Source: Microlunatus flavus (GTDB lineage: Bacteria; Actinomycetota; Actinomycetes; Propionibacteriales; Propionibacteriaceae). From it: a stretch of DNA of 64,000 bases. Every line of letters begins with the position of its first letter. Positions within the stretch are counted from its first letter, which is position 1. Of the stretch, positions 1-64,000 are shown piece after piece. The stretch is from contig NZ_FOFA01000004.1 of NCBI RefSeq assembly GCF_900110855.1, positions 302,616-366,615 on the forward strand, given 5' to 3'. The notes below the pieces were generated by a model. It was not told where the DNA came from and made no database searches. It was given only the letters and a program-made list of their open reading frames with translations. The translations under genes and the position numbers were made by a program.

Positions 1-85
1 CGAAGGGCCCGGAACGGGTCGGCGTACCTCACCCAAGCAGCACGCGACCTCTTCGAGGCCCGTCGGCGAGCTCAGGGAGCGTTCC
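1..85. repeat. REP-like dispersed repeat, copy 1 (cut by window edge)
   Basis: Two inverted arms (1-24 and 45-85) carry the words TCGAAGGGCC and GCTCAGGGAGCG. The same arms recur as an inverted pair at 22055-22165 and singly at 25224-25265. The left arm is truncated by the start of the window. The copies are intergenic and can fold into a long imperfect hairpin. Repeats containing CCCTGAGC and TCGAAGGG are common in high-GC genomes, so a REP/BIME-type element is likely; function is unknown. Confidence 0.7.
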
Positions 86-261
86 ACGCCCCGCCGCGCC
101 TGCGCGCACAGGTTCGCGGGCACCGGCGCGTCAGCAGGGGCCTCGCCCCCGGGCGCTCCTAGACTCGCGACTCAGCGCGACGGCGGCGGAGGCCGCGACG
201 GAGCCGTGTCGGAGCAGCCCCGAGGCGACCTCCCGGCGTCCCGACCCTGGTGGGAGCAGGC

Positions 262-2475
262 GTGACGATGACCAGCACCTTCGGCTCGCGGGGCGCCCGC
301 GGCCCGACGGGTGACCCGCTGGTCGGCCGCGTGCTCGACGGGCGCTACGAGATCACCCAGCGCCTCGCCCGCGGCGGCATGGCCACGGTCTACCGCGGCA
401 TCGACACCCGCCTGACGCGGACCGTCGCGGTCAAGATCATGCACGTCGGCCTGGGCGACGACGTCGAGTTCGCCCGCAAGTTCGACCGGGAGGCGCGCGC
501 GGCGGCCCGGCTGTCGCACCCCAACGTCGTCTCCGTCTTCGACCAGGGCGCCGACGCCGTCGACGGAACGGTCGTGCGGCCGTACATCGTCATGGAGTAC
601 GTCGAGGGCGAGACCCTGCGCGACGTCATCAACGCGCACGCCCCGCTCGACCCGCTCGCGGCTCTCGACCTGCTCGAGCCGGTCGTCTCCGCGCTCGCCG
701 CCGCCCACGACGCCGGGCTGGTGCACCGCGACGTCAAGCCCGAGAACGTCCTGCTCGGCACGCGGGGGCGGGTCAAGGTCGCCGACTTCGGCCTGGCCAA
801 GGCCATCAGCTCGCAGACCCAGACCGCCACCCAGGGCCTGCTCATCGGGACCGTCTCCTACCTGCCGCCCGAGCTGGTGACGACGGGGCTGGCCGACGCG
901 CGCAGCGACGTCTACAGCGCCGGCGTCGTGCTCTTCGAGCTGCTGACCGGGCGCAAGCCGCACAGCGGCGAGACCCCGATCCAGGTCGCGTACGCCCACG
1001 TCCACCGCGACGTCCCGTCGCCCTCGGCGTTCGCGCCGCCGGGGACCGTGCCGCCCTACCTCGACGCGCTGGTCGCCCGCGCCACCGCGCGCGAACCCGC
1101 GCTGCGTCCGCCCGACGGCCGCGTGCTGCTGACCCAGGTCCGCCGGGTCCGCGCGGCCCTGCGCGAGGGGCTGCGCGACGACCCCGAGCTGACGCAGGAC
1201 CTGACGCCGACTGCGCCGCTCGTCGAGGACACGGTCGGCGAGGACCTCGCGTCGGCCCCCACCGAGGTGGTCGGCGACCGCGCCGACTTCGAGGCGACCC
1301 GGCACATCGCCACCGGCCCCCAGGGCGGTCGTCCGTCGTTCGACCCGCCGACCGAGGAGCTGGGAGGCACCCCGCGGCACGGGTCGACGGCGTACGGCTC
1401 GAGCGCGCACGGCTCGACCGCGTACGGCTCGACCGCGCACGGCTCGACCGCGCACGGCTCGACCGCGTACGGGGGCCACCCCACGTTCCGCGACGCGCCG
1501 CCGCCGGTCGTCCGGGGGCACGACCCGCGCGTGCGGCCGGCGCGCAGCGAGCACTCCGAGCGGATCGCGGCCCGCCGGGAGCACGAGGCCCGGCGCCGGC
1601 GGCGCGGCTGGCTCGCGCTGATCCTGGTGCTGCTGCTGACGACCGTCGCGGCGGTGACCGGCTGGTACCTGACCGAGGGCCGCTTCACCAGCGCCCCGGC
1701 GCTCACGACCCTGACCCGCGCGGACGCCGCGTCCGTGGCCGAGCGGGCCGACGTGGCCGTCGACTTCACGGACGGGTACAGCGAGACGGTCCCCGCCGGC
1801 GAGGTCGTCTCGACCGAACCGCCCGCCGGCGCCCGGGTGCGCAAGGGCAGCCACCTCGAGGCCGTCGTGTCGCGCGGGCCGGAGCGCTTCGCGATGCCGA
1901 CCGTGGTCGGGATGAGCCAGGACGCCGCGACCACCGCCCTCGCCGCGGCGCACCTCAAGGTCGGCAAGGTCAGCAGCCGGTGGAGCGACACCGCCGCCAA
2001 GGGCGTCGTCCTCGCCGCCGCGCAGGACCCGGGCGCCTCGCTCAAGCGCGACACCGCGGTCGCCCTGACCGTCAGCGGAGGCCCGCAGCCGATCACGCTG
2101 GCCGACTGGACCGGCAAGGACGCCGACAAGGCCGCCGCCGCGCTGAAGAAGGCGGGCCTGCAGGTCAGCGTCACCCAGGAGAACTCCGACGACGTGGACG
2201 CCGGCGACGTCATCAGCCAGGACCCGCCGAAGGGCACGCTGCAGAAGGGCGACGCGGTCGCCCTCGTCGCCTCCAAGGGCCCGGTGCTCGTGACCGTGCC
2301 GAACGTGCGCGCCATGGGCATCCGCAAGGCCGAGGAGGCCATGCAGGCCGCCGGCTTCAAGACCAGGAACAAGAAGGCGACGAACTACCTCGGCCTCGGC
2401 TACGTCGTCACCTCCTCCCCCGGCGGCGGCGACCAGGCGCCCAAGGGCTCGACGATCACGCTCTTCCTGGTCTGA
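262..2475 (+). CDS. Ser/Thr protein kinase with four PASTA repeats (PknL/PknB type)
   Basis: Membrane receptor-like kinase that phosphorylates Ser/Thr on division or envelope proteins; PASTA domains bind muropeptides or lipid II (family knowledge). Seen: kinase domain at about residues 25-290 with Gly loop RGGMATVYRG, Lys58, HRDVKPEN (Asp157) and DFG (Asp175). A low-complexity juxtamembrane linker with (Y/H)GSTA pentapeptide repeats follows. One transmembrane helix lies near 448-470, then four extracellular PASTA units reach the C terminus. I chose GTG 262, preceded by GGGAG at 5 bases, over GTG 250; ATG 268 is also possible. A candidate -10 TAGACT lies at 160-165. Position near the DAHP synthase block matches PknL of mycobacteria, but mycobacterial PknL lacks PASTA repeats. 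Confidence 0.95.
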   Translation: MTMTSTFGSRGARGPTGDPLVGRVLDGRYEITQRLARGGMATVYRGIDTRLTRTVAVKIMHVGLGDDVEFARKFDREARAAARLSHPNVVSVFDQGADAVDGTVVRPYIVMEYVEGETLRDVINAHAPLDPLAALDLLEPVVSALAAAHDAGLVHRDVKPENVLLGTRGRVKVADFGLAKAISSQTQTATQGLLIGTVSYLPPELVTTGLADARSDVYSAGVVLFELLTGRKPHSGETPIQVAYAHVHRDVPSPSAFAPPGTVPPYLDALVARATAREPALRPPDGRVLLTQVRRVRAALREGLRDDPELTQDLTPTAPLVEDTVGEDLASAPTEVVGDRADFEATRHIATGPQGGRPSFDPPTEELGGTPRHGSTAYGSSAHGSTAYGSTAHGSTAHGSTAYGGHPTFRDAPPPVVRGHDPRVRPARSEHSERIAARREHEARRRRRGWLALILVLLLTTVAAVTGWYLTEGRFTSAPALTTLTRADAASVAERADVAVDFTDGYSETVPAGEVVSTEPPAGARVRKGSHLEAVVSRGPERFAMPTVVGMSQDAATTALAAAHLKVGKVSSRWSDTAAKGVVLAAAQDPGASLKRDTAVALTVSGGPQPITLADWTGKDADKAAAALKKAGLQVSVTQENSDDVDAGDVISQDPPKGTLQKGDAVALVASKGPVLVTVPNVRAMGIRKAEEAMQAAGFKTRNKKATNYLGLGYVVTSSPGGGDQAPKGSTITLFLV
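1381..1470 (+). repeat. 15-bp tandem repeat inside the kinase gene
   Basis: About six near-identical 15-bp units (GGCTCGACCGCGYAC) encode (Y/H)GSTA pentapeptides in the cytoplasmic linker between the kinase domain and the membrane helix. Such tracts often vary in copy number by slippage. The Ser/Thr-rich units could also be phosphorylation sites, which is inference. Confidence 0.8.
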
Positions 2476-2544
2476 CCGTCACCGGGGCGCCCGCGCCTCT
2501 GGGCACGGGAGGGCGTACGGGCTGGGCGTCCCTAGGCTGACGCG

Positions 2545-3534
2545 GTGTCCGGGACCCGCGCGGAGCGCCTCGCCTTCGTCGCGCTGCTGACGATGGCGGC
2601 GGTGTGGGGCTCGACGTTCTTCCTCATGAAGGACCTGCTCACCCGCCTGGGCGTCCTCGACATGCTCGCGCTGCGCTTCGCGATCGCCTCCCTCGCTCTC
2701 GCCGTCCTCGCCGCGCCCCGGCTGCGCATCGACGCGACCGTGCTGCGCCGGGGCCTGCTCCTCGGGCTGGTGTACGGCGCGGCGCAGATCGTGCAGACCG
2801 TCGGGCTCTCGCTGACCTCGGCGAGCACGTCGGGCTTCGTCACCGGCCTCTACGTGGTTCTCACGCCGCTGCTCGGCGCGCTGGTCTTCCGGGCGCGCGT
2901 CGGGGCCGCGACCTGGGCCGGCGCCGTCCTCGCCGCGGTCGGGCTGGGCGTCCTGTCGCTGCAGGGCTTCAGCGTCGGGACCGGCGAGGCGCTCACGCTC
3001 GCCTCGGCCGCCCTGTACGCCGTCCACATCCTGCTGCTGAGCCGGTTCAGCGACCCGGCGCGCGCGCTCGGTCTCAGCCTCGTCCAGCTCGTCGTCATCA
3101 CGCTCGTCTGCGGCGTGGCCGCGCTGCTGCCCGACGCCTCGAGCCGCAGCGGCATCGCCCTACCCGCCACCGCCGGCGACTGGGTCTCGCTGCTCTACCT
3201 CGCCGTCGTCGCGGGCGCGCTCTGCATGGTGCTGCAGACCTGGGCGCAGGCCCACGTCGAGCCGTCGCGCGCCGCCGTCGTCATGGCCGCCGAACCCGTC
3301 TGGGCCGCCGCCTTCGCCGTCGCGCTCGGGGGCGAGCGGGTGACCGCGCGGATGGTGCTCGGCGGTCTCGCGATCGTCGGCGCGATGTACCTGGTCGAGC
3401 TCGCGCCCAGGCGCACGCCGCTCCCGCACGACCTCGCGGACGAGGAGCCGGGCGACGGGGCGCACGACCGGCTCGAGGCACCGCTGCCCGGTGCGCCCTC
3501 CGTGGTGCCGCCGCCCACGCTCCCGCACGCCTGA
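2545..3534 (+). CDS. EamA/DMT-superfamily permease
   Basis: Predicted inner-membrane transporter of the drug/metabolite superfamily with two EamA repeats and about ten transmembrane helices. It opens with the typical TMAAVWGSTFFLMKDL motif, and a second repeat starts near residue 145. Substrate cannot be told from sequence. About 329 residues is a normal length with an extra hydrophilic Pro-rich tail of roughly 35 residues. GTG 2545 is chosen because TAGGCT at 2533-2538 leaves a 6-base gap, a leaderless promoter arrangement, and no Shine-Dalgarno sequence is present. It follows the kinase on the same strand but appears to have its own promoter. Confidence 0.88.
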   Translation: MSGTRAERLAFVALLTMAAVWGSTFFLMKDLLTRLGVLDMLALRFAIASLALAVLAAPRLRIDATVLRRGLLLGLVYGAAQIVQTVGLSLTSASTSGFVTGLYVVLTPLLGALVFRARVGAATWAGAVLAAVGLGVLSLQGFSVGTGEALTLASAALYAVHILLLSRFSDPARALGLSLVQLVVITLVCGVAALLPDASSRSGIALPATAGDWVSLLYLAVVAGALCMVLQTWAQAHVEPSRAAVVMAAEPVWAAAFAVALGGERVTARMVLGGLAIVGAMYLVELAPRRTPLPHDLADEEPGDGAHDRLEAPLPGAPSVVPPPTLPHA

Positions 3535-3595
3535 CCGCCCGTACGCCGCGGGACGCCGACCTCCGGCGCAGCCGGCGGTGTGGTTCGATCCCGAG

Positions 3596-4309
3596 GTGGC
3601 CGCCACCTTCGCCCACGTGGTCCTCGACCCGCCGCCGAGCGCGACGGGCAGGACCTTCTGGGCCGCGGCGCTGGGCGGGACGTGGCGGGCCGCCGGGCCC
3701 GGTCCGGACCACGACGCGAGCCTCGTGCCCGAGGACGGCGACGCGTACGTCCACCACGGCCGGGAGGCTGCCCGGGTGCCGGCGCTGGTCCTCGAGGTCG
3801 ACGACCTCACCGCGGCGATCCGGCAGGCGCTCGACCTCGGCGCGACCGAGGACGACGGGCTCCTCCGCTCCCCCGGCGGACTCGCCCTCCGGCTGAAGCC
3901 GGCCGAACCGGACCGACGCCGCGCGCCCGCCCGGCGCTGGCCCGACGGCACGTCCAGCCGGCTCGTGCAGGTCTGCCTCGACTGCCCCGCGGCTGGCGCC
4001 GAACGCGAGGCGCGCTTCTGGGCCGCCGTCACCGGGTGGGCCTGGCGGGACTGCGACAGCCCCGAGTTCGTCTGCCACCTGGTGCCGGACGAGGGTCCGC
4101 TGCAGCTGCTGGTCCAGCGGCGCGCGTCCGCCGAGCCGGACCGCGTGACCGTCCACCTGGACCTGGGAGCGAGCGACCGCGAGGCCGAGGCGGCCCGGCT
4201 GGTCGCGCTCGGTGCCGTCCGCGGCGCGACCGGGGATGGGTGGGTGGTCCTGCACGACCCGGACGGCCGCACATTCTGCGCGACGGGTCAGCCGCCGGAG
4301 GCGCCCTGA
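3596..4309 (+). CDS. Glyoxalase/VOC-family protein with two glyoxalase-like halves
   Basis: Two glyoxalase-like halves are visible, one starting ATFAHVVLDPP and a second starting RLVQVCLDCP, each ending in a beta-strand plus LHDPDGRTFC-type closure. Related actinobacterial proteins are annotated as VOC or glyoxalase-like; substrates are unknown and the metal ligands are not clear here. GTG 3596 places the family-like N terminus (AATFAHVV) at the start and has TTCGAT 6 bases upstream. GTG 3578 is an alternative. It is separated from the upstream permease by about 60 bases and ends against a strong palindrome shared with the convergent downstream gene. Confidence 0.72.
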   Translation: MAATFAHVVLDPPPSATGRTFWAAALGGTWRAAGPGPDHDASLVPEDGDAYVHHGREAARVPALVLEVDDLTAAIRQALDLGATEDDGLLRSPGGLALRLKPAEPDRRRAPARRWPDGTSSRLVQVCLDCPAAGAEREARFWAAVTGWAWRDCDSPEFVCHLVPDEGPLQLLVQRRASAEPDRVTVHLDLGASDREAEAARLVALGAVRGATGDGWVVLHDPDGRTFCATGQPPEAP

Positions 4310-4346
4310 GCCCACGCGCACGGGCGTGCCCCGTCCTCGGCGCCGG

Positions 4347-4374
4347 CGGGTGCCGGCGACGTCGCCGGCACCCG
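4347..4374. terminator. Perfect 28-bp palindrome between convergent genes
   Basis: The sequence reads the same on both strands over 28 bases (half-site CGGGTGCCGGCGAC) and lies 37 bases after the VOC gene and 7 bases beyond the stop of the convergent CLCA-like gene. It has no T-run, so it is best read as a bidirectional GC-rich terminator hairpin of the kind common in actinomycetes. Confidence 0.7.
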
Positions 4375-4381
4375 GTCCGGA

Positions 4382-6418
4382 TCACCGAGGCCGTCGGGTG
4401 GACCGGCGCGGCCGACGGGGCTCGGGCTCCTCCTCGCGCTCCTGCTCGGGCTCGACGACCTTCTCCTCGCCGACCACCACCGACAGGCTGAACCGGCGCG
4501 TGAACGCGGGGATCGCCCGGGTGTTCGTCGCGTCGCCCGGTACGAGCCGTTCCCCGGCGTCGGGGTAGAACGCGGAGCCCGCGTCCGCGGTGACCTGGAC
4601 CTGGAAGGTGTAGACGCCCTCGAGGTCGTGGGTCTCGTCGAACAGCGCCGAGCTGGTCCCGTCGTCGACGACGGCGTCACCCGTGAGCACGTCGCCGTCG
4701 TCGCCGAACCGGAGCGGCGCCGTGGAGCCGTCGGGCAGGATCGCCCGTCCGCTCACCTGCAACCCACCGACCGGCTGGTCGACGTACGCCTGCAGGAACA
4801 GCGGGACGACGTCACCCCGGTCGTACCGGGTCGCCGGGGAGTAGAGGGCACCGTCGACGTGCGGGTTCTCGCTGAAGACGTACAGCTGCCCCCGACCGGA
4901 ACCTCCGCCTCGGGTGCGGACCACCATCGTCCACTCCCCCGGCGTCGGACGCTCGACCTCGTAGCCCGTGTAGGGCAGGCCCGTGTCGATGGGGCGGACG
5001 TGGGGCGGGACCGAGCCCAGGTCGATCGACTCCCCGTCGGGCGACCGGAGCTCGAGCATCACCGTCTTCTGGTCGCCGTCCCACGTGACCGCGAAGGTCG
5101 CCGACTCGCTGCCCTCCTCGATGAGCACCCGTCGCTCGATGCGGTCGGCCTCGCCCAGGGCCTCGGGGCGTGTCGTGACGACGCCGCCGTTCTCCCGGGC
5201 GATCCCGGAGATCTCCTGGAGCACCGTGCGGATGCGGAACTCCTGGTCGGGCTGGGACAGGGTGGGGTCGATGCGGTAGTACGTGCCACCCGTGCCGGTC
5301 GCGACGGCCTGCAGGAGCGCGGAGTCGATCGACGGTCCGACACCGATGGTGTAGACCCGCACGCCGTTCGCGGCGAGGTCCGGCAGCACCGTGGCCGGCG
5401 CCTCGCCGCGGTTGTGCAGGCCGTCGGTCAGCAGCACCACGACCTGCGTCGCAGCCCGCTGGCCGGCCCCGAGGATCTCGTCGAGCGCCCGGCGGAGCCC
5501 TTCGCCGATCGCCGTCTCGCCGCCCGCGACGATCCCGTTCACGGCGTTCCGCACGTCCGTCCGGTCGCCGGCGCCCGTGATCGTGGTCAGCCCGATGTCG
5601 GTCCGCGCGGTCGTCGCGAAGGACACGACCCCGAGACGGTCGTTCGTCCGCGCGCTGTCCGCCCACCACGCCGAGCCCACGAGCGCCTGGGCCATCTTGT
5701 TGCCCTGCATGCTCCCCGAGCGGTCGACGACCAGCACGTAGCGCTGCTCGGGGGCCAGGACGACCCAGTTGATGTCACCCGCACCCGCGGGTGCGGCTAC
5801 CGTGGGCGTCCCACCCGGGACCGCCAGGCCGGGGAAGGACGACGCCATCGTCTGCCAGCAGGCCACCGAACGTTGCTCGTCCTGGTAGGTGTCGCTGTCG
5901 GGGTCGTGGTTGCCCGCGACGCAGAACTCGCTGACCCGGCCGCTGACCAGCGCCCCGCCGGTGCCCGCGTTGCCGAAACGGTCGCCGTCGGACCAGGCCG
6001 ACTCCATGATGCAGGCGTCGGACGTGGTGCCGCCGATGCACTCCGCGGGTCCAGCGCTCCCCTCGTACTCGTCGTAGACGCCGTAGCCGTAGTGCCCGAA
6101 CTCGTGGACGACGACGAACGGCTTGAAGCGCTCGTCCCCGTACAGGGTCATGTGCGCGGTCTCCGACCCGAGACCGCTGACGGCCGACGCCGACCTGCCG
6201 TCGGGCTCGAGCAGCCAGGCGTCCGCGTTCCTCCCGCCCGTGGCGTTGTTGCAGACGTAGACGGTGCCGAGCCGGTGCTGCCCGTCCGTGGCGTCCCACA
6301 GCAGCCGCGACGCCTGGGCGAACGAGGCCTGCCACTCGTCGACCCGCGCCTGCGCCGCATCGTGACGGATCGAGACGACCAGGTCGAAGTGGTTGCCGAC
6401 CAACCTGCCGATTCCCAT
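4382..6418 (-). CDS. CLCA-like metalloprotease/VWA protein
   Basis: The layout matches animal calcium-activated chloride channel regulators (CLCA): an N-terminal domain with zinc motif HEFGHYGYGVYDEY (His105, Glu106, His109, Asp116), a Cys-containing region (Cys127, Cys136, Cys166, Cys187), then a VWA domain from about residue 225 with an intact MIDAS DRSGS (Asp232, Ser234, Ser236). A beta-rich region follows, as in CLCA. CLCA proteins are self-cleaving metalloproteases (family knowledge). The tail is highly charged (Glu/Arg/Pro). No signal peptide is visible, which is odd for such a protein. ATG 6418 has GGAGGA 6 bases upstream. Activity in this organism is inference. Confidence 0.8.
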   Translation of the reverse strand: MGIGRLVGNHFDLVVSIRHDAAQARVDEWQASFAQASRLLWDATDGQHRLGTVYVCNNATGGRNADAWLLEPDGRSASAVSGLGSETAHMTLYGDERFKPFVVVHEFGHYGYGVYDEYEGSAGPAECIGGTTSDACIMESAWSDGDRFGNAGTGGALVSGRVSEFCVAGNHDPDSDTYQDEQRSVACWQTMASSFPGLAVPGGTPTVAAPAGAGDINWVVLAPEQRYVLVVDRSGSMQGNKMAQALVGSAWWADSARTNDRLGVVSFATTARTDIGLTTITGAGDRTDVRNAVNGIVAGGETAIGEGLRRALDEILGAGQRAATQVVVLLTDGLHNRGEAPATVLPDLAANGVRVYTIGVGPSIDSALLQAVATGTGGTYYRIDPTLSQPDQEFRIRTVLQEISGIARENGGVVTTRPEALGEADRIERRVLIEEGSESATFAVTWDGDQKTVMLELRSPDGESIDLGSVPPHVRPIDTGLPYTGYEVERPTPGEWTMVVRTRGGGSGRGQLYVFSENPHVDGALYSPATRYDRGDVVPLFLQAYVDQPVGGLQVSGRAILPDGSTAPLRFGDDGDVLTGDAVVDDGTSSALFDETHDLEGVYTFQVQVTADAGSAFYPDAGERLVPGDATNTRAIPAFTRRFSLSVVVGEEKVVEPEQEREEEPEPRRPRRSTRRPR

Positions 6419-6551
6419 CAGATTCCTCCAGCCACCGCCCGCGGGAGGTCCGCGGGCTCTTGGGGTGGAGGAGTCCTCGCGGCCCGGTCGGATACACGCG
6501 GCACGGCTGGACCAGGCCGGCGCACCGCTCGGCGGCGGAGGTGGGCCCGCG

Positions 6552-7208
6552 TCAGAAGGTGCGCAGCTCCCCGCCGCGGAGGTCGACGAGGTTGGTCGGC
6601 GTCATGTCGCGGACCCGGCCCTTGACGAGGCCGAGGCCGCGCTCGTTGAGGAGCTCGTCGTGGATGCCGAACCCCTCCGGCGCCGCCACGGCGCGTGCGA
6701 AGTCGATCGTCTCGCGCAGCGCGCCCCACGGCCCGTAGAGCGGGACGGCGACGACGTCGACCCCGCCCGGGGCGACCGCGTACGAGTCGCCCGGGTGGAA
6801 GAGCGTGGGCTCGCCCTCCGAGCGCAGCACGAAGCCGACGTTGCCGATGCGCGGGATGTCGGGGTGGATGACGGCGTGCGCGCCGCCCACCGCGGTGACC
6901 AGCACATCGCCGATCGCGGTCTGGTCGTCGGGGGCCAGGCCCGAACCGTTCGGCAGCTCGGGCAGCTCGCCCGCCTCGCTCGCCGCCAGGATCGAGGGCT
7001 CGACGACGACGCGGGCGCCCGGGTTGGCCCGCAGCAGGGCCGGGAGCGCCTCCGGGTCGAGGTGGTCGGGGTGGCGGTGGGTGACGAGGACGGCGTCGAG
7101 GTCGGTCAGGTCGTGCCAGACGTCGGTGAGGTTGCCCGGGTCGATCAGGATGCGGGCCCCGGGGGTCTGGACGAGGACGGCGGAGTGACCGAGGTGCGCG
7201 ATCTGCAT
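6552..7208 (-). CDS. MBL-fold metal-dependent hydrolase (UlaG-like)
   Basis: Metallo-beta-lactamase fold enzyme of the short UlaG/YtkL type. The signature THRHPDH (His44, His46, Asp48, His49) and later ligands in GGAHAVIHPD, FHPGDSY and the C-terminal IHDE are present. Substrate is unknown; relatives act on lactone or phosphodiester bonds. ATG 7208 is preferred to GTG 7217 because TAGCGT on the same strand (7216-7221) lies 7 bases upstream, giving a leaderless start, while GTG 7217 would fall inside that -10. It is divergent from the GntR gene. Confidence 0.85.
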   Translation of the reverse strand: MQIAHLGHSAVLVQTPGARILIDPGNLTDVWHDLTDLDAVLVTHRHPDHLDPEALPALLRANPGARVVVEPSILAASEAGELPELPNGSGLAPDDQTAIGDVLVTAVGGAHAVIHPDIPRIGNVGFVLRSEGEPTLFHPGDSYAVAPGGVDVVAVPLYGPWGALRETIDFARAVAAPEGFGIHDELLNERGLGLVKGRVRDMTPTNLVDLRGGELRTF

Positions 7209-7297
7209 GGCCCTCACGCTAACGGGGCGTGCCTGCGGACGCGCTCCAGCCTCGCGCCGACCACGCCCCGTACGGTGTCGGGTGGCGAAGGAGGCCC

Positions 7298-7966
7298 ATG
7301 ACCGAGGCGCGCAGCATCACGACGCTGCCCAAGACGAGCCTGCGCGAGCGCGTCTCGCAGGCGCTCCGGGCCGCCATCGTCTCGGGCGAGATGGAGCCCG
7401 GCACCGTCTACTCCGCGCCGTCGCTCGCCGCACGGTTCGGGGTGTCGGCCACGCCCGTGCGCGAGGCGATGCTCGACCTGGTGCGCGAGGGCACGGTGAC
7501 GATCGTGCCCAACAAGGGTTTCCGCGTCAGCGAGGTCGACGACGCCTCCCTCGACCAGCTGACCCAGATCCGCCAGCTCCTCGAACCGCCCGTCGTCGGT
7601 CGCGTCGCCCCGCACGTCCCGGTCGAGGACCTGCCCGGGCTGCGGGCGATGGCGCAGCGCATCGTCGACGAGGCGGGCGCCGGCGACCTCGTCGCGTACA
7701 CCGAGGCCGACCGCGAGTTCCACCTGCGGCTGCTCGCGTACGACGGCAACCCGCGCCTGGTCGACCTCGTCGCCGAGCTGCGCGGCCAGACCCGGCTGCT
7801 CGGCCTGAGCGCGATGCTGGCCAGCGGCGCGCTCGCCGAGAACGCCCGCGAGCACCTGACCCTGGTCGACCTCCTCGAGGCCCGCGACGCCGCCGGCGCC
7901 GAGGCCCTCATGCACGCCCACATCGCCCGTACGCGGACGACCTGGGCGGGCCGCTCCGACGCCTGA
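7298..7966 (+). CDS. GntR-family regulator, FCD subfamily
   Basis: DNA-binding repressor, 222 residues: winged helix-turn-helix at about residues 10-75 (SLAARFGVSATPVREAM), then an all-helical FCD ligand domain with the ADREFHLRLLAYDGNPRL metal/ligand motif. ATG 7298 has AAGGAGG three bases upstream. The gene sits convergent to the 3' end of the hydroxyproline operon (8044-14608), so it is the likely controller of that operon, sensing hydroxyproline or a downstream intermediate. That link rests on position only. A perfect palindrome in the operon promoter (14642-14651) is a candidate operator. Confidence 0.9.
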   Translation: MTEARSITTLPKTSLRERVSQALRAAIVSGEMEPGTVYSAPSLAARFGVSATPVREAMLDLVREGTVTIVPNKGFRVSEVDDASLDQLTQIRQLLEPPVVGRVAPHVPVEDLPGLRAMAQRIVDEAGAGDLVAYTEADREFHLRLLAYDGNPRLVDLVAELRGQTRLLGLSAMLASGALAENAREHLTLVDLLEARDAAGAEALMHAHIARTRTTWAGRSDA

Positions 7967-7999
7967 CCCCGGTCGGCGGCCTCCCCCATCTCTGCCGAG

Positions 8000-8049
8000 C
8001 GGTAGGTTGCCGCGCGCGACACGCCGAGGAGCAGCGCGGCAACCTACCG
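8000..8049. terminator. 16-bp perfect stem between convergent genes
   Basis: Arms 8000-8015 and 8034-8049 are perfectly complementary (CGGTAGGTTGCCGCGC) around an 18-base loop. The right arm overlaps the stop codon (TAG, 8044-8046) of the minus-strand dehydrogenase gene. It separates that gene from the convergent GntR gene and is a plausible bidirectional terminator. Confidence 0.65.
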
Positions 8050-9606
8050 GTCGGCGGGGTCCGAGGGCTCGAGGTCGAGGGGGATCTGCCCCGCTGGGAC
8101 TTCGGCGAGGTCGGCCAGGCGGCCGAGGCTGAGCGGCGTGCCGAGGGTGCGCTTGGACGTGGGCCGCAGGTCCTCGACGGTCAGGCCGCGCCCGGCGTCC
8201 TCGGCGGCGAGCAGCGCCGTCGCGAACCCGCACACGCGCCCCTGGCACCAGCCCATGCCCGTACGGGTCAGCAGCTTGGCCGTGCGGAAGTCGCCGCCGC
8301 CGAGCTCGTCGCGGGCCCGGCGCACGGTGGCGACGTCGACCTCCTCGCAGCGGCAGACCAGCGTCTCCGGCGTCAGCCAGCTCGTCCAGGTCGCCGGCAC
8401 CGGGTGCGCCCGGTGCATCGCCCGGGCGAAGGCCCGACCGCGCCGGATGCCGCCGCGCAGGCGACGGGACCCGATCGGGGAGGTGTCACGACCGAGGTCG
8501 GCCGCGGCAGCGAGCCCCGCGAGCTCACCCTCGAGCAGGGCGAGCGCGGCCCCGCCCACGCCGGTCGCCTCGCCGGCCACGTAGACGCCGGGAACGGTGC
8601 TGCGCTGGTCGTCGTCCACGACCGCGACCAGGGAGTCGTCGACGTCGACCCGGGTGTCGGCCCCGACGGCGGTCACGAGCTCGAGGGAGGGCGTGAAGCC
8701 CCAGCCGAGCGCGACGAGGTCGACCGCCGCGGTCCGCTCGCTGCCCGGCACCACCGTGCCGTCGCGCCCCAGGCGGGCCGTGGTGACCGACTCGACCTGG
8801 TCGCGGCCGCCGATCGCGGTGACGACGGTGCGCTGCCGGTACGGGATGCGGTGCGCGAGCATCGTGCGCACGTAGCCGACGGCGTCGAGGCCCTTGCGCG
8901 GCGACTGCGCGGCCCCGCCGAGCTGGCGCGCCCAGCCGGTCACGGCGTTCGCCTCGCAGACGCCGAGCACCTCGGCCCCGGCCTCGGCCAGGCCCGCGGC
9001 CACGGGGAGCAGGAACGGTCCCGTCCCGGCGACCACCGCCCGTCGGCCCGCGAGCGAGCCGTGCCCCTTGAGCAGCGCCTGCACCCCGCCGGCGGCCATG
9101 ACGCCGGGCAGGTCCCAGCCCGCGACGGGCAGCTGCCGGTCGTAGCCGCCGGGGCAGAGCACGAGGGCCGTGGCCGTGACCTCGGCCGGCACCCGGTCGT
9201 CGGGCTCGACGGTCGGGCTGGTCCGCAGCCGCCAGCCCTCCCGCTCCGCGCCGCCCGTCCGCTCGACGAACCACACCTGCGCACCGGGGACGTGCGCGAT
9301 CGCGCCCGCGGACCGCAGGGCGTCGAAGCGCTCGCGGAGGCGGACGTAGACCTGCCAGTCGTGCTGCCCGACGGGGTGCGCGGGCAGCTCCTCGGCGTCC
9401 GCGTGCGGTCCCAGCCCGGCCTCGGCCTGCTCGTCGGGGTGGCGCCAGTACTGCCCGCCCGGCTGGGTGCCGGCGTCCACGACGACGACCGCCAGGCCCC
9501 GCTCGGCGGCGGCGACGGCCGCGGCCAGGCCGGCGGGTCCCGCGCCGACGACGGCCAGGTCGCCGTGCGGCGTACGCGGCGGGCCCGCGGTCTCGGTCGT
9601 GCTCAC
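8044..9606 (-). CDS. D-hydroxyproline dehydrogenase, large FAD/[2Fe-2S] subunit
   Basis: Oxidoreductase of the HcnB/LhpB/opine-oxidase A type, 520 residues: N-terminal FAD motif VVGAGPAGLAAA, NAD(P)-binding-like middle domain, and a C-terminal BFD-like [2Fe-2S] domain with CRCEE and GWCQGRVC. With the two genes upstream it forms the heteromeric enzyme that oxidises cis-4-hydroxy-D-proline to 1-pyrroline-4-hydroxy-2-carboxylate and passes electrons on. GTG 9606 is chosen: it overlaps the upstream TGA (GTGA) and has GAGGAG 5 bases upstream, whereas GTG 9612 would abut the ribosome site. It is the last gene of the operon. Confidence 0.85.
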   Translation of the reverse strand: MSTTETAGPPRTPHGDLAVVGAGPAGLAAAVAAAERGLAVVVVDAGTQPGGQYWRHPDEQAEAGLGPHADAEELPAHPVGQHDWQVYVRLRERFDALRSAGAIAHVPGAQVWFVERTGGAEREGWRLRTSPTVEPDDRVPAEVTATALVLCPGGYDRQLPVAGWDLPGVMAAGGVQALLKGHGSLAGRRAVVAGTGPFLLPVAAGLAEAGAEVLGVCEANAVTGWARQLGGAAQSPRKGLDAVGYVRTMLAHRIPYRQRTVVTAIGGRDQVESVTTARLGRDGTVVPGSERTAAVDLVALGWGFTPSLELVTAVGADTRVDVDDSLVAVVDDDQRSTVPGVYVAGEATGVGGAALALLEGELAGLAAAADLGRDTSPIGSRRLRGGIRRGRAFARAMHRAHPVPATWTSWLTPETLVCRCEEVDVATVRRARDELGGGDFRTAKLLTRTGMGWCQGRVCGFATALLAAEDAGRGLTVEDLRPTSKRTLGTPLSLGRLADLAEVPAGQIPLDLEPSDPADR

Positions 9607-9893
9607 GTCCACTCCTCGGGGGCACCGGTCCGCAGGCGCATGCCCGGCTGCACGGGGGTCAGGCAGGCGCGCTGGTCGGGCCGCCCGTCGACCTCGATGA
9701 GGCAGTCGAAGCAGACGCCGATCCCGCAGAACAGGCCGCGCGGCTTCTCCCGGCGCCGGGTCGTGCGCCAGGACCGGACACCCGCGTCGGTGAGCGCCGC
9801 GCCGACGCTCTGGCCGGGGCGGGCGCTCAGCGGGCGGCCGTCCAGCGTGAAGGGCACGCGGGGACCGGGAGCGCCCCGACCGTCAGTGGGCAC
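9603..9893 (-). CDS. (2Fe-2S)-binding subunit of D-hydroxyproline dehydrogenase
   Basis: Small electron-transfer subunit (96 residues) of the HcnA/LhpF type. The cluster ligands are visible as FCGIGVCFDC plus a downstream RACLTP Cys, giving the C-x4-C-x2-C...C pattern of this family. It starts at GTG 9893 with GAGGAG 7 bases upstream and overlaps the stop of the preceding oxidase gene by 11 bases, while its own stop overlaps the next start. Such tight coupling indicates that three subunits are made together in fixed ratio. Confidence 0.87.
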   Translation of the reverse strand: MPTDGRGAPGPRVPFTLDGRPLSARPGQSVGAALTDAGVRSWRTTRRREKPRGLFCGIGVCFDCLIEVDGRPDQRACLTPVQPGMRLRTGAPEEWT

Positions 9894-11085
9894 CGGCCAG
9901 CTCCTCGGTCGCGGGGGTGCCGGTCGGCTCGAACCGTTCCGGCCGGAACGGGTGCAGGTCGACCTCCGGCGTCACGCCGGTCAGCGCCTGGGCGAGCAGG
10001 TGCCCGGTGCCGACGCTCAGCCCGATGCCGGCGCCCTCGTGGCCGCACGCGTGCCACAGGCCGGGCGCGCGCGGGTCCGGGCCGAGGACGGGCAGGTGGT
10101 CGGGGCAGTAGGGGCGGAAGCCGGCGTACGCGCGGATCAGCGACGCGTCGCGCAGCACCGGGAACAGCGCCGCCGCCGCCGCGGCGAGCCGGGCCAGCAC
10201 CGGCAGCGAGGGGGTGCGGTCGAAGCCGACGCGCTCGCGGGAGGCGCCGACGAGGATGGTTCCGCTGGGCGTGCCCTCGACGACGGGCGAGGTCTGCAGC
10301 GCCTCGTCGGAGCTGGCGACGTCGGCGACGTAGCCCGCGCCGTACACCTTGTGGCGCACCAGCGGCGGCAGCGGCTGCGTGACCAGCACGAACCCGCGCC
10401 GCGGCAGCACCGGCAGGTCGACCCCGGCCAGCCGCGCGACCTCGCCCGACCAGGTGCCGGAGGCGTTGATGACGGCGTCGGCGCTGACCTGCCCCGTACG
10501 GGTCCGGACGCCGGTGACGCGCTCGCCGTCGCGGAGGAACCCGGTGACCTCCGAGCCCGTGACGACCTGGGCGCCGAGCCCGCGGGCCAGCCGCAGCAGG
10601 TGCGCGGTCAGCAGCATCGGCTGGACCTGCGCGTCCTGGGCGTAGAAGACGCCGCCGGCGACGTCCCGGTTGAGGTGCGGCTCGTACGCGGGGAGGTCGT
10701 CGTGGGCGACCACCACGGCCTCGATGCCCGCCGCCCGCTGGTGCACCGCGAACGCCTCGAGCGCGGCCTGCCCGGCCGCGTCGTCGCCGACGACCAGCCC
10801 GCCCTTGGCCTCGTACTCCCAGTGGTGCCCGTGCTCGGCGAGGTCGGTCGTCCAGACGCGGCTCGAGAGCAGGGCGAGATCGAGCTCGGGCCCGGGTTCC
10901 TTGTCGGAGAGGAGGAGGTTCCCCTCCCCCGCGCTGCTCGTCCCGCCGGCCACCGGCCCGCGGTCGAGCACGACGACCCGCAGCCCGGCCCGCGCGGCGA
11001 AGTACGCGCACGCCGCACCGACCGCACCCGCGCCGACGACGACCACGTCGGCCGTCCGCAGCACGCTCCGCCCGACGACGGTCAC
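9883..11085 (-). CDS. D-hydroxyproline dehydrogenase, DAAO-type FAD subunit
   Basis: FAD-dependent amine/amino-acid oxidase (DadA/LhpB-beta, HcnC type), 400 residues. The N terminus carries the dinucleotide motif VVVGAGAVGAACAYFAA and the C terminus the closing FAD motif GHEGAGIGLSVGTG. In related operons this is the catalytic subunit that takes hydride from the D-imino acid. GTG 11085 is preceded by an AAGGG-type ribosome site. It lies 73 bases after the epimerase gene and overlaps the ferredoxin-like subunit gene downstream. Confidence 0.86.
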   Translation of the reverse strand: MTVVGRSVLRTADVVVVGAGAVGAACAYFAARAGLRVVVLDRGPVAGGTSSAGEGNLLLSDKEPGPELDLALLSSRVWTTDLAEHGHHWEYEAKGGLVVGDDAAGQAALEAFAVHQRAAGIEAVVVAHDDLPAYEPHLNRDVAGGVFYAQDAQVQPMLLTAHLLRLARGLGAQVVTGSEVTGFLRDGERVTGVRTRTGQVSADAVINASGTWSGEVARLAGVDLPVLPRRGFVLVTQPLPPLVRHKVYGAGYVADVASSDEALQTSPVVEGTPSGTILVGASRERVGFDRTPSLPVLARLAAAAAALFPVLRDASLIRAYAGFRPYCPDHLPVLGPDPRAPGLWHACGHEGAGIGLSVGTGHLLAQALTGVTPEVDLHPFRPERFEPTGTPATEELAGAH

Positions 11086-11158
11086 GCCGCCGCCCTTCGC
11101 CGCGCGTCCTGACTGCGGCTGCGGCTGCGCGGCACCGCCAGTCCCAGGTTGGGGCCCG

Positions 11159-12160
11159 TCACAGCGTGAAGCCGGCGGGGAACGGGTCGGTCGGGTCGAG
11201 GAGGTACTGGCCCATGCCGGTCACCCAGGCGCGGCCGGTGATGCTCGGCAGGACGGCGGGCAGGCCGCCGACCGTGGTCTCGCCGAGCAGCCGTCCGCGG
11301 AACTGCGACCCGATGAACGACTCGTTGACCAGCTCGTCGCCGACCGCGAGCTCGCCGCGGGCGTGCAGCTGGGCCATCCGGCCGCAGGTGCCGGTGCCGC
11401 ACGGCGACCGGTCGAACCATCCCGGGTAGATCGCCATCGCGTGCCGCGAGTGCTTCGCGTCCGAGCCCGGCGCCGCGAGGTAGACGTGGTGGCAGCCGCG
11501 GATGTCCTCGCGCTCGGGGTGCACGGGCAGGTCCTGCTCGTCGATCGCCGCCATGATCGCCAGGCCCGCGTCGAGGAGGCGGTTCTTGGCGGCGTGCTCG
11601 AAGGGCAGCCCGAGGGACTCGAGCTGCACGATCGCGTAGAAGTTGCCGCCGTACGCGATGTCGTACGTGACCTCGCCGTAGCCCGGCACGGAGACGGTCC
11701 GGTCCAGCCCGAGGCTGAACGACGGCACCATCTCCAGCGTCACCGAGGTGGCGTGCCCGTCGGTCACGGCGACCTGGGCGACGACGAGCCCGGCAGGCAC
11801 CTCGAGGCGGATCGTGGTGACGGGCTCGACGACCGGCACCATCCCCGTCTCGACGAGCACGGTCGCCACACCCATGGTTCCGTGGCCGCACATCGGCAGC
11901 AGCCCGGACACCTCGATGAACAGCACGCCCCAGTCCGCGTCCGGCCTCGTGGGCGGCTGGAGGATCGCGCCGCTCATGGAACCGTGCCCGCGCGGCTCGC
12001 ACATGAGCAGCGTGCGCAGGTGGTCCGCGTTCTCCATGAACCACACGCGCCGCTCGGCCATGCTCGCGCCCGGGATCACGCCGAACCCGCCGGTGATCAC
12101 GCGGGTCGGCATGCCCTCCGTGTGCGAGTCGACCGCGGAGAAGACGCGGCTGGCTCTCAC
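11159..12160 (-). CDS. 4-hydroxyproline 2-epimerase (proline racemase family)
   Basis: Interconverts trans-4-hydroxy-L-proline and cis-4-hydroxy-D-proline, the first step of the pathway. It has 333 residues with both catalytic cysteines: Cys91 in MCGHGTMG and Cys254 in RSPCGTGTCG. Presence of the second Cys argues against the dehydratase subgroup, which has Thr there. The neighbours (D-hydroxyproline dehydrogenase, deaminase, semialdehyde dehydrogenase) favour hydroxyproline over proline as substrate. GTG 12160 overlaps the stop of the upstream dehydrogenase (GTGA). A longer open frame continues upstream but is antisense-free shadow within the dehydrogenase gene. Confidence 0.92.
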   Translation of the reverse strand: MRASRVFSAVDSHTEGMPTRVITGGFGVIPGASMAERRVWFMENADHLRTLLMCEPRGHGSMSGAILQPPTRPDADWGVLFIEVSGLLPMCGHGTMGVATVLVETGMVPVVEPVTTIRLEVPAGLVVAQVAVTDGHATSVTLEMVPSFSLGLDRTVSVPGYGEVTYDIAYGGNFYAIVQLESLGLPFEHAAKNRLLDAGLAIMAAIDEQDLPVHPEREDIRGCHHVYLAAPGSDAKHSRHAMAIYPGWFDRSPCGTGTCGRMAQLHARGELAVGDELVNESFIGSQFRGRLLGETTVGGLPAVLPSITGRAWVTGMGQYLLDPTDPFPAGFTL

Positions 12161-13680
12161 CGCTCGCGCCCGCTGAGCCGGAGCCTGCCGTCCTCGAGGC
12201 GGGGCGCGTCGGCGCCCTCGTCCAGCTCGTCGCGCAGCTCGCCCGGCAGCAGGCCCGAGGGGAAGCCCTGGTACGCGACGGGCCGCAGCCAGCGCGCGAT
12301 CGCCCCGGTGCCCACCGAGGTGGTCGACGGCGCGGTGGTCGCGGGGTACGGACCGCCGTGCTCCTGCGCGTACGTGACGCTGACGCCGGTCGGCCAGGCG
12401 TTCCAGAGCAGGCGGCCGGCGCGGTTGGCGAGGACCGAGACGAGCTCGCGGACGCCCTCGACGTCGGAGGTCTCGCCGAACACCGACGCGGTCAGCTGCC
12501 CGTCGATCGCCTGCGCGAGCGCGACGAGGTCCTCGTTGCCCCCGGAGCCCTCGTAGGTGGCGACGAGCACGGTCGGGCCGAAGCACTCGCGGAAGAGGTC
12601 CTCGACGTCGGCCAGCAGCGTGGCCACGTCCGTGCGCAGGATCGTCGGGGCCGGCGTGCCGTCCTCGGCGTCGGTCCCACGGGCGAGCACCTCGACGCCG
12701 GCCACGCCCTCGAGCTCGTGGCGCACGCGGTTGTGGCCCTCGACCATCCGCTCCGACAGCATCGGCGCCGGCCCGGGCAGGTCGGCGGAGCTCAGCGCCT
12801 CGAGCAGCGGCGAGCCGTTCGGGACGACGAGCACGCCCGGCTTGGTGCAGAACTGGCCGGCGCCGAGCGTGAACGACCCGATCGCCTCCTTGGCGATCTC
12901 CGCGCCGCGCGCCTCCGCGGCCGCACGGGTCACGAAGACCGGGTTGACGCTGCCGAGCTCGCCGAAGAACGGGATCGGCACCGGCCGCGAGACCGCGAGG
13001 TCGAAGAGCGCACGGCCCCCGCCGGTCGAGCCCGTGAACCCGCCCGCGGTGACGCCTGGGTCGGTCAGCGCGGCGCGACCGGCCTCGTCACCCACGACCA
13101 GGGTGAACAGGCCCTCCGGTGCGCCGGCTTCGGCGAGCGCGCGCTGGACGACCTCGGCGGTCGCGAGCGACAGCCGCAGGTGGCCCGGGTGGGCCTTGAG
13201 CAGCACCGGGCAGCCGGCGGCCAGCGCGGAGGCCATGTCGTTGCCGGCGACGCTGAAGGCGAAGGGGAAGTTGCCCGCCGCGAAGACCACGACCGGCCCG
13301 AGCGGCACCATCGTGCGGCGCAGGTCGGGACGCGGGGCACCCATCGGCCACTCCGCGTCGGGGTGGTCGACCCGGACGTCGAGGTAGGAACCCTCGCGCA
13401 GCACCTCGCCGAACAGCCGGAGCTGGAAGGTCGTGCGCTGCAGCTCGCCCCGCAGCCGGCCCTCGGCCAGGTGGGAGTCCTCGACCGCCAGCGGCACGAG
13501 CGTGCCACCGGCGGCGTCGAGGGCGTCCGCGACCGCGTCGAGGACGGCGGCGCGGTCCTGGCGGCTCGTCGCCGCCCACACCACCCCGGCGCGCGTCGCG
13601 GCGGCGACGAGCTCGGGGACGGTGGTCGGGTCGGTCTCGGCCGGGGTGGGGGCGGAGGCTTCGGTCGTGGAGGAGGTCAC
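12157..13680 (-). CDS. 2,5-dioxovalerate (2-oxoglutarate semialdehyde) dehydrogenase
   Basis: NAD(P)-dependent aldehyde dehydrogenase, 507 residues, that oxidises 2-oxoglutarate semialdehyde to 2-oxoglutarate, the final step of hydroxyproline breakdown. Seen: cofactor motif GGFTGSTGGG, catalytic Glu in FFGELGSVNP and nucleophile Cys in GAGQFCTKPG; these two phrases are typical of the KGSADH branch. GTG 13680 lies 4 bases after the deaminase stop, with only a weak AGAG ribosome site, so translation is probably coupled. The epimerase start overlaps its stop. Confidence 0.92.
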   Translation of the reverse strand: MTSSTTEASAPTPAETDPTTVPELVAAATRAGVVWAATSRQDRAAVLDAVADALDAAGGTLVPLAVEDSHLAEGRLRGELQRTTFQLRLFGEVLREGSYLDVRVDHPDAEWPMGAPRPDLRRTMVPLGPVVVFAAGNFPFAFSVAGNDMASALAAGCPVLLKAHPGHLRLSLATAEVVQRALAEAGAPEGLFTLVVGDEAGRAALTDPGVTAGGFTGSTGGGRALFDLAVSRPVPIPFFGELGSVNPVFVTRAAAEARGAEIAKEAIGSFTLGAGQFCTKPGVLVVPNGSPLLEALSSADLPGPAPMLSERMVEGHNRVRHELEGVAGVEVLARGTDAEDGTPAPTILRTDVATLLADVEDLFRECFGPTVLVATYEGSGGNEDLVALAQAIDGQLTASVFGETSDVEGVRELVSVLANRAGRLLWNAWPTGVSVTYAQEHGGPYPATTAPSTTSVGTGAIARWLRPVAYQGFPSGLLPGELRDELDEGADAPRLEDGRLRLSGRER

Positions 13681-13684
13681 GTCT

Positions 13685-14608
13685 CTACTTGTAGCCCTTC
13701 CCGAGCGCGGCCTCGGTGTCGGCCACCACCCGGTCACGGATCTCGGCGGCCAGCGGGCCGCGGGGCGGGCGGCAGATCCCGCCCTTGCGGCCGGCGACGT
13801 CCATCGACAGCTTGATCGCCTGCACGAACTCGGTCTTGGAGTCCCAGCGCAGCAGCGAGTGCAGGTCGCGGTAGATCGGCAGCGCGCGGGCGAGGTCGGC
13901 CGGGTCGCCGGAGGTGACGAGCTCGTAGAGCTCCATCGTCGACTGCGGAATGGCGTTCGGGTAGCCGGCGACCCAGCCCACCGCCCCGGCGACGCCGAGC
14001 TCGAGCAGGACGTCGTCGGACCCGACGACCAGGTCGAGGCCGGGCGCGAGCTCGGCGATCTCGTACGCGCGGCGCACGTCACCGGTGAACTCCTTCACCG
14101 CGACGATGAGGCCCTCGGCGTGCAGCTGCGCGAGGACGGCCGGGGTGAGGTCGACCTTGGTGTCGTACGGGTTGTTGTAGGCCACGATCGGCAAGCCCAC
14201 CTTGGCGGCCTCGCGGTAGTGGCGCAGCACGGTGTCGGCGTCGGCGCGGTAGGTGTTCGGCGGCAGCAGCAGCACCGACGTCGCGCCGGCCTCGGCCGCC
14301 TGCTCGATCCAACGGACGCTCTGCAGCGTGCCGTACGCCCCGCAGCCGGCCATGACGCCGAAGCCCTCGGGCGACGCCTCGACGGCGGTCCGCACGACCT
14401 GGGCGCGCTCGTCGTCGCTCAGGGTCTGGTACTCCCCCAGCGAGCCGTTCGGCGCGACGCCGTGCGTGCCGTACGCGGCCAGCCACGCGACGTGCTCCGC
14501 GTAGCCGTCGAAGTCGACGGACAGGTCGTCGTGGAAGGGCAGCGCGGTCGCGGTGAAGACACCGCGCCAGGGGCGCTCGGGCGTGGGGGTCGCTGCGGAC
14601 TCGGCCAT
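13685..14608 (-). CDS. DapA-family 1-pyrroline-4-hydroxy-2-carboxylate deaminase
   Basis: TIM-barrel lyase of the dihydrodipicolinate synthase family, 307 residues. Schiff-base Lys172 (IVAVKEFTGD) and the conserved Tyr144 (AYNNPYDT) are present. In this operon the family member is expected to deaminate and dehydrate 1-pyrroline-4-hydroxy-2-carboxylate to 2-oxoglutarate semialdehyde (LhpC/HypD role). It is the first gene of the operon. ATG 14608 is preferred because GAGAGAGG then stands at normal distance; ATG 14617 abuts that site. A good sigma-A-like promoter lies just upstream (14636-14664). Confidence 0.88.
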   Translation of the reverse strand: MAESAATPTPERPWRGVFTATALPFHDDLSVDFDGYAEHVAWLAAYGTHGVAPNGSLGEYQTLSDDERAQVVRTAVEASPEGFGVMAGCGAYGTLQSVRWIEQAAEAGATSVLLLPPNTYRADADTVLRHYREAAKVGLPIVAYNNPYDTKVDLTPAVLAQLHAEGLIVAVKEFTGDVRRAYEIAELAPGLDLVVGSDDVLLELGVAGAVGWVAGYPNAIPQSTMELYELVTSGDPADLARALPIYRDLHSLLRWDSKTEFVQAIKLSMDVAGRKGGICRPPRGPLAAEIRDRVVADTEAALGKGYK

Positions 14609-14635
14609 GGGGACCATCCTCTCTCGATAGTCAGT

Positions 14636-14664
14636 ACCATATGCAATTGCACTGAGCCGCGCAA
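14636..14664 (-). promoter_or_regulatory. Hydroxyproline operon promoter with palindromic operator
   Basis: Reading the minus strand, TTGCGC (14659-14664) and TATGGT (14636-14641) are separated by exactly 17 bases, fitting a sigma-A promoter. The spacer contains the perfect 10-bp palindrome TGCAATTGCA (14642-14651), touching the -10 box, where a repressor would block RNA polymerase. The AT-rich site stands out in this GC-rich region. The GntR/FCD protein at 7298 is the likely ligand; binding is inference. Confidence 0.65.
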
Positions 14665-14705
14665 GTCGTTCGCCTCCTCCGCACGGGGTGGCTAGCGTGA
14701 CTCCC

Positions 14706-16199
14706 GTGCGGGTGCCGGTGGCGGCGGCTCCGGCCGCACCGGCGCCGCCCTTCGCGTGGCGCTGGGTGACGCCCGCCCTGGTCGCCCTCGCCGTCGCGCT
14801 GCTCGCGACCGCGGGCCGGTACGGCTACCACCGCGACGAGCTCTACTTCCGGATGCTGCCGCCGGCCTGGGGCTACGTGGACCAGCCGCCGCTCACCCCG
14901 CTCCTGGCCCGGACCATGGCGGCCCTGCACAACTCCGTCCTGGTGCTCCGGCTGCCGGCGGTGCTGCTGGCCGTCGCCTCGACCGTCGCCGTCACGCTGC
15001 TCGCCCGCGAGCTGGGCGGTGCCGCCCGGGCGCAGGGCCTGGCCGCGTGGGGCTTCGGCTTCGGGACCTTCACCCTGACGTTCGGGCACCTGCTGCTCAC
15101 CAGCTCCGTCGACCTGCTGGTGTGGGAGGTGGTCGTGCTGGTGACCGTCCGCGCGGTCCGGCGCGGCCCCCGCTGGTGGTGGGTCGCCGGCGCCGTCGCG
15201 GGTCTCGGCACCACGAACAAGTGGCTCGTCGGCGTGCTGGTCGTCTCCCTGCTCGTCGGCCTGGTCGTGTCCGGGCCCCGGCGGGTGCTCGCGTCCCCCG
15301 CCCTGCTCGGCGCCGCCGCTCTCGCCGTCCTGCTCGCCCTGCCCGACGTGGTGTGGCAGCTGCGGCACGGCCTGCCCCAGCTCGCCATGGGCCGGGCCCT
15401 CGCCGCGGGCAACGCCACGGCCGTCCGCCTGACCACCGTGCCGTTCCTGGTGATCATGGTCGGGCCGCTGCTCTTCGTCGTCGTCGTGGCCGGGGCGGTC
15501 CGGCTCCTCCGTGCGCCGGCCTGGCGCGCGTACCGGTTCCTCCTCGTGGCCCTCGTCGTCGCGGTGGCGCTGACCGTGGTCGGCGGCGCGCAGGTCTACT
15601 ACCCGTACGGCCTGCTGGCGCCGGTCTTCGCCGCCGGCTGCGTACCCGTCGCGGCATGGGCCGAGCGCGGGGCGGGCGGTGCGCGGCGAGCGGCCCTGGC
15701 GGTGCTCGTCGCCCTGCACGTCGTGACGAACGTGGTGATCGACCTCCCAGTCCTGCCCGTCGCGGTCCTGGCCCGGACGCCCGTGCCCGCGCTCAACCAG
15801 ACGGTGCGCGACACCTTCGGGTGGCCGACGTACGTGGCGCAGGTCGACGCCGTCGTGGACACCGCGCTCGCCGCCGACCCGGGCACGGTGGTGCTCGCGA
15901 GCAACTACGGCGAGGCCGGGGCGCTCGTCCGGTTCGGCCGGCACCCCGACGTCCCCGTCGTGAGCGGCCACGCCGCCCTCTGGGACGCGGGCGGCCCACC
16001 GGCCGGCACCCGGACCGTCGTGGTGGTCGGCGGACAGCTCCCGCAGGTCGCGACCCTCTTCGCCGGGTGCCGCACGGTGACGCGGCTCGCGAACGGGACC
16101 GGGGTCGACAACGAGGAGGAGGGCGAGCCCGTGGCCGTCTGCACCGGGCCGACGGCGTCGTGGGCCGACCTCTGGCCGCGCCTGCGCCACCTCGGCTGA
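14706..16199 (+). CDS. GT39/ArnT-like integral membrane glycosyltransferase
   Basis: Polytopic membrane protein of about 497 residues and roughly ten or more helices. The first loop has YGYHRDELYF and GYVDQPPL, the acidic-loop signature of the ArnT/protein-mannosyltransferase superfamily, which uses polyprenyl-phosphate sugars. The acceptor is unknown. A soluble C-terminal domain follows residue 350. GTG 14706 is chosen since TAGCGT (14693-14698) stands 7 bases upstream; GTG 14688 would overlap upstream of the -10. It diverges from the hydroxyproline operon and is followed by a two-component system. Confidence 0.82.
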   Translation: MRVPVAAAPAAPAPPFAWRWVTPALVALAVALLATAGRYGYHRDELYFRMLPPAWGYVDQPPLTPLLARTMAALHNSVLVLRLPAVLLAVASTVAVTLLARELGGAARAQGLAAWGFGFGTFTLTFGHLLLTSSVDLLVWEVVVLVTVRAVRRGPRWWWVAGAVAGLGTTNKWLVGVLVVSLLVGLVVSGPRRVLASPALLGAAALAVLLALPDVVWQLRHGLPQLAMGRALAAGNATAVRLTTVPFLVIMVGPLLFVVVVAGAVRLLRAPAWRAYRFLLVALVVAVALTVVGGAQVYYPYGLLAPVFAAGCVPVAAWAERGAGGARRAALAVLVALHVVTNVVIDLPVLPVAVLARTPVPALNQTVRDTFGWPTYVAQVDAVVDTALAADPGTVVLASNYGEAGALVRFGRHPDVPVVSGHAALWDAGGPPAGTRTVVVVGGQLPQVATLFAGCRTVTRLANGTGVDNEEEGEPVAVCTGPTASWADLWPRLRHLG

Positions 16200-16209
16200 C
16201 GCAGCAGAG

Positions 16210-16228
16210 GCGGGGGGGTAGCCCCCGC
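16210..16228 (+). terminator. Short GC hairpin after GT39-like gene
   Basis: Arms GCGGGGG and CCCCCGC pair around a five-base loop 11 bases after the stop. No T-run follows, so this is a weak terminator or attenuator between the membrane protein and the histidine kinase. Confidence 0.4.
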
Positions 16229-16285
16229 ACGAAGAGGCCGGGCAGCACCGTCGTCCGGCGCCCCCGTACGCGCGACGGTGGAGCC

Positions 16286-17563
16286 ATGACACTCACCACC
16301 GCCGTCGAGAACAATGAGCCCGTGGGACTCCTGCCGGACGCCGGGCGCCGCTTCGCGGCGCTGGTCGGCATCTTCGCGCTGCAGCTGACCGCGTTCGTGG
16401 TCTGCGTGACCCTGCTCAGCGCCGGGGTGGGGCTCGCGATCCTCGTCGTCGGCCTCGTCCTGCTGGTGGCCGGCCTGGCGGTCGCCGGGTGGGCGGCCCG
16501 CATGCAGCGGCTCCTGCTCGCCTCCACCGGCGTGGAGCTGCCGCCGACCTACCGTTCGGCGTCGTCGGGCTCCGGCCTGCGCGGGCTGCTCGGCCGGCTG
16601 GCCCGCCCGCAGGCGTGGCGCGACCTGCTGCACGTGCTGATCGCCTTCCCCGTGTCGGTCGTGACCTTCTCCCTGGCCGTCACCTGGGTCGTCGGCGGGC
16701 TCGGCGGCGTGACCTACTGGCTGTGGAGCACCTGGCTGCCGGACGACAACACCGGGCTGCCCGCCCTGCTCGGCTACCCCGGGCACTTCGCGGACGTCCT
16801 GTTCAACAGCGCGGTCGGCGTCGTCCTGCTGCTCACCGCACCGGCCGTGCTGCGCGGCCTCGTCGGGCTGCACGCCGCCCTCGCGACCGCGCTGCTGGTC
16901 GACGAGACCCCCGAGCTGCGCGAGCGGGTCAGCGCGCTGACCGAGAGCCGGACCGCTGCGGGCCAGGCCGAGGCGCACACGCTGCGCCGGCTCGAGCGCG
17001 ACCTCCACGACGGCCCGCAGCAGCGCCTCGTCCGCCTCGGCATGGACATCGCGGCCGCCGAGCGGCGCCTCGACACCGACCCGGGCGCCGCCCGGGCCCT
17101 GCTCGGCGAGGCGCTGCAGCAGTCGCAGGACGCGCTCGCCGAGATCCGCAACCTGTCGCGCGGCATCGCCCCGCCGATCCTCGACGAGCAGGGCCTGTCC
17201 GCCGCGGTGACCGCGCTCGTCGCGCGGGGCAGCGTCCCGACCGTGGTCGACGTCGAACCCGTCCGGCTGGCCGTGCCGGTCCGCCACGCCGCCTACTTCG
17301 TGGTCGCCGAGGCCCTGACCAACGTGGAGAAGCACAGCGCCGCGACCCGCGCCGCCGTGGACGTGCGCCGGCTGGACGACGGTTCCGGGGTCGCGGTCAC
17401 CGTGAGCGACGACGGGGTCGGCGGCGCCTCGACGGCCCGCGGCCACGGGCTCGCCGGTCTCGCCGACCGGTTGGCCGGCGTCGACGGCACCCTCGTGATC
17501 AGCTCCCCGGCCGGCGGCGGCACCCAGGTCACCGCCGTGCTGCCCGAGCAGCGGGAGGGCTGA
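16286..17563 (+). CDS. Two-component sensor histidine kinase (HisKA_3 type)
   Basis: Membrane sensor of the NarL/DesK-like class, 425 residues. N-terminal half: hydrophobic segments at about 25-70, then a large loop and another two helices near 115-200, resembling the actinobacterial putative-sensor domain. The dimerisation/phospho-acceptor helix has His241 (LERDLHDGPQQ), and the ATPase domain has N box EALTNVEKHS and G box DDGVGG...GHGLAGL. It acts on the response regulator encoded 4 bases downstream. ATG 16286 has GGTGGAG upstream. The signal is unknown. Confidence 0.92.
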   Translation: MTLTTAVENNEPVGLLPDAGRRFAALVGIFALQLTAFVVCVTLLSAGVGLAILVVGLVLLVAGLAVAGWAARMQRLLLASTGVELPPTYRSASSGSGLRGLLGRLARPQAWRDLLHVLIAFPVSVVTFSLAVTWVVGGLGGVTYWLWSTWLPDDNTGLPALLGYPGHFADVLFNSAVGVVLLLTAPAVLRGLVGLHAALATALLVDETPELRERVSALTESRTAAGQAEAHTLRRLERDLHDGPQQRLVRLGMDIAAAERRLDTDPGAARALLGEALQQSQDALAEIRNLSRGIAPPILDEQGLSAAVTALVARGSVPTVVDVEPVRLAVPVRHAAYFVVAEALTNVEKHSAATRAAVDVRRLDDGSGVAVTVSDDGVGGASTARGHGLAGLADRLAGVDGTLVISSPAGGGTQVTAVLPEQREG

Positions 17564-17567
17564 GCCG

Positions 17568-18212
17568 GTGCGCGTGGTGCTCGCCGACGACTCCGTCCTC
17601 CTCCGGGAGGGGCTCGCGCGGCTGCTGGCCGAGGCCGGCTGCGACGTGGTGGAGGCCGTCGGCGACGCGCCCGCGCTCGTGGAGGCCGTGCGCCGGCAGC
17701 GGCCGGACGCCGCCGTGGTCGACGTGCGGATGCCGCCGGGCATGACCGACGACGGCCTCCGCGCCGCCGTCGAGGCGCGGGCCCTCCAGCCCGGCCTGGC
17801 GGTGCTGATGCTGTCGGCGTACGTCGAGCAGTCGTACGCCGACGTCCTGCTCTCCGACGGCCGGGGCGGGGTCGGCTACCTGCTGAAGGACCGGGTGACG
17901 TCGCTGGACGTGCTCGTCGACGCGCTGCGCACCATGGTCGCCGGGGGCAGCGTGCTCGACCCGGAGGTGGTGGCCCAGCTGCTCGTGGCCCGCCGCGCGG
18001 ACCCGCTCGACCGGCTCACCCGCCGGGAGCGCGAGGTGCTCGCGCTGATGGCCGAGGGCCGCAGCAACGCGGCCGTCGCGGCCGCGCTGGTGGTGTCGCC
18101 GGGCTCGGTGGAGAAGCACATCTCGAGCATCTTCGCCAAGATCGACCTGCCCGAGCTCGACACCGACAACCGGCGGGTGCTCGCCGTGCTGGCCTGGCTG
18201 CGGGCGCGCTGA
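17568..18212 (+). CDS. NarL/LuxR-family response regulator
   Basis: Cytoplasmic DNA-binding partner of the preceding kinase, 214 residues. Receiver domain with acidic pocket (Asp7, Asp8), phospho-acceptor Asp52 (VVDVRMPPG) and conserved Lys in YLLKDR; C-terminal LuxR helix-turn-helix (LTRREREVLALMAEGRSNAAVA) at about 145-205, broken here only by position. GTG 17568 follows the kinase stop by 4 bases, so the two genes are one operon. No target promoter can be inferred from this window. Confidence 0.93.
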   Translation: MRVVLADDSVLLREGLARLLAEAGCDVVEAVGDAPALVEAVRRQRPDAAVVDVRMPPGMTDDGLRAAVEARALQPGLAVLMLSAYVEQSYADVLLSDGRGGVGYLLKDRVTSLDVLVDALRTMVAGGSVLDPEVVAQLLVARRADPLDRLTRREREVLALMAEGRSNAAVAAALVVSPGSVEKHISSIFAKIDLPELDTDNRRVLAVLAWLRAR

Positions 18213-18220
18213 CCCGGCTC

Positions 18221-18249
18221 GTGACACCGCTCCGCGCCGGGCTTATGTT
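18221..18249 (+). promoter_or_regulatory. Sigma-A-like promoter for DUF4332 gene
   Basis: GTGACA (18221-18226) and TATGTT (18244-18249) are 17 bases apart. The predicted start of transcription near 18256 gives a leader of about 40 bases carrying AAGGAG. This is one of the better sigma-A matches in the window and is consistent with strong, independent expression of the small gene. Confidence 0.6.
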
Positions 18250-18295
18250 TCCCCGCAGGGCCAGACGGGCTGGCCGACAAGGAGCGCGGACGACC

Positions 18296-18520
18296 ATGGC
18301 GATGGAGAACGACCTCTACAAGCTCAAGGGCATCGGGCCGAAGCACACCGAGATGCTGGAGAGCATCGGCGTGGACTCGATCAAGGAGCTGAGCCACCGC
18401 AACCCGGCGTCGCTGACGCAGATGATCCTCGACCGGCACGGGCGCGTCATCGGCGTGTCCGAGAAGCAGGTCAGCGCCTGGATCGACGAGGCCAAGGGCC
18501 TGCAGCAGTCCGGGGCCTGA
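18296..18520 (+). CDS. Small DUF4332-like helix-hairpin-helix protein
   Basis: A 74-residue protein starting LYKLKGIGPKHTEMLESIG, a helix-hairpin-helix turn of the kind found in DUF4332 and other non-specific DNA-binding folds. The rest is predicted helical and ends KQVSAWIDEAKGLQQSGA. Function is unknown; DUF4332 modules usually sit in larger proteins. AAGGAG is 11 bases upstream of ATG 18296, and ATG 18302 is an alternative. It has its own promoter and a strong terminator, so it is a monocistronic unit. Confidence 0.8.
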   Translation: MAMENDLYKLKGIGPKHTEMLESIGVDSIKELSHRNPASLTQMILDRHGRVIGVSEKQVSAWIDEAKGLQQSGA

Positions 18521-18533
18521 GCCTCGACCTCGG

Positions 18534-18564
18534 GCCCGCCCCGTCCCGGTGCGCCGGGGCGGGC
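18534..18564. terminator. GC-rich hairpin between convergent genes
   Basis: Perfect 10-bp arms GCCCGCCCCG (18534-18543) and CGGGGCGGGC (18555-18564) lie 14 bases after the DUF4332 stop and 20 bases from the threonine aldolase stop. They can serve both strands. Confidence 0.7.
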
Positions 18565-18583
18565 GGGTTCCCGCAGGCGCCGC

Positions 18584-19624
18584 TCAGGCGGCCTGGGCCA
18601 CCCGGGCCAGCACGTCGCCGAGCACCTCGCCCGCCTCGCGGGCCTGCTCAAGGGTGGCGTCGAGGTGCGTGACGGCGCGCACCGTCCGGTTGCCGACCGT
18701 CCCGACCCGGACGCCCTGCTCGGCCGCGGCAGCGACGACGTCCGACGCAGGCGTGGAGCCGGTGTCGAGGGCGACGATGTTCGTCTCGACCGCGTCCGGG
18801 TCGATCGCCTGCGGCGCCCGGGCGGCGACGGCCTCAGCGAGCGCGCGGGCGGCTGCGTGGTCCTCGGCCAGCCGCTCGACGTGGTGCTCGAGCGCGTACA
18901 GCCCCGCCGCGGCGATCACGCCGGCCTGCCGCCAGCCGCCGCCGAGCCGCTTGCGCTGGATCCGGGCCCGGTCCATCTGCTCGCGGGTCCCGACGAGGAC
19001 CGAGCCGACCGGGGCGCCGAGGCCCTTGGAGAGGCAGAGGCTGACCGTGTCGAAGAGCCGGCCGTAGGTCTCGAGCGAGACGCCCGTCGCGACCGAGGCG
19101 TTCGCGAGGCGGGCGCCATCGAGGTGGAAGGCCAGGTCGAGGTCGCGGCAGAGCTGCGCGACCGCCTCGAGCTGGTCGAAGGGCTGGACGGTGCCGCCGC
19201 CGAAGTTGTGGGTGTTCTCCACCGCGACGCAGGCCGTCGAGACGAGGTACGGGCCGGCGTCCGGGGAGACGATCTTGGCGACCTCGGCCGCGTCGAGCCG
19301 TCCCGAGACCGAGGGCCAGGTCCGCATCGTGACGCCGGTCAGCGCCCCGTGCGCCCCCATCTCCGCGCGGGCGATGTGCGCCTGGACGTCGCAGAGGACC
19401 TCCGTGCCCGGCGTGACGTGGAGCCAGACGCCGAGGACGTTCGTCATCGAGCCCGTCGGGCAGTAGAGCCCGGCCTCGTGGCCCAGCAGCTCCGCCGCGC
19501 GCTCCTCGAGCGCGTGGATCGAGGGGTCCTCGTCGTAGACGTCGTCGCCGACGGGTGCGTTCGCCATCGCCTCGCGCATCGCGGGCGTAGGCCGGGTGAC
19601 GGTGTCGGAGCGCAGGTCGATCAC
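18584..19624 (-). CDS. ltaE: Low-specificity L-threonine aldolase
   Basis: PLP enzyme cleaving L-threonine or allo-threonine to glycine and acetaldehyde. 346 residues, normal for the family. The N terminus [20 protein letters not shown] is the family hallmark, and Lys200 ([13 protein letters not shown]) is the PLP Schiff-base residue; [11 protein letters not shown] supplies the cofactor-binding Asp. GTG 19624 is leaderless: TAGGGT on the same strand is 6 bases upstream (19631-19636). It ends at a terminator shared with the convergent DUF4332 gene. Confidence 0.93.
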
Positions 19625-19665
19625 GTCACGACCCTATGCACTGCCCACCGTCGTCCCTCTGCGGT

Positions 19666-19755
19666 GACCACTTCCGGCGCTTGCGGAAAGTGGTCGCTCC
19701 CACCATGCGACATGCCGTCAGCGCACGCCCGGAGCGACCACTTCCCGGTGGGAGC
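19666..19755. repeat. Nested inverted repeats containing GACCACTT
   Basis: Three copies of GACCACTT(T/C)CC in alternating orientation (19666-19676, 19684-19695 inverted, 19736-19745). Arms 19685-19704 and 19731-19752 pair over about 20 bases, and 19666-19676 can instead pair with 19684-19695, so two exclusive folds are possible. It lies upstream of ltaE and just downstream of the DAHP synthase gene, both on the minus strand, so it may act as a terminator or dispersed repeat. Confidence 0.6.
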
Positions 19756-19772
19756 AACCGGCCGAGGCCTGG

Positions 19773-21188
19773 CTACAGAGAAACCGGCGCGTACGCCTGG
19801 ACCGGGTTCTGCCGCTTGATGCGGCCCGAGGTCAGGCGCTCGGCGACGAGGAACGCGAGCTCGAGGCTCTGGTTGCGGTTGAGGCGGGGGTCGCAGAGGG
19901 TCTCGTAGCGGTTCACGAGGTCGGCCTCGACGATCTCGTCGCTGCCGCCGACGCACTCGGTGACGTCGTCGCCGGTCAGCTCGACGTGCACCCCGCCCGG
20001 CCAGGTGCCGAGCTCCTCGTGGACGTCGAAGAAGCCGTTCAGCTCGTCCATGACGTCGGAGAAGGCCCGGGTCTTGAAGCCGTTGCGCGCCTCGAACGTG
20101 TTGCCGTGCATCGGGTCGCAGACCCACGCCACCTGGCGCCCGCTCGCGGTCACCTTGGCCACCAGCTCGGGCAGGACGTCGCGGATCTTGCCCGCGCCCA
20201 TCCGGGTGATGAAGGTGATGCGCCCGTCGACGTGGTCGGGGTCGAGCCGGTCGGCGAGCTCCAGCGCGGTGTCCGCGGTCGTCGTCGGGCCGAGCTTGAT
20301 GCCGATCGGGTTGTGCACGTGGCGCATGAGCTCGACGTGCGGACCCTCGAGCTGGCGGGTGCGCTCGCCGATCCAGAGGAAGTGGCCCGAGGTGCCGTAC
20401 GGGTTGCCCGTGCGCGAGTCGACGCGGGTGAGCGCGTGCTCGTACTCGAGCAGCAGCGCCTCGTGGCTGGAGTAGAAGTCGACGACGCGGAACGTGTCGT
20501 CGTCGATCCCGCAGGCCACCATGAAGGCCAGCGCGCGGTCGATCTCGTCGGCCAGCTGCTGGTACTGCACCCCGGCGCCGGAGCTGGCGACGAAGTCGGC
20601 GTTCCAGCTGTGGACGCTGCGCAGGTGCGCGAACCCGCCCGTGACGAAGGCACGGGTGAGGTTCAGGGTGGCGGCGGAGGCGTTGTAGACGCCGACCAGC
20701 CGCTCGGGGTCGGGGATGCGCGCGGCCTCGGTGAAGTCGAAGCCGTTGACCGCGTCGCCGCGGTACGCCGGCAGCGTCACGCCGCCGCGGGTCTCGTTGT
20801 CGGAGCTGCGCGGCTTGGCGTACTGCCCGGCCATCCGCCCGACCTTGACGATCGGCACCTGGGCGGCGTACGTCAGCACGACAGCCATGGAGAGCAGGGT
20901 GCGGAGCTTGCCCTGGATGTTCTGCGCGGTGACGCCGGCGAAGGTCTCGGCGCAGTCGCCGCCCTGCAGGAAGAACGCCTCCCCCGCGGCGACGCTGGCC
21001 ATCTTGGCTCGCAGCGCGTCGCACTCCGCCGCGAACACCAGCGGCGGCAGCACCCGCAGCCGGTCGACGACGTCGGCGAGCTGCGCGGGGTCGCGATAGG
21101 TCGGCTGCTGCTTCGCGTCGAGGGCGTGCAGCTCCTGCAGGGAGGGCACACCCGCCTCGCTCAGTCGGGCCTGGACCGTCTCGGACAC
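19773..21188 (-). CDS. aroG: Class II 3-deoxy-D-arabino-heptulosonate-7-phosphate synthase
   Basis: First enzyme of the shikimate pathway: phosphoenolpyruvate plus erythrose 4-phosphate to DAHP, in cytosol. 471 residues, typical of the plant/actinobacterial type II form. Seen: metal-binding Cys in FFLQGGDCAETF, substrate motifs HNPIGIKLGPTT and WVCDPMHGNT, and KPRSSDNE. In mycobacteria this enzyme is allosterically controlled by aromatic amino acids and pairs with chorismate mutase. GTG 21188 is leaderless, with TACCCT on the same strand 6 bases upstream. Its place next to PlsC and PimB genes matches the conserved locus. Confidence 0.95.
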   Translation of the reverse strand: MSETVQARLSEAGVPSLQELHALDAKQQPTYRDPAQLADVVDRLRVLPPLVFAAECDALRAKMASVAAGEAFFLQGGDCAETFAGVTAQNIQGKLRTLLSMAVVLTYAAQVPIVKVGRMAGQYAKPRSSDNETRGGVTLPAYRGDAVNGFDFTEAARIPDPERLVGVYNASAATLNLTRAFVTGGFAHLRSVHSWNADFVASSGAGVQYQQLADEIDRALAFMVACGIDDDTFRVVDFYSSHEALLLEYEHALTRVDSRTGNPYGTSGHFLWIGERTRQLEGPHVELMRHVHNPIGIKLGPTTTADTALELADRLDPDHVDGRITFITRMGAGKIRDVLPELVAKVTASGRQVAWVCDPMHGNTFEARNGFKTRAFSDVMDELNGFFDVHEELGTWPGGVHVELTGDDVTECVGGSDEIVEADLVNRYETLCDPRLNRNQSLELAFLVAERLTSGRIKRQNPVQAYAPVSL

Positions 21189-21260
21189 CGGTCAAGGGTA
21201 CGGGAGGCCGTCGGGACGACCTCCCGCTTTCCAGGCGGCGGGCCATCGTGCTGACGACCA

Positions 21261-21354
21261 TCTGCTGAAAACGGGTCACTCGATGAGCCGGGGTCGTCGT
21301 CGCTGAGCGGGGACAACACCTCCGATGCGGATCGAGCGACCCGATCTCAGCAAG
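21261..21354. repeat. 24-base imperfect inverted repeat with 46-base spacer
   Basis: Arms 21261-21284 and 21331-21354 are complementary over 24 positions with about five mismatches (shared words GCTGA, CGGGTC and CTCGAT). It occupies the 185-base divergent gap between aroG and an alpha/beta hydrolase gene. It overlaps neither the aroG -10 nor the hydrolase start, so it is more likely a repeat element than an operator. Confidence 0.55.
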
Positions 21355-21373
21355 ACGCTGCGAGACTCACCCG

Positions 21374-22051
21374 ATGGCGGTGCTGACGTTCGTCCTCCTC
21401 CACGGCGCCGGCGGCACCGGCGCCTCCTGGGGCCTCGTGCGGCCGCGGCTCGAGGCCGCCGGCCACCGCGTGCTCGCCCCTGACCTCCCGAACCATCCCG
21501 GCGCGACCTTCGGCGACCAGGCCGACGCCGTGGTCGCGCTCGCCCGCGACGCCGACCCCCTCGTGCTCGTCGCCCAGTCCATGGGCGCGTACGCCGCCGT
21601 CCTCGCCGCCGAGCGGCTCGCCCCCGCGCACCTGGTCCTGCTGAACGCGATGGTCCCGGCGCCCGGCGAGAGCGCCGGCGACTGGTGGGACACGACCGGT
21701 CAGCCGGAGGCGCGGCGGGCGGCCGAGCGGACGGCCGGGCGGGACCCGGACGCGCCCTTCGACCCGGAGGCGGTGTTCCTCCACGACGTGCCGCCGGCGG
21801 CGCGGAGGTTTCTGGAGGGCGACGGCAGCCCGGCGGACTCGCTGTTCGAGGCGCCGCCGCCGTTCCCGGCCTGGCCCGACGTCCCCACCACGGTGGTCAG
21901 CACGAGCGGGGACCGGCTCTTTCCGCTCGCCTTCCAGCAGCGCGTCGCGCGGGAGCGGCTCGGGCTCGACCCGGTCGTCCTCCCCGGCGGGCACCTCGCC
22001 GCGCTGAGTCAGCCGGACGCGGTCGCCGACGTGCTGCTGCGGCTCGCCTGA
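21374..22051 (+). CDS. Alpha/beta-fold hydrolase
   Basis: A 225-residue alpha/beta hydrolase. The oxyanion motif LLHGAGGTG and nucleophile elbow AQSMG (Ser69) are present, with the catalytic His in GGHLAAL near the C terminus and the acid in the SGDRLF strand. The elbow is A-x-S-x-G rather than G-x-S-x-G, which is common in esterase and MenH-like branches. Substrate is unknown. ATG 21374 has no obvious ribosome site. It is flanked on both sides by repeat elements. Confidence 0.82.
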   Translation: MAVLTFVLLHGAGGTGASWGLVRPRLEAAGHRVLAPDLPNHPGATFGDQADAVVALARDADPLVLVAQSMGAYAAVLAAERLAPAHLVLLNAMVPAPGESAGDWWDTTGQPEARRAAERTAGRDPDAPFDPEAVFLHDVPPAARRFLEGDGSPADSLFEAPPPFPAWPDVPTTVVSTSGDRLFPLAFQQRVARERLGLDPVVLPGGHLAALSQPDAVADVLLRLA

Positions 22052-22054
22052 ACC

Positions 22055-22165
22055 GGAACGCCCCCTGAGCTCGTCGAAGGGCCCGGGACGGGTCGGCGGC
22101 TGCTGCTCCGGGGGACGAAGGACGCCGACCTCATCGAGGCCCTTCGACAGGCTCAGGGAGCGTCC
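22055..22165. repeat. REP-like dispersed repeat, copy 2 (complete inverted pair)
   Basis: Arms 22055-22098 and 22123-22165 pair imperfectly over about 43 bases; both carry CCCTGAGC and TCGAAGGGCC. It lies between the alpha/beta hydrolase gene and the convergent acyltransferase gene. The same arms occur at 1-85 and 25224-25265. As a stem-loop between convergent genes it may also end transcription. Confidence 0.75.
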
Positions 22166-22195
22166 TGCGCGTACGCCTTCAGCAGGCGGGCAGCG

Positions 22196-23041
22196 TCACG
22201 CTTGGGGGCTGACCTCGTCCAGCTCGGCGGCCTTGCGCTCCTTGGCGGCGAGCTCCTTGGCCACGGGCGCGTACAGGTCGACGTACTCCTGCCCGGAGAG
22301 CTCCATGATCGCGTACATGATCTCGTCGGTGATGGAGCGCAGCACGAAGCGGTCGCTCTCCATCCCCTCGTAGCGGGAGAAGTCGAGCGGCTCCCCGAAC
22401 CGTACGGTCGGGCTCACCACGCGCTTGATGATCTTGCCGGGCGGGGCGATCACGTCGGTCCCGATCACCGCCGTCGGGATCACCGGGACCTTCGCCAGGA
22501 GGGCCAGGCGGGCCACCCCGGTGCGCCCCTTGTAGAGGCGGCCGTCGTGGCTGCGCGTCCCCTCCGGGTAGATGCCGAACAGCTCGCCGCGCTGCAGCAC
22601 CTGCAGCCCGGCGCGGAGCGCGCCCTCGCTCGCCTTGCCCCCGCTGCGGTCGACGGGCACCTGCCCGGTGCCCGCGAAGAAGCGCTTCTGCGCCCAGCCC
22701 TTCACCCCGACGCCGGTGAAGTAGTCGGACTTGGCCACGAACGTGACCCGCCGGTTCAGCGCGAGCGGCGTGAAGAGCCAGTCGGCGTACGAGAGGTGGT
22801 TGCTGGCCAGGATCGCGCCGCCCTCGGCCGGGACGTGGTCGGCGCCCTCCTCGATGGGCTGGAACAGCTGGCTGACGACGGGGCCCAGGACCACGTGGCG
22901 CAGCATCCAGTAGATGCCGCGCCCGGGCCGGCGGCCGTCGGCGCTCGCAACGCGCAGCGTGCCGGTGGCCTCGACCGAGACGACGTCGGTCGCGCCGGCG
23001 GCGGGGTCCGCAGCGGAACCGTCACGCCGCCCGGCCCTCAT
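22196..23041 (-). CDS. 1-acyl-sn-glycerol-3-phosphate acyltransferase family protein
   Basis: PlsC-type acyltransferase of 281 residues, membrane-associated, transferring acyl groups in phospholipid or lipoglycan synthesis. The four acyltransferase blocks are present: NHLSYAD (H-x4-D), the FAGTGQVPVDRSGG region, YPEGTRS and a VPVIPTAVIG block. The start ATG 23041 overlaps the stop of the upstream paralogue (ATGA), so the two are coupled. The N-terminal 45 residues are poorly conserved. Mycobacteria have a single PlsC-like gene (Rv2182c) at this place; here there are two. Confidence 0.9.
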   Translation of the reverse strand: MRAGRRDGSAADPAAGATDVVSVEATGTLRVASADGRRPGRGIYWMLRHVVLGPVVSQLFQPIEEGADHVPAEGGAILASNHLSYADWLFTPLALNRRVTFVAKSDYFTGVGVKGWAQKRFFAGTGQVPVDRSGGKASEGALRAGLQVLQRGELFGIYPEGTRSHDGRLYKGRTGVARLALLAKVPVIPTAVIGTDVIAPPGKIIKRVVSPTVRFGEPLDFSRYEGMESDRFVLRSITDEIMYAIMELSGQEYVDLYAPVAKELAAKERKAAELDEVSPQA

Positions 23042-23772
23042 GCCCTGCTGCCCGGCACGGGCGGGGCGACGCGGCCCTGCCCCGGTCGGTCGAGCTCGAC
23101 GACGTCGAGGCTGCGGCCCTCCCGCAGCGCGGTCTTCACCCCCGTGGCGTACGCGTCGACGTAGCGCTGGCCACTGAGGTCCTGGATCGCCGCCATCACC
23201 GAGTCGGTGACGTGACGCAGGACGTCGCGGTCGTTGCCGGCGCCGGCGTACGCGGAGAAGTCCAGGGGCTCGCCGAACGTGACGACCGTGCGCCGCCACC
23301 CGGGCTGCGTGTTCCGCAGGCCCACCGGGATCACGGGTACGCCCGCGCTCAGGGCGAGCCGCGCGACCCCGGTACGGCCGCGGTAGAGCCGGCCGTCGGG
23401 CGAGCGGGTGCCCTCAGGGAAGATCCCGACGACCTTGCCCTCCCGCAGGGCGTCGAGCACCACGTCCATGCTCGAGGCGCTGGCCCGCCCACCGGCCCGG
23501 TCCATGGGGAGGATCCCCACGGCGGTCACGAACCGCGCGACGACCCAGGAGACCGGCCCCCGCGCCACGAACAGCTCCGCCTTGGCGGGGAAGGTCATCT
23601 GCCGCGGGAGCATCGCGGGCACGACGAGCGTGTCCCAGCCCGACAGGTGGTTGCCGGCCACGAGCGCGCCGCCGGTGGTGGGCACCCGCTCCCCGCCGAT
23701 GACCCGCGGGCGCAGCAGGACGCGGATGAGCGGCTTGAACAGGCCGCGCTTGAACAGCCTGAAGTAGTTCAT
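23038..23772 (-). CDS. Second PlsC-family acyltransferase
   Basis: Paralogue of the next gene, 244 residues. Motifs: NHLSGWD (H-x4-D), VGILPMDRAGG, FPEGTRS and VPVIPVGL. The N terminus is basic and amphipathic (MNYFRLFKRGLFKPLIRVLL), fitting membrane attachment. ATG 23772 has GAGGAGG at good distance. Probable role is acylation of lysophospholipid or of a lipoglycan intermediate; the pair lies in the same conserved block as the PimB mannosyltransferase, which supports a link to phosphatidylinositol mannosides but does not prove it. Confidence 0.9.
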   Translation of the reverse strand: MNYFRLFKRGLFKPLIRVLLRPRVIGGERVPTTGGALVAGNHLSGWDTLVVPAMLPRQMTFPAKAELFVARGPVSWVVARFVTAVGILPMDRAGGRASASSMDVVLDALREGKVVGIFPEGTRSPDGRLYRGRTGVARLALSAGVPVIPVGLRNTQPGWRRTVVTFGEPLDFSAYAGAGNDRDVLRHVTDSVMAAIQDLSGQRYVDAYATGVKTALREGRSLDVVELDRPGQGRVAPPVPGSRA

Positions 23773-23863
23773 CCGACCTCCTCGTCGCCGCGCCACCACC
23801 GGGTTCCGGCACGGTCCCTGAACCCTAGAGCGCACGGGCTCGGACTGGTGCAAGCATGCCCGC

Positions 23864-24673
23864 GTGGACCTCGCCGAACGTCTTGCCCGCGCCCCGAGGG
23901 CCGCCGTGGTCGACCCGCAGGCGCAGCCGTACGCGGGTGGCCCGGACGACGGCGCGCCCGTCCTGGTGCTGCACGGCTTCACGGGGTCGCCGTACGCGAT
24001 GCGGCCCTGGGGCGAGCACCTGGCGGCGCGCGGGTTCCGCGTCGTGCTGCCCCGCCTCCCCGGGCACGGCACGAGCTGGCGCGAGCTCAACGTCACCGGC
24101 TGGCAGGACTGGTACGCCTGCGTGGAGCGCGCGCTCCTCACGCTGACCGACGCGACGGGTCGCCCGGCGGGGGTGGCGGGCCTGTCGATGGGCGGCGCCC
24201 TCGCGCTGCGGCTCGCGCAGCAGCACCCGGACCGCGTCACGGGCCTGGCGCTGGTCAACCCGGTCATCAACATCACCGACCCGCGGATCCGGTTCCTGCG
24301 CTGGATCCGGCTGCTGACGCCGTCGCTGCCGGGCATCGCGGGCGACATCGCCAAGCCCGACGCTCCCGAGGGCGGCTACGACCGCAACCCCCTGCACGCG
24401 CTCTACTCGCAGAGCCGGCTGTGGGCCGCGGTGCGCCACGACCTGCCCCTCGTCACCGCGCCGCTGCTCGTCTACCGCTCGACGCAGGACCACGTCGCGG
24501 ACGCGTCGTCGGTGGAGCTGATCCGGGCGCGCACGGCCTCAGTCGACCGGAGCTTCGAGGTCCTCCACCGCAGCTACCATGTAGCCACGCTCGACTTCGA
24601 CGCGGAGACGATCTTCGACGGCAGCGTCGAGCTCTTCGCCCGCGTCGCCGCTCGAGCACCTGGGTGGACGTGA
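23864..24673 (+). CDS. Carboxylesterase / monoacylglycerol-lipase-like hydrolase
   Basis: Alpha/beta hydrolase of 269 residues with the Est30-like layout. Oxyanion motif VLHGFTGSPYAMRPW, nucleophile elbow AGLSMGG (Ser108), catalytic acid in STQDHVAD and His in RSYHVATLD. Such enzymes hydrolyse short-chain esters or monoacylglycerols in the cytosol. It is divergent from the acyltransferase pair and shares a 91-base gap with it. GTG 23864 has AAGCAT 6 bases upstream, a possible leaderless start. The same place in related genomes often holds this hydrolase. Confidence 0.87.
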   Translation: MDLAERLARAPRAAVVDPQAQPYAGGPDDGAPVLVLHGFTGSPYAMRPWGEHLAARGFRVVLPRLPGHGTSWRELNVTGWQDWYACVERALLTLTDATGRPAGVAGLSMGGALALRLAQQHPDRVTGLALVNPVINITDPRIRFLRWIRLLTPSLPGIAGDIAKPDAPEGGYDRNPLHALYSQSRLWAAVRHDLPLVTAPLLVYRSTQDHVADASSVELIRARTASVDRSFEVLHRSYHVATLDFDAETIFDGSVELFARVAARAPGWT

Positions 24674-24700
24674 GCACGAACCTCCGGAGGGGTCGGGGAG

Positions 24701-25207
24701 ATGGCGGAGCCGGACGACGACCGTGAGGCGGTCGACCGCGCCTTCGCCGAGCTGGTCGCCGGCTACCACCTGACCGCCGAACGCCCCGAGCCGCACGCCG
24801 CCGAGCTCACCACGGCCGAGGAGTCGCGCTCCGAGCGCAGCGATCCCCCGCCGTCCCCGGTCCCCCCGACGCCGCCCCTCGTCCTGCCGTTCGCCGACGC
24901 CACCCCGGTCGTACCGACCCCGCTGGTGTGGCGCGCCGCGCCCGACGTCCCGACCACGCCGCCCGCGGACGAGCGCTACGTCCCCGACCCGCTGCCCCCG
25001 CTGTCACGTCCGGGCGCGCCGGCCCTCGTCGGCTGGACCGGCGTGCTGTTCGCCGCGGTGCTCGTGCTCGCGGCCGGCTTCGGCCTGCACCTGCCGGCCT
25101 GGCTGGGCTGGCTCGCCGTGACGTCGTTCATCGTCGGCTGCGTCGTGCTGCTCACCCAGCTCCCCCGCCACCGCCCGCCCGACGCCGGGGACGGCGCGGT
25201 CCTCTGA
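24701..25207 (+). CDS. Unknown membrane protein with Pro-rich N terminus
   Basis: I do not recognise a family. The 168-residue product begins with an acidic helix (DDDREAVDRAFAELVAGYHL), continues with a long Pro/Ala/Asp-rich disordered stretch (residues 45-105) and ends with two predicted membrane helices near 112-130 and 134-153. Its short tail is cytoplasmic if N-in. ATG 24701 has GGAGGGG-like purines upstream. The N-terminal acidic helix is conserved in sound, but this needs a profile search. Only 27 bases separate it from the esterase gene, suggesting co-transcription. Confidence 0.7.
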   Translation: MAEPDDDREAVDRAFAELVAGYHLTAERPEPHAAELTTAEESRSERSDPPPSPVPPTPPLVLPFADATPVVPTPLVWRAAPDVPTTPPADERYVPDPLPPLSRPGAPALVGWTGVLFAAVLVLAAGFGLHLPAWLGWLAVTSFIVGCVVLLTQLPRHRPPDAGDGAVL

Positions 25208-25223
25208 GCTGAGGTTCCGAGCG

Positions 25224-25265
25224 GGAACGCTCCCTGAGCCTGTCGAAGGGCCTCGAAGAGGTCGG
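25224..25265. repeat. REP-like dispersed repeat, copy 3 (single arm)
   Basis: A single arm matching the other copies almost base for base: GGAACGCTCCCTGAGC followed by TGTCGAAGGGCC and ending in GGTCGG. It lies just after the membrane protein gene and next to hairpin element A. Confidence 0.75.
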
Positions 25266-25317
25266 CCCGCCACGCGCTCCCCGCACGGTGGCTGCTTCGG
25301 CTCACCCCGCGAACCTC

Positions 25318-25425
25318 AGGTTTTCACGTTCACGTGAAACTCCGCCGGTGCACCCGGGAACCTCGCGCTTCCCGCAGCAGATCTGCTGGGTGAAGCACCG
25401 GAGTTTCACGTTCACGTGAAACCTG
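25318..25425. repeat. Hairpin element A (CAGAT-apex family)
   Basis: Three-part structure. Left palindrome 25320-25340 and right palindrome GTTTCACGTTCACGTGAAAC (25403-25422) can each fold, and are also complementary to each other together with GGTGC/GCACC. Between them is a central stem built on the perfect palindrome CAGCAGATCTGCTG (25375-25388), with CAGAT at the apex. It lies between convergent genes. Related elements occur at 46646, 63285 and more loosely 32225. Confidence 0.75.
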
Positions 25426-25456
25426 CGCCGCCGGAGCGTGGGTACGCGCTGCGGGA

Positions 25457-26590
25457 TCAGGCGCTGAGCTCGCGGCGGCGGGCGCGGGTCTCGCCGAGCT
25501 GGCCGACGCCGCGCTTGCGGCGCTTGCGCCGGCGGGGCCAGAAGCCGAAGAGCGCCGAGTCCGGCGGCTCGCGCAGGGCGAGCCGGGCGAGGTCGGCGGC
25601 GCCGACGAGGCCGGCGTCGTTGCGGAACCCGGCCAGCTCGAGCCGCGCGTACGCCCGGAAGCCGCGGCCCGTGAGGGTCGACTCGAACGCCTGCCGCGCG
25701 GGGCCGAGGAGGAGCTCGCCGGCCGCGCTGACCCCGCCGCCGATGACGACGACCTCGGGGTCGAGACCGGCCACGACGTCGGCGATGCCGAGGCCCATCC
25801 AGGTGCCGACGTCGGCGAGCAGCTCGACCGCCTGCGGGTCGCCGGCCATCGCGGCGGCGGTGACGTGCGGGCCGGTGAGCGCGTCGGGGCCCACGCCGAG
25901 CGCCGCGGCGAGGGCGTCCGCCTGCGGGCCGCCGGCACGGAGCCGGGCGCGGGCCTCGCGGACGAGGGCGTTGCCCGAGGCGTACTGCTCCCAGCAGCCG
26001 CGGTTGCCGCACTCGCACTGGTGCCCGCCGGGCACCTTGACCATGTGGCCCCACTCGCCGGCCATGCCGTACGTCCCGCGGAACAGCTCGCCGTTGATGA
26101 CGAGCCCGCCGCCGATGCCGGTGCCGAGGGTGAGGCAGACCATCACGGACGTGCCGGCGCCGGCGCCGAAGCGGTACTCGGCCCAGGCGGCCGCGTTCGC
26201 GTCGTTGTCGACGATGAGCGGCAGGTCGATGCGGCCGGCCAGGGCGGCGCGCAGGGGCTCGTCGCGCCAGGCGAGGTGCGGGCTGAACCGCACGATCGAC
26301 TGCGTGTTGTCGACCCAGCCGGCGGCGCCGATGCCGACCGCCTCGACCGGGTGGCGCGCGCGCAGCCGGTTCACGGCGTCGACGATCGCGTCCTCGACGG
26401 CCTTGGGGTCGTGCGACGGCGTCGGGACCTGGGAACGTTCGAGCACACGCCCGGACTCGTCGACGACGCCGGCGGCGACCTTGGTGCCGCCGATGTCGAC
26501 CCCGACGCTGAGCCGTTCGACGACGGGACGGGGACGGGCCGCGCGAGCCGGCCGCGGTGGGCGGGCCGGCGCCGGCCGGACGGTGCTCAG
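25457..26590 (-). CDS. ROK-family glucokinase
   Basis: Sugar kinase of the ROK family, probably glucose to glucose 6-phosphate. Seen: phosphate-binding VDIGGTKVAAG, the catalytic Asp in IVDNDANAAA, and the ROK zinc motif GHQCECGNRGCWEQYAS. The C terminus is basic (FWPRRRKRRKRG). The start is odd: between the end of the upstream gene and VDIGGTK there is no in-frame ATG, GTG or TTG. The only near-cognate start is CTG 26590, overlapping the upstream TGA (CTGA). Translation by coupling at CTG is inference; N-terminal sequencing would decide. A Pro/Arg-rich stretch of about 25 residues would precede the kinase fold. Confidence 0.85.
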   Translation of the reverse strand: MSTVRPAPARPPRPARAARPRPVVERLSVGVDIGGTKVAAGVVDESGRVLERSQVPTPSHDPKAVEDAIVDAVNRLRARHPVEAVGIGAAGWVDNTQSIVRFSPHLAWRDEPLRAALAGRIDLPLIVDNDANAAAWAEYRFGAGAGTSVMVCLTLGTGIGGGLVINGELFRGTYGMAGEWGHMVKVPGGHQCECGNRGCWEQYASGNALVREARARLRAGGPQADALAAALGVGPDALTGPHVTAAAMAGDPQAVELLADVGTWMGLGIADVVAGLDPEVVVIGGGVSAAGELLLGPARQAFESTLTGRGFRAYARLELAGFRNDAGLVGAADLARLALREPPDSALFGFWPRRRKRRKRGVGQLGETRARRRELSA

Positions 26591-27012
26591 GCTTCGACCC
26601 GACGCTTGAGGCCGCGCAGGGCGCCGTCGACGATCGTCTTCTCCGCCTTGCGGCGCAGCATGCCGATCATCGGCAGGGAGGTGTCGACCGCGAGGGTGTA
26701 GGTGACCGTGGTGCCCGCACCCCGCGGCGTCAGCGCGTAGGAGCCGTTCATCGCCGTGAGGAGCTTGCCGCGCACCAGGTGCCAGGACACGCTGTCGGGC
26801 TGCCAGTCGTAAGCGAGGACGTAGGTGTCGGAGAAGAGCGGGTGCGCGAGGACCATCTCGACCTGGTCGGGACGTCCGTCGGTACGCGTGAGCACGGTCG
26901 CGCTCCGCATCGAGTCGACCCACGCGGGGTACGCCTCGAGGTCGGCGATGACCGCCATCACCTGCTCGGGCCCGGCGTCGATGTCGACGCTGGAGCTCGT
27001 CTGGCCTGGCAC
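26587..27012 (-). CDS. SRPBCC / polyketide-cyclase-like protein
   Basis: START-domain-like helix-grip protein of 141 residues with the typical SSSVDIDAGPEQVMAVIADLEAYPAW opening, which places one lipid-like ligand in a cavity. Its counterpart in mycobacteria (Rv2185c) lies at the same place next to the PimB gene. The specific ligand is unknown. GTG 27012 is leaderless: TACCCT on the same strand is 7 bases upstream, inside the short gap after the glycosyltransferase stop. It overlaps the putative CTG start of the ROK kinase. Confidence 0.85.
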   Translation of the reverse strand: MPGQTSSSVDIDAGPEQVMAVIADLEAYPAWVDSMRSATVLTRTDGRPDQVEMVLAHPLFSDTYVLAYDWQPDSVSWHLVRGKLLTAMNGSYALTPRGAGTTVTYTLAVDTSLPMIGMLRRKAEKTIVDGALRGLKRRVEA

Positions 27013-27017
27013 GGGCT

Positions 27018-28148
27018 TCAGGGTACGGGATCGGACCCGAGGCGCAGCGCGTCGCGGAGCGTCCGCCGGGCCTGGGCCTGGCCGAACCGTTCCTCGACCA
27101 GGCGCGTGCCGTGCTCCCCCATGGCTCGCGCCCGCACCGGGTCGCCGAGCAGGGCCAGGAGCGCGGCGCTCCAGGCGCCGACGTCGCGGCTGTCGAGGAC
27201 GTGCCCGCTCAGCCCGTCGAGCACGGTCTCCGGTGCGCCGCCGGAGCGACCGACCAGCACCGGCAGGCCGCAGGCCGCCGCCTCGAGCGCCGCGAGCCCG
27301 AGGCCCTCGGGGTTCAGACCGGCCAGCCGTGTCCGGACCGGGAGCGCGAACACGTCGGCGGCCCGCAGGCGCTCGGAGACCTCCGCGGCCGGGAGCGCGC
27401 CGGCGAAGGTGACGGTCCCGGCGACGCCCGGTGCGTCCGCGAGCCCGCGCAGCCGTCGTTCGTCGGGGCCCGCACCCACGAGCACGAGCCGGGGCCGGCG
27501 TGCGGGCGGGAGGCCGTCCACCACCGCGGGCCAGGCCCGCAGCAGGACGTCGAAGCCCTTCTGCGCCACGAAGCGGCCGACGGCGACGACGGTGGGCGGG
27601 CGGTCCGGGCGGTCGTTGGGCCGAGCCGGCGGCCGGAAGGTCGCGGCGACGGGTGGGGGCAGCCGGAGCAGACGGGCACGGGCCGCGGGCGAGAGCGCAG
27701 GCGCGATCCGGCGGGCCGTGTAGCCCGAGATCGTCGTCAGGTGGTCGCACGCGTCGCCGACCCGGCGCAGGGCGGCACGGGCGCCGGGCAGCGTGGCCCA
27801 CCAGACCTCGTGGCCGTGGGTCAGCGCGACGACGACCTCCGCACCGGCGCGGCGCAGGCCCGGGGCGAGGAGCCCGAGCGGCATGGCGGCGCCGACCACG
27901 ACGCGGGAGGCGCCGGACGCGCGCAGCAGGTCCGCCGCACGCCGGGCCACGTCGGGCGTGGGCAGCAGCAGGCCGCGGTGGCGGACCACCCGGTAGGGGC
28001 GCCCGGCGTCGCTCGCCGAGGCACCGGGCGGCCCGGACGCGAGCACCACGACGTCGTCGTCGAGCAGGCGGCAGACCTCGGCCACGAACGACTCGATGCC
28101 GCCGATGCGCGGCGGGAAGTCGTTCGTCACCACGAGCGTGGTGGGCAC
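27018..28148 (-). CDS. pimB: GT4 mannosyltransferase, PimB type
   Basis: Adds the second mannose to phosphatidylinositol monomannoside from GDP-mannose on the inner membrane face (family knowledge). 376 residues in two GT-B Rossmann domains. Hallmarks: VTNDFPPRIGGIESF at the N terminus, HGHEVWWATLPG, GRFVAQKGFDVLL and the nucleotide-sugar E-x7-E-like region NPEGLGLAALEAAACG. These phrases closely follow the PimB' sequence of corynebacteria as I know it. GTG 28148 has AGGG upstream and follows the lipoprotein gene stop by 2 bases. Context with SRPBCC, PlsC and NlpC genes is the same as in mycobacteria. Confidence 0.88.
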   Translation of the reverse strand: MPTTLVVTNDFPPRIGGIESFVAEVCRLLDDDVVVLASGPPGASASDAGRPYRVVRHRGLLLPTPDVARRAADLLRASGASRVVVGAAMPLGLLAPGLRRAGAEVVVALTHGHEVWWATLPGARAALRRVGDACDHLTTISGYTARRIAPALSPAARARLLRLPPPVAATFRPPARPNDRPDRPPTVVAVGRFVAQKGFDVLLRAWPAVVDGLPPARRPRLVLVGAGPDERRLRGLADAPGVAGTVTFAGALPAAEVSERLRAADVFALPVRTRLAGLNPEGLGLAALEAAACGLPVLVGRSGGAPETVLDGLSGHVLDSRDVGAWSAALLALLGDPVRARAMGEHGTRLVEERFGQAQARRTLRDALRLGSDPVP

Positions 28149-28150
28149 GC

Positions 28151-29455
28151 TCAGCCCTGCCCGTCGCGCAGGGCGCGGCGCACGGCGTCGTCGGCCCAGC
28201 GCGCCACCGTCCCTCCGCGCACTCCCAGCGTGGAGCGGGCGGCACGGTCGAGCGAGGAGCCGGCGTCGAGCGCGGCGTAGAAGCGACCGAGGGCCGCCTC
28301 CCCGCGGTGGTCGGCGACCGCGCGGCAGGCGAGCCATGCCCGGGCGTACGCCGCCGTGACGTCGTGCGCGCCGGCGGCGAAGGCGGCGTCGGGGGGCAGC
28401 GCGGGTCCACCGGGCGCGGCGCGCAGCGCGGCCACCTCGGCGGCGCGCTGGTCCGGGTGGGCCTGGAGGGCCACGTGCTCGGCCAGGCCCTCGACGACCC
28501 ACAGCGGCGCGGGCGAGCGGCCCGAGCGGGTCGCGACGTGCACCGTCTCGTGGGTGAGCAGGGTGCCGAGCTCGTCGGCCGGGTCGTCCGCCGTCGACGG
28601 GTTCACGACGACGCGCACCGCGGCCTCGGTCGTCGGACCCTCGGGGCGGGTGACCGCGGCCGTACGCGCGTACGCCGCGGGGTCGGCCCCCAGCACGCGC
28701 GCGAAGTCGGCGGTGCTCGCGGGCACCTCCACCACGGCACGGCCGTCCCAGCGCCGTGCGAGCGGAGCGGGCAGGTCGGCGCGGACGGCGGCCGCGGCGC
28801 GGGCGGCGAGGCCGGCCCAGCGGTCGGCGTCCTGACCGGCGCCGACGAGCACGGTCACCGGACCGCGGTCGACCCGCACGGTCGGCCCGAGCCACCACAG
28901 CGGCTGCGGGGACGAGTCGAGGTCGGGACCGTCGCCGGTCCCGGCGAGCCGGGGGCCGTCAGCGCCCGGCACGAGGGTCAGCCAGACGGTCGCGGAGGCG
29001 TCGGCGCTCTCCCCCGGCAGGCGCCAGGTCAGCTGCGCCTGCACGACGCCGGCCCCGCTCCCGAGCGCGGCCTGCCGGGCGGCGGGCAGCTGGAGCCGGG
29101 CGCCGGTGAGCCGTGCGTGGAGGCGGGCCAGGCGCAGGGTGCGCAGGTTGTCGAAGAGGACGCGGGCGTGGTCGGCCGCCGCGGCGTCGGCCGGCGCGAC
29201 GCGGGCGTCCCAGGCGGCCCGGTCACCGGCCGCGCCGGCGGCGAGGAGCTGGTCGACCGCGTGCTGCTGCGGCTGGGCCACCGTCGCGGGGACGGGCTCT
29301 CCGGTCGACGGGGTCGGGTCAGCGGCGGACGGCGCGGCCGAGGAGATCGTGATCGACGGCGCCGCCGGTCCGGCCGGCACGGGAACGGGTCCCGAGCAGG
29401 CCGCGAGCGGCAGGAGGAGGAGCCCGACCAGCGACCGGGCGCGGGCGGGGCTCAG
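28151..29455 (-). CDS. Putative lipoprotein metallopeptidase (HExxH)
   Basis: The frame encodes a good lipoprotein signal: SPARARSLVGLLLLPLAAC followed by SG, with lipobox LAAC. The mature part ends in a zinc peptidase-like region, LLTHETVHVATR (HExxH) and WVVEGLAEHVALQ (third ligand Glu), as in gluzincin-type bacterial proteins. So it is a surface lipoprotein, probably a peptidase; substrate unknown. The first canonical start in frame is GTG 29380, which would drop the signal. CTG 29455 would keep it, but has no clear ribosome site. It lies between the NlpC and PimB genes. Confidence 0.72.
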   Translation of the reverse strand: MSPARARSLVGLLLLPLAACSGPVPVPAGPAAPSITISSAAPSAADPTPSTGEPVPATVAQPQQHAVDQLLAAGAAGDRAAWDARVAPADAAAADHARVLFDNLRTLRLARLHARLTGARLQLPAARQAALGSGAGVVQAQLTWRLPGESADASATVWLTLVPGADGPRLAGTGDGPDLDSSPQPLWWLGPTVRVDRGPVTVLVGAGQDADRWAGLAARAAAAVRADLPAPLARRWDGRAVVEVPASTADFARVLGADPAAYARTAAVTRPEGPTTEAAVRVVVNPSTADDPADELGTLLTHETVHVATRSGRSPAPLWVVEGLAEHVALQAHPDQRAAEVAALRAAPGGPALPPDAAFAAGAHDVTAAYARAWLACRAVADHRGEAALGRFYAALDAGSSLDRAARSTLGVRGGTVARWADDAVRRALRDGQG

Positions 29456-29468
29456 GTGAGCGGGAGGC

Positions 29469-30533
29469 TCAGGCGGGGCGGCGTGCGCCCGCGAACGGCA
29501 TCGTCGACAGCTTGGCGTAGCGCACGCTCGCGCCGGGGTGCGGCGCGTGGATGATCGTGCCGTCGCCGACGTAGAGCGCGACGTGGCTCAGGCCGCCGTA
29601 GAAGAAGACGAGGTCGCCGGGCTGCAGGTCGGACTTGGAGACCGCGCGCCCGTTGCGGAACTGCGCCTGCGAGGTGCGGTTGAGGCTGACGCCTGCGGCC
29701 TTCCAGGCGCCGAGCGTGAGGCCCGAGCAGTCGAAGGAGTTCGGGCCGGTGGCGCCGAAGACGTACGGCTTGCCGAGCTGCTTCTTGGCCCAGGCGAGGG
29801 CGGTGAGGCCCTTGCTGCTGCCGGTGGCGCTGTCGGCGGCCGGGTCGGGCGTGGTGCCGAGCGCGCTCTCCGCGACGGTCTGCGCGTCCTGGCTCTCCTT
29901 GTTGGCCTGGTCGGCCAGCGCCTTCTGCTGCTCGGCGTTCAGCTTGTCGAGCACGCCCTTGGCGTCCGCGAGCTTCTTGTCCGACCGCTCCTTGAGGGAG
30001 GCGAGGTCGGACTCCTTCTTCTCGAGGGCGGCGAGCTCGGTCTGGCGGGACTTCTGCAGGTCGGCGAGGCTGGCGCGCTGCTGCTGGTAGTCCTGCAGCA
30101 CCGTGTTCTGGTTGGCGCCGACCTTCTCGATCGTCGACACCTGGGACAGGAAGCCCTCGGTGTCGGAGTTGAGGAAGAGCTGGGCCGCGGTGTCGACGTT
30201 GCGGTCCTGGAACTGCGCCAGCGCGGCCTGGCCGACCTGCTTGCGCAGGGCGTCGACCTTCTGGGCCTGCAGCTGGGCGTCCGACTGCTTCTGGGCGATG
30301 TCGGCCTTGGAGGCGCTCACCTGCTGCTGGATCGCGAGGTAGTCCTGGTCCAGCGCCTCGGCGTCGACCTGCAGCTGCTCGATCTGCGCCTTCGCCTCGG
30401 CGACGGTCACGGCGGGGTCGGCGGAGGCGGTGGTCGACGCGCCGATGAACAGCGTGCTGCCGAGCGCCAGGCTCGTGAGGCCGAGCGCCGCCGCACGGGC
30501 GACGCCTCTGGTCTCGCGGAGGCGTGAGAACAC
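29469..30533 (-). CDS. NlpC/P60 peptidoglycan endopeptidase (RipA-like)
   Basis: Secreted cell-wall hydrolase of 354 residues cutting stem peptides (D-Glu to diaminopimelate bond). Signal peptide with cleavage near TTASA/DP at residue 38; coiled coil at about 45-215 (auto-inhibitory in relatives); catalytic domain with Cys269 (NSFDCSGL), His317 (LSHVALYVG) and His329. GTG 30533 has AAGGGG 9 bases upstream. The gene corresponds to mycobacterial Rv2190c by place. A long unclear leader (about 270 bases to the next gene) precedes it and may hold regulation. Confidence 0.92.
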   Translation of the reverse strand: MFSRLRETRGVARAAALGLTSLALGSTLFIGASTTASADPAVTVAEAKAQIEQLQVDAEALDQDYLAIQQQVSASKADIAQKQSDAQLQAQKVDALRKQVGQAALAQFQDRNVDTAAQLFLNSDTEGFLSQVSTIEKVGANQNTVLQDYQQQRASLADLQKSRQTELAALEKKESDLASLKERSDKKLADAKGVLDKLNAEQQKALADQANKESQDAQTVAESALGTTPDPAADSATGSSKGLTALAWAKKQLGKPYVFGATGPNSFDCSGLTLGAWKAAGVSLNRTSQAQFRNGRAVSKSDLQPGDLVFFYGGLSHVALYVGDGTIIHAPHPGASVRYAKLSTMPFAGARRPA

Positions 30534-30609
30534 GCTGACTGACCCCTTACGTTGTGTGCGCCCGTGACCACCGACGCTCACGTCGACGGTCCGGACCAGC
30601 CCTTGACTT

Positions 30610-30717
30610 CCAGGACTCGTCCTGGACCCCGAGCCTCCAGTGTGCCCCGCGCTGGGCCGGGCTGCTCTGTGGAGCGAGGATTTGCTCTGTCGCCGCCGGC
30701 TGATGACACGGTTGTCA
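30610..30717 (-). promoter_or_regulatory. Leader of the NlpC/P60 gene with several inverted repeats
   Basis: The 268-base gap upstream of the NlpC gene holds a stem CCAGGAC/GTCCTGG (30610-30625) and an interrupted palindrome TGACA-N4-TGTCA (30704-30717, minus strand). Further upstream, GTGACC occurs twice 5 bases apart (minus strand, about 30774-30789). I could not place a convincing -35/-10 pair. Cell-wall hydrolase genes in actinobacteria often have riboswitch leaders, but I cannot recognise a known one here. Confidence 0.35.
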
Positions 30718-30801
30718 ACGTCGTCCGACGAGTCGTCAACCGTTCAAGTGCCCTTGGCTCGCCTCAGGCTAGGTCACGATTTGGTCACTGGCAAACGGCC
30801 C

Positions 30802-31119
30802 TCATCCTTCTGCACCTGTCACGTACGACGAAGTAATCGGCCGTCCGGCCCCGGACGTTTCGTCGCCCTCGTCGAGGTCGTCCCACCCGCCCCACACGGG
30901 CGCCGGCGTGCTGCGGACCGGCCTGGCCCGGGGCACGAGCCGCAGCGGGGGCACCAGGCCGGAGCCGGCGAGCGCCGACAGGGCCTGCTGCTCGTCGGAG
31001 TCGAGGTCGACGCGCGGCCCCGGCATCCCCAGCAGCACGCTCACGACGCAGTCGCCGCAGGCCGGTCCCCGCGCCGAGCAGCTGTCGCAGTCCACGTGCA
31101 GGGTGCTCCGCTCGCTCAT
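30802..31119 (-). CDS. Small conserved Cys-rich actinobacterial protein
   Basis: 105 residues; function unknown. The N-terminal half holds a probable metal site, HVDCDSCSARGPACGDCVV (Cys11, Cys14, Cys21, Cys24), followed by VSVLLG. Similar CDSC...GDCVV proteins occur beside NlpC/P60 genes in actinomycetes, as I recall. The C-terminal part is acidic and low in predicted structure. ATG 31119 has GAGAGGA 5 bases upstream. It is on the same strand as the NlpC gene, upstream of it, but a 268-base gap makes an operon doubtful. A strong hairpin (31170-31205) lies upstream. Confidence 0.75.
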   Translation of the reverse strand: MSERSTLHVDCDSCSARGPACGDCVVSVLLGMPGPRVDLDSDEQQALSALAGSGLVPPLRLVPRARPVRSTPAPVWGGWDDLDEGDETSGAGRPITSSYVTGAEG

Positions 31120-31169
31120 GGCGGTCCTCTCGTCGGGGCCGGCCTCGCCGGCGGTGCTTCTGGTTGGTC

Positions 31170-31205
31170 GCGGGTCGGTGGCGTCCCCTCTCGCCACCGA
31201 CCCGC
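31170..31205. promoter_or_regulatory. Perfect 14-bp stem-loop in a divergent gap
   Basis: GCGGGTCGGTGGCG (31170-31183) and its exact complement (31192-31205) around an eight-base loop TCCCCTCT. The gap is flanked by divergent genes, so a terminator role is unlikely; a two-sided operator or a structured leader is possible. Confidence 0.55.
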
Positions 31206-31376
31206 GCAGGCACCACTGTGGGGACGCCCTCTGACAGTTCCTGGGCGGCGAGGGCCGGACGGTCCTGGCCGAGGGATGGCCGCCGCCCGGCACGGGGCTC
31301 ACCACGACCCTCTTCCGACCGCTTCGCAGTGTGGAAGGTCACAGCCCGGTCACGTCGCGAGGACGACACTGCCGGG

Positions 31377-32195
31377 GTGAGCACCGCCGACGCACCCGCC
31401 CCGACCGCGACGTACTCCCACGGCCACCACCGCTCGGTCCTCGCCTCGCACGGCCGGCGCACGGCCGAGAGCTCGGCCGCGTACCTCCTGCCCCACCTGC
31501 GCCCCGACGACGTCCTGCTGGACGTCGGGTGCGGCCCGGGCAGCATCACCGCCGACCTGGCCGTCCGGGTCGCGCGGGTCGTCGGGATGGACAGCGCCGA
31601 CGCGGCGGTCGAGGCGGCCCGGGCGCTGGTCGCGCAGCGCGGCCTGACGAACGTCGACCTCGCGGTCGGCGACGTCTACGCGATCGACGCGCCCGACGAC
31701 ACGTACGACGTCGTGCACGCCCACCAGGTGCTCCAGCACCTGGCCGACCCGGTGGCCGCGCTGCGCGAGATGCGCCGCGTGTGCCGGCCCGGCGGCCTGG
31801 TCGCCGTGCGCGACGCCGACTACGCGACCATGACCTGGTTCCCGCAGACGGAGGCGCTGCAGCGCTGGCTCGACCTCTACGAGTCCCTGGCGCGGGCGAA
31901 CGGCGGCGAGCCCGACGCCGGGCGGCGGCTCAAGGCGTGGGCGCTGGAGGCGGGCTTCGCGGAGGTGACGGCGACGGGCTCGGTCTGGTGCTTCGCCAAC
32001 GACGAGGACGTCGCCTGGTGGACCGGGACCTGGGCGGAGCGGCTGACCGAGTCCAGCTTCGCGACCTCGGCGCTGCAGCACGGCCTCGCCGACCGCGCCG
32101 AGCTCGAGGGTCTCGCCGACGGCTGGCGCACCTTCGGCGCAGACCCCCGGGCGTGGTTCCTGGTCCCGCACGGCGAGGTCCTCGCGACCGCCTGA
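31377..32195 (+). CDS. SAM-dependent class I methyltransferase
   Basis: 272-residue methyltransferase. Motif I is DVGCGPGSITADLA, and the motif II/III region DVVHAHQVLQHLADPVAALREM is of the UbiE/COQ5 type. The substrate is unknown. GTG 31377 has GACACT 6 bases upstream, a weaker leaderless start than most here; upstream in-frame codons to 31164 do not look like protein. It is divergent from the Cys-rich gene and followed by hairpin element D. Confidence 0.88.
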   Translation: MSTADAPAPTATYSHGHHRSVLASHGRRTAESSAAYLLPHLRPDDVLLDVGCGPGSITADLAVRVARVVGMDSADAAVEAARALVAQRGLTNVDLAVGDVYAIDAPDDTYDVVHAHQVLQHLADPVAALREMRRVCRPGGLVAVRDADYATMTWFPQTEALQRWLDLYESLARANGGEPDAGRRLKAWALEAGFAEVTATGSVWCFANDEDVAWWTGTWAERLTESSFATSALQHGLADRAELEGLADGWRTFGADPRAWFLVPHGEVLATA

Positions 32196-32224
32196 GGGAC
32201 CGGACCCGGACGAGGGCGATTCCT

Positions 32225-32289
32225 CCACGAACCGCTGACTCCCGACACCGTCCTAGCCAGATCCGCTGCCGGGAGTCAGCGGTTCGTGG
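32225..32289. repeat. Hairpin element D, perfect 20-bp inverted repeat
   Basis: Arms 32225-32244 (CCACGAACCGCTGACTCCCG) and 32270-32289 are exactly complementary around a 25-base loop that contains GCCAGATCCGC. The loop resembles the CAGAT apex of elements A, B and C, so this may be a fourth, diverged family member. It lies between two plus-strand genes and could also end transcription of the methyltransferase gene. Confidence 0.7.
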
Positions 32290-32384
32290 GGGTCCGGGGT
32301 GCGCGCGAAGGGCGCGCTCCCAACACGCCGAAGCGAACACGTGTGCGACGGAACTGTCACCACCACGCCGTACGGTCTCGCGCC

Positions 32385-34187
32385 ATGACGACGGCTCCGG
32401 CGCAGGCCAGCTTCGACGACCTGGGCACGCTGCTGGCCGACCTCACCTACGTCGTGGTCGACCTCGAGACCACGGGCGGCGCCGAGACGGACCGGATCAC
32501 CGAGATCGGCGCGGTCAAGGTGCGCGGGGGCGAGGTGCTCGGCGAGTTCCAGACGCTCGTCAACCCGCGCACCGACGTGCCCCCGCTGATCGCCGTCCTC
32601 ACCGGCATCACCAACGCCATGGTCGCCGCGGCGCCCCCGCTGCGCGAGGTCCTGCCCGCCTTCCTCGCCTTCGCGCAGGGCTGCGTGGTCGTCGCGCACA
32701 ACGCGCCCTTCGACACCGGCTTCCTGCGCCGGGCCTGCGAGGGCCTCGGGTACGCCTACCCGCGCTGGCCGGTCCTCGACACGGCGACCCTGGCCCGGGT
32801 CATCCTGCTGCGCGACGAGGTGCCCAACTGCAAGCTCGGCACGCTCGCGCGCCACTTCCGCACGGCCGTCACGCCCAACCACCGCGCGCTGACCGACGCC
32901 CAGGCGACCGTCGACGTCCTGCACGGGCTGATGGAGCGCGTCGGCAACCTCGGGGTGCACACGCTGGAGGACCTGCAGGAGTTCAGCCGGCAGGTGTCGC
33001 CGCAGCGCCGGGCGCGCCGCACGTGGGCCAAGGACGTGCCCGAGACGGCCGGCGTCTACCTGTTCGTCGCCGAGCACGAGGCCGGGACGGGCACGCCCGG
33101 CGGGGAGGCGCAGCGCCACGTCCTCTACGTCGGCAAGTCCAAGAACCTGCGGGCCCGGGTGCGCACGTACTTCACCGCCGCCGAGAAGCGCCGGCGGATG
33201 GACGAGATGGTCCGCCTCGCCACGGGCGTCGAGACGATCCCGTGCCTCACCCAGCTGCAGGCCGACGTGCTCGAGCTGCGCCTCATCGCCGCGCACGCGC
33301 CCCGCTACAACCGCCGCTCCAAGTTCCCCGAGCGGGTCAGCTGGGTCAAGATCACCGACGAGGCGTTCCCGCGGCTGTCGATCGTCGCCGGCGTCCGTGA
33401 CGACGGGGCGACGTACTTCGGTCCGTTCGGGCGCCGCCAGGCCGCCGAGGACGTCGTGCTCGCCGTCTACGACGGCTTCCCGCTGCGCCAGTGCACCGCG
33501 CGGCTGAGCCCCACCAAGCCGTCCGCGGCGTGCGCCCTCGCCGGGATGCGGCGCTGCTGCGCGCCCTGCGACGGTTCCGTGGACCGCGAGACGTACGCCG
33601 ACCTGGTCGAGCAGGTGCGTGGCGCCCTGTGCTCCGACCCCCGCCCGGCCGTCCGGGCGGTCTCGGCCCGCCTGACCCGCCTGGTCGGCGAGCGCCGCTT
33701 CGAGGAGGCCGAGACCATCCGGCGCCGCCTCGAGACCCTCGCCCGCACCGCGCGGCGGTTCCACCGGGTGTCCAGCCTGGCGGCCTGCCCGGAGATCGTC
33801 GCCGCGCGGCGGGAGGGCGACGGCTGGGACATCCACGTGATCCGGCACGGGCGGCTGGCCAGCACCGGCGTCGCGTCGCGCCACGACGTCCCGCAGGCCG
33901 TGGCCAGGAGCACGGTGGCGACCGCCGAGACGGTGCGGCCGGCGCCCGGCCCGCTGCCCGCCGCGAGCATCGAGGAGACCGAGCAGATCGCTGACTGGCT
34001 GGAGCAGCCGGGCGTGCGGATCATGCAGATCGAGGGCGACTGGGCCTGGCCGCTGAACGCCGTGCTCGACCACGAGACGTTCGTCCACCACGCGCTCGGC
34101 GGCGACGCGGGTCCTGGCGCCCACCTGGACGCGGGCTCCGACCCGAGCCCCGACGCGCCGCCGGCGTACGCCTCTCTCGGCGCCTGA
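32385..34187 (+). CDS. DEDDh exonuclease fused to UvrC-like (GIY-YIG) region
   Basis: Fusion protein of 600 residues corresponding to mycobacterial Rv2191. N-terminal DnaQ-like 3'-5' exonuclease (about 20-190) with VVDLETTG, AHNAPFD and HRALTDAQAT. It is followed by a GIY-YIG nuclease-like region (AGVYLFV...HVLYVGKSKNLRARVRTYF) and a UVR-like helix (RRFEEAETIRRRLE). It probably acts in DNA repair, though the C-terminal UvrC RNase H-like and HhH domains are missing. ATG 32385 has TACGGT 8 bases upstream and no ribosome site. It stands in front of the Lrp-type gene and the ctaE-qcr block as in other actinobacteria. Confidence 0.9.
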   Translation: MTTAPAQASFDDLGTLLADLTYVVVDLETTGGAETDRITEIGAVKVRGGEVLGEFQTLVNPRTDVPPLIAVLTGITNAMVAAAPPLREVLPAFLAFAQGCVVVAHNAPFDTGFLRRACEGLGYAYPRWPVLDTATLARVILLRDEVPNCKLGTLARHFRTAVTPNHRALTDAQATVDVLHGLMERVGNLGVHTLEDLQEFSRQVSPQRRARRTWAKDVPETAGVYLFVAEHEAGTGTPGGEAQRHVLYVGKSKNLRARVRTYFTAAEKRRRMDEMVRLATGVETIPCLTQLQADVLELRLIAAHAPRYNRRSKFPERVSWVKITDEAFPRLSIVAGVRDDGATYFGPFGRRQAAEDVVLAVYDGFPLRQCTARLSPTKPSAACALAGMRRCCAPCDGSVDRETYADLVEQVRGALCSDPRPAVRAVSARLTRLVGERRFEEAETIRRRLETLARTARRFHRVSSLAACPEIVAARREGDGWDIHVIRHGRLASTGVASRHDVPQAVARSTVATAETVRPAPGPLPAASIEETEQIADWLEQPGVRIMQIEGDWAWPLNAVLDHETFVHHALGGDAGPGAHLDAGSDPSPDAPPAYASLGA

Positions 34188-34280
34188 CGCCATGCCGTGC
34201 GCGTCCAGGGCACCGGGAACGACCGCCGCCACCCGAGGAGGACCGGCCACGACGGACCGGTGCGCCTCTAGGATGACGCC

Positions 34281-34559
34281 GTGGTGACCGCGATCGTCTT
34301 CATCAACGCCGAGGTGGCGCGGATCCCCGAGGTGGCCGAGGCCGTGGCCGCGCTGCCCGGGGTCTCGGAGGTCTACTCCGTCACCGGAGCGCTCGACCTC
34401 GTCGCGATGGTGCGCGTCGCCGACCACGAGCAGGTGGCCGAGGTCGTGGCCGACCGCCTCAACAAGGTGCCCGGGATCCTGCGCACGGAGACCCACATCG
34501 CGTTCCGCGCCTACTCGGCGCACGACCTCGAGGCGGCCTTCTCCCTTGGCGCCGACTGA
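34281..34559 (+). CDS. Lrp/AsnC-type RAM-domain protein without DNA-binding domain
   Basis: A stand-alone ligand-binding domain (92 residues) of the Lrp/AsnC family: beta-alpha-beta-beta-alpha-beta fold with TAIVFINAEVARIPEVAEAV and YSVTGALDLVAMVRV. It lacks a helix-turn-helix, so it may sense an amino acid and act through a partner. Proteins of this type sit near trpD/ctaE in several actinomycetes. GTG 34281 is leaderless: TAGGAT (34269-34274) is 6 bases upstream; GTG 34284 is an alternative. Confidence 0.88.
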   Translation: MVTAIVFINAEVARIPEVAEAVAALPGVSEVYSVTGALDLVAMVRVADHEQVAEVVADRLNKVPGILRTETHIAFRAYSAHDLEAAFSLGAD

Positions 34560-34794
34560 ACGTCCCCCGGCTCCGGACCACGCGCCGCAGCAGGCCGATG
34601 TTGTCGCGCCCGGCCAGGAACCGCTGACAGCCGACCTCGACACCCGCACGCCCCGGGTCTCGACGCGCGCCCTGGTCTACGCCGTCGGCGTCCTGGCGCT
34701 GCTCGTCGTGGTCGCGGGGGTGGTCGCTTTCGTGATGCTCCACCAGCCGAGGCTGACCCCGCTGCCGCTGCCGTCGGTCAGCTCCATCGCCTGA
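34546..34794 (+). CDS. Small single-pass membrane protein
   Basis: 82 residues, no family recognised. A Pro-rich cytoplasmic part (1-40) precedes one transmembrane helix (ALVYAVGVLALLVVVAGVVAFVM, about 42-64) and a short Pro-rich outer tail. The only start I see is TTG 34546, overlapping the RAM gene end by 14 bases; ribosome-site purines GAGG lie about 11 bases before it. Coupled translation with the RAM protein is plausible, so they may work together. It is convergent with the rhomboid-like gene. Confidence 0.55.
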   Translation: MAPTERPPAPDHAPQQADVVAPGQEPLTADLDTRTPRVSTRALVYAVGVLALLVVVAGVVAFVMLHQPRLTPLPLPSVSSIA

Positions 34795-34881
34795 GCCCCT
34801 GTCCTCGCTGCGCTGGACGCGTCCCGTGCTCTGATCCGACGCTCTCGTCGTCCCACCATCAGCGCCCGGCGGACACCGCTC

Positions 34882-35733
34882 CTACCCGACGAAGGTCGGC
34901 ACCACCACGGCGACGAGGCAGACGCCGACGACGGCCAGCAGCCCGAACACCTGGATGGCCGCGCGGTTGGTGCGCGGGGCGTACGCGAGCACCCAGCCGG
35001 CGAGCGCCCCCACCACGATGCCGCCGATCATCGTCAGCCAGCCGAAGCTGTTGAAGCCGATGAGCAGGCTGTAGAGCACGAGGATGACGAACAGCGCGAC
35101 GTCGCCGCGCACGTCCTCCCCGCTCTTGCGCTTGCCGATGGCGTTCGCGGCCAGGAGGCCGACGACGGCGGAGGCGCCGCCGATCGTGGCCCCGCCCGCG
35201 GGGCCGAGCAGGTAGAACAGCGTCGAGCCGCCGAGCGCGCCGGCGAGGTACAGCGCGACGAACCGCGCCGACCCGACCTCCGACTCGATGGCCCGACCGG
35301 CCAGGTAGAGCACGAGCAGGTTCATGGCGAGCCCGAGGAGGCTGCCCGAGACGAACCCGCTGGTCACGAGGCGCCACAGCTGGCCGCCGGCCACGGCGGG
35401 GTTCCACATGAGCAACGGGCCCTGGACCAGGCCGCGGGTCACGAGGTCGAGGACGTAGACCGCGGCCAGGACGACCATGAGCGTCTTGGTCGCCGCGCCG
35501 CCGCTCCCCCGCCCCACGCGGGCGCCGAAGCGGGTGCGCGGCTCGCGCACGGCGCCGCGCCCGAGACCGACGCAGCGCGGGCACTGGAAGCCGACCGAGG
35601 CCGGGTTCATGCACTCGCCGCAGATCGGGCGGCCGCACCGCTGGCAGGCGATCCCGGTCTCGCGGTCGGGGTGCTTGTAGCAGGCTCCGAAGCCGGGCGC
35701 CGCGAACTCCGGCCCCGAGGGTGACGAGGTCAT
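34882..35733 (-). CDS. Rhomboid-family membrane protein, catalytic residues degenerate
   Basis: N-terminal zinc-ribbon-like domain (CYKHPDRETGIACQRCG...CGECM...CPRC), as in actinobacterial rhomboid proteases, then six or seven membrane helices. Normal rhomboids have H-x3-N in helix 2, GxSG in helix 4 and a catalytic His in helix 6. Here the helix-2 place reads SGSLLGLAMN (His lost, Asn kept), helix 4 reads GGASAVVGLL (Ser shifted by one, no GxSG), and helix 6 reads TMIGGIVVGALAG with Met where His is expected. It is therefore predicted proteolytically inactive. ATG 35733; it follows the cyclophilin gene by 19 bases on the same strand. Confidence 0.85.
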   Translation of the reverse strand: MTSSPSGPEFAAPGFGACYKHPDRETGIACQRCGRPICGECMNPASVGFQCPRCVGLGRGAVREPRTRFGARVGRGSGGAATKTLMVVLAAVYVLDLVTRGLVQGPLLMWNPAVAGGQLWRLVTSGFVSGSLLGLAMNLLVLYLAGRAIESEVGSARFVALYLAGALGGSTLFYLLGPAGGATIGGASAVVGLLAANAIGKRKSGEDVRGDVALFVILVLYSLLIGFNSFGWLTMIGGIVVGALAGWVLAYAPRTNRAAIQVFGLLAVVGVCLVAVVVPTFVG

Positions 35734-35752
35734 CGCTGCGCCCGGCCCGACG

Positions 35753-36283
35753 TCAGGAGGCGGAGCCGTCGGAGACGGTCACCGACTCGATCACGACCGG
35801 CTCGACCGGGCGGTCGCCGCGGCCGGTCTGGACGTTGGCGATGGTGTTGACGACCTGACGGCTCGAGGCGTCGGCGACCTCGCCGAAGATGGTGTGGCGA
35901 CGGTTCAGGTGCGGGGTGTTCGCCACGGTGATGAAGAACTGCGAGCCGTTGGTGCCGGGCCCGGCGTTGGCCATGGCCAGCAGGTAGGGCCGGTTGAACG
36001 ACAGGTCGGGGTGGAACTCGTCGGCGAAGGTGTAGCCGGGGCCACCGGTGCCGGTGCCGAGGCGGTCGCCGCCCTGGATCATGAAGCCGTCGATGATCCG
36101 GTGGAACACCACGCCGTCGTAGAACGGCTCGTGGCTGGTCGCGCCGGTCTGCGGGTCGCGGTACTCCTGCGTGCCGGTGGCGAGGCCGACGAAGTTGGCC
36201 ACCGTCTTCGGCGCCTGGTCGGCGAAGAGGTTGATGACGATGTCGCCGTGGTTGGTGTGCAGGGTTGCCGTTTGCTGGGCCAC
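35753..36283 (-). CDS. Peptidyl-prolyl cis-trans isomerase, cyclophilin type
   Basis: Cytosolic folding enzyme of 176 residues. Active-site phrases [14 protein letters not shown] and [10 protein letters not shown] are intact; the Trp/His site reads [11 protein letters not shown], normal for bacterial cyclophilins. Actinobacterial genomes commonly place this gene next to a rhomboid gene, as here. GTG 36283 has AAAGG about 11 bases upstream. It is divergent from the sunset-domain gene across a 205-base gap. Confidence 0.93.
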
Positions 36284-36488
36284 GAGCAGGGGCGCCTTTC
36301 TGTCTGGGTCCGGGCGTCGCGGACGGACGCCCGACGCGCGGGACGGACCGAGAGGTCCGCGCGGCTGGCCCTCCATCCTGGCAGACCACCCCAACGCAAC
36401 CCGCCGCTCCGGGCGGCGGACCGGCGGACGATACGGTTGAAGACCTTGGCCGGCGGATGCCGGTCGACGTCGCCCGAGGAGGACAGAC

Positions 36489-38006
36489 GTGAGCAAGACC
36501 CCCGACCCCATCGAGGTCGTCCGCGACAAGGTCGTGCCGGCCGCGGAGGAGCTCGTCGCGTCCGTGGCCGAGCGCGTGTCGCCCCTGGCCAAGGAGGCCG
36601 TCGACCAGCTGACGCCCGTCGTGCACGCCGCCGCCGAGAGGGCGAGCGCCCTCGCGCACGTGGCCGCCGACAAGGTCGCCCCGCTGACCGAGCAGGCCCG
36701 CGACGCGGTGGCCCCCTACGCGCAGCAGGCGGTCGACGCCGTCAGCCCGTACGCCGACAAGGTCGGACCGGCTGCGCAGTCGGCGGCGGACCGCGTCGGC
36801 CCCCTCGCCCAGCAGGCCGCGGTGGCCGTCGCCCCGTACGCCGCGCTGGTGAAGGAGCAGGGCCTCAAGACCGGTCACGACCTGGCCGACCGGCTCGAGC
36901 CGGCGTACGAGGCGGCCCTCGGCGCGCTGTCCGGCGCCAAGGACAAGGTCTCCGACCGGCTGCCGGACACGAGCGCCGTGCTGCCCGCGGTCGGTGCCGC
37001 CGCCACGAGCGTCGCCGCGACCGCCGCACCTCTCGTGAGCGCCGCGTCCGACCGGGGCAAGGCCCTCGTCAAGGGCGTCCGCAAGGAACCCGTCGTCGTC
37101 ACGCCCCCGAAGAAGCGGGGCCGCTGGCTGCGGACCTTCGCGGTCGTCGCCGCGGCGGCCGGGGCGACCTACGTCGTGGTGCGCAAGCTCACCGGCGACA
37201 AGGGCTCGCAGTGGCAGACCGCACGCCCGAGCACGCCCTACGTCCCGCCCACCGCGAGCCAGGACGCCCCGGCGTCGGCGGTGCCGACGGTCGCCGAGGC
37301 GGGCAGCGACCAGCAGTCGTCGGAGGCGGGAACCACGTTCGGCAGCACCCAGGGCGGCGCGGCGGAGCCGAGCACGATCTCCTACTACGGCACCGGGGTG
37401 GCCGCCGAGCCCGACGCGCAGGCGACGGGCACGGACGAGGACGCCGCCGCGGTGGCCGCGAACGTGACCACGACCGACGAGGTCGCGGACGCCGACGAGG
37501 CCACGCCGCCGGTCCCGACCGGCCCCGACGCCGATGCCGATGCCGATGCCTCGAGCAGTTCGAGCGGCTCGAGCAGCTCGAGCAGCACTGACGGCTCCGA
37601 CGGCTCCGGCACCACGGCCGGCTCCGAGGGTTCCGACAGCGCGTACCAGTCCGTCGAGGGTGGCGGCGCCGACGACGAGCCCACCTCCCCCTACGCCGAG
37701 GGCCGGATCGAGACCGAGCTCGAGACCGTCGAGGAGCGCGCCTACGAGGAGCCGGAGGACGCGGTGCTGGCCGAGCAGGACCAGGCCGCGGGCGTGGGGC
37801 CCGACGCGCACCCCGAGCGCTACCTCTCCATCCCCGGCGTCTACGTGGGCGTCGAGCCGCCCGAGGGCTTCCACATCAAGGGCAACGAGCGTTCGATGAA
37901 GTACCACCTGCCCGACTCGAACAGCTACGGCCGCACGATCGCCGAGGTCTGGTTCCTGGACGAGGAGGCGGCCCAGAAGGCCGGCTTCAGCAAGGCCGAG
38001 CACTAG
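36489..38006 (+). CDS. Amphipathic-repeat membrane protein with C-terminal sunset-like domain
   Basis: 505 residues. Residues 1-200 consist of LEA/apolipoprotein-like amphipathic helix repeats (recurrent AP(Y/L)A.QA...V). A basic patch and one membrane helix ([20 protein letters not shown]) follow, then about 220 residues of acidic, Ser/Thr/Asp-rich disorder, including [13 protein letters not shown]. The last 50 residues hold a compact domain, [20 protein letters not shown] then [19 protein letters not shown], matching what is called the sunset domain, of unknown function. GTG 36489 has GGAGGA upstream. A strong terminator follows. Role is unknown; membrane-tethered scaffold is a guess. Confidence 0.8.
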
Positions 38007-38064
38007 GGCCCAAGCACTGACGCTCAGCACGAGGGCCGTGACCAGGCCCCACCGCACCACCGCC

Positions 38065-38092
38065 GCCCCGGCACCCATGAGGGTGCCGGGGC
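38065..38092 (+). terminator. 12-bp perfect stem with ATGA tetraloop
   Basis: GCCCCGGCACCC (38065-38076), loop ATGA, and exact complement (38081-38092), 59 bases after the stop of the sunset-domain gene. It is a strong hairpin without a T-run. Confidence 0.7.
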
Positions 38093-38219
38093 GACGTGCG
38101 TCCACGGACAACACCGACGGCCGAGGTGACAACACCTCACGTGACACATCGGCGCTGCCGACCAGGCCTTCTCCTCGTGAGGGCCCTGGTGCGCAGGGTC
38201 CCTGACGAACGGGGACGAC

Positions 38220-38801
38220 GTGGTGGGCAGCAGCACGAGGCAGCGGGTCCCGGTCACGGGCCAGGACGGGTCGGTGGACCGGGGCGGCGTGAAGGCGGAC
38301 GAGGTCCGGCCCGGCGACCTCACGCGGACGCTGACCACGGAGGGGCCGGACCCCGCCTGGGTGGACGCGCGGCCGTTCCGGGCGCACCTGCGCCTCCTGA
38401 TGGCGGCCGGGTCGCTCGACCCGGGCGAGCTGGCGGTGGTGCTGGGGCTGTCGACCGTCGGGGTGCGGCACCTGCTCGAGGGCCGCGCCGGCCGCCCGCC
38501 ACGCCGGATCAGCCCGTCCACCGCGCGCCGGTTGCTGCTCGTCCGACCGGACGACGTCCGCGGCCTGAGGTGCGCGCTGACCCCGACCGGTGCGGTGTGG
38601 GAGGCGCTCCGCCGGTTGCAGGCCGCCGGCTGGTCGACGGCCGAGGTCGCGACGGCGGTGGGGTTCGGGCTGCCCGCGCTGGCCGCGCTGGAGGTCGACG
38701 AGCGCTGCAGCCGGCTGCTCGCGGTGCGGCTGCTCGGCCTCGCCCGCAGGCTTCCCGGGGCCGTCGACGACGACCTCGGGCCGATCCGCACGGCGGCGTG
38801 A
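38220..38801 (+). CDS. Unknown protein with HTH-like repeats
   Basis: 193 residues, no family recognised. Two related helical units are visible: RAHLRLLMAAGSLDPGELAVVLGLSTVGVRHLLEGR and, later, WEALRRLQAAGWSTAEVATAVGFGLPALAAL, each ending in a helix-turn-helix-like pattern, so it is probably a DNA-binding protein. It stands 28 bases before the prepilin-peptidase gene on the same strand. GTG 38220 has a GGGG stretch 5-8 bases upstream; GTG 38223 is close. It overlaps several longer shadow frames but has codon use like its neighbours. Confidence 0.6.
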   Translation: MVGSSTRQRVPVTGQDGSVDRGGVKADEVRPGDLTRTLTTEGPDPAWVDARPFRAHLRLLMAAGSLDPGELAVVLGLSTVGVRHLLEGRAGRPPRRISPSTARRLLLVRPDDVRGLRCALTPTGAVWEALRRLQAAGWSTAEVATAVGFGLPALAALEVDERCSRLLAVRLLGLARRLPGAVDDDLGPIRTAA

Positions 38802-38828
38802 CCGGGCCGGCGTCCGTACGATCGCCCG

Positions 38829-39572
38829 GTGCCGACCCCGGAGCCGCCCGCCGTGTGGCAGGTCGTCGCGCTCGTGCTCCTCGCGGCCCTGCCCGTGCTC
38901 CTCGGCACCCGTCCCGTGCTGCGCCGGCTGCCCGAGCCGTCCCTGACGTCCGAGCCGTCCGGGCCGTCCGAGGCGTCCGGGCCGTCCGAGGCGTCCGGGC
39001 CGTCCGAGGCGTCCGAGCCCAAGACCGCGTACGCGGACCTGCCGACGCGACGCTTCGTCGTCGGGTGCGCCGTGCTGGCGGCGGGGGCGGCGGCCCTCGT
39101 GGCCCTGACGCTGCCCGTGGCGGTCTGGCCCCTGTGGTGGGTGCTCGCCGCGCCGGCCCTGGTGCTCGTCGCCGTCGACGCCCGGACGACCTGGTTGCCC
39201 CTGCCCCTCACCCGCTGGGTGCAGGGGGCGGCGACGGGTGCCGGCCTGCTCGCGGGGGCGCTCGGCGGGCTCGACCTGCTGCTGCGCGCCACGGTCGGCG
39301 CGGCGGCGGCCGGGCTGCTCTACCTGCTCGTCTGGCGGCTCTCGGGGCGGACGCTCGGCTTCGGCGACGTCCGCCTGGCCCCGGTCCTCGGGGCTGGCGC
39401 CGCAGCCGTGGGCTGGTCCAGCCTGCTGGCGGCGCTGCTGCTCGGCAGCCTCGTCGGGGCTGCGGTCGGGGTGCTGCTGGTCGTGCGGCGCCGGCCCGGG
39501 GGCTTCGCCTACGCGCCGTCGATGCTGCTCGGCGCCTTCGGGGCGGCCGCGCTGCGTCTCGTCAGCGGGTGA
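38829..39572 (+). CDS. Prepilin peptidase (A24 family)
   Basis: Membrane aspartyl peptidase of the type IV prepilin peptidase family, 247 residues and about seven helices. The two catalytic Asp sites are visible, LVAVDARTTWLPLP and GFGDVRLAP. The N-terminal cytoplasmic loop contains three SGPSEA units from an 18-bp tandem DNA repeat (about 38960-39018). It normally processes pilin-like proteins; no pilin or pilus assembly gene is seen in this window. GTG 38829 is leaderless, with TACGAT 6 bases upstream. Its end overlaps the convergent gene by 11 bases. Confidence 0.88.
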   Translation: MPTPEPPAVWQVVALVLLAALPVLLGTRPVLRRLPEPSLTSEPSGPSEASGPSEASGPSEASEPKTAYADLPTRRFVVGCAVLAAGAAALVALTLPVAVWPLWWVLAAPALVLVAVDARTTWLPLPLTRWVQGAATGAGLLAGALGGLDLLLRATVGAAAAGLLYLLVWRLSGRTLGFGDVRLAPVLGAGAAAVGWSSLLAALLLGSLVGAAVGVLLVVRRRPGGFAYAPSMLLGAFGAAALRLVSG

Positions 39573-39999
39573 GCGCATCCGCCGTACGAGCGCTGGACGC
39601 GACGCCCGGCAGCACGACGAGCAGCGCCTCGGCGTAGGCGTCGCACGCGTCGCCGCGCGGGTCGGTGTGGAACGCCCCGTCCGGCCCTGTCGCGCTAACC
39701 ACGAACCCGCCCCCGACGCGGTCGAGGGAGAGGAAGGCGTCCCCGAGCAGCCCGCGCAGCTGCTCCTCGCGCGGCATCCAGACCACGACGTCGGACTCGA
39801 CCGAGTCGAGAGCCCACTCGACCGTGCCGTTGAAGTGGAAGCGGGAGTCGCCGTTCTTGACGATCAGCTCCACGACCATGTCGGCGATGGTGAAGGTCGA
39901 CTCCGAGATCTCCGGCCGCGGGATGTAGAACTGGTCGCCGTTCGCCGGGGTCCAGTCCAGCAGCGGCGCGAGCCGGGCGGCGAGGTCACGGGAGATCAC
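39562..39999 (-). CDS. Conserved actinobacterial protein of unknown function
   Basis: 145 residues, predicted cytosolic, alpha/beta. Phrases FNGTVEWALDSVESDVVVWMPREEQLRGLLG and DACDAYAEALL recur in actinobacterial homologues, as I recall; some databases label these as pilus-assembly-like proteins without evidence. GTG 39999 is leaderless: TACCCT on the same strand is 6 bases upstream. It is convergent with the prepilin peptidase gene, overlapping it by 11 bases. Confidence 0.7.
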   Translation of the reverse strand: MISRDLAARLAPLLDWTPANGDQFYIPRPEISESTFTIADMVVELIVKNGDSRFHFNGTVEWALDSVESDVVVWMPREEQLRGLLGDAFLSLDRVGGGFVVSATGPDGAFHTDPRGDACDAYAEALLVVLPGVASSARTADALTR

Positions 40000-40121
40000 C
40001 CGCCCAGGGTACGGACCGCCGCGCGAGCCGACGGGCCGCTCGCACCGACCGGCCGCAGACCGGCCACCGTCCTGCTCCCGCCGGCTCCGGGACGTGGCCG
40101 GTGCTCAGCCGCGGCCGGTGC

Positions 40122-41183
40122 TCAGGGGCGGGTGCGCCGTGCGGACCGGGTCGCCTCGACCCAGGTCTCCAGGGTGCGGGCGGCCGCGCCCCCGTCGACA
40201 GCCTCGCGGGCGACGTCCAGCTTGGCCGCCAGCTGCTCGTGCAGCCCCGACGCCTGCGGCCCCTCGTACGCCGCCAGCGCGGCGGCGGCGTTGAGCAGGA
40301 CGATGTCGCGCACCGGGCCGGGCCGGCCGGCGAGCAGGTCTCGCACGACCTGCGCGTTGTGCTCGGGACCGGCGCCGACCAGGTCGGCGGGGTCGGCGCG
40401 CGGGATGCCGAGCTCCTGCGGGTCGAGGCTCGTCCGGACGACCTCGCCGTCGCGGTGCACCCAGACGGTGGAGTCGGTCGTCGTCGTCAGCTCGTCGAGC
40501 CCGTCGCCGCCGTGGACGACCAGGCCCTGGTGCCCCCGCCGGGCGAGGACGCCCGCCATCAGCTCCGCCAGCCGCGCGTCGGCGACGCCGACGGCCTGGG
40601 AGCCCGGCTGCGCCGGGTTGGCCAGCGGGCCGAGGAAGTTGAACACGGTGGCGATGCCGAGCTCCTTGCGCACCAGACCGGCGTGGCGCAGGGCCGGGTG
40701 GTAGAGCGGCGCGAACAGGAAGGCGATGCCGGCGGCGTCGACGACCTGCTGCTGCTCCTCGGGAGCCACGTCGAGCACGACGCCCAGCGCCTCGAGGACG
40801 TCGGCGGCCCCGCACGCGGAGGACGCGGCGCGGTTGCCGTGCTTGACGACCTTCGCGCCGGCCCCGGCGGCGACGACCGCGGCCATCGTGGAGATGTTGA
40901 CGGTGTTGGCCCGGTCACCACCGGACCCGACCACGTCGACGGCCGCGGAGCCGATCTCGATCGGCGTCGCGAAGTCGAGCATCGTCTCGGCGAGCCCGGC
41001 GAGCTCCTCGACCGTCTCGCCCTTGGTCCGCAGCGCCACGACGAAGCCGGCGATCTGCGCCGGGGTGGCGGCACCGCCGAGGATCTCGCGCATCGCCCAG
41101 GCGGTCGTCGGCCGGTCGGCGTCGCGCCCGGCCACGAGGCCCGAGAGCACCGACGCCCAGGACCGCGGGCCGTCCTCCTGCAC
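40122..41183 (-). CDS. trpD: Anthranilate phosphoribosyltransferase
   Basis: Second step of tryptophan synthesis: anthranilate plus PRPP to phosphoribosylanthranilate. 353 residues, normal length. PRPP and metal sites: VGSGGDRANTVNIST, KHGNRAASS, and HGGDGLDE in the hinge region. GTG 41183 lies 10 bases after the stop of the response-regulator-like gene and has GAGGG 7 bases upstream. This gene sits beside ctaE in many actinomycetes, apart from the other trp genes, as here. Confidence 0.95.
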   Translation of the reverse strand: MQEDGPRSWASVLSGLVAGRDADRPTTAWAMREILGGAATPAQIAGFVVALRTKGETVEELAGLAETMLDFATPIEIGSAAVDVVGSGGDRANTVNISTMAAVVAAGAGAKVVKHGNRAASSACGAADVLEALGVVLDVAPEEQQQVVDAAGIAFLFAPLYHPALRHAGLVRKELGIATVFNFLGPLANPAQPGSQAVGVADARLAELMAGVLARRGHQGLVVHGGDGLDELTTTTDSTVWVHRDGEVVRTSLDPQELGIPRADPADLVGAGPEHNAQVVRDLLAGRPGPVRDIVLLNAAAALAAYEGPQASGLHEQLAAKLDVAREAVDGGAAARTLETWVEATRSARRTRP

Positions 41184-41193
41184 GCGTCGGCCC

Positions 41194-41625
41194 TCAGGCA
41201 CGCTCGGCCGACGACGGCTGGGCGTCGCGCAGCAGCTGGGCCACGACCGCGGGCAGCCGGACCGGGTCGACCGGGTGCCCGACCACGCCGTCGGCCCGCG
41301 ACCAGGTCGCGAGCCAGGCGTCGTCGGGACGGCCGGTGAGCACGAGCACCGGCGGGCAGCGCCGGATCTCGTCCTTGAGCTGGCGGCAGAGCCCCATCCC
41401 GCCCGGCACGGCCTCGCCGTCGAGGATCGCGAGGTCGACGCCGCCACGGTCCATAGCGGTGAGCACCGCCGGCTGGGTCGCGACCTCCTCGACCCGTACG
41501 GGGGGCAGGTCCCGGGCGACGCGCCGGCCGAGGGCCAGGCGGACGTCCTCGCGGGTGCGCCGGTTGGACGAGTAGAGCAGCACGGTCAGGGCGCCGGGCG
41601 CGTCTGGTCCGGGGTGGCTGCTCAT
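41194..41625 (-). CDS. Receiver-like protein (CheY type)
   Basis: 143-residue single receiver-like domain. The phospho-acceptor Asp is in VDLAILDGEAVPGG, and a hydroxyl follows in VLVLTGRPDDAW; the N-terminal acidic pair is replaced (LLYSSNRRTRED), so it may not bind metal or be phosphorylated. No output domain. It is in one transcription unit with trpD. ATG 41625 has AGGAGAG at good distance. The pairing with trpD recurs in actinomycetes, as I recall, but the role is unknown. Confidence 0.78.
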   Translation of the reverse strand: MSSHPGPDAPGALTVLLYSSNRRTREDVRLALGRRVARDLPPVRVEEVATQPAVLTAMDRGGVDLAILDGEAVPGGMGLCRQLKDEIRRCPPVLVLTGRPDDAWLATWSRADGVVGHPVDPVRLPAVVAQLLRDAQPSSAERA

Positions 41626-41705
41626 CTGGGCTCTCCTGCATCGGCTCGGGGTGCTACGGGTCTGGGTGCGGTGGGTGCGGCCCGCGGGCGCGACGAGCCG
41701 CGTGC

Positions 41706-41734
41706 AGCCTAGTGCCCGTCGCCGCGCTGGAGTC
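41706..41734 (-). promoter_or_regulatory. Candidate promoter for the receiver-trpD unit
   Basis: On the minus strand, GACTCC (41729-41734) and TAGGCT (41706-41711) are 17 bases apart. The -10 is good and the -35 weak. The leader would be about 75 bases. Confidence 0.4.
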
Positions 41735-41884
41735 CGCGCCGGACACGCGCCACGCCAGCGGGTCCGTCCGGGCCCCGCCCGGCGCCGATCCACGATCCGT
41801 CCGCGTTCTTCCCGACCGGTCATGCCCGACTCCGGGGTCGTGCGCACAGTTGGGTCACAGCCGTCTCCACGGACACGCCCAGCC

Positions 41885-41913
41885 GTGACCCCTGTGGCAT
41901 CTGTGGACATAAT
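41885..41913 (+). promoter_or_regulatory. Leaderless promoter of ctaE
   Basis: GTGACC (41885-41890), 17 bases, then CATAAT (41908-41913), only 6 bases before GTG 41920. Spacing and sequence fit a sigma-A promoter starting transcription at or next to the start codon. Confidence 0.65.
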
Positions 41914-41919
41914 GACCCC

Positions 41920-42630
41920 GTGGCCATGCACACCCACAGCGTCACCGGCTCCATGACGAAGCCGGCCAGTGCGCTGCACCCCATCCCCCAGTCGCGTCTC
42001 TACGGGCGCGCCGGCAGGCCGGACGCCGTCGCCGTGGGCACGATCATCTGGCTGGCCTCGGAGCTCATGTTCTTCGCGGCCCTGTTCGCCGCGTACTTCA
42101 CCATCCGCAACGTGACCTTCGCCCAGGCGGCGCAGGCGAACGTCCCGGCGCTGTGGGACGTCGAGACGGCCCGGCTGAACATCCCGTTCGCCATCGCGAA
42201 CACCGCGGTGCTGGTGTCGAGCTCGTTCACCTGCCAGATGGGCGTCTTCGCCGCCGAGCGCGGCCAGGTCGGCCGCACCGGGTCGGCGCTCGACTTCACC
42301 AGGTGGGGCCTGCGCGAGTGGTACTACCTGACGTTCGGCCTCGGCGCCTTCTTCATCGCCGGCCAGACCTTCGAGTACGCGACGCTCTTCCACGAGAACC
42401 TGACGCTGGCCACGAACGCGTACGGCTCGGTCTTCTTCCTGGCCACGGGCTTCCACGGCCTCCACGTGACCGGCGGGCTCATCGCCTTCCTCTTCGTCCT
42501 CGGGCGTACGTTCCTGGCCCGCACCTTCACCCACGAGCAGGCGGTCACGGCGGTCGTCGTGTCGTACTACTGGCACTTCGTCGACATCGTGTGGATCGCG
42601 CTGTTCGGCGTGATCTACCTCCTGCGCTGA
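41920..42630 (+). CDS. ctaE: Cytochrome c oxidase subunit III
   Basis: Membrane subunit of the aa3-type terminal oxidase, 236 residues with five helices as in actinobacteria. Typical phrases: [32 protein letters not shown] and [14 protein letters not shown]. Together with the QcrCAB genes downstream it belongs to the bc1-aa3 supercomplex. GTG 41920 is leaderless, under the promoter at 41885. Subunits I, II and IV are not in this window. The order ctaE-qcrC-qcrA-qcrB is the conserved actinobacterial order. Confidence 0.96.
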
Positions 42631-42732
42631 ACCACCCCGACGGGTGACTCGGGGGTCACACGAGAAGCTCGCATCCACCCCCGGACCCACAACTGAATCC
42701 ATGACGTAGCACCGACAGAGGGGTTCGATCCA

Positions 42733-43551
42733 GTGGCATTCCTGGCAGCACGACGGCGGCACCCAGCAGCGCGGGTGCTGCTCCTGCTGCTCGCCCTGTT
42801 CGTCATGGGGGCTCTGTCGACCCTCCTGGCGCCCAGCCAGCAGTCGTCGGCCGACACCGGCACCAGCCAGCAGGTCACCGAGGGCAAGGCGCTCTTCACC
42901 GTGCAGTGCGCCTCCTGCCACGGCCTCAACGGCGAGGGCCAGACGACGGCCGTCATCCAGGGCCCGCCGCTGGCCGGCGTCGGCGCCGCCTCGGTCGACT
43001 TCCAGGTGGGCACCGGCCGCATGCCGATGGCCCAGGGCGGCGTCGAGCAGGCCCCGGTCCACCCGGTCCGCTTCACCCCCGAGGAGATCGCGGCCCTCGC
43101 CGCGTACGTGGCGACGCTCGGCCCCGGCCCGGCGATCCCCAACCCCGAGGAGTACGACACCGCGGGTGTCAGCCAGGAAGACATCGCCCGCGGCGGCGAG
43201 CTCTTCCGCACCAACTGCTCCGCGTGCCACAACTTCGAGGGCGCCGGCGGCGCGCTGCCGGGCGGCAAGTACGCGCCCTCGCTGCTGGACACGCAGAACG
43301 TGCACATCTACGAGGCCATGGTCACCGGCCCGCAGCAGATGCCCGTCTTCAACGACGACGTGCTGCGTCCCGAGGACAAGAAGGCGATCATCGCCTACCT
43401 GAACGACCTGCACTCGCGTCCCAACCAGGGCGGCCTGAACCTCGGCGGCCTGGGCCCGGTCAGCGAGGGCCTGTGGGGCTGGATCATCGGCCTCGGTTCG
43501 CTCATGTTCTTCGCGATCTGGATCGCGGCCAAGGGGGTCAAGGCGAAGTGA
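42733..43551 (+). CDS. qcrC: Diheme cytochrome c subunit of bc1 complex
   Basis: Membrane-anchored diheme cytochrome c that replaces a soluble cytochrome c in actinobacteria and passes electrons from the Rieske protein to the oxidase. 272 residues: N-terminal hydrophobic segment (about 12-33), heme sites Cys59-x2-Cys62-His63 and Cys162-x2-Cys165-His166, and a C-terminal anchor (WGWIIGLGSLMFFAIWIAA). GTG 42733 has AGAGGGG about 10 bases upstream. Its stop overlaps the qcrA start, so the three qcr genes are coupled. Confidence 0.96.
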   Translation: MAFLAARRRHPAARVLLLLLALFVMGALSTLLAPSQQSSADTGTSQQVTEGKALFTVQCASCHGLNGEGQTTAVIQGPPLAGVGAASVDFQVGTGRMPMAQGGVEQAPVHPVRFTPEEIAALAAYVATLGPGPAIPNPEEYDTAGVSQEDIARGGELFRTNCSACHNFEGAGGALPGGKYAPSLLDTQNVHIYEAMVTGPQQMPVFNDDVLRPEDKKAIIAYLNDLHSRPNQGGLNLGGLGPVSEGLWGWIIGLGSLMFFAIWIAAKGVKAK

Positions 43552-44654
43552 CGGATCTCGAGCGCAGCTCCTCGGCCGGCGACGGCCGCAGCAGCAACGG
43601 TGCGGAGCTCGACCTGCACCCGGAGCCGCAGTACCCGGTGAACGACCCGGGCCACCCCGAGCACCTGCCGCGGCTCACCGACGTCGACGAGAAGGCCGCC
43701 GACCGGGCCACCCGTCAGGTCGCGACGATGTTCGGCATCGTCCCTGTCCTGGCGATCGGCTTCGCGGTCGTCTACTTCGCGATGCCGCGGACGATGTACA
43801 TCGACTTCGGCTTCCTGCACGTCAACCTGCAGCACGTGCTGCTCGGCGTGACCGCGGGCATGTCGCTCCTCCTCATCGGCGTCGGCGCCGTGCAGTGGGC
43901 GCGCCAGCTGATGGACGACCACGAGATGGTCGACTACCGCCACAGCGCCGCCTCGGACCGCGACGACCGCGAGTACGTCATCACCGAGCTCCAGAAGGGC
44001 ACCGAGGAGTCGAAGATCACCCGGCGCAAGGTGCTCGGCCGCAGCCTCGTCGGCGCACTGGCCGCCATGGGGATCCCGCTGGTCGTCAGCTTCGCCGACC
44101 TCGGCCCCTGGCCGACCAAGAAGCGTCGCGCCGCGACCATCGAGACCACGATCTGGGCCGAGGGCGTCCGGCTCGTCAACGACGTCACGTACCTCCCGAT
44201 CAAGGCCTCCGACATCGAGATCGGCCAGCTGGTCAACGGCCAGCCCGAGAACCTCAAGGACCTCGAGGGCACCGCGTTCCTCCAGGCCAAAGCCAAGTCC
44301 TCGATCATCGTGGTCCGGATGGACCCCAACACGATCAGCATCCCGGCCTCGCGCCAGGACTGGCAGGTCGGCGGGATCCTGTGCTACTCGAAGATCTGCA
44401 CCCACGTCGGCTGCCCGATCAGCCTGTGGGAGCAGCAGACGCACCACCTCCTGTGCCCCTGCCACCAGTCGACCTTCGACCTCGGCAACTCGGGCCTGGT
44501 GGTCTTCGGCCCGGCGGCGCGCGCGCTGCCGCAGCTGCCCATCACGGTGGACGGCGAGGGTTACCTCGTCGCCCGCAGTGGATTCACCGTCCCGGTCGGC
44601 CCGAGCTACTTCGAGCGGGACTCGCGTCACGACTTCCAGGAAGGTGACAGCTGA
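43548..44654 (+). CDS. qcrA: Rieske iron-sulfur subunit of bc1 complex
   Basis: 368 residues. Long N-terminal acidic tail, three membrane helices (the actinobacterial form, about 62-80, 92-112 and 165-185), and a periplasmic Rieske domain with cluster ligands CTHVGC and CPCHQS. It takes electrons from menaquinol and passes them to QcrC. GTG 43548 overlaps the qcrC stop (GTGA); its own stop overlaps the qcrB start. Longer frames upstream are shadows over qcrC. Confidence 0.96.
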   Translation: MTDLERSSSAGDGRSSNGAELDLHPEPQYPVNDPGHPEHLPRLTDVDEKAADRATRQVATMFGIVPVLAIGFAVVYFAMPRTMYIDFGFLHVNLQHVLLGVTAGMSLLLIGVGAVQWARQLMDDHEMVDYRHSAASDRDDREYVITELQKGTEESKITRRKVLGRSLVGALAAMGIPLVVSFADLGPWPTKKRRAATIETTIWAEGVRLVNDVTYLPIKASDIEIGQLVNGQPENLKDLEGTAFLQAKAKSSIIVVRMDPNTISIPASRQDWQVGGILCYSKICTHVGCPISLWEQQTHHLLCPCHQSTFDLGNSGLVVFGPAARALPQLPITVDGEGYLVARSGFTVPVGPSYFERDSRHDFQEGDS

Positions 44655-46444
44655 TGGCTCGTCCTGCGGCCACAGTCTCCAACGCACCGATCGTCCAGGC
44701 CGAGACGCCGAAGAAGGAGCTCGGCCCCGTCTTCAAGCGGGCCGCTCCCCCGGCCGAGTACCTGGACGAGCGCCTCGGCATCGCCAAGCTGAGCCGCCCC
44801 TTCATCCGCAAGGTGTTCCCCGACCACTGGTCGTTCCTGCTGGGTGAGGTCGCGCTCTACTCCTTCATCGTCCTGCTGCTCACGGGCGTCTTCCTCACCA
44901 TCTGGTACAAGCCCTCGATGGCCGAGGTCGAGTACGAGGGCAGCTACCAGCTGCTGCGCGGCCTCACGATGTCGCAGAGCTACGAGTCGGCCCTGCACCT
45001 GTCGTTCGACATCCGCGGCGGCCTGCTCGTCCGGCAGATCCACCACTGGGCCGCGGCGCTCTTCCTGGCCGCGATGCTCGCGCACAGCCTCCGCGTCTTC
45101 TTCACGGGCGCGTTCCGCAAGCCCCGCGAGCTCAACTGGCTCCTCGGTGTGGCGCTGATCGCGACCGGCCTGATCGAGGGCTTCGCGGGCTACTCGCTGC
45201 CCGACGACCTGCTCTCCGGGACCGGCCTGCGGTTCGTCGACGGTCTGATCCGCTCGATCCCGCTGATCGGCACCTGGGCGGAGTTCTTCGTCTTCGGCGG
45301 GGAGTTCCCCGGCGACATCATCGTGGCCCGCCTGTACATGGTCCACATCCTGCTGCTGCCGGCGATCATCCTCGGCCTGATCGCGGCCCACCTGGCGCTC
45401 GTGGTGTACCTCAAGCACACCCAGTTCCCCGGCCCGGGCCGCAACGAGACGAACGTGGTCGGCTACCCGATCTTCCCGGTCTACATGGCCAAGGCCGGCG
45501 GCTTCTTCTTCATCGTCTTCGGCGTCCTGGTCCTCATGGGCGGCCTGATGCAGATCAACCCGGTGTGGGAGTTCGGCCCGTACAATCCGGCCCAGGTCAC
45601 CGCGGGCTCGCAGCCCGACTGGTACATGGGTTTCGTCGAGGGCGCGATCCGGATCATGCCCAACTGGGAGTCGCACATCGGCGGTACGACCTGGTCGTGG
45701 AACGTCGCGATCCCGGGTCTCGGCACCATGGGTCTCTTCTTCGGCCTGATGGCCCTCTACCCCTTCATCGAGGCGTGGGTCACCAAGGACAAGACCGAGC
45801 ACCACATCCTCGACCGGCCGCGCAACGCCCCGACCCGGACGGCCTTCGGCATCGCGGCGATGACCTGCTACGCGATGCTCTGGATCGGCGGCGGCAACGA
45901 CCTCGTGGCCACGCAGTTCCACGTGTCGCTGAACGCGGTGACCTACTTCCTGCGGGTCGCGGTGTTCGTCGCCCCGGTCCTGGCCTTCATGCTCACGAAG
46001 CGGATCTGCATCGGTCTGCAGCGCTCCGACGAGGAGCGGCTGCTGCACGGTGCCGAGTCCGGCATCATCGAGCGCGACCCGTCCGGCTCGTACGCCGAGC
46101 GGCACCGCCCGATCAGCCAGGGCGAGGCCTACACGCTGACCCAGCACCGCCAGAACGCGGCGCTGATGCCGGCCGAGTCCGACGAGGACCTGTCCGACGG
46201 TCAGCTGCGCCGGGAGAACCTGCGCCGTCGCGCCGGCCGGTTCTACTTCATCGACGACCTGCGCAAGCCGACCCGCGCCGAGCTCGAGGCCGCCGCGCAC
46301 CACGGTGACGGCGACGGGCACGACGCCATCGGCGACGGGCACGACGGTCACAACGGGAACGGCCACAACGGCAACGGGAACGGCCACCACTCGATCGAGG
46401 CCGGGGCCACCACCTCGGGTGCGATCCCGAGCCAGACCCAGTAG
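44654..46444 (+). CDS. qcrB: Cytochrome b subunit of bc1 complex
   Basis: Quinol-oxidising cytochrome b, 596 residues. Heme b ligands are in RQIHHWAAALF...AHSLR and MVHILLLPAII...AAHLAL, and the quinol-site PEWY motif is PDWY, as usual in actinobacteria. The C-terminal extension beyond the last helix is long (about 140 residues) and ends in a His/Gly/Asn/Asp-rich tract (GDGHDGHNGNGHNGNGNGHH), possibly metal binding. ATG 44654 overlaps the qcrA stop. A clear terminator lies 22 bases after the stop. QcrB is the target of Q203-type inhibitors in mycobacteria. Confidence 0.96.
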   Translation: MARPAATVSNAPIVQAETPKKELGPVFKRAAPPAEYLDERLGIAKLSRPFIRKVFPDHWSFLLGEVALYSFIVLLLTGVFLTIWYKPSMAEVEYEGSYQLLRGLTMSQSYESALHLSFDIRGGLLVRQIHHWAAALFLAAMLAHSLRVFFTGAFRKPRELNWLLGVALIATGLIEGFAGYSLPDDLLSGTGLRFVDGLIRSIPLIGTWAEFFVFGGEFPGDIIVARLYMVHILLLPAIILGLIAAHLALVVYLKHTQFPGPGRNETNVVGYPIFPVYMAKAGGFFFIVFGVLVLMGGLMQINPVWEFGPYNPAQVTAGSQPDWYMGFVEGAIRIMPNWESHIGGTTWSWNVAIPGLGTMGLFFGLMALYPFIEAWVTKDKTEHHILDRPRNAPTRTAFGIAAMTCYAMLWIGGGNDLVATQFHVSLNAVTYFLRVAVFVAPVLAFMLTKRICIGLQRSDEERLLHGAESGIIERDPSGSYAERHRPISQGEAYTLTQHRQNAALMPAESDEDLSDGQLRRENLRRRAGRFYFIDDLRKPTRAELEAAAHHGDGDGHDAIGDGHDGHNGNGHNGNGNGHHSIEAGATTSGAIPSQTQ

Positions 46445-46465
46445 GCACCCCCTCGTACGACGAAC

Positions 46466-46494
46466 CGCCCCGCCTCCCTCCTGGAGGCGGGGCG
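46466..46494 (+). terminator. Rho-independent terminator of the ctaE-qcrCAB operon
   Basis: CGCCCCGCCTCC (46466-46477), five-base loop, exact complement (46483-46494), then TTTCCTTTTG. It is the best classical intrinsic terminator in the window. Confidence 0.88.
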
Positions 46495-46645
46495 TTTCCT
46501 TTTGTCCTCGCTCCGCTCGGACGCGGATCCTGCTCGAACCCTCCGCCTTCCTCTGTCGCGGTGACGACGAGAAGCGTGTCGCCACCCCTCCGTCGTCCAG
46601 GCGGAGGCGCAGGATCCGGCTCCAGCCGGTGCCCGCAGGTTCCTC

Positions 46646-46709
46646 GCACTTCCCGCAGCAGATGTCCTGCGGGGAGTGCCGGAGTTTCACGTGAACGTGA
46701 GAAACCTGG
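46646..46709. repeat. Hairpin element B (CAGAT-apex family)
   Basis: Central stem GCACTTCCCGCAG (46646-46658) pairs with CTGCGGGGAGTGC (46667-46679), 12 of 13 plus one G-T, around the eight-base loop CAGATGTC. Next to it lies the right palindrome GTTTCACGTGAACGTGAGAAAC (46684-46705). Order and apex match element A. The left palindrome is not seen. It lies in the 439-base gap after qcrB, between the terminator and the next gene; nothing else certain was found there. Confidence 0.75.
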
Positions 46710-46770
46710 GGTGCGAGCCGACGGGCGGGTAGGACTGGTGGACCGCTGACGGCAAGCAGCGCGGCCCTGT

Positions 46771-46799
46771 GCGGTTCGTCACCCCTGGTAACGAACCGC
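46771..46799. promoter_or_regulatory. 9-bp inverted repeat upstream of a membrane protein gene
   Basis: GCGGTTCGT (46771-46779) and ACGAACCGC (46791-46799) form a perfect pair 11 bases apart, about 85 bases before the ATG at 46884. It is operator-like or a small hairpin in the leader. Confidence 0.4.
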
Positions 46800-46883
46800 C
46801 GGGGCCGCCCGTTGGCGGACCTGGACGAGGGCCGCGGCGAGGACGCGCGCGCCCACCACGCCCGCACCGGAACCGACGGAGAC

Positions 46884-47768
46884 ATGAGCACCGACCTGCG
46901 CGACCCTGCCAGCAAGCCCCCCGGCGACGGGCCCTCCCCCGAGGAGAAGCCCAAGCCGGCCCTGTCCATCACCCAGGTGGTCGGGGGCGCCCTCGCCGCG
47001 ATGACGGCGGCCGCCCTCGGCTCCCGGCTGAGCGTCGCCGGGACCGTCGTCGGCGCCGCCCTCGCCAGCGTCGTCGCCGCCGTGGCGAGCGCGTTCTACA
47101 CCTCCTCGCTGCGGCGTACGAGCAAGACCGTCAGCACGGTCTGGAAGACGCGGGTGCGCCCGGACGGGCACGGCGGCACCGAGACCGTGGTCGAGGAGGT
47201 CACCGAGGACGGGACGGTCATCTCCCCCGCCACCGCGGACGACCGCACGGGCACTGCCGACCGGACCGCTCCGCTGCCCGCGACCCCGGCCGCGGGGACC
47301 GACCCGGGCCGCCTCCGGCGCACGTTCGGCTGGAAGAAGGTCGTCCTCGCCGCGGTGCTGATGTTCGCGGTCGCGGCCGCGGCCCTGACCGGCCTCGAGC
47401 TCGCGACCGGCCGCTCGCTGTCGGGCGGCACCGGAACGACGGTCGGGCAGGTGGCCGACGGCGAGAACAAGCCGGCGCCGAAGGCGAGGTCCACGCCGAC
47501 CCGGACCCGTACGCCGAGCGCGACCCCGAGCGCGAGCGCGTCGGCGAGCGCGGAGCCCACCGCCGCGCCCAGCGCCTCGGCGTCGTCGACCCCGTCGGCC
47601 CCCTCGAGCACGCCGCCGACCCCGCAGCCGAGCCCGACGAGCAGCGTGGCCCCGAGCGCGACGGCCAGCGCCGCCCCGTCCGCGACGCCGGGCACGTCGG
47701 CCGGCGCGGGCAGCGGCGTGAGCGGCGCAGGCGGCGCACGCGCGGCGGGCGGCTCAGCGACGCCCTGA
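46884..47768 (+). CDS. Actinobacterial membrane protein with Ser/Pro-rich tail
   Basis: 294 residues, family of unknown function. A cytoplasmic N terminus precedes a conserved hydrophobic hairpin (SITQVVGGALAAMTAAALGS then VAGTVVGAALASVVAAVASAFYTSSL), and a second membrane helix (VVLAAVLMFAVAAAALTGLEL) stands at about 153-173. The rest is a low-complexity Ser/Thr/Ala/Pro tail, typical of wall-spanning stalks. ATG 46884 has GGAG 3 bases upstream; a longer frame to 46812 is not needed. The tail codes contain imprecise repeats (AGCGCGAC/GCGAGCGC). Function unknown. Confidence 0.75.
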   Translation: MSTDLRDPASKPPGDGPSPEEKPKPALSITQVVGGALAAMTAAALGSRLSVAGTVVGAALASVVAAVASAFYTSSLRRTSKTVSTVWKTRVRPDGHGGTETVVEEVTEDGTVISPATADDRTGTADRTAPLPATPAAGTDPGRLRRTFGWKKVVLAAVLMFAVAAAALTGLELATGRSLSGGTGTTVGQVADGENKPAPKARSTPTRTRTPSATPSASASASAEPTAAPSASASSTPSAPSSTPPTPQPSPTSSVAPSATASAAPSATPGTSAGAGSGVSGAGGARAAGGSATP

Positions 47769-47776
47769 GCCAGGCG

Positions 47777-47801
47777 GGTCCGCTAGCATCGGGCGCGGAC
47801 C
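47777..47801 (+). promoter_or_regulatory. Inverted repeat around a -10-like site upstream of LacI gene
   Basis: GGTCCGC (47777-47783) and GCGGACC (47795-47801) flank TAGCAT (47784-47789). The layout fits autorepression of the LacI-family gene at 47853. No good -35 is seen. Confidence 0.45.
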
Positions 47802-47852
47802 GCGGCCGGCGGAGCCGTCGGACGGCGAGGTGGGACCGATGCAGGGGGACGC

Positions 47853-48857
47853 GTGAGCGCCGAGAGGCGCAGCGTGACGCGCGACGACGTGGCCCGCCAG
47901 GCCGGCGTCAGCACCGCCGTGGTGAGCTACGTCGTCAACAACGGTCCGAAGACGGTCGCGCCGGAGACCGCCGCGAAGGTCCGGCGGGCCATCGAGCTGC
48001 TGGACTACCGCCCGAACCCCAGCGCCAAGGCCCTGCGCAAGGGCTCGACCGACATCATCGGGCTCGTCCTGTCCGACGCCGACAACCCGTTCTACAGCGA
48101 GTTCGCCTCGGCCATCGGCGCCGAGGCCTTCCGCCGCGGCCGCGCCCTGATGATCGCGTCCGCACGCCACGACCTCGCGACCGAGAACCGGCTCGTCGAC
48201 GACCTGCTCGCCCGCCAGGTCGACGGGGTCATCGCGGCGAGCATCTCCCCGCACCCCGAGGAGACGTACCGGCGCTCCTTCCGCACCCCGCCGGTGGTGC
48301 TGCTCGACGCGTCGGCGCGCATCCCCGGCTTCGCCGCGGTCGGCAACGACGGCAACCACGGGGCGCGGCTGGCCGTCGACCACCTCGTGCAGGTGCACGG
48401 CCACCGGCGGGTGGGGATCGCGCTCGGCGACTGGAACGGCGTCGACCCCCGCGAGGCGGGCTGGCGCCAGGCGCTGCGCGAGGCCGGTCTCGCCGAGGGC
48501 CCGCTCGCCCGGGTGCCGTGGACCCGCGACGGCGGCTACGAGGCGGGCCGGCTGCTGCTGGACACCGACGAGCCGCCCACGGCCGTCTTCGCCTGCTCCG
48601 ACCTCCTCGCGGTCGGCATCCTGCGCGCCGCGCACGAGCGGGGGGTCGACGTCCCCGGCCAGCTCGCCGTCGTCAGCTTCGACGGGACGATGGAGGCCGA
48701 GTACTCCTGGCCGCCGCTGACCGTGGTCACGCAGCCCGTCGCCGAGATGGCCGCGGCCGCCGTCTCCTTCGCCCTCGACCCGCAGCGCCCGGCGCCCTAC
48801 GCCCAGTTCCGCGGGGAGCTCGTCGTCCGCCGATCCTGCGGCTGCGCCGTCCCGTGA
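47853..48857 (+). CDS. LacI-family transcriptional regulator
   Basis: 334 residues: helix-turn-helix DVARQAGVSTAVVSYVVNNGP, hinge helix NPSAKALRKG, then a periplasmic-binding-like ligand domain. It is a close paralogue of the regulator at 53483: the same recognition helix and the same C-terminal LVVRRSCGCA ending. The sugar ligand and targets are unknown; there is no transport or hydrolase gene next to it on this side. GTG 47853 has GGGGGA 3 bases upstream. Its stop overlaps the start of the following gene. Confidence 0.9.
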   Translation: MSAERRSVTRDDVARQAGVSTAVVSYVVNNGPKTVAPETAAKVRRAIELLDYRPNPSAKALRKGSTDIIGLVLSDADNPFYSEFASAIGAEAFRRGRALMIASARHDLATENRLVDDLLARQVDGVIAASISPHPEETYRRSFRTPPVVLLDASARIPGFAAVGNDGNHGARLAVDHLVQVHGHRRVGIALGDWNGVDPREAGWRQALREAGLAEGPLARVPWTRDGGYEAGRLLLDTDEPPTAVFACSDLLAVGILRAAHERGVDVPGQLAVVSFDGTMEAEYSWPPLTVVTQPVAEMAAAAVSFALDPQRPAPYAQFRGELVVRRSCGCAVP

Positions 48858-49549
48858 CCCGCGAGGGCGACACCTGGTCCGGGCGCCGGCTGGTGGCCGC
48901 CCTCGTCCTCGGGGGCCTGCTCGTGAACGGCCTCCAGGTCGGTGGGCTCCTCGCGCTGCGCAGCGCCCTCGACCGTCGCCAGGCGGTGAGCGACCTGCGC
49001 CTGGACGCCGCGCTCCAGACCTTCCGGCCCGCCGACCGTCCGGGCCTCGCGCAGCCGCTCGACGCGGGGACGTTCGCAGCCGACCGCAACCCGCGGACCG
49101 ACCCGGCGGCGTGCGTCCCGCTCACGGCGCTGGCCGTGCCCGGCGGGGCTCCCCCGCTCGACGGCCGCTCCTGGACCGGGGTCAACGGCCGGCCGGCGCA
49201 GCCGGTCACCCTGCTCGTCGTGCGCTACGCCGACGCGGGCGAGGCGCGCAGGGAGCTGGACCGCAAGCGCTGGGCGATGCTCCGCTGCACGACGGTGGAC
49301 GTGACGTTCCCGCCGTACGACGCGCCCGCCACCGCCTACAGCGTGCGGGAGCGGCACTGGCTGACGAGCGCGCTCGGCGGGACCGTGCGCTGGAGCCTGG
49401 TCAGCGGCGGCAAGCGCTTCGACTTCTACGTGCGCCGCCACGGGAACCTGCTCATGTGGACCTACGCCGACGACGTCAGCACCCCGGCTGTCCGCCAGCA
49501 GGTGGCCGACAGCCTGGTCGACCGGCTCGACGAGCTGGCGCACGGCTGA
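48854..49549 (+). CDS. Membrane-anchored protein of unknown function
   Basis: 231 residues. One N-terminal membrane helix (LVAALVLGGLLVNGLQVGGLLAL) and an extracytoplasmic domain with two cysteines (DPAACVPL and LRCTTVDV) and a C-terminal FYVRRHGNLLMWTYADD motif. This recalls the extracellular sensor domains of PknH type, but I cannot assert it. GTG 48854 overlaps the LacI stop (GTGA), so both are co-translated. A bidirectional terminator follows. Confidence 0.65.
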   Translation: MTREGDTWSGRRLVAALVLGGLLVNGLQVGGLLALRSALDRRQAVSDLRLDAALQTFRPADRPGLAQPLDAGTFAADRNPRTDPAACVPLTALAVPGGAPPLDGRSWTGVNGRPAQPVTLLVVRYADAGEARRELDRKRWAMLRCTTVDVTFPPYDAPATAYSVRERHWLTSALGGTVRWSLVSGGKRFDFYVRRHGNLLMWTYADDVSTPAVRQQVADSLVDRLDELAHG

Positions 49550-49592
49550 GCCGGCACCTGGGACGCGGACCGCGGCCGACCGGCACACGCCG

Positions 49593-49626
49593 AGGGGCGC
49601 CGTCCGACGGTGCGGACGGCGCCCCT
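49593..49626. terminator. 14-bp perfect stem between convergent operons
   Basis: AGGGGCGCCGTCCG (49593-49606), loop ACGGTG, exact complement (49613-49626). It lies 43 bases after the membrane protein stop and 40 bases from the solute-binding-protein stop. Confidence 0.75.
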
Positions 49627-49666
49627 GGCTACGAGCTGGCGCGGACGGGGCAGGGCCCCGGACGGG

Positions 49667-51070
49667 CTACTGGAACAGCTGGTTGATCTGGTTGTTCACC
49701 TCGGTCAGCGAGGACACGTCCGCCTTGCCGGACAGGACGTTGTCGAGCGCCGGCAGCATCAGGTTGTAGATCTCCGAGGCGTGGTCGGTGATCGGGAAGA
49801 GGAACGTCGTCTTGTCCGTCACCTGGTTGGTGAAGGGCGTGACGTCGATGCCCTTGGCCTTCCACGCCGCGATGGCCTTGTCGGTGGCCGACGGGATCGC
49901 CGGGAAGACGATCGCCGCGTCGCCGACGATGTTCTGGCAGTCCGGGGACGCCAGGTACTCGACCCACTTCGCCGCGGCCGGCTTGTTCTTCGAGCCGATC
50001 CAGATGGAGTCGGCCAGGCCGTTGTACATGCTGGAGCGCTTGCCGGACGGGCCGATCGGGGTGGGCGCGAGGCCGGTCTCGATGCCCTTGGTGTCGAAGA
50101 GCGCGTTGGTGCTCCACGAGCCGTTGGTGACCATGGCGTACTTGCCGGCGCCGAAGATCGTCGACTCGGTCTGGCCGGTCACGGCCGCGACGCTGGGCAT
50201 GTAGCCCTTGTCGATCAGGCTCTTGAACCAGGTGATCGTGGTCTGGAACTGCGGCTGGTCGAAGTTGTAGTGGGTGCCCCACGGGTTCTTGTCCGTCGCC
50301 GTCCAGGCCGGCGAGGTGGAGCCGGTGTACATGCTCCACTGCGTCTGCCCGTTCGGGCCGCCCGAGTTGCCGTCGAGCCCGAGCCCGTAGACCTTGACCT
50401 TGGACTTGTCGAAGCCGGGCTCGTCACCGCGACGGCCGCTGGTGTCCATCGTCAGGTGCGCGATGACCTTCTCGTACGTGCCGCCGTCCTGCGGGTTCCA
50501 GGCGAGGTTGGCGAGGTCGGACTCCTTGATGCCGGCGTCGTCCACGTACTTCTTGTTGTAGAACAGCCCGATCGTGTCGAAGTCCTTGGGCAGGCCGTAG
50601 CGCTTGCCGTCCTGGCTCTTCCACAGGTCGGCCAGGCCCGGCTGGTACTGGTTGACGTTGATCCCGTCCTTGGCCAGGGTCGGGTCGAGGTCGACCAGCT
50701 GGTCCTGGTTGGCGAACTCGCCGAACTTGGACAGGTGGTCGGTGAAGACGTCGGGGGCGTCGCCGGCGACGAAGCCGTTCGTCAGCTTGTTCCAGTAGTC
50801 GTCCCACGCGAACTGGCTGATCTTGACGGTCACGTTCGGGTTGGCGGTGTGGAAGGCGTCGGCGCACTTCTGGTACGCCGGCAGCTGGTTGGAGTCCCAG
50901 AGCCAGTAGTTGACCTCGCCGGTCGCGGTGCTCGTGTCGATCGCGTCGCCGTCCGAGCCGCCGCCACCACCGCTCGAGTCGGAGCCGCCCCCGCCGCACG
51001 CGGTGAGGGTGAGGCTCATCGTCGCGAGGCCGATGACGACGGCCCCCAGCTTCTTGCGCATTCCAGCCAT
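49667..51070 (-). CDS. ABC sugar importer, extracellular solute-binding lipoprotein
   Basis: Family 1 solute-binding protein, 467 residues. Lipoprotein signal (RKKLGAVVIGLATMSLTLTAC, Cys25) followed by a Gly/Ser linker, then the two-lobe sugar-binding fold starting EVNYWLWDSNQLPAYQ. Together with the two permeases upstream it would bring in an alpha-galactoside such as raffinose or melibiose, as judged by the divergent alpha-galactosidase gene. ATG 51070; ATG 51061 would also fit. It is the last gene of the operon, an unusual but known order. No ATPase gene is present; a shared MsiK-type ATPase elsewhere is likely. Confidence 0.92.
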   Translation of the reverse strand: MAGMRKKLGAVVIGLATMSLTLTACGGGGSDSSGGGGGSDGDAIDTSTATGEVNYWLWDSNQLPAYQKCADAFHTANPNVTVKISQFAWDDYWNKLTNGFVAGDAPDVFTDHLSKFGEFANQDQLVDLDPTLAKDGINVNQYQPGLADLWKSQDGKRYGLPKDFDTIGLFYNKKYVDDAGIKESDLANLAWNPQDGGTYEKVIAHLTMDTSGRRGDEPGFDKSKVKVYGLGLDGNSGGPNGQTQWSMYTGSTSPAWTATDKNPWGTHYNFDQPQFQTTITWFKSLIDKGYMPSVAAVTGQTESTIFGAGKYAMVTNGSWSTNALFDTKGIETGLAPTPIGPSGKRSSMYNGLADSIWIGSKNKPAAAKWVEYLASPDCQNIVGDAAIVFPAIPSATDKAIAAWKAKGIDVTPFTNQVTDKTTFLFPITDHASEIYNLMLPALDNVLSGKADVSSLTEVNNQINQLFQ

Positions 51071-51170
51071 CGTTGGCAGGTCCTTTCGGTGTGACGGTCT
51101 TGTGGAGGTGGTGTCCTCGTCGGTCGACGGGGACCTTGCGGGTGGTGCTGCGACGCGGCGGTTCAGCCGT

Positions 51171-52124
51171 TCACTTGACGCCGGAGAAGCCGATCGAGTT
51201 GACGACGCGCTTGGCGAAGAGCAGGAAGACGATCAGCAGCGGCAGCGCGGCGATGAGGACCGCCGCCATCAGCCCCGCCCAGTCGGGCCCGGTGTTCGGC
51301 GTCTGCTGCTTGAAGACGCCGAGCGCGACGGTGAGCACCCGGCTGTCGTCGTTCGTGCCGACCAGGAGCGGCCACAGGTACTCGTTCCACATGTTGATGA
51401 GGGTGAGGATGGCCAGGGTCGTGATCGGCGCCGCGCTCATCGGCAGCACGATGCCGAAGAACAGCCGCAGGTGGCCGGCACCGTCGAGCTTGGCGGCCTC
51501 CTCGATCTCGCGGCTGATGCCCAGGAAGAACTGCCGCAGGAAGAAGATCGCGAAGGGCGTCATGAAGAAGTACGGCGCGATGAGCCCGGGGAAGGTCCCG
51601 AGCAGGCCGAGGTTCTTGATGAGGATGAAGTTCGGCAGCGCCGTGAAGATCTGCGGGACCATCAGCGCGGTCAGGAAGACGAAGAAGACGAGGTCGCGGC
51701 CGGGCCAGCGCAGGCGGGCGAAGGCGTACGCGGCGAGCGCGCTGAAGAAGACCTGCCCCGCCGTCGCCACCACGGCGAAGATCACCGAGTTGCGCAGGTA
51801 GAGCAGGAAGTTGACCGACGCCCCCGACCCGCCCTGGGCCTGGGCCTCCGCCGTCGTGGCCAGGCCCAGCACGCGCTTGTACGCGCCGAGGGTGGCGTCG
51901 ACCGGACCGAGGTCGCCGGGGTGGAGGAACAGCGAGGTCGACGTCGACAGCGACGTCCGCAGCATCCAGTAGAACGGGAACAGCGTGACGAGCATGATGA
52001 CGACCAGGCAGGCCCAGGCGACGACCCGCCCGGGGTTGATCGGCTTGCGCCCGCGGGTGCCCTCGGCGGTCTGGGCGGCGAGGCTCGTCTGCGTCGGCGA
52101 GGCCGGCGTGGCGATGGTGGCCAT
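51171..52124 (-). CDS. ABC sugar permease, MalG type
   Basis: Integral membrane subunit with six helices, 317 residues. The EAA loop that contacts the ATPase reads EEAAKLDGAGHLRLFFGIVLP. It pairs with the MalF-type permease encoded 11 bases upstream. ATG 52124 has GGAGGAGAC directly before it. Longer frames beginning further upstream overlap the other permease and are shadows. N-terminal 30 residues are hydrophilic. Confidence 0.94.
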   Translation of the reverse strand: MATIATPASPTQTSLAAQTAEGTRGRKPINPGRVVAWACLVVIMLVTLFPFYWMLRTSLSTSTSLFLHPGDLGPVDATLGAYKRVLGLATTAEAQAQGGSGASVNFLLYLRNSVIFAVVATAGQVFFSALAAYAFARLRWPGRDLVFFVFLTALMVPQIFTALPNFILIKNLGLLGTFPGLIAPYFFMTPFAIFFLRQFFLGISREIEEAAKLDGAGHLRLFFGIVLPMSAAPITTLAILTLINMWNEYLWPLLVGTNDDSRVLTVALGVFKQQTPNTGPDWAGLMAAVLIAALPLLIVFLLFAKRVVNSIGFSGVK

Positions 52125-52135
52125 GTCTCCTCCTC

Positions 52136-53083
52136 TCAGGACAGGTCGGACTCGCCGGCGCGGAGCAGGCGTAGCTGGACGACGGCGATGATCGCCAGGA
52201 TGATGAACAAGATCATCGAGACGGCGCTCGCGTAGCCGAACTGGCCCTCCTGGAAGCCCTTCTGGATGATGTAGTACTGGATCACCCGCGTCGCGCTGCC
52301 GGGTCCGCCGCGGGTCGTGACGCTCACGGTGTCGAAGATCTGGAACGACCCCGTCACCGTGATCACGAGCACCAGCGCGAGGATCGGGCGCAGCAGCGGC
52401 AGCGTGATGCGCCAGAAGGAGCGCCACTCGGTGCTGCCGTCGACCGCCGCGGCCTCGTACACGTAGTCGGGGATGGTCTGCAGGCCGGCGAAGACGAGCA
52501 GCGCGGTGTATCCCATGTGGCGCCACACGTTGACCGCCGCGATGGTCGGGATGGCGGTCGCGTCGCCGCCGAAGAACGTCACGCGGTCCAGGCCGAGCCC
52601 GGCGAGCATCTCGTTGATGATGCCGACCTGGAAGTCGAGCATCAGGAACCACAGCAGCGCGGCGATGACGTTGGAGATCAGGAACGGCAGCAGGATCACG
52701 GCCCGCACGGCGGTCGACTTCGTCAGCCGCTGCATCAGCACGCCGATGGCCACCGCGAGGATGGTCTGGAAGACGATGTTGAGGACGACGTACTCGACGG
52801 TCACCTTCATCGCGTTCCAGAACAGCGGGTCGGCGAAGAGCTTGGTGTAGTTGCCGAACCCGATGAAGTGCGGCTTGCCGAGCACGTTGTAGCGGGTCAG
52901 GCTGAAGTAGATGCCGCGGAACGTCGGGTAGAGGTAGAAGACGACGAAGCCGAAGAGCGCCGGCAGGATGAACAGCAGCGCCACCCCCAGGTCGGAGCGG
53001 CGGGGCCGCCGGCCGGCACCCTGCGTGGCGCCGGCGCCGGAGGCGTTCGTCCCGGTCGCGACGTCGGCCGTCGCCGCGCTCAT
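52136..53083 (-). CDS. ABC sugar permease, MalF type
   Basis: First gene of the importer operon, 315 residues and six helices. Its EAA loop reads YEAAAVDGSTEWRSFWRITLPLL. ATG 53083 has GGGGAG 8 bases upstream; an alternative longer N terminus is unlikely since it would enter the regulatory gap. A sigma-A-like promoter with an overlapping operator candidate is found at 53217-53245, so the leader is about 130 bases. Confidence 0.94.
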   Translation of the reverse strand: MSAATADVATGTNASGAGATQGAGRRPRRSDLGVALLFILPALFGFVVFYLYPTFRGIYFSLTRYNVLGKPHFIGFGNYTKLFADPLFWNAMKVTVEYVVLNIVFQTILAVAIGVLMQRLTKSTAVRAVILLPFLISNVIAALLWFLMLDFQVGIINEMLAGLGLDRVTFFGGDATAIPTIAAVNVWRHMGYTALLVFAGLQTIPDYVYEAAAVDGSTEWRSFWRITLPLLRPILALVLVITVTGSFQIFDTVSVTTRGGPGSATRVIQYYIIQKGFQEGQFGYASAVSMILFIILAIIAVVQLRLLRAGESDLS

Positions 53084-53216
53084 GGACGCGCTCCCCGCAG
53101 CGGGGCCTGCCCCGCGGAGCGGAGCTCCCTCGTGCACGACGTCATCGTCATTCCCTCCCGAGCGAAGAGCTGTCCAGCGGCCTGCTCGAGGTGAGCGCAC
53201 CACTGCGTTGCGTCGG

Positions 53217-53245
53217 AAGTTACAGCAGTAGATGCACGACGGCAA
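53217..53245 (-). promoter_or_regulatory. Importer promoter with LacI operator-like site
   Basis: Minus strand: TTGCCG (53240-53245), 17 bases, TAACTT (53217-53222). The site TTACAGCAGTAGA (53220-53232, plus-strand reading) covers the -10 and adjoining spacer. It shares GCAGTAGA and the TAC-N4-GTA symmetry with the site at 53429-53442 before the lacI gene. The overlap predicts repression by the neighbouring regulator. The 399-base gap 53084-53482 holds these two sites and otherwise nothing I can name. Confidence 0.7.
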
Positions 53246-53428
53246 GACCCTCCGCACAAGCGATTCTGAACCGCGACCTGAGAGCTTGAATCGTCACAAG
53301 TTCCCCAGAAGTGGTGCTCGTCACCAGAATTCGCCGATCTCGGGCGGCTTCAGGGCCCGATCGGCCTGCTCCTGAGAACTGGCACCGTTGACGGACGACG
53401 CGCACGCCCTCCCCCTTCCCGAGGTCGC

Positions 53429-53442
53429 TCTACCGCAGTAGA
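53429..53442 (+). promoter_or_regulatory. LacI operator-like palindrome
   Basis: TCTACCGCAGTAGA: perfect half-sites TCTAC and GTAGA around CGCA, 40 bases before the GTG of the LacI-family gene. The match to the importer site suggests one repressor controls both directions. Confidence 0.7.
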
Positions 53443-53482
53443 TTGACCGCCCGACGGTAGGGACGAGCCAAGGAGGTGCCTC

Positions 53483-54502
53483 GTGAACGCTCCACCGGAC
53501 ACCGCCGAGGCGGTCCGGGCCGCCACCCGCGCCGACGTCGCCCGGCAGGCCGGCGTCAGCACCGCGGTCGTCAGCTACGTGGTCAACGAGGGTCCCCGCC
53601 GCGTCGCGCCCGAGACCGCCGCCCGGGTCCGGGCCGCCATCGAGGCGCTCGACTACTCCCCCAACCTGGCCGCCCGGGCCCTGCGCAAGGGCACCAGCGA
53701 GATGCTCGGCCTCGTCGTCCCCGACGTCACCAACCCCTTCTTCGCCGAGCTCGCGCAGGCCGTGCAGCGCGCCGCGGCCCAGCGCGGGTTCCTGGTGACC
53801 CTGAGCAGCTCGGGCTCCCGGGTCGACCTCGAGCGCGAGCTCGTCGCCGACCTGACCACGCGGAACGTCGACGGCCTGCTGGTCTCGACGGTGCTGACGC
53901 CGGAGACGCTGCACCTGCTGCCGCGCCCGCGGCGCCCGACCGTGCTGATCAACGTCTCCGCCCCGTTCGCCGGCTACGCCGCGGTCGGCTCCGACGCCCG
54001 CCAGGGCGCGTACGACCTCGTCGACCACCTGCTCGGCGTGCACGGCCACACCAGCGTCGCGCTCGTCATCGGCGAGTCGGCCGAACGCCTGCCCGAGCCG
54101 CGCGAGCGGGGCTTCGCCGAGGCGTTCGCGGCTTACGGGCTGCCGCCCGGACCGGTGGTGCGCACGGAGTTCAGCAGGATCGGCGGGTACGAGGCCATCC
54201 GGCAGGTGCTCGGCTGGCGCCACCGCCCCACCGCGGTCCTGCTCTCCTCCGACCAGCAGGCGTCCGGTGCCTACCGTGCGGTCCGCGAGGCCGGCCTGGA
54301 GTGCCCCGCCGACGTCGCGCTCGTCGCCTACGACGGCACGTCGGAGTCCGAGTTCTGCTGGCCGCCCATGACGGTGTCGCGCCAGCAGGTCGACCGCATG
54401 GCCCAGACCGCCCTCGAGGCCGTGCTCGACCCCCGCAACACCCCCGCCCACCAGCAGCTGCCCACCGAGCTCGTCGTCCGACGCTCCTGCGGCTGCGCCT
54501 GA
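53483..54502 (+). CDS. LacI-family repressor of the alpha-galactoside genes
   Basis: 339 residues: DVARQAGVSTAVVSYVVNEGP helix-turn-helix, hinge NLAARALRKG, sugar-binding core and the C-terminal LVVRRSCGCA ending shared with the paralogue at 47853. GTG 53483 has AAGGAGG 6 bases upstream. It lies between the divergent importer operon and the alpha-galactosidase gene, with two operator-like sites in the divergent gap, so control of both by an alpha-galactoside or galactose is likely. Effector is inferred from context. Confidence 0.9.
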   Translation: MNAPPDTAEAVRAATRADVARQAGVSTAVVSYVVNEGPRRVAPETAARVRAAIEALDYSPNLAARALRKGTSEMLGLVVPDVTNPFFAELAQAVQRAAAQRGFLVTLSSSGSRVDLERELVADLTTRNVDGLLVSTVLTPETLHLLPRPRRPTVLINVSAPFAGYAAVGSDARQGAYDLVDHLLGVHGHTSVALVIGESAERLPEPRERGFAEAFAAYGLPPGPVVRTEFSRIGGYEAIRQVLGWRHRPTAVLLSSDQQASGAYRAVREAGLECPADVALVAYDGTSESEFCWPPMTVSRQQVDRMAQTALEAVLDPRNTPAHQQLPTELVVRRSCGCA

Positions 54503-54535
54503 ACCCTGCCACCCCCCTTGAACAGGAGCCCCACC

Positions 54536-56788
54536 GTGCCCTCCACCGACGGACCGACCTGCATCGCCCTGGGCGCGGCCGGCGTCAGCCTCGTGCTCGA
54601 CCTCAGCGACGGGCGGCTGCCGACCGTCGTGCACTGGGGTGCCGAGCTGGGAGCGCTCGACGCCGGCGAGGCGGCCGCCCTCGTCGAGGCCGTCGCGCCG
54701 GTTCCGACGAACAGCGCCCCCGACCACCCGCTGGCCGTGGCCCTGCTGCCCGAGCACTGGACCGGGTGGACGGGCCGACCCGGGCTGAGCGGCTCGCGCG
54801 GCGGGGCGGCCTGGTCGCCGCGCTTCACCGTCGGGCGCGTCAGCGTGGACGGCGCGGACGTGCCCCTCGGGCCGGGCCTGACGGACGCCGGCGCCGCGAC
54901 GGTCGAGGTGCACGCGTCCGACCCCGACGCCGCGCTCGACCTGGTGCTGACCGTCCAGCTGACGCCCGAGGGCCTGGTGCGGCTGCGCGCCCGCGTGACC
55001 AACGCCGCGGCCGAGGACTACACGCTGCAGGACCTGGTGCTCGCGCTCCCGGTCCCCGCCCGTGCGCGGGAGGTGCTCGACCTCGCCGGCCGCTGGGGCA
55101 AGGAGCGGACGCCGCAGCGCTCGCCGCTGCAGGTGGGCACCCACCTGCGCGAGGGGCGCCGCGGGCGCACCGGCCCGGACGCCGCGACGGTCCTGCACGT
55201 CGGGACCCCGGGCTTCGACTTCGGCCACGGCGAGGTCTGGGGCGTCCACACCGCGTGGAGCGGCAACCACACGCACTACGCCGAGCGGCTCGCCAGCGGT
55301 GAGCAGGTGATGGGCGGCGGCGAGCTGCTGCTCCCCGGCGAGGTCGTGCTGGCCGCGGACGAGTCGTACGAGTCGCCCTGGGTGTACGCGTCGTACGGGG
55401 CCGGCCTCGACGAGGTCGCCCGGCGCTTCCACCGCTTCCTGCGGGCCCGCCCGAACCACCCTGGCCCGGACCGGCCGGTGACCATCAACGTGTGGGAGGC
55501 GGTCTACTTCGACCACGCCAACCACGACAAGCTGCTCGAGCTGGCGCGCCTCGCCGCCTCGGTCGGCGTGGAGCGCTACGTGCTCGACGACGGGTGGTTC
55601 GGGGCGCGTCGCGACGACTCCGCGGGCCTCGGCGACTGGACCGTCTCCCCCGACGTGTGGCCCGAGGGGCTGCACCCGCTGGTCGACGCGGTCACCGGGC
55701 TGGGCATGCAGTTCGGGCTGTGGTTCGAGCCGGAGATGGTCAACGAGGACTCCGACGTCGCCCGAGCCCACCCCGAGTGGATCATGGCCACCGGCGGGCG
55801 GCTGCCGGTCGAGGCCCGGCGCCAGCAGGTCATCAACCTGGGCATCCCCGAGGCCTACGCCCACGTCCGGGACCAGATCTTCGCGATCCTCGCCGAGTAC
55901 GACATCGCCTACATCAAGTGGGACCACAACCGTGACCTCGTCGACGCCGGCACGCAGCCCGGCGGCCGGCCGGGCGTGCACGAGCAGACGCTGGCCTTCT
56001 ACTCACTCGTCGACGAGATCAAGGCGGCCCACCCCGGCCTCGAGATCGAGTCGTGCTCCTCCGGCGGCTCCCGGGTGGACCTCGGTGTGCTCGAGCGGAC
56101 CGAGCGCGTGTGGGTGTCGGACTGCATCGACCCGCTCGACCGGCAGCAGATGAACCGCTGGACGACGCAGCTGATCCCGCCGGAGATGATGGGCTCGCAC
56201 ATCGCCTCGGGGCAGTCGCACACCACCGGGCGCCACCACGACCTGCGCTTCCGCGCGGCCACCGCGGTCTGGGGCCACCTCGGCGTCGAGTGGGACCTCA
56301 CCCGGGCCACCGAGGCCGAGCTGGCCGAGCTCGCCGACTGGATCGCCTTCTACAAGCAGCAGCGCGGGCTGCTGCTGCGCGGCGACGTCGTCCGGATCGA
56401 CTTCCCCGACGACGCGCTGATGGCGGGCGGGGTCGTGGCGCCGGACCGGCGCAGCGCGCTCTACTCCTTCGCCTCGATGACGCGCAGCGAGGTCGCGGTC
56501 CTCGGCACCGTTCCGCTGCCCGGGCTCGACCCGGACCTGCGCTACACCGTCACCCCGGTGCTGCTCGACCACGCGCCGGGCGGCGCGGTCCCCCCGCCGT
56601 GGTGGCACGTGCAGGCCACCGGCACCCACGACCACGCCCTGGCCGAGGTGCTCGGGCGGCACCGGCTCGTCGTCGCCGAGCGCGGTCCCCTCGTCCTGAG
56701 CGGCGCCGCCCTCGGGCGCACCGGCCTCTCGGTCGCGCCGACGAACCCCGAGCAGGCCGCGATCTACCTCGTCGAGGCCGTCGGCTGA
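54536..56788 (+). CDS. Alpha-galactosidase, glycoside hydrolase family 36
   Basis: Cleaves terminal alpha-1,6-galactose from melibiose, raffinose and stachyose, in the cytosol since no signal peptide is seen. 750 residues, normal for GH36. N-terminal beta-supersandwich, then the TIM barrel with DDGWFGARRDD, LWFEPEMVNEDSD, nucleophile Asp in YIKWDHNRD and acid/base Asp in VWVSDCIDPLDRQ, plus the ESCSSGGSRVD motif. GTG 54536 has AGGAG 7 bases upstream and lies 33 bases after the repressor gene; TTG 54518 is less likely. Its end overlaps the convergent MarR gene by 25 bases. Confidence 0.96.
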   Translation: MPSTDGPTCIALGAAGVSLVLDLSDGRLPTVVHWGAELGALDAGEAAALVEAVAPVPTNSAPDHPLAVALLPEHWTGWTGRPGLSGSRGGAAWSPRFTVGRVSVDGADVPLGPGLTDAGAATVEVHASDPDAALDLVLTVQLTPEGLVRLRARVTNAAAEDYTLQDLVLALPVPARAREVLDLAGRWGKERTPQRSPLQVGTHLREGRRGRTGPDAATVLHVGTPGFDFGHGEVWGVHTAWSGNHTHYAERLASGEQVMGGGELLLPGEVVLAADESYESPWVYASYGAGLDEVARRFHRFLRARPNHPGPDRPVTINVWEAVYFDHANHDKLLELARLAASVGVERYVLDDGWFGARRDDSAGLGDWTVSPDVWPEGLHPLVDAVTGLGMQFGLWFEPEMVNEDSDVARAHPEWIMATGGRLPVEARRQQVINLGIPEAYAHVRDQIFAILAEYDIAYIKWDHNRDLVDAGTQPGGRPGVHEQTLAFYSLVDEIKAAHPGLEIESCSSGGSRVDLGVLERTERVWVSDCIDPLDRQQMNRWTTQLIPPEMMGSHIASGQSHTTGRHHDLRFRAATAVWGHLGVEWDLTRATEAELAELADWIAFYKQQRGLLLRGDVVRIDFPDDALMAGGVVAPDRRSALYSFASMTRSEVAVLGTVPLPGLDPDLRYTVTPVLLDHAPGGAVPPPWWHVQATGTHDHALAEVLGRHRLVVAERGPLVLSGAALGRTGLSVAPTNPEQAAIYLVEAVG

Positions 56789-57303
56789 CCCGCGGGCGGG
56801 CCGGGCTCGCCCCGGCCCGCCGAGCCGGCGAACAGCCGCACCAGCGTCTGCTCGAGCTGCTCCCGCGCGGCCGGGTCGAGCCCGGCCACCAGCGAGTCGT
56901 CGACGACCCGCAGGGCGGCCTCGGCCTCGGCCAGCACCGCCGCGCCGCGCTCGGTGACCTGCAGGTCGGCGCGCCGGCCCTGGCTCGTCGCCGCGCCGCG
57001 GTCGACGAGCCCGCGCCGCTCGAGGTGGGCCACCGTCGTCTGCATGCTCTGCGTGGTGACCGAGGCCCGGCGCGCGAGCTCGCTGTAGGAGAGCCCCGCC
57101 TGGCGTCGGAGGTGCCCGAGCGCCGACAGGTGGTGGTAGGCGAGGCCCAGCTCGGCCAGCCGGGCCTCGACGCCCTCCCGGGCGCGCCGCCCCAGGCCGA
57201 TCAGCAGCACCGACACGCTCGGCGCCGGCGGGACCGCGCGCGGCGCCTTCCCGGTCGCCGCCTCCCCGCTCGTCGCCTGCTCGCTCGTAGCCTCCTGGGT
57301 CAC
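56764..57303 (-). CDS. MarR-family transcriptional regulator
   Basis: 179 residues. Winged helix-turn-helix in the middle (LSYSELARRASVTTQSMQTTVAHLERRGLVDR) with long N- and C-terminal helices for dimerisation. MarR proteins commonly repress a divergent gene and release on binding phenolic ligands. Here the divergent neighbours are small membrane proteins. A 21-base palindrome (57327-57347) in the 51-base gap is the likely operator. GTG 57303 is the best start; no clear ribosome site. Confidence 0.88.
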   Translation of the reverse strand: MTQEATSEQATSGEAATGKAPRAVPPAPSVSVLLIGLGRRAREGVEARLAELGLAYHHLSALGHLRRQAGLSYSELARRASVTTQSMQTTVAHLERRGLVDRGAATSQGRRADLQVTERGAAVLAEAEAALRVVDDSLVAGLDPAAREQLEQTLVRLFAGSAGRGEPGPPAGQPTASTR

Positions 57304-57326
57304 AGACCTACTCTGCCGCTTGGCCC

Positions 57327-57347
57327 ACCTGCAGTCTGACTGTAGGT
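57327..57347. promoter_or_regulatory. MarR operator-like palindrome
   Basis: ACCTGCAGTC and GACTGTAGGT surround a single T; 9 of 10 pairs match. It overlaps TAGGTT (57343-57348), the -10 of the leaderless DUF6010 gene, 6 bases before ATG 57355, and stands 23 bases before the MarR start, so it can control both. Confidence 0.72.
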
Positions 57348-57354
57348 TGCGGTC

Positions 57355-57789
57355 ATGGAGATCCTGAGGTTCGCCGGCCCCGTCCTCGTGGGCCTGGTCT
57401 TCGTGGCGGTGATGTCGCTCGTCCGGGACGACGGCAGGCGGTGACGGGTCGACGCCGTGGTGGTCGCCGGGGCCAGCGGGACCTACCTGGCGACCGGCAC
57501 CTTCGGGCCGGTCGAGCTGCTGCTCGCCGCGCTGGTCCTCGTCGCCGCGTACCGGGGGCTCGGGTCCTGGCGCTGGATCGGCGTCGCCTGGCTGCTGCAC
57601 ACCGGGCTCGACCTCGTCCACCACCTCCAGGGCGTCGAGCTCCTGCCCTGGGCCCGCGGCTCCGCGCTCGGGTGCGCGATCTGCGACCCGGTGATCGCGC
57701 TGTGGTGCTTCACGGGCGGCCGGCCGCTCGACCGGCTCCTCGCCGGCCGGCGGCCGGTGCGTCCGGCGTCCGCCGGCGGCGCGTCGTGA
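57355..57789 (+). pseudogene. DUF6010-like membrane protein gene with in-frame TGA
   Basis: Reading one frame from ATG 57355 gives MEILRFAGPVLVGLVFVAVM then SLVRDDGRR, TGA at 57442-57444, then RVDAVVVAGASGTYLATG and the rest to 57789. The two parts join without frame change into what matches a full DUF6010 protein (about 144 residues; conserved WIGVAWLLHTGLDLVHHL and SALGCAICDPVIALWCF). So the gene carries one nonsense codon, probably from CGA (Arg). Translation could restart at GTG 57457, giving a 110-residue C-terminal part. TAGGTT 6 bases upstream gives a leaderless start. Read-through, sequencing error or recent loss are possible. Confidence 0.82.
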
Positions 57790-58259
57790 GGGCCGCGCTG
57801 CTGGCCGCCCACGTGCTGGCGGCGATCGTCCTCGTCGGCCCCGTGACCGTCACGGCCAGCGTCTTCCCCCGCTACGTCCGGGCCGCCGCGGCCAGCGGAC
57901 CCAGCGCGACCGCGGCGCTCGCCTCGGCCTCGGCGATGCACCGGGTGTCGCGGACGTACGCCGTGGCGGCGCTGGCCGTCCCCGTGCTCGGCGTGGCAAC
58001 CGCCGGTGCCCTCGGGGTGCTCACGCAGGGATGGGTGCTCGTCGCCATGGCGCTCACCGCGGTGGCCGGGCTGGTCCTCGCGCTGGCCGTCGTGCCTCAG
58101 CAGCGCCGCGTGCTGCTCGACGTCGCCGGGCCGGCCGGCGCGGCCGACGTGCCCCGGCGCCTGGCCCGGCTCGCCGCCGTCACCGGGGTCTTCAACCTGG
58201 TCTGGGCGGTCGTCGTGGTGCTCATGATCCTGCGGCCCGGCTCGACGACGGGGGTCTGA
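57786..58259 (+). CDS. DUF2269-like membrane protein
   Basis: 157 residues with four predicted helices; the opening LLAAHVLAAIVLVGPVTVTASVFPRYVR resembles DUF2269 family proteins of unknown function. GTG 57786 overlaps the DUF6010 stop (GTGA), indicating translational coupling, which argues that the C-terminal part of DUF6010 is still translated. The gene belongs to the unit under the MarR operator. Confidence 0.75.
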   Translation: MRAALLAAHVLAAIVLVGPVTVTASVFPRYVRAAAASGPSATAALASASAMHRVSRTYAVAALAVPVLGVATAGALGVLTQGWVLVAMALTAVAGLVLALAVVPQQRRVLLDVAGPAGAADVPRRLARLAAVTGVFNLVWAVVVVLMILRPGSTTGV

Positions 58260-59253
58260 GGTGGACGCCGGAGGGCTGCCGGACGACGGGCTGGACGCCC
58301 GGGCCGCCTCGCCCCGACGACGGCTGCGGGTGCTGCTGGCCGTCGCCCTCGGCGAGACCGTCACGCTGGCGCTGCTGCTGGCCAACCTGGCGACCCTCGA
58401 CGACCGCGCGCTGGCCGCGGCGCTGGGCCCGGTTCACGGCGGGCTCTACCTGGCCGGGGTCCTGCTGACCTGGACCGCGCGGTTCCGGCTGCTGACGAAG
58501 GTCGTCGCCGTCGTCCCCGTCCTCGGCGCGTGGCTGGCGGTGCGGCAGGGCCGCCACCTCCCCGACCGGCACCCGGTGCAGGGGTGAGTCGGCGAGGCTG
58601 CCGCCGAGCCAGCGGGCGAGCGTCCCGGCGCCGTCGACCAGCGCGTACGTCGTGACCTCGGTCGTCACCCACGGGTCCGGGCGGACGACCCCGAGCCAGG
58701 TGACCGTGTCCAGCACGCGGTGCGCGCCGAGGAGGCCGGGAGCCGTGCGCAGGCGGTCGGGGTCGAGGCGCTGGTCCTCGACCAGCACGTCGCACCCCGC
58801 CCGGCAAAGGCGGGTCCGGGACCGCAGACACCCGCCCGTCTGGCCGGTGCGGCCCAGGACGACCGTGTCGCGCAGGACGGCCGCGGCGTCCTCGGCCACG
58901 TCCAGCTGCAGGGTGCGCGTGACGTCGGCACCGTCACCGACGACGAAGGGTTCACCGGCGTAGGTGAGCGTCGCCCCCTCGGCGACCGCGAGCCGCACGT
59001 GCCAGGCGCTCGACGCCCCGCGCCCGTGGTAGGCGACGGTCCCGGCGACGTCGAAGAGGTCGAGCCGGGCGCCCGCGCCGACCCGGACGTCGAGCTCGAC
59101 CACGTCGCCGCCGAGCAGCAGCGCGGTGGTCGCCAGCAGCCCGACCCGGCAGCGGTCCGGTCCCGACGCCACGGCCTGAGGTCGCAGCAGGCCCTGGCGG
59201 AGACGGACGACGTGGCGCCCGCCGACGCGGTGGACCGCGATGGTGGTGCTCAC
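58222..59253 (-). CDS. ureD: Urease accessory protein UreD, C-terminal extension doubtful
   Basis: Nickel-insertion chaperone that with UreF and UreG activates apo-urease. The first about 230 residues look like UreD (LRQGLLRPQAV, AGTRLDLFDVAGTV-type strand, AYHGRGASSAWHVRLAVAEGA, WVTTEVTTYALVDGAGT). After LARWLGGSLADSPLHR the sequence becomes Gln/Arg-rich and is simply the antisense of the convergent membrane protein gene; no stop occurs until 58222. So the natural end may have been lost by mutation. GTG 59253 is 3 bases after the ureG stop. Last gene of the urease operon. Confidence 0.82.
   Translation of the reverse strand: MSTTIAVHRVGGRHVVRLRQGLLRPQAVASGPDRCRVGLLATTALLLGGDVVELDVRVGAGARLDLFDVAGTVAYHGRGASSAWHVRLAVAEGATLTYAGEPFVVGDGADVTRTLQLDVAEDAAAVLRDTVVLGRTGQTGGCLRSRTRLCRAGCDVLVEDQRLDPDRLRTAPGLLGAHRVLDTVTWLGVVRPDPWVTTEVTTYALVDGAGTLARWLGGSLADSPLHRVPVGEVAALPHRQPRAEDGDDGDDLRQQPEPRGPGQQDPGQVEPAVNRAQRRGQRAVVEGRQVGQQQRQRDGLAEGDGQQHPQPSSGRGGPGVQPVVRQPSGVHLRPPSSSRAAGS
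58261..58587 (+). CDS. Small membrane protein, DUF3817-like
   Basis: 108 residues with three predicted helices. VALGETVTLALLLANL, GPVHGGLYLAGVLLTW and a final hydrophobic segment resemble DUF3817, function unknown. GTG 58261 follows the previous stop by one base, so it closes the MarR-controlled unit. The whole gene is covered by the antisense 3' end of the ureD frame; one of the two annotations must be an extension that lost its stop. Confidence 0.65.
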   Translation: MDAGGLPDDGLDARAASPRRRLRVLLAVALGETVTLALLLANLATLDDRALAAALGPVHGGLYLAGVLLTWTARFRLLTKVVAVVPVLGAWLAVRQGRHLPDRHPVQG

Positions 59254-59256
59254 TGC

Positions 59257-60042
59257 TCAGTGCGCGTGGGCGTGCTCGTGGGTGTGCGTCTCCCCGGTCT
59301 CCACGTGGCTGTGGGTCTCCCCCGTCTCGGCGTGGAAGTGTCCTTCGTCGCCTTCGGCGTGGAAGTGCGGCGCCATGGGCCCCGGGTCCTGCGCCACGTG
59401 CTCGCCGCTGCGGAAGTGGTCGAGGGTGTGGAGGACCCACGCCTTCACCCGCGCGACGGACTCCGGGTCGAGCCTGCTGAGCGGCAGCACCGTACGACCC
59501 TCGCGGGCGGACTCGGCGTCGGCGACCATCTGCTCGACGTCCACGCCGACGTACGGCGCGAGGTCGGTCTTGTTGACCACGAGCGCGTCCGCGCGGCCGA
59601 TGCCGGGGCCGCCCTTGCGGGCCACGTCGCCGCCGCCGGCCACGTCGAGCACGAAGAACTGCGCGTCGACCAGGGCCGGGGAGAACGTCGCGGTGAGGTT
59701 GTCGCCGCCCGACTCGACGAGCACGACGTCGACCGGCGCGAAGTCGCGCTCGAGGTCCTCCACGGCGAGCAGGTTCTGGGTGACGTCGTCGCGGATCGCG
59801 GTGTGCGGGCACGCACCGGTCTCCACGGCGCGGATCCGCTCGGGATCGAGCACGCCGGCCGAGCGCAGGAACCGCGCGTCCTCGTCGGTGTAGATGTCGT
59901 TGGTCACGACGGCCAGGCTCAGCTCGGTGCCGAGCTCGCGGCAGAGCAGCGCGATCAGCGAGCTCTTGCCGGTGCCCACGGGACCGGCCACGCCGATCCG
60001 CAGGGCCCGGGTGGTGGTGGGGGTGGTGCTGCTGTCAGGCAC
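59257..60042 (-). CDS. ureG: Urease accessory GTPase UreG with C-terminal His-rich tail
   Basis: SIMIBI GTPase delivering nickel to urease, 261 residues. P-loop [24 protein letters not shown] (Cys-Pro-His metal site), [12 protein letters not shown] and [10 protein letters not shown] are intact. The protein is about 50 residues longer than usual: the tail from about residue 215 is His/Glu-rich, with units like [21 protein letters not shown] broken over repeats. Such tails are usually N-terminal in UreG or present in UreE; here no ureE is seen in the operon, so the tail may store nickel. GTG 60042 overlaps the ureF end by 8 bases. Confidence 0.93.
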
Positions 60043-60727
60043 GGAACAACCGCCTCTCGCTCGTCTGGTGGTGCTGTCCCCACTCCTCGACGAGGGGGGC
60101 GCTGTGGGCCGGGACGTCCGCCGGCTCCGCGGTCTCGGCCACACGCGCGACCAGGGCCTCGACCCCGACGGCCGCGTCGGCGGCCCAGCGCACGCCGAGG
60201 CTCGGGTCGAAGGGCTCCAGCTTGAGCGCGGCGGCGACCACGGTCTGCACGTCCTCGTACGCCACGAGGCGCGCGGTCTGCTCGGCGTCCAGACCGGCCT
60301 CGGCGGCCACGACGCCCACCACGACCGCGCGGCACCACGGCCCCGGCGCGCTGGTGAGGGGCTCGAGGTCCCACACCGCCCCGGCGGTCCGCAGATAGCT
60401 GCGCCCGAGCAGGTCGGACGCCTCCCGCAGCGCGTCGGACAGCGTCCGCACCCGCCAGGCCCGGTCGACCTCGCGCAGCGCGTCGACGACGGGACCGGAC
60501 CGCGGCCCTTGAGCACCCGTGGTCCGCCGTGCCCACACCCGACCCGCCACGACCGCTGCCGCGGCCTCGACCTCGGTGACGGTGGCCAGGCGCACGCGCA
60601 GGTAGGCGGGCACCTCCTCGACGCGCATGCCGTGGCGCAGCGCCGGCTCGACGCCCGCGGACTGCGTGTGCGCACCCGTCGGGAGCCGGCCGTCGGCCAG
60701 CAGCAGGGAGAGGTACTCGGCGGTCAT
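60035..60727 (-). CDS. ureF: Urease accessory protein UreF
   Basis: Helical scaffold that couples UreG to the UreD-urease complex, 230 residues. Family phrases: [22 protein letters not shown] at the N terminus and an all-helix body ([36 protein letters not shown]). ATG 60727 is 29 bases after the ureC stop. Its end overlaps ureG. Sequence is more diverged than the structural subunits, as usual for UreF. Confidence 0.88.
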
Positions 60728-60756
60728 GGCCAGCGGTTCCAGTCGTCCGGGCCGGC

Positions 60757-62457
<1,701 letters not shown>

Positions 62458-62460
62458 CGC

Positions 62461-62811
62461 TCAGCCCTCCGTGCTCGTCGCCACGAACGGTGCGCTGCGG
62501 ACCTGCAGGCCGGGCACCGTACGCCGCCCGCGCAGCGCCACGATTCCCACCATCCGCGAGGCGCCCGGCTCGAAGCGCACCGACGTCCCGGCGGCGATGT
62601 CGAGGCGGAAGCCCTGCGCGGCCGCCCGGTCGAACTCCAGACCGGCGTTCACGTCGGGCAGGTGGAAGTGGGAGCCGACCTGGATCGGCCGGTCGGCCGT
62701 GTTGGTGAAGGTCAGCTCGCCGCGCTCGTCGGGGCCGCGGTCCGCGTTGAGCTCGATCTCGCCGGGAGCGATCCGGTACGCACCGGGTCCGGAGGTCGCG
62801 ATGCCTGCCAC
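62461..62811 (-). CDS. ureB: Urease beta subunit
   Basis: 116-residue structural subunit. Typical phrases: [31 protein letters not shown] and [17 protein letters not shown]. It forms the (alpha-beta-gamma)3 complex with the neighbours. ATG 62811, 10 bases after the ureA stop. Confidence 0.96.
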
Positions 62812-62821
62812 TGGGGTCTCC

Positions 62822-63124
62822 CTACTGGATCGGCGCGTGGAGGGTGACGAGCTTGCGCCCGTCCGGGAAGGTGGCCTCGACCTGGACGTCGGTCAGCATC
62901 TCGGCGACGCCGTCCATGACCTGGTCGCGGGTGAGCACCTCGCGCCCGGTGGTCATGAGCTCCTCGACGCGGGCGCCCTCGCGCGCCCGCTCGACCACCC
63001 AGGTGCTCAGCAGCGCGACGGACTCGGGCCAGTTCAGCTTGACGCCCCGAGCGAGCCGGTCGCGCGCCACCATGCCGGCCACGGCCATCAGCAGCTTCTC
63101 GGTCTCCGAGGGCGCGAGGTTCAC
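62822..63124 (-). CDS. ureA: Urease gamma subunit
   Basis: 100-residue structural subunit and first gene of the operon. Starts [20 protein letters not shown], continues [17 protein letters not shown] and ends [16 protein letters not shown], all standard. GTG 63124 has GGGAGGA 6 bases upstream. The 272-base gap upstream holds hairpin element C; no clear promoter is seen, so the start of transcription is uncertain. Confidence 0.96.
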
Positions 63125-63284
63125 GGTCGGTCCTCCCAGCAGGCGTCGGTGGGCGTGCGGCGTACGGTCCCCGTCACGCTAGCGAGCGATTGTTTCCCCG
63201 CTGTTGCGACGGTCCCGCCCTGCCGTGCGGAACGTCTGCCGGCGCGTCCACCTCTGGTGTGGTCGACCGTGCAGAGGTTCCGTG

Positions 63285-63377
63285 GGTTTCCCAAGAGGTC
63301 TTGGGGAACCGGCACTCCTCACGGCAGATTCGCCACGGTAGGTGCAGGTTCCCCATGAGGTCATGGGAAACCTGCAC
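63285..63377. repeat. Hairpin element C (CAGAT-apex family)
   Basis: Left palindrome with arms 63285-63296 and 63299-63310 (GGTTTCCCAAGA / TCTTGGGGAACC), centre 63311-63345 with GGCAGATTCGCC, and right palindrome with 17-bp arms 63342-63358 and 63361-63377 (one G-T pair). The order and the CAGAT centre equal those of elements A and B, but the palindrome sequences are different. It lies between ureA and the upstream permease gene, both on the minus strand. Confidence 0.75.
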
Positions 63378-63396
63378 GGGCGGCCGGCTCGAGCGG

Positions 63397-64000
63397 TCAG
63401 CCCTGCAGCAGGAGGAAGGCCGCCAGGCCGACCCCGGCGACGGCCACGACGACGCGGACGACCACCTCCGGCAGGCGCCGCAGGATGCGCGGGGCGAGGG
63501 CGCCGCCGAGCACCATCCCGACGGCCAGGGGCACCATCGACGACCAGACCACCAGGCCCTGCGCGACGAAGATCACCGTCGCGACCAGGTTCGCCAGCCC
63601 GAGCACGACCGTCCTCAGTGCCGCGATCCGGGTGAGCGGCTCGGGGAGGACGAGCCCGAGCGTGGCGATGACCAGCGTCCCGGCGCCCGCGCCGAAGTAG
63701 CCGCCGTAGACGGCCAGCAGACCCACCACCCCGATCACCAGCGGGCTGCGCTCGGACAGGCGTCCGCGGTGGAGCCGGACCAGCCAGGGGCGGAGCAGCA
63801 GGACGACCGACCCGAGGACGACGAGCCAGGGAACGACCGCGGCGAAGACCGACTCGGGGAGCACGACGAGCAGGACGGCCCCCACGGCCCCGCCGACCAG
63901 GCCCGCCACGCCGAACCGCACGAGCCGGGCCCGCGTGCCCGCCAGCTCGGGCCGCGCGGAACCGGCCCCGCCCAGCGCGATGCCGGTCAGGGCGGCGGTG
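63397..64000 (-). CDS. TauE/SafE-family permease, cut by window end
   Basis: At least 200 residues of a membrane protein with six or more helices: VFAAVVPWLVVLGSVVLLLRP, VVGLLAVYGGYFGAGAGTLV and RTVVLGLANLVATVIF. The GGYFGAGAGT phrase is typical of TauE/SafE (DUF81) exporters of sulfonates or other anions. The frame remains open to the edge of the window (upstream residues read TGIALGGAGSARPELAG), so the N terminus is missing. GTG 63921 is an internal start only. It is upstream of ureA on the same strand, but element C divides them. Confidence 0.85.
   Translation of the reverse strand, partial: TAALTGIALGGAGSARPELAGTRARLVRFGVAGLVGGAVGAVLLVVLPESVFAAVVPWLVVLGSVVLLLRPWLVRLHRGRLSERSPLVIGVVGLLAVYGGYFGAGAGTLVIATLGLVLPEPLTRIAALRTVVLGLANLVATVIFVAQGLVVWSSMVPLAVGMVLGGALAPRILRRLPEVVVRVVVAVAGVGLAAFLLLQG

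Follow-up and report, generated by a model that had tools for sequence, protein, structure and literature searches.

The window, that is, the whole 64-kb stretch of Microlunatus flavus DNA which was analysed, carries three intergenic elements, A, B and C. Element A is flanked by a gene without assignment and by a ROK gene, whose 3' end faces it; B is placed behind a cytochrome b gene, and C is found behind a TauE/SafE gene and before a urease gamma gene. The underlying layout consists of a 20-nt arm (S), a 40-nt palindrome made up of two 20-nt arms (L and M) and, following directly, a 22-nt palindrome (P, 10+2+10). This arrangement, S-L-M-P, is the half form; in the full form, P-L-M-P, a second P stands in place of S. 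The unit length is 82–84 nt, full copies measuring approximately 84 nt. The parts of the three elements, with matches to the covariance model R1, are as follows (a dot marks features without strand).

25322..25339, strand., A: left palindrome TTTCACGTTCACGTGAAA, assigned from sequence
25342..25361, strand +, A: S-like arm between left palindrome and central stem, assigned from register
25362..25381, strand +, A: left arm L of the 40-nt central palindrome
25382..25401, strand +, A: right arm M
25402..25423, strand., A: 22-nt right palindrome P (R1 match 25360–25427, E 4.2e-14)
46623..46642, strand +, B: arm S (half form, without left palindrome)
46643..46662, strand +, B: left arm L
46663..46682, strand +, B: right arm M
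46683..46704, strand., B: 22-nt palindrome P (R1 match 46641–46708, E 2.7e-15)
63287..63308, strand., C: left 22-nt palindrome P (full form, stems of another family)
63309..63328, strand +, C: left arm L
63329..63348, strand +, C: right arm M
63349..63370, strand., C: right 22-nt palindrome P (R1 matches 63307–63374 on + and 63283–63350 on -)

These are the three best places for R1 in the window, C scoring 1.6e-12; the alignment on which R1 was built took in A and B together with four siblings of C, C itself standing outside it. The places given for A, B and C in the first-pass annotation are borne out both by sequence and by R1, and the family proves to be larger than was claimed. The three-part layout described there applies to the full form, hence to C and to A, which is a full form with an extra arm inserted; B, where the left palindrome had been noted as lacking, is a half form in which arm S replaces one P. 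As for the orientation said to be common to all three, that of a full form is arbitrary. CAGAT, which had been proposed as the signature of the apex, is half of a palindromic centre, GCAGATCTGC, and other families carry GCAAATTTGC and other centres. The stems of C differ from those of A and B.

A scan of the window for shape only gave scores of 24 for A, 22 for B and, for C, 20 on one side or 29 with both P. A score of 22 was also reached at three further positions, and with a first-order Markov null one of 20 shuffled windows reached 24, the other 19 scoring 22 or less. The palindrome score by itself was rejected as proof of A–C, being too weak when the null reaches 24. What proves the three elements is their recurrence, not their geometry: in the window's own genome (G000) a DNA search, counting both strands, produced 37 matches to A and 10 to C, and R1 produced 54 on both strands.

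No Rfam match exceeded the gathering cut-off in the window, so the structured RNA that had been considered at the outset corresponds to no known family there; Rfam searches of three loci gave sub-cut-off matches only. A tRNA/tmRNA search of the window found neither. The P of the family to which A and B belong (AB; 25404–25421 and 25322–25339) resembles the ParB site parS, which we take to be TGTTTCACGTGAAACA. This is probably a coincidence, since the P of other families is without the likeness.

Dispersed copies with compensated stems

The 54 R1 matches in G000 merge to 31 places; there are 27 such places in G015 and 41 in G010, the three genomes belonging to different species of Microlunatus. 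Besides AB and C a third stem family, D, is present in G000. Matches to A within this genome are 68–97% identical over the matched part, with no near-identical copies among them. Searches at the DNA level turned up relatives of A in G015, a member of the same genus and the only one of 39 other genomes to give any; relatives of C were found in this way in G010, where the 41 places carry a distinct stem family. The element is also present on contig C2 of G004, Microlunatus speluncae. R1 matched 10 of the 20 genomes of the genus, seven of them with at least nine matches, and 36 of 245 genomes of the order, the latter under stricter filters and with a model which is blind to other stems.

Phage records gave no match to the element and plasmid records three partial ones, all below 60% identity. 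No viral contig carried two P patterns. One P pattern was present in two stretches of genome contigs, the first a true element (M. speluncae) and the second probably due to chance. An exact P-like match in an archaeal MAG (L105), without the remainder of the element, is likely to be chance. In G010 there was no clear bias in replichore orientation, base 1 being assumed to lie near the origin, and in one gap of this genome (L071) two elements lie within about 300 bp of each other.

The L-M-P portions of 77 of 90 rows, from three species and four stem sets, align without gaps over 68 columns (alignment A2); the 13 rows omitted on grounds of indels, weak palindromes or duplication are L012, L014, L017, L018, L019, L025, L027, L028, L071b, L074b, L032b, C and L106. 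Changes in the stems are compensated even within one genome. In the 39 G010 copies 88.0% of the cells pair and there are 59 both-side changes against 28.6 ± 5.6 on shuffling (0/500 shuffles as high), and in all 77 copies the values are 86.9% and 367 against 160.1 ± 10.3; these statistics, as well as the arm-match ones below, are inflated by the kinship of the copies. Pairing falls to 24–46% when the partner is shifted by one to three columns. Two of the five covariation measures are not clearly above the shuffles. Pairs with a double change are no more numerous than in shuffles, either in G010 (8 versus 7.3, 215/500 as high) or over all 77 copies (20 versus 18.6, 95/500), and further pair types number 23 versus 21.6 in G010 (151/500 as high), with 17/500 shuffles as high for all 77. 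L and M match each other better within a copy than between copies in G000, G015 and G010 (0/5000 shuffles each, the L071 copy possibly counting twice among the G010 rows) and in G017 (6/5000); in G009 and G014, with four rows each, such an excess was not demonstrable.

When the central stem is read on the strand where P follows it, the G-T pairs to which the first-pass annotation had drawn attention do exceed A-C (96 versus 48 cells overall, 44 versus 22 in G010), but the copies are related, and the binomial value of 8e-5 assumes independent cells, which these are not.

With a simple GC-frame gene caller none of the 90 rows, in which one place (L071) is entered twice, falls inside a gene, in keeping with the intergenic placement first reported; 41 are convergent, 45 tandem and 4 divergent. 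Nineteen further rows are divided into 8, 9 and 2, respectively. In 77 of the 90 the centre of the element lies 25–130 nt past the nearest 3' end of a gene (median 80.5). Elements so placed, with an excess of G-T pairs and some positions common to species, might be RNA elements, either bidirectional terminators or stabilisers of mRNA 3' ends, which spread by ordinary duplication. We consider this improbable: half forms take either orientation with respect to tandem genes (21 opposite, 15 same), no U tract was noticed on reading the elements, Rfam offers no match, and the bracketing of one gene family, described below, would be left unaccounted for.

Extragenic palindromes in convergent and tandem gaps also recall classic REP/REPIN sequences, which are moved by a Y1 (RAYT) transposase, and a search for a REP-associated transposase had been suggested in the first-pass annotation. 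Y1_Tnp (PF01797) matched in none of 21 genomes, a set which includes the carriers G000, G004, G009 and G010 and leaves out G014, G015 and G017, and in 5 of 14 controls. Since the presence of a RAYT was the criterion applied and none was found, the element is not classed as a REP, and for the genomes searched this explanation is refuted.

G000 and G015 have an element in both genomes in six gaps between the same pair of genes (31 and 26 rows compared), where 0.3–0.8 would be expected if sites were drawn from 1000–3000 gaps, a gap number which is a guess. Further shared sites comprise three G014/G017 pairs, one G004/G009 pair and one common to G014, G017 and G015. Between the two members of each G000/G015 pair no more than 23–29 of the 40 arm positions agree, and copies at shared sites are nearer to other copies of their own genome in 12/12 comparisons (better of two orientations). 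Among these gaps, L022/L044, L027/L050 and L010/L139 were seen to have species-own stems. Shared sites could arise by homing into existing elements, by gene conversion or by repeated insertion at favoured spots; the sharing of several positions fits long-lived sites better than active jumping. The first annotation had envisaged a dispersed REP- or MITE-like unit which keeps its shape while its stems change, and this is supported by its own genome, its relatives, the covariance model and covariation. Three lone copies lacking significant covariation and conservation would have told against it; what was found is many copies, compensated changes and some shared positions. The 20/20/20/22 geometry, the arm S and the nuclease gene between the elements go beyond what that annotation had noticed.

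A gene bracketed by inverted elements

In G000, G015 and G010 one protein (51–63% identical) is encoded between two elements approximately 1.2 kb apart. The order in all three is [P M L S] gene [S L M P], with P outward, and this partner gene is the sole called gene between the elements. The outside neighbours, assigned with Pfam, are a nucleoside transporter and a polyprenyl synthetase in G000, SmpB and an M23 peptidase in G010 and, for the one neighbour scanned in G015, a CDGSH protein. Behind the polyprenyl synthetase gene G000 has the whole unit (L032) and G010 a solo element (L089). The sequence of the element matches that of the bracketing copies in several species. G000 has two copies of the gene, the one on contig 11 flanked by stems of family C and the one on contig 9 by stems of family D; no partner gene linked to family AB was found in G000, and G015 has one.

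Searching the genus (20 genomes) with a profile revealed nine loci of the close subfamily (at least 267 bits, the next scoring 206). Inverted elements lie on both sides of the gene in seven of these (weakly in L194) and on one side in two, L177 (G014) and L178 (G017), whose other sides are without an inverted repeat (scores 21 and 27). Short flank stretches of L177 and L178 are alike between G014 and G017. The bracketing elements of G008 and G003 are visible by the shape scan only, R1 being silent because their stems differ so much. At the lower-scoring paralogue loci R1 gave one weak match of 14.5 bits among 21. The close gene is present in 6 of the 7 genomes with at least nine matches and in 2 of the 13 others (Fisher 0.004). 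A 46-bit piece of the partner gene adjoins an element of G017, and in G003 an element-bracketed copy of the gene (L181) is split over two frames.

The N-terminal part of the protein carries AbiEi_4 (PF13338) in 8/8 cases. The predicted structure of the protein (pLDDT 89.3, pTM 0.84) resembles the AbiEi antitoxin [6y8q, E 7e-5, probability 1.00]; among the five Pfam-scanned neighbours in three genomes there was no AbiEii toxin partner. The C-terminal domain (pLDDT of the model 82.9) shows the order helix, three strands, helix, strand, and its best fold matches in PDB are two Toxoplasma mitoribosomal chains, followed by the Vsr endonuclease [1cw0, probability 0.97, E 0.065] and TnsA, none of these being under E 0.001. 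A pattern of GES, D, E, D and K is invariant in 8/8 proteins, and we take the invariant E, D, E, D and K to be the catalytic residues of a PD-(D/E)XK nuclease. As no match passes E 0.001, the description "Vsr-like PD-(D/E)XK" is based upon fold order, probability and this pattern. There was no sequence match in PDB, and the defence library yielded AbiEi domain matches only. The partner protein is predicted to join a winged helix of AbiEi type to a nuclease fold of the Vsr-like PD-(D/E)XK kind.

In the order, a close homologue (E 1e-70) is present in 39 of 245 genomes. It occurs in 24 of the 36 element genomes against 15 of the 209 others (Fisher 1e-14), a comparison which is partly circular, because bracketing elements count as matches, and is also confounded by family membership. 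For genomes with at least five R1 matches the figures are 12/16 against 27/229. At E 1e-70 twelve of the 36 element genomes have no close homologue; 15 of the 39 homologue genomes are without an R1 match at E 1e-4. A shape score of at least 22 was obtained for 26 of 60 flanks at 30 order loci, as against 1 of 42 paralogue flanks.

A test blind to shape compared the 255 nt to the left of the gene with the reverse complement of the 255 nt to its right, at a score of at least 60. Inverted flanks were recorded at 29/30 close loci (30 taken from 47 homologue matches, with L204–L206 and L209 from the genus in which the pattern was first found), at 16/21 paralogue loci and at 23/25 class-level loci (25 new ones from 79 class matches, ten of them from the same order; 13/15 outside it), the flanks being scored and not viewed singly, so that some are possibly repeats of other origin. 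Random intervals gave 1/259. Control genes of 600–1500 nt in the fetched loci gave 1/123, that one being the G015 partner gene (0/122 for the others). The direct orientation also scores high in 46/76 loci, as is expected if flanks are palindromic. The high scores of paralogue and class-level flanks indicate that inverted flanks are frequent in the wider AbiEi family as well; at the paralogue loci R1 and the shape scan are almost silent despite these. Many class-level loci (L239, L243, L255, L257) show the 20/20/20/22 shape clearly; at others (L240, L249) it was not seen. The strong inverted flanks of 16/21 paralogous AbiEi-nuclease genes (L182–L203) suggest a wider set of such units.

Palindromic full copies of some 84 nt resemble two joined terminal repeats, and one might take them for MITEs of a conventional IS with its transposase elsewhere, the AbiEi-nuclease gene being a passenger. 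Such a passenger would hardly be expected to be bracketed as one gene family across genus, order and class despite changed stems, nor to be the sole called gene in the three loci read; we regard this explanation, for which the IS search covered the Y1 family only, as very improbable.

According to PMC7319586, AbiEi binds a pair of 23-bp inverted repeats with a 3-bp spacing and Rv2827c binds four repeats, which makes the 20-bp arms plausible binding sites. The third arm, S, repeats L and does so in register. Over 42 flank elements (order and class loci, score at least 22) S and L match at 7.62/14 within the same copy and at 5.00 between loci, falling to 3.0–3.9 of 14 when the register is shifted by +1 to +5. 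S is closest to the L of its own species in G010 and G015 and is common to G014 and G017; in G000 and G009 it is not the best fit to the species' own L. Copy by copy, S follows L only loosely. It covaries with L and with M in G000, where 18 and 13 of 5000 shuffles, respectively, reach the observed value, and in G017 (120 and 101), and with L in G010 (61, against 418 for M); it does not vary with either in G015 (4763 and 4799 of 5000), nor in G009 and G014. Pairing of S with M copy by copy was tried as a candidate and dropped, being unsupported in G015 and weak in G010.

Arms held in a fixed register resemble an array of sites, as do the repeats bound by AbiEi and Rv2827c, and the elements may be operator arrays of an AbiEi-like autoregulator fused to a nuclease. 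Solo copies would then be sites of a regulator or nucleoid protein and not transposon ends. We think this unlikely, if worth bearing in mind. Inverted sites are present at both ends of the gene, the 3' end included, in most loci, solo copies avoid divergent gaps (the 4 of 90 rows given above), and L and M covary between the copies of one genome, which recognition of a site does not need.

A putative one-gene mobile unit

We propose, with a probability of roughly 0.6, that A, B and C represent the ends of one-gene mobile units of Actinomycetes, present here as solo copies, and that the enzyme of these units would be the AbiEi-nuclease. The autonomous unit, about 1.3 kb in length, would consist of one gene between two inverted elements in the order given above. 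Most probably the 20-bp arms serve the protein as a row of binding sites, and the nuclease domain presumably acts on the palindromes, perhaps as a cruciform or a single-strand hairpin. Copies could be spread or overwritten by cut-and-repair, as with homing endonucleases and REPIN/RAYT, and they may persist behind genes either because insertion is harmless there or because the hairpins bring some benefit in mRNA 3' ends.

Of 246 genomes sampled in the class, 48 have AbiEi-domain proteins of this kind, and the proposal offers a function for them. More tentatively, and at rather less than even odds, the units might form a new class of mobile element: an AbiEi-nuclease, without a DDE, HUH, tyrosine or serine recombinase, that spreads and rewrites palindromes of 82–84 nt by shape and not by fixed sequence. 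On this supposition copies would be overwritten by cutting and gene conversion, which could explain the species-own stems at shared positions, the whole set of a genome changing together. Many Actinomycetes genes with an AbiEi domain, which are labelled AbiEi in the defence library, would likewise be the enzymes of such elements.

The closest parallel is with the REP/REPIN-RAYT systems, which PMC3733652 and PMC3116915 describe as dispersed extragenic palindromes in convergent or tandem gaps, with a dedicated bracketed gene and species-specific families. Unlike a RAYT, the enzyme here is predicted to combine the AbiEi winged helix with a PD-(D/E)XK-like fold and is not of the Y1/HUH type; the unit of 82–84 nt with its 20/20/20/22 geometry also differs, and a GTAG or CGTC foot of the kind that stands beside a 20–40 bp hairpin in REPs was not noticed on reading the ends of P. 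With the AbiE toxin-antitoxin systems our units share the AbiEi_4 domain and, according to PMC7319586, inverted repeats of some 20–23 bp. They depart from these systems in the nuclease-like C-terminal domain, in having no toxin partner among the five neighbours and in their tens of dispersed copies.

Like MITEs, the elements are short, palindromic and non-autonomous looking, with terminal inverted repeats in the full forms, and are linked to a longer gene-bearing unit; unlike MITEs, they have ends that are arrays of arms, and their stems change while the shape is kept. Some homing nucleases have a PD-(D/E)XK fold, and TnsA has a role in Tn7 transposition according to the title of its PDB entry. 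The C-terminal domain is predicted to share this fold with Vsr, TnsA and the homing nucleases; here the putative nuclease is fused to an AbiEi domain, with no sequence match in PDB. Among the matches listed, the literature search contained no description of this element or of the pairing of gene and element.

A second, unrelated enzyme family appears to own dispersed extragenic palindromes, in which case an arrangement of the REPIN/RAYT type would have had more than one origin. The fixed geometry and free stems amount to a natural experiment on the recognition of DNA by shape, and, as stems change at shared positions, the concerted evolution of dispersed repeats becomes directly testable.

In several class-level loci (L234, L235, L241, L244, L245, L248 and L254) P has TGATCAT or TGGTCAT at its outer end, and one of these same two ends is found in L171, an element of family f4 from the same order.
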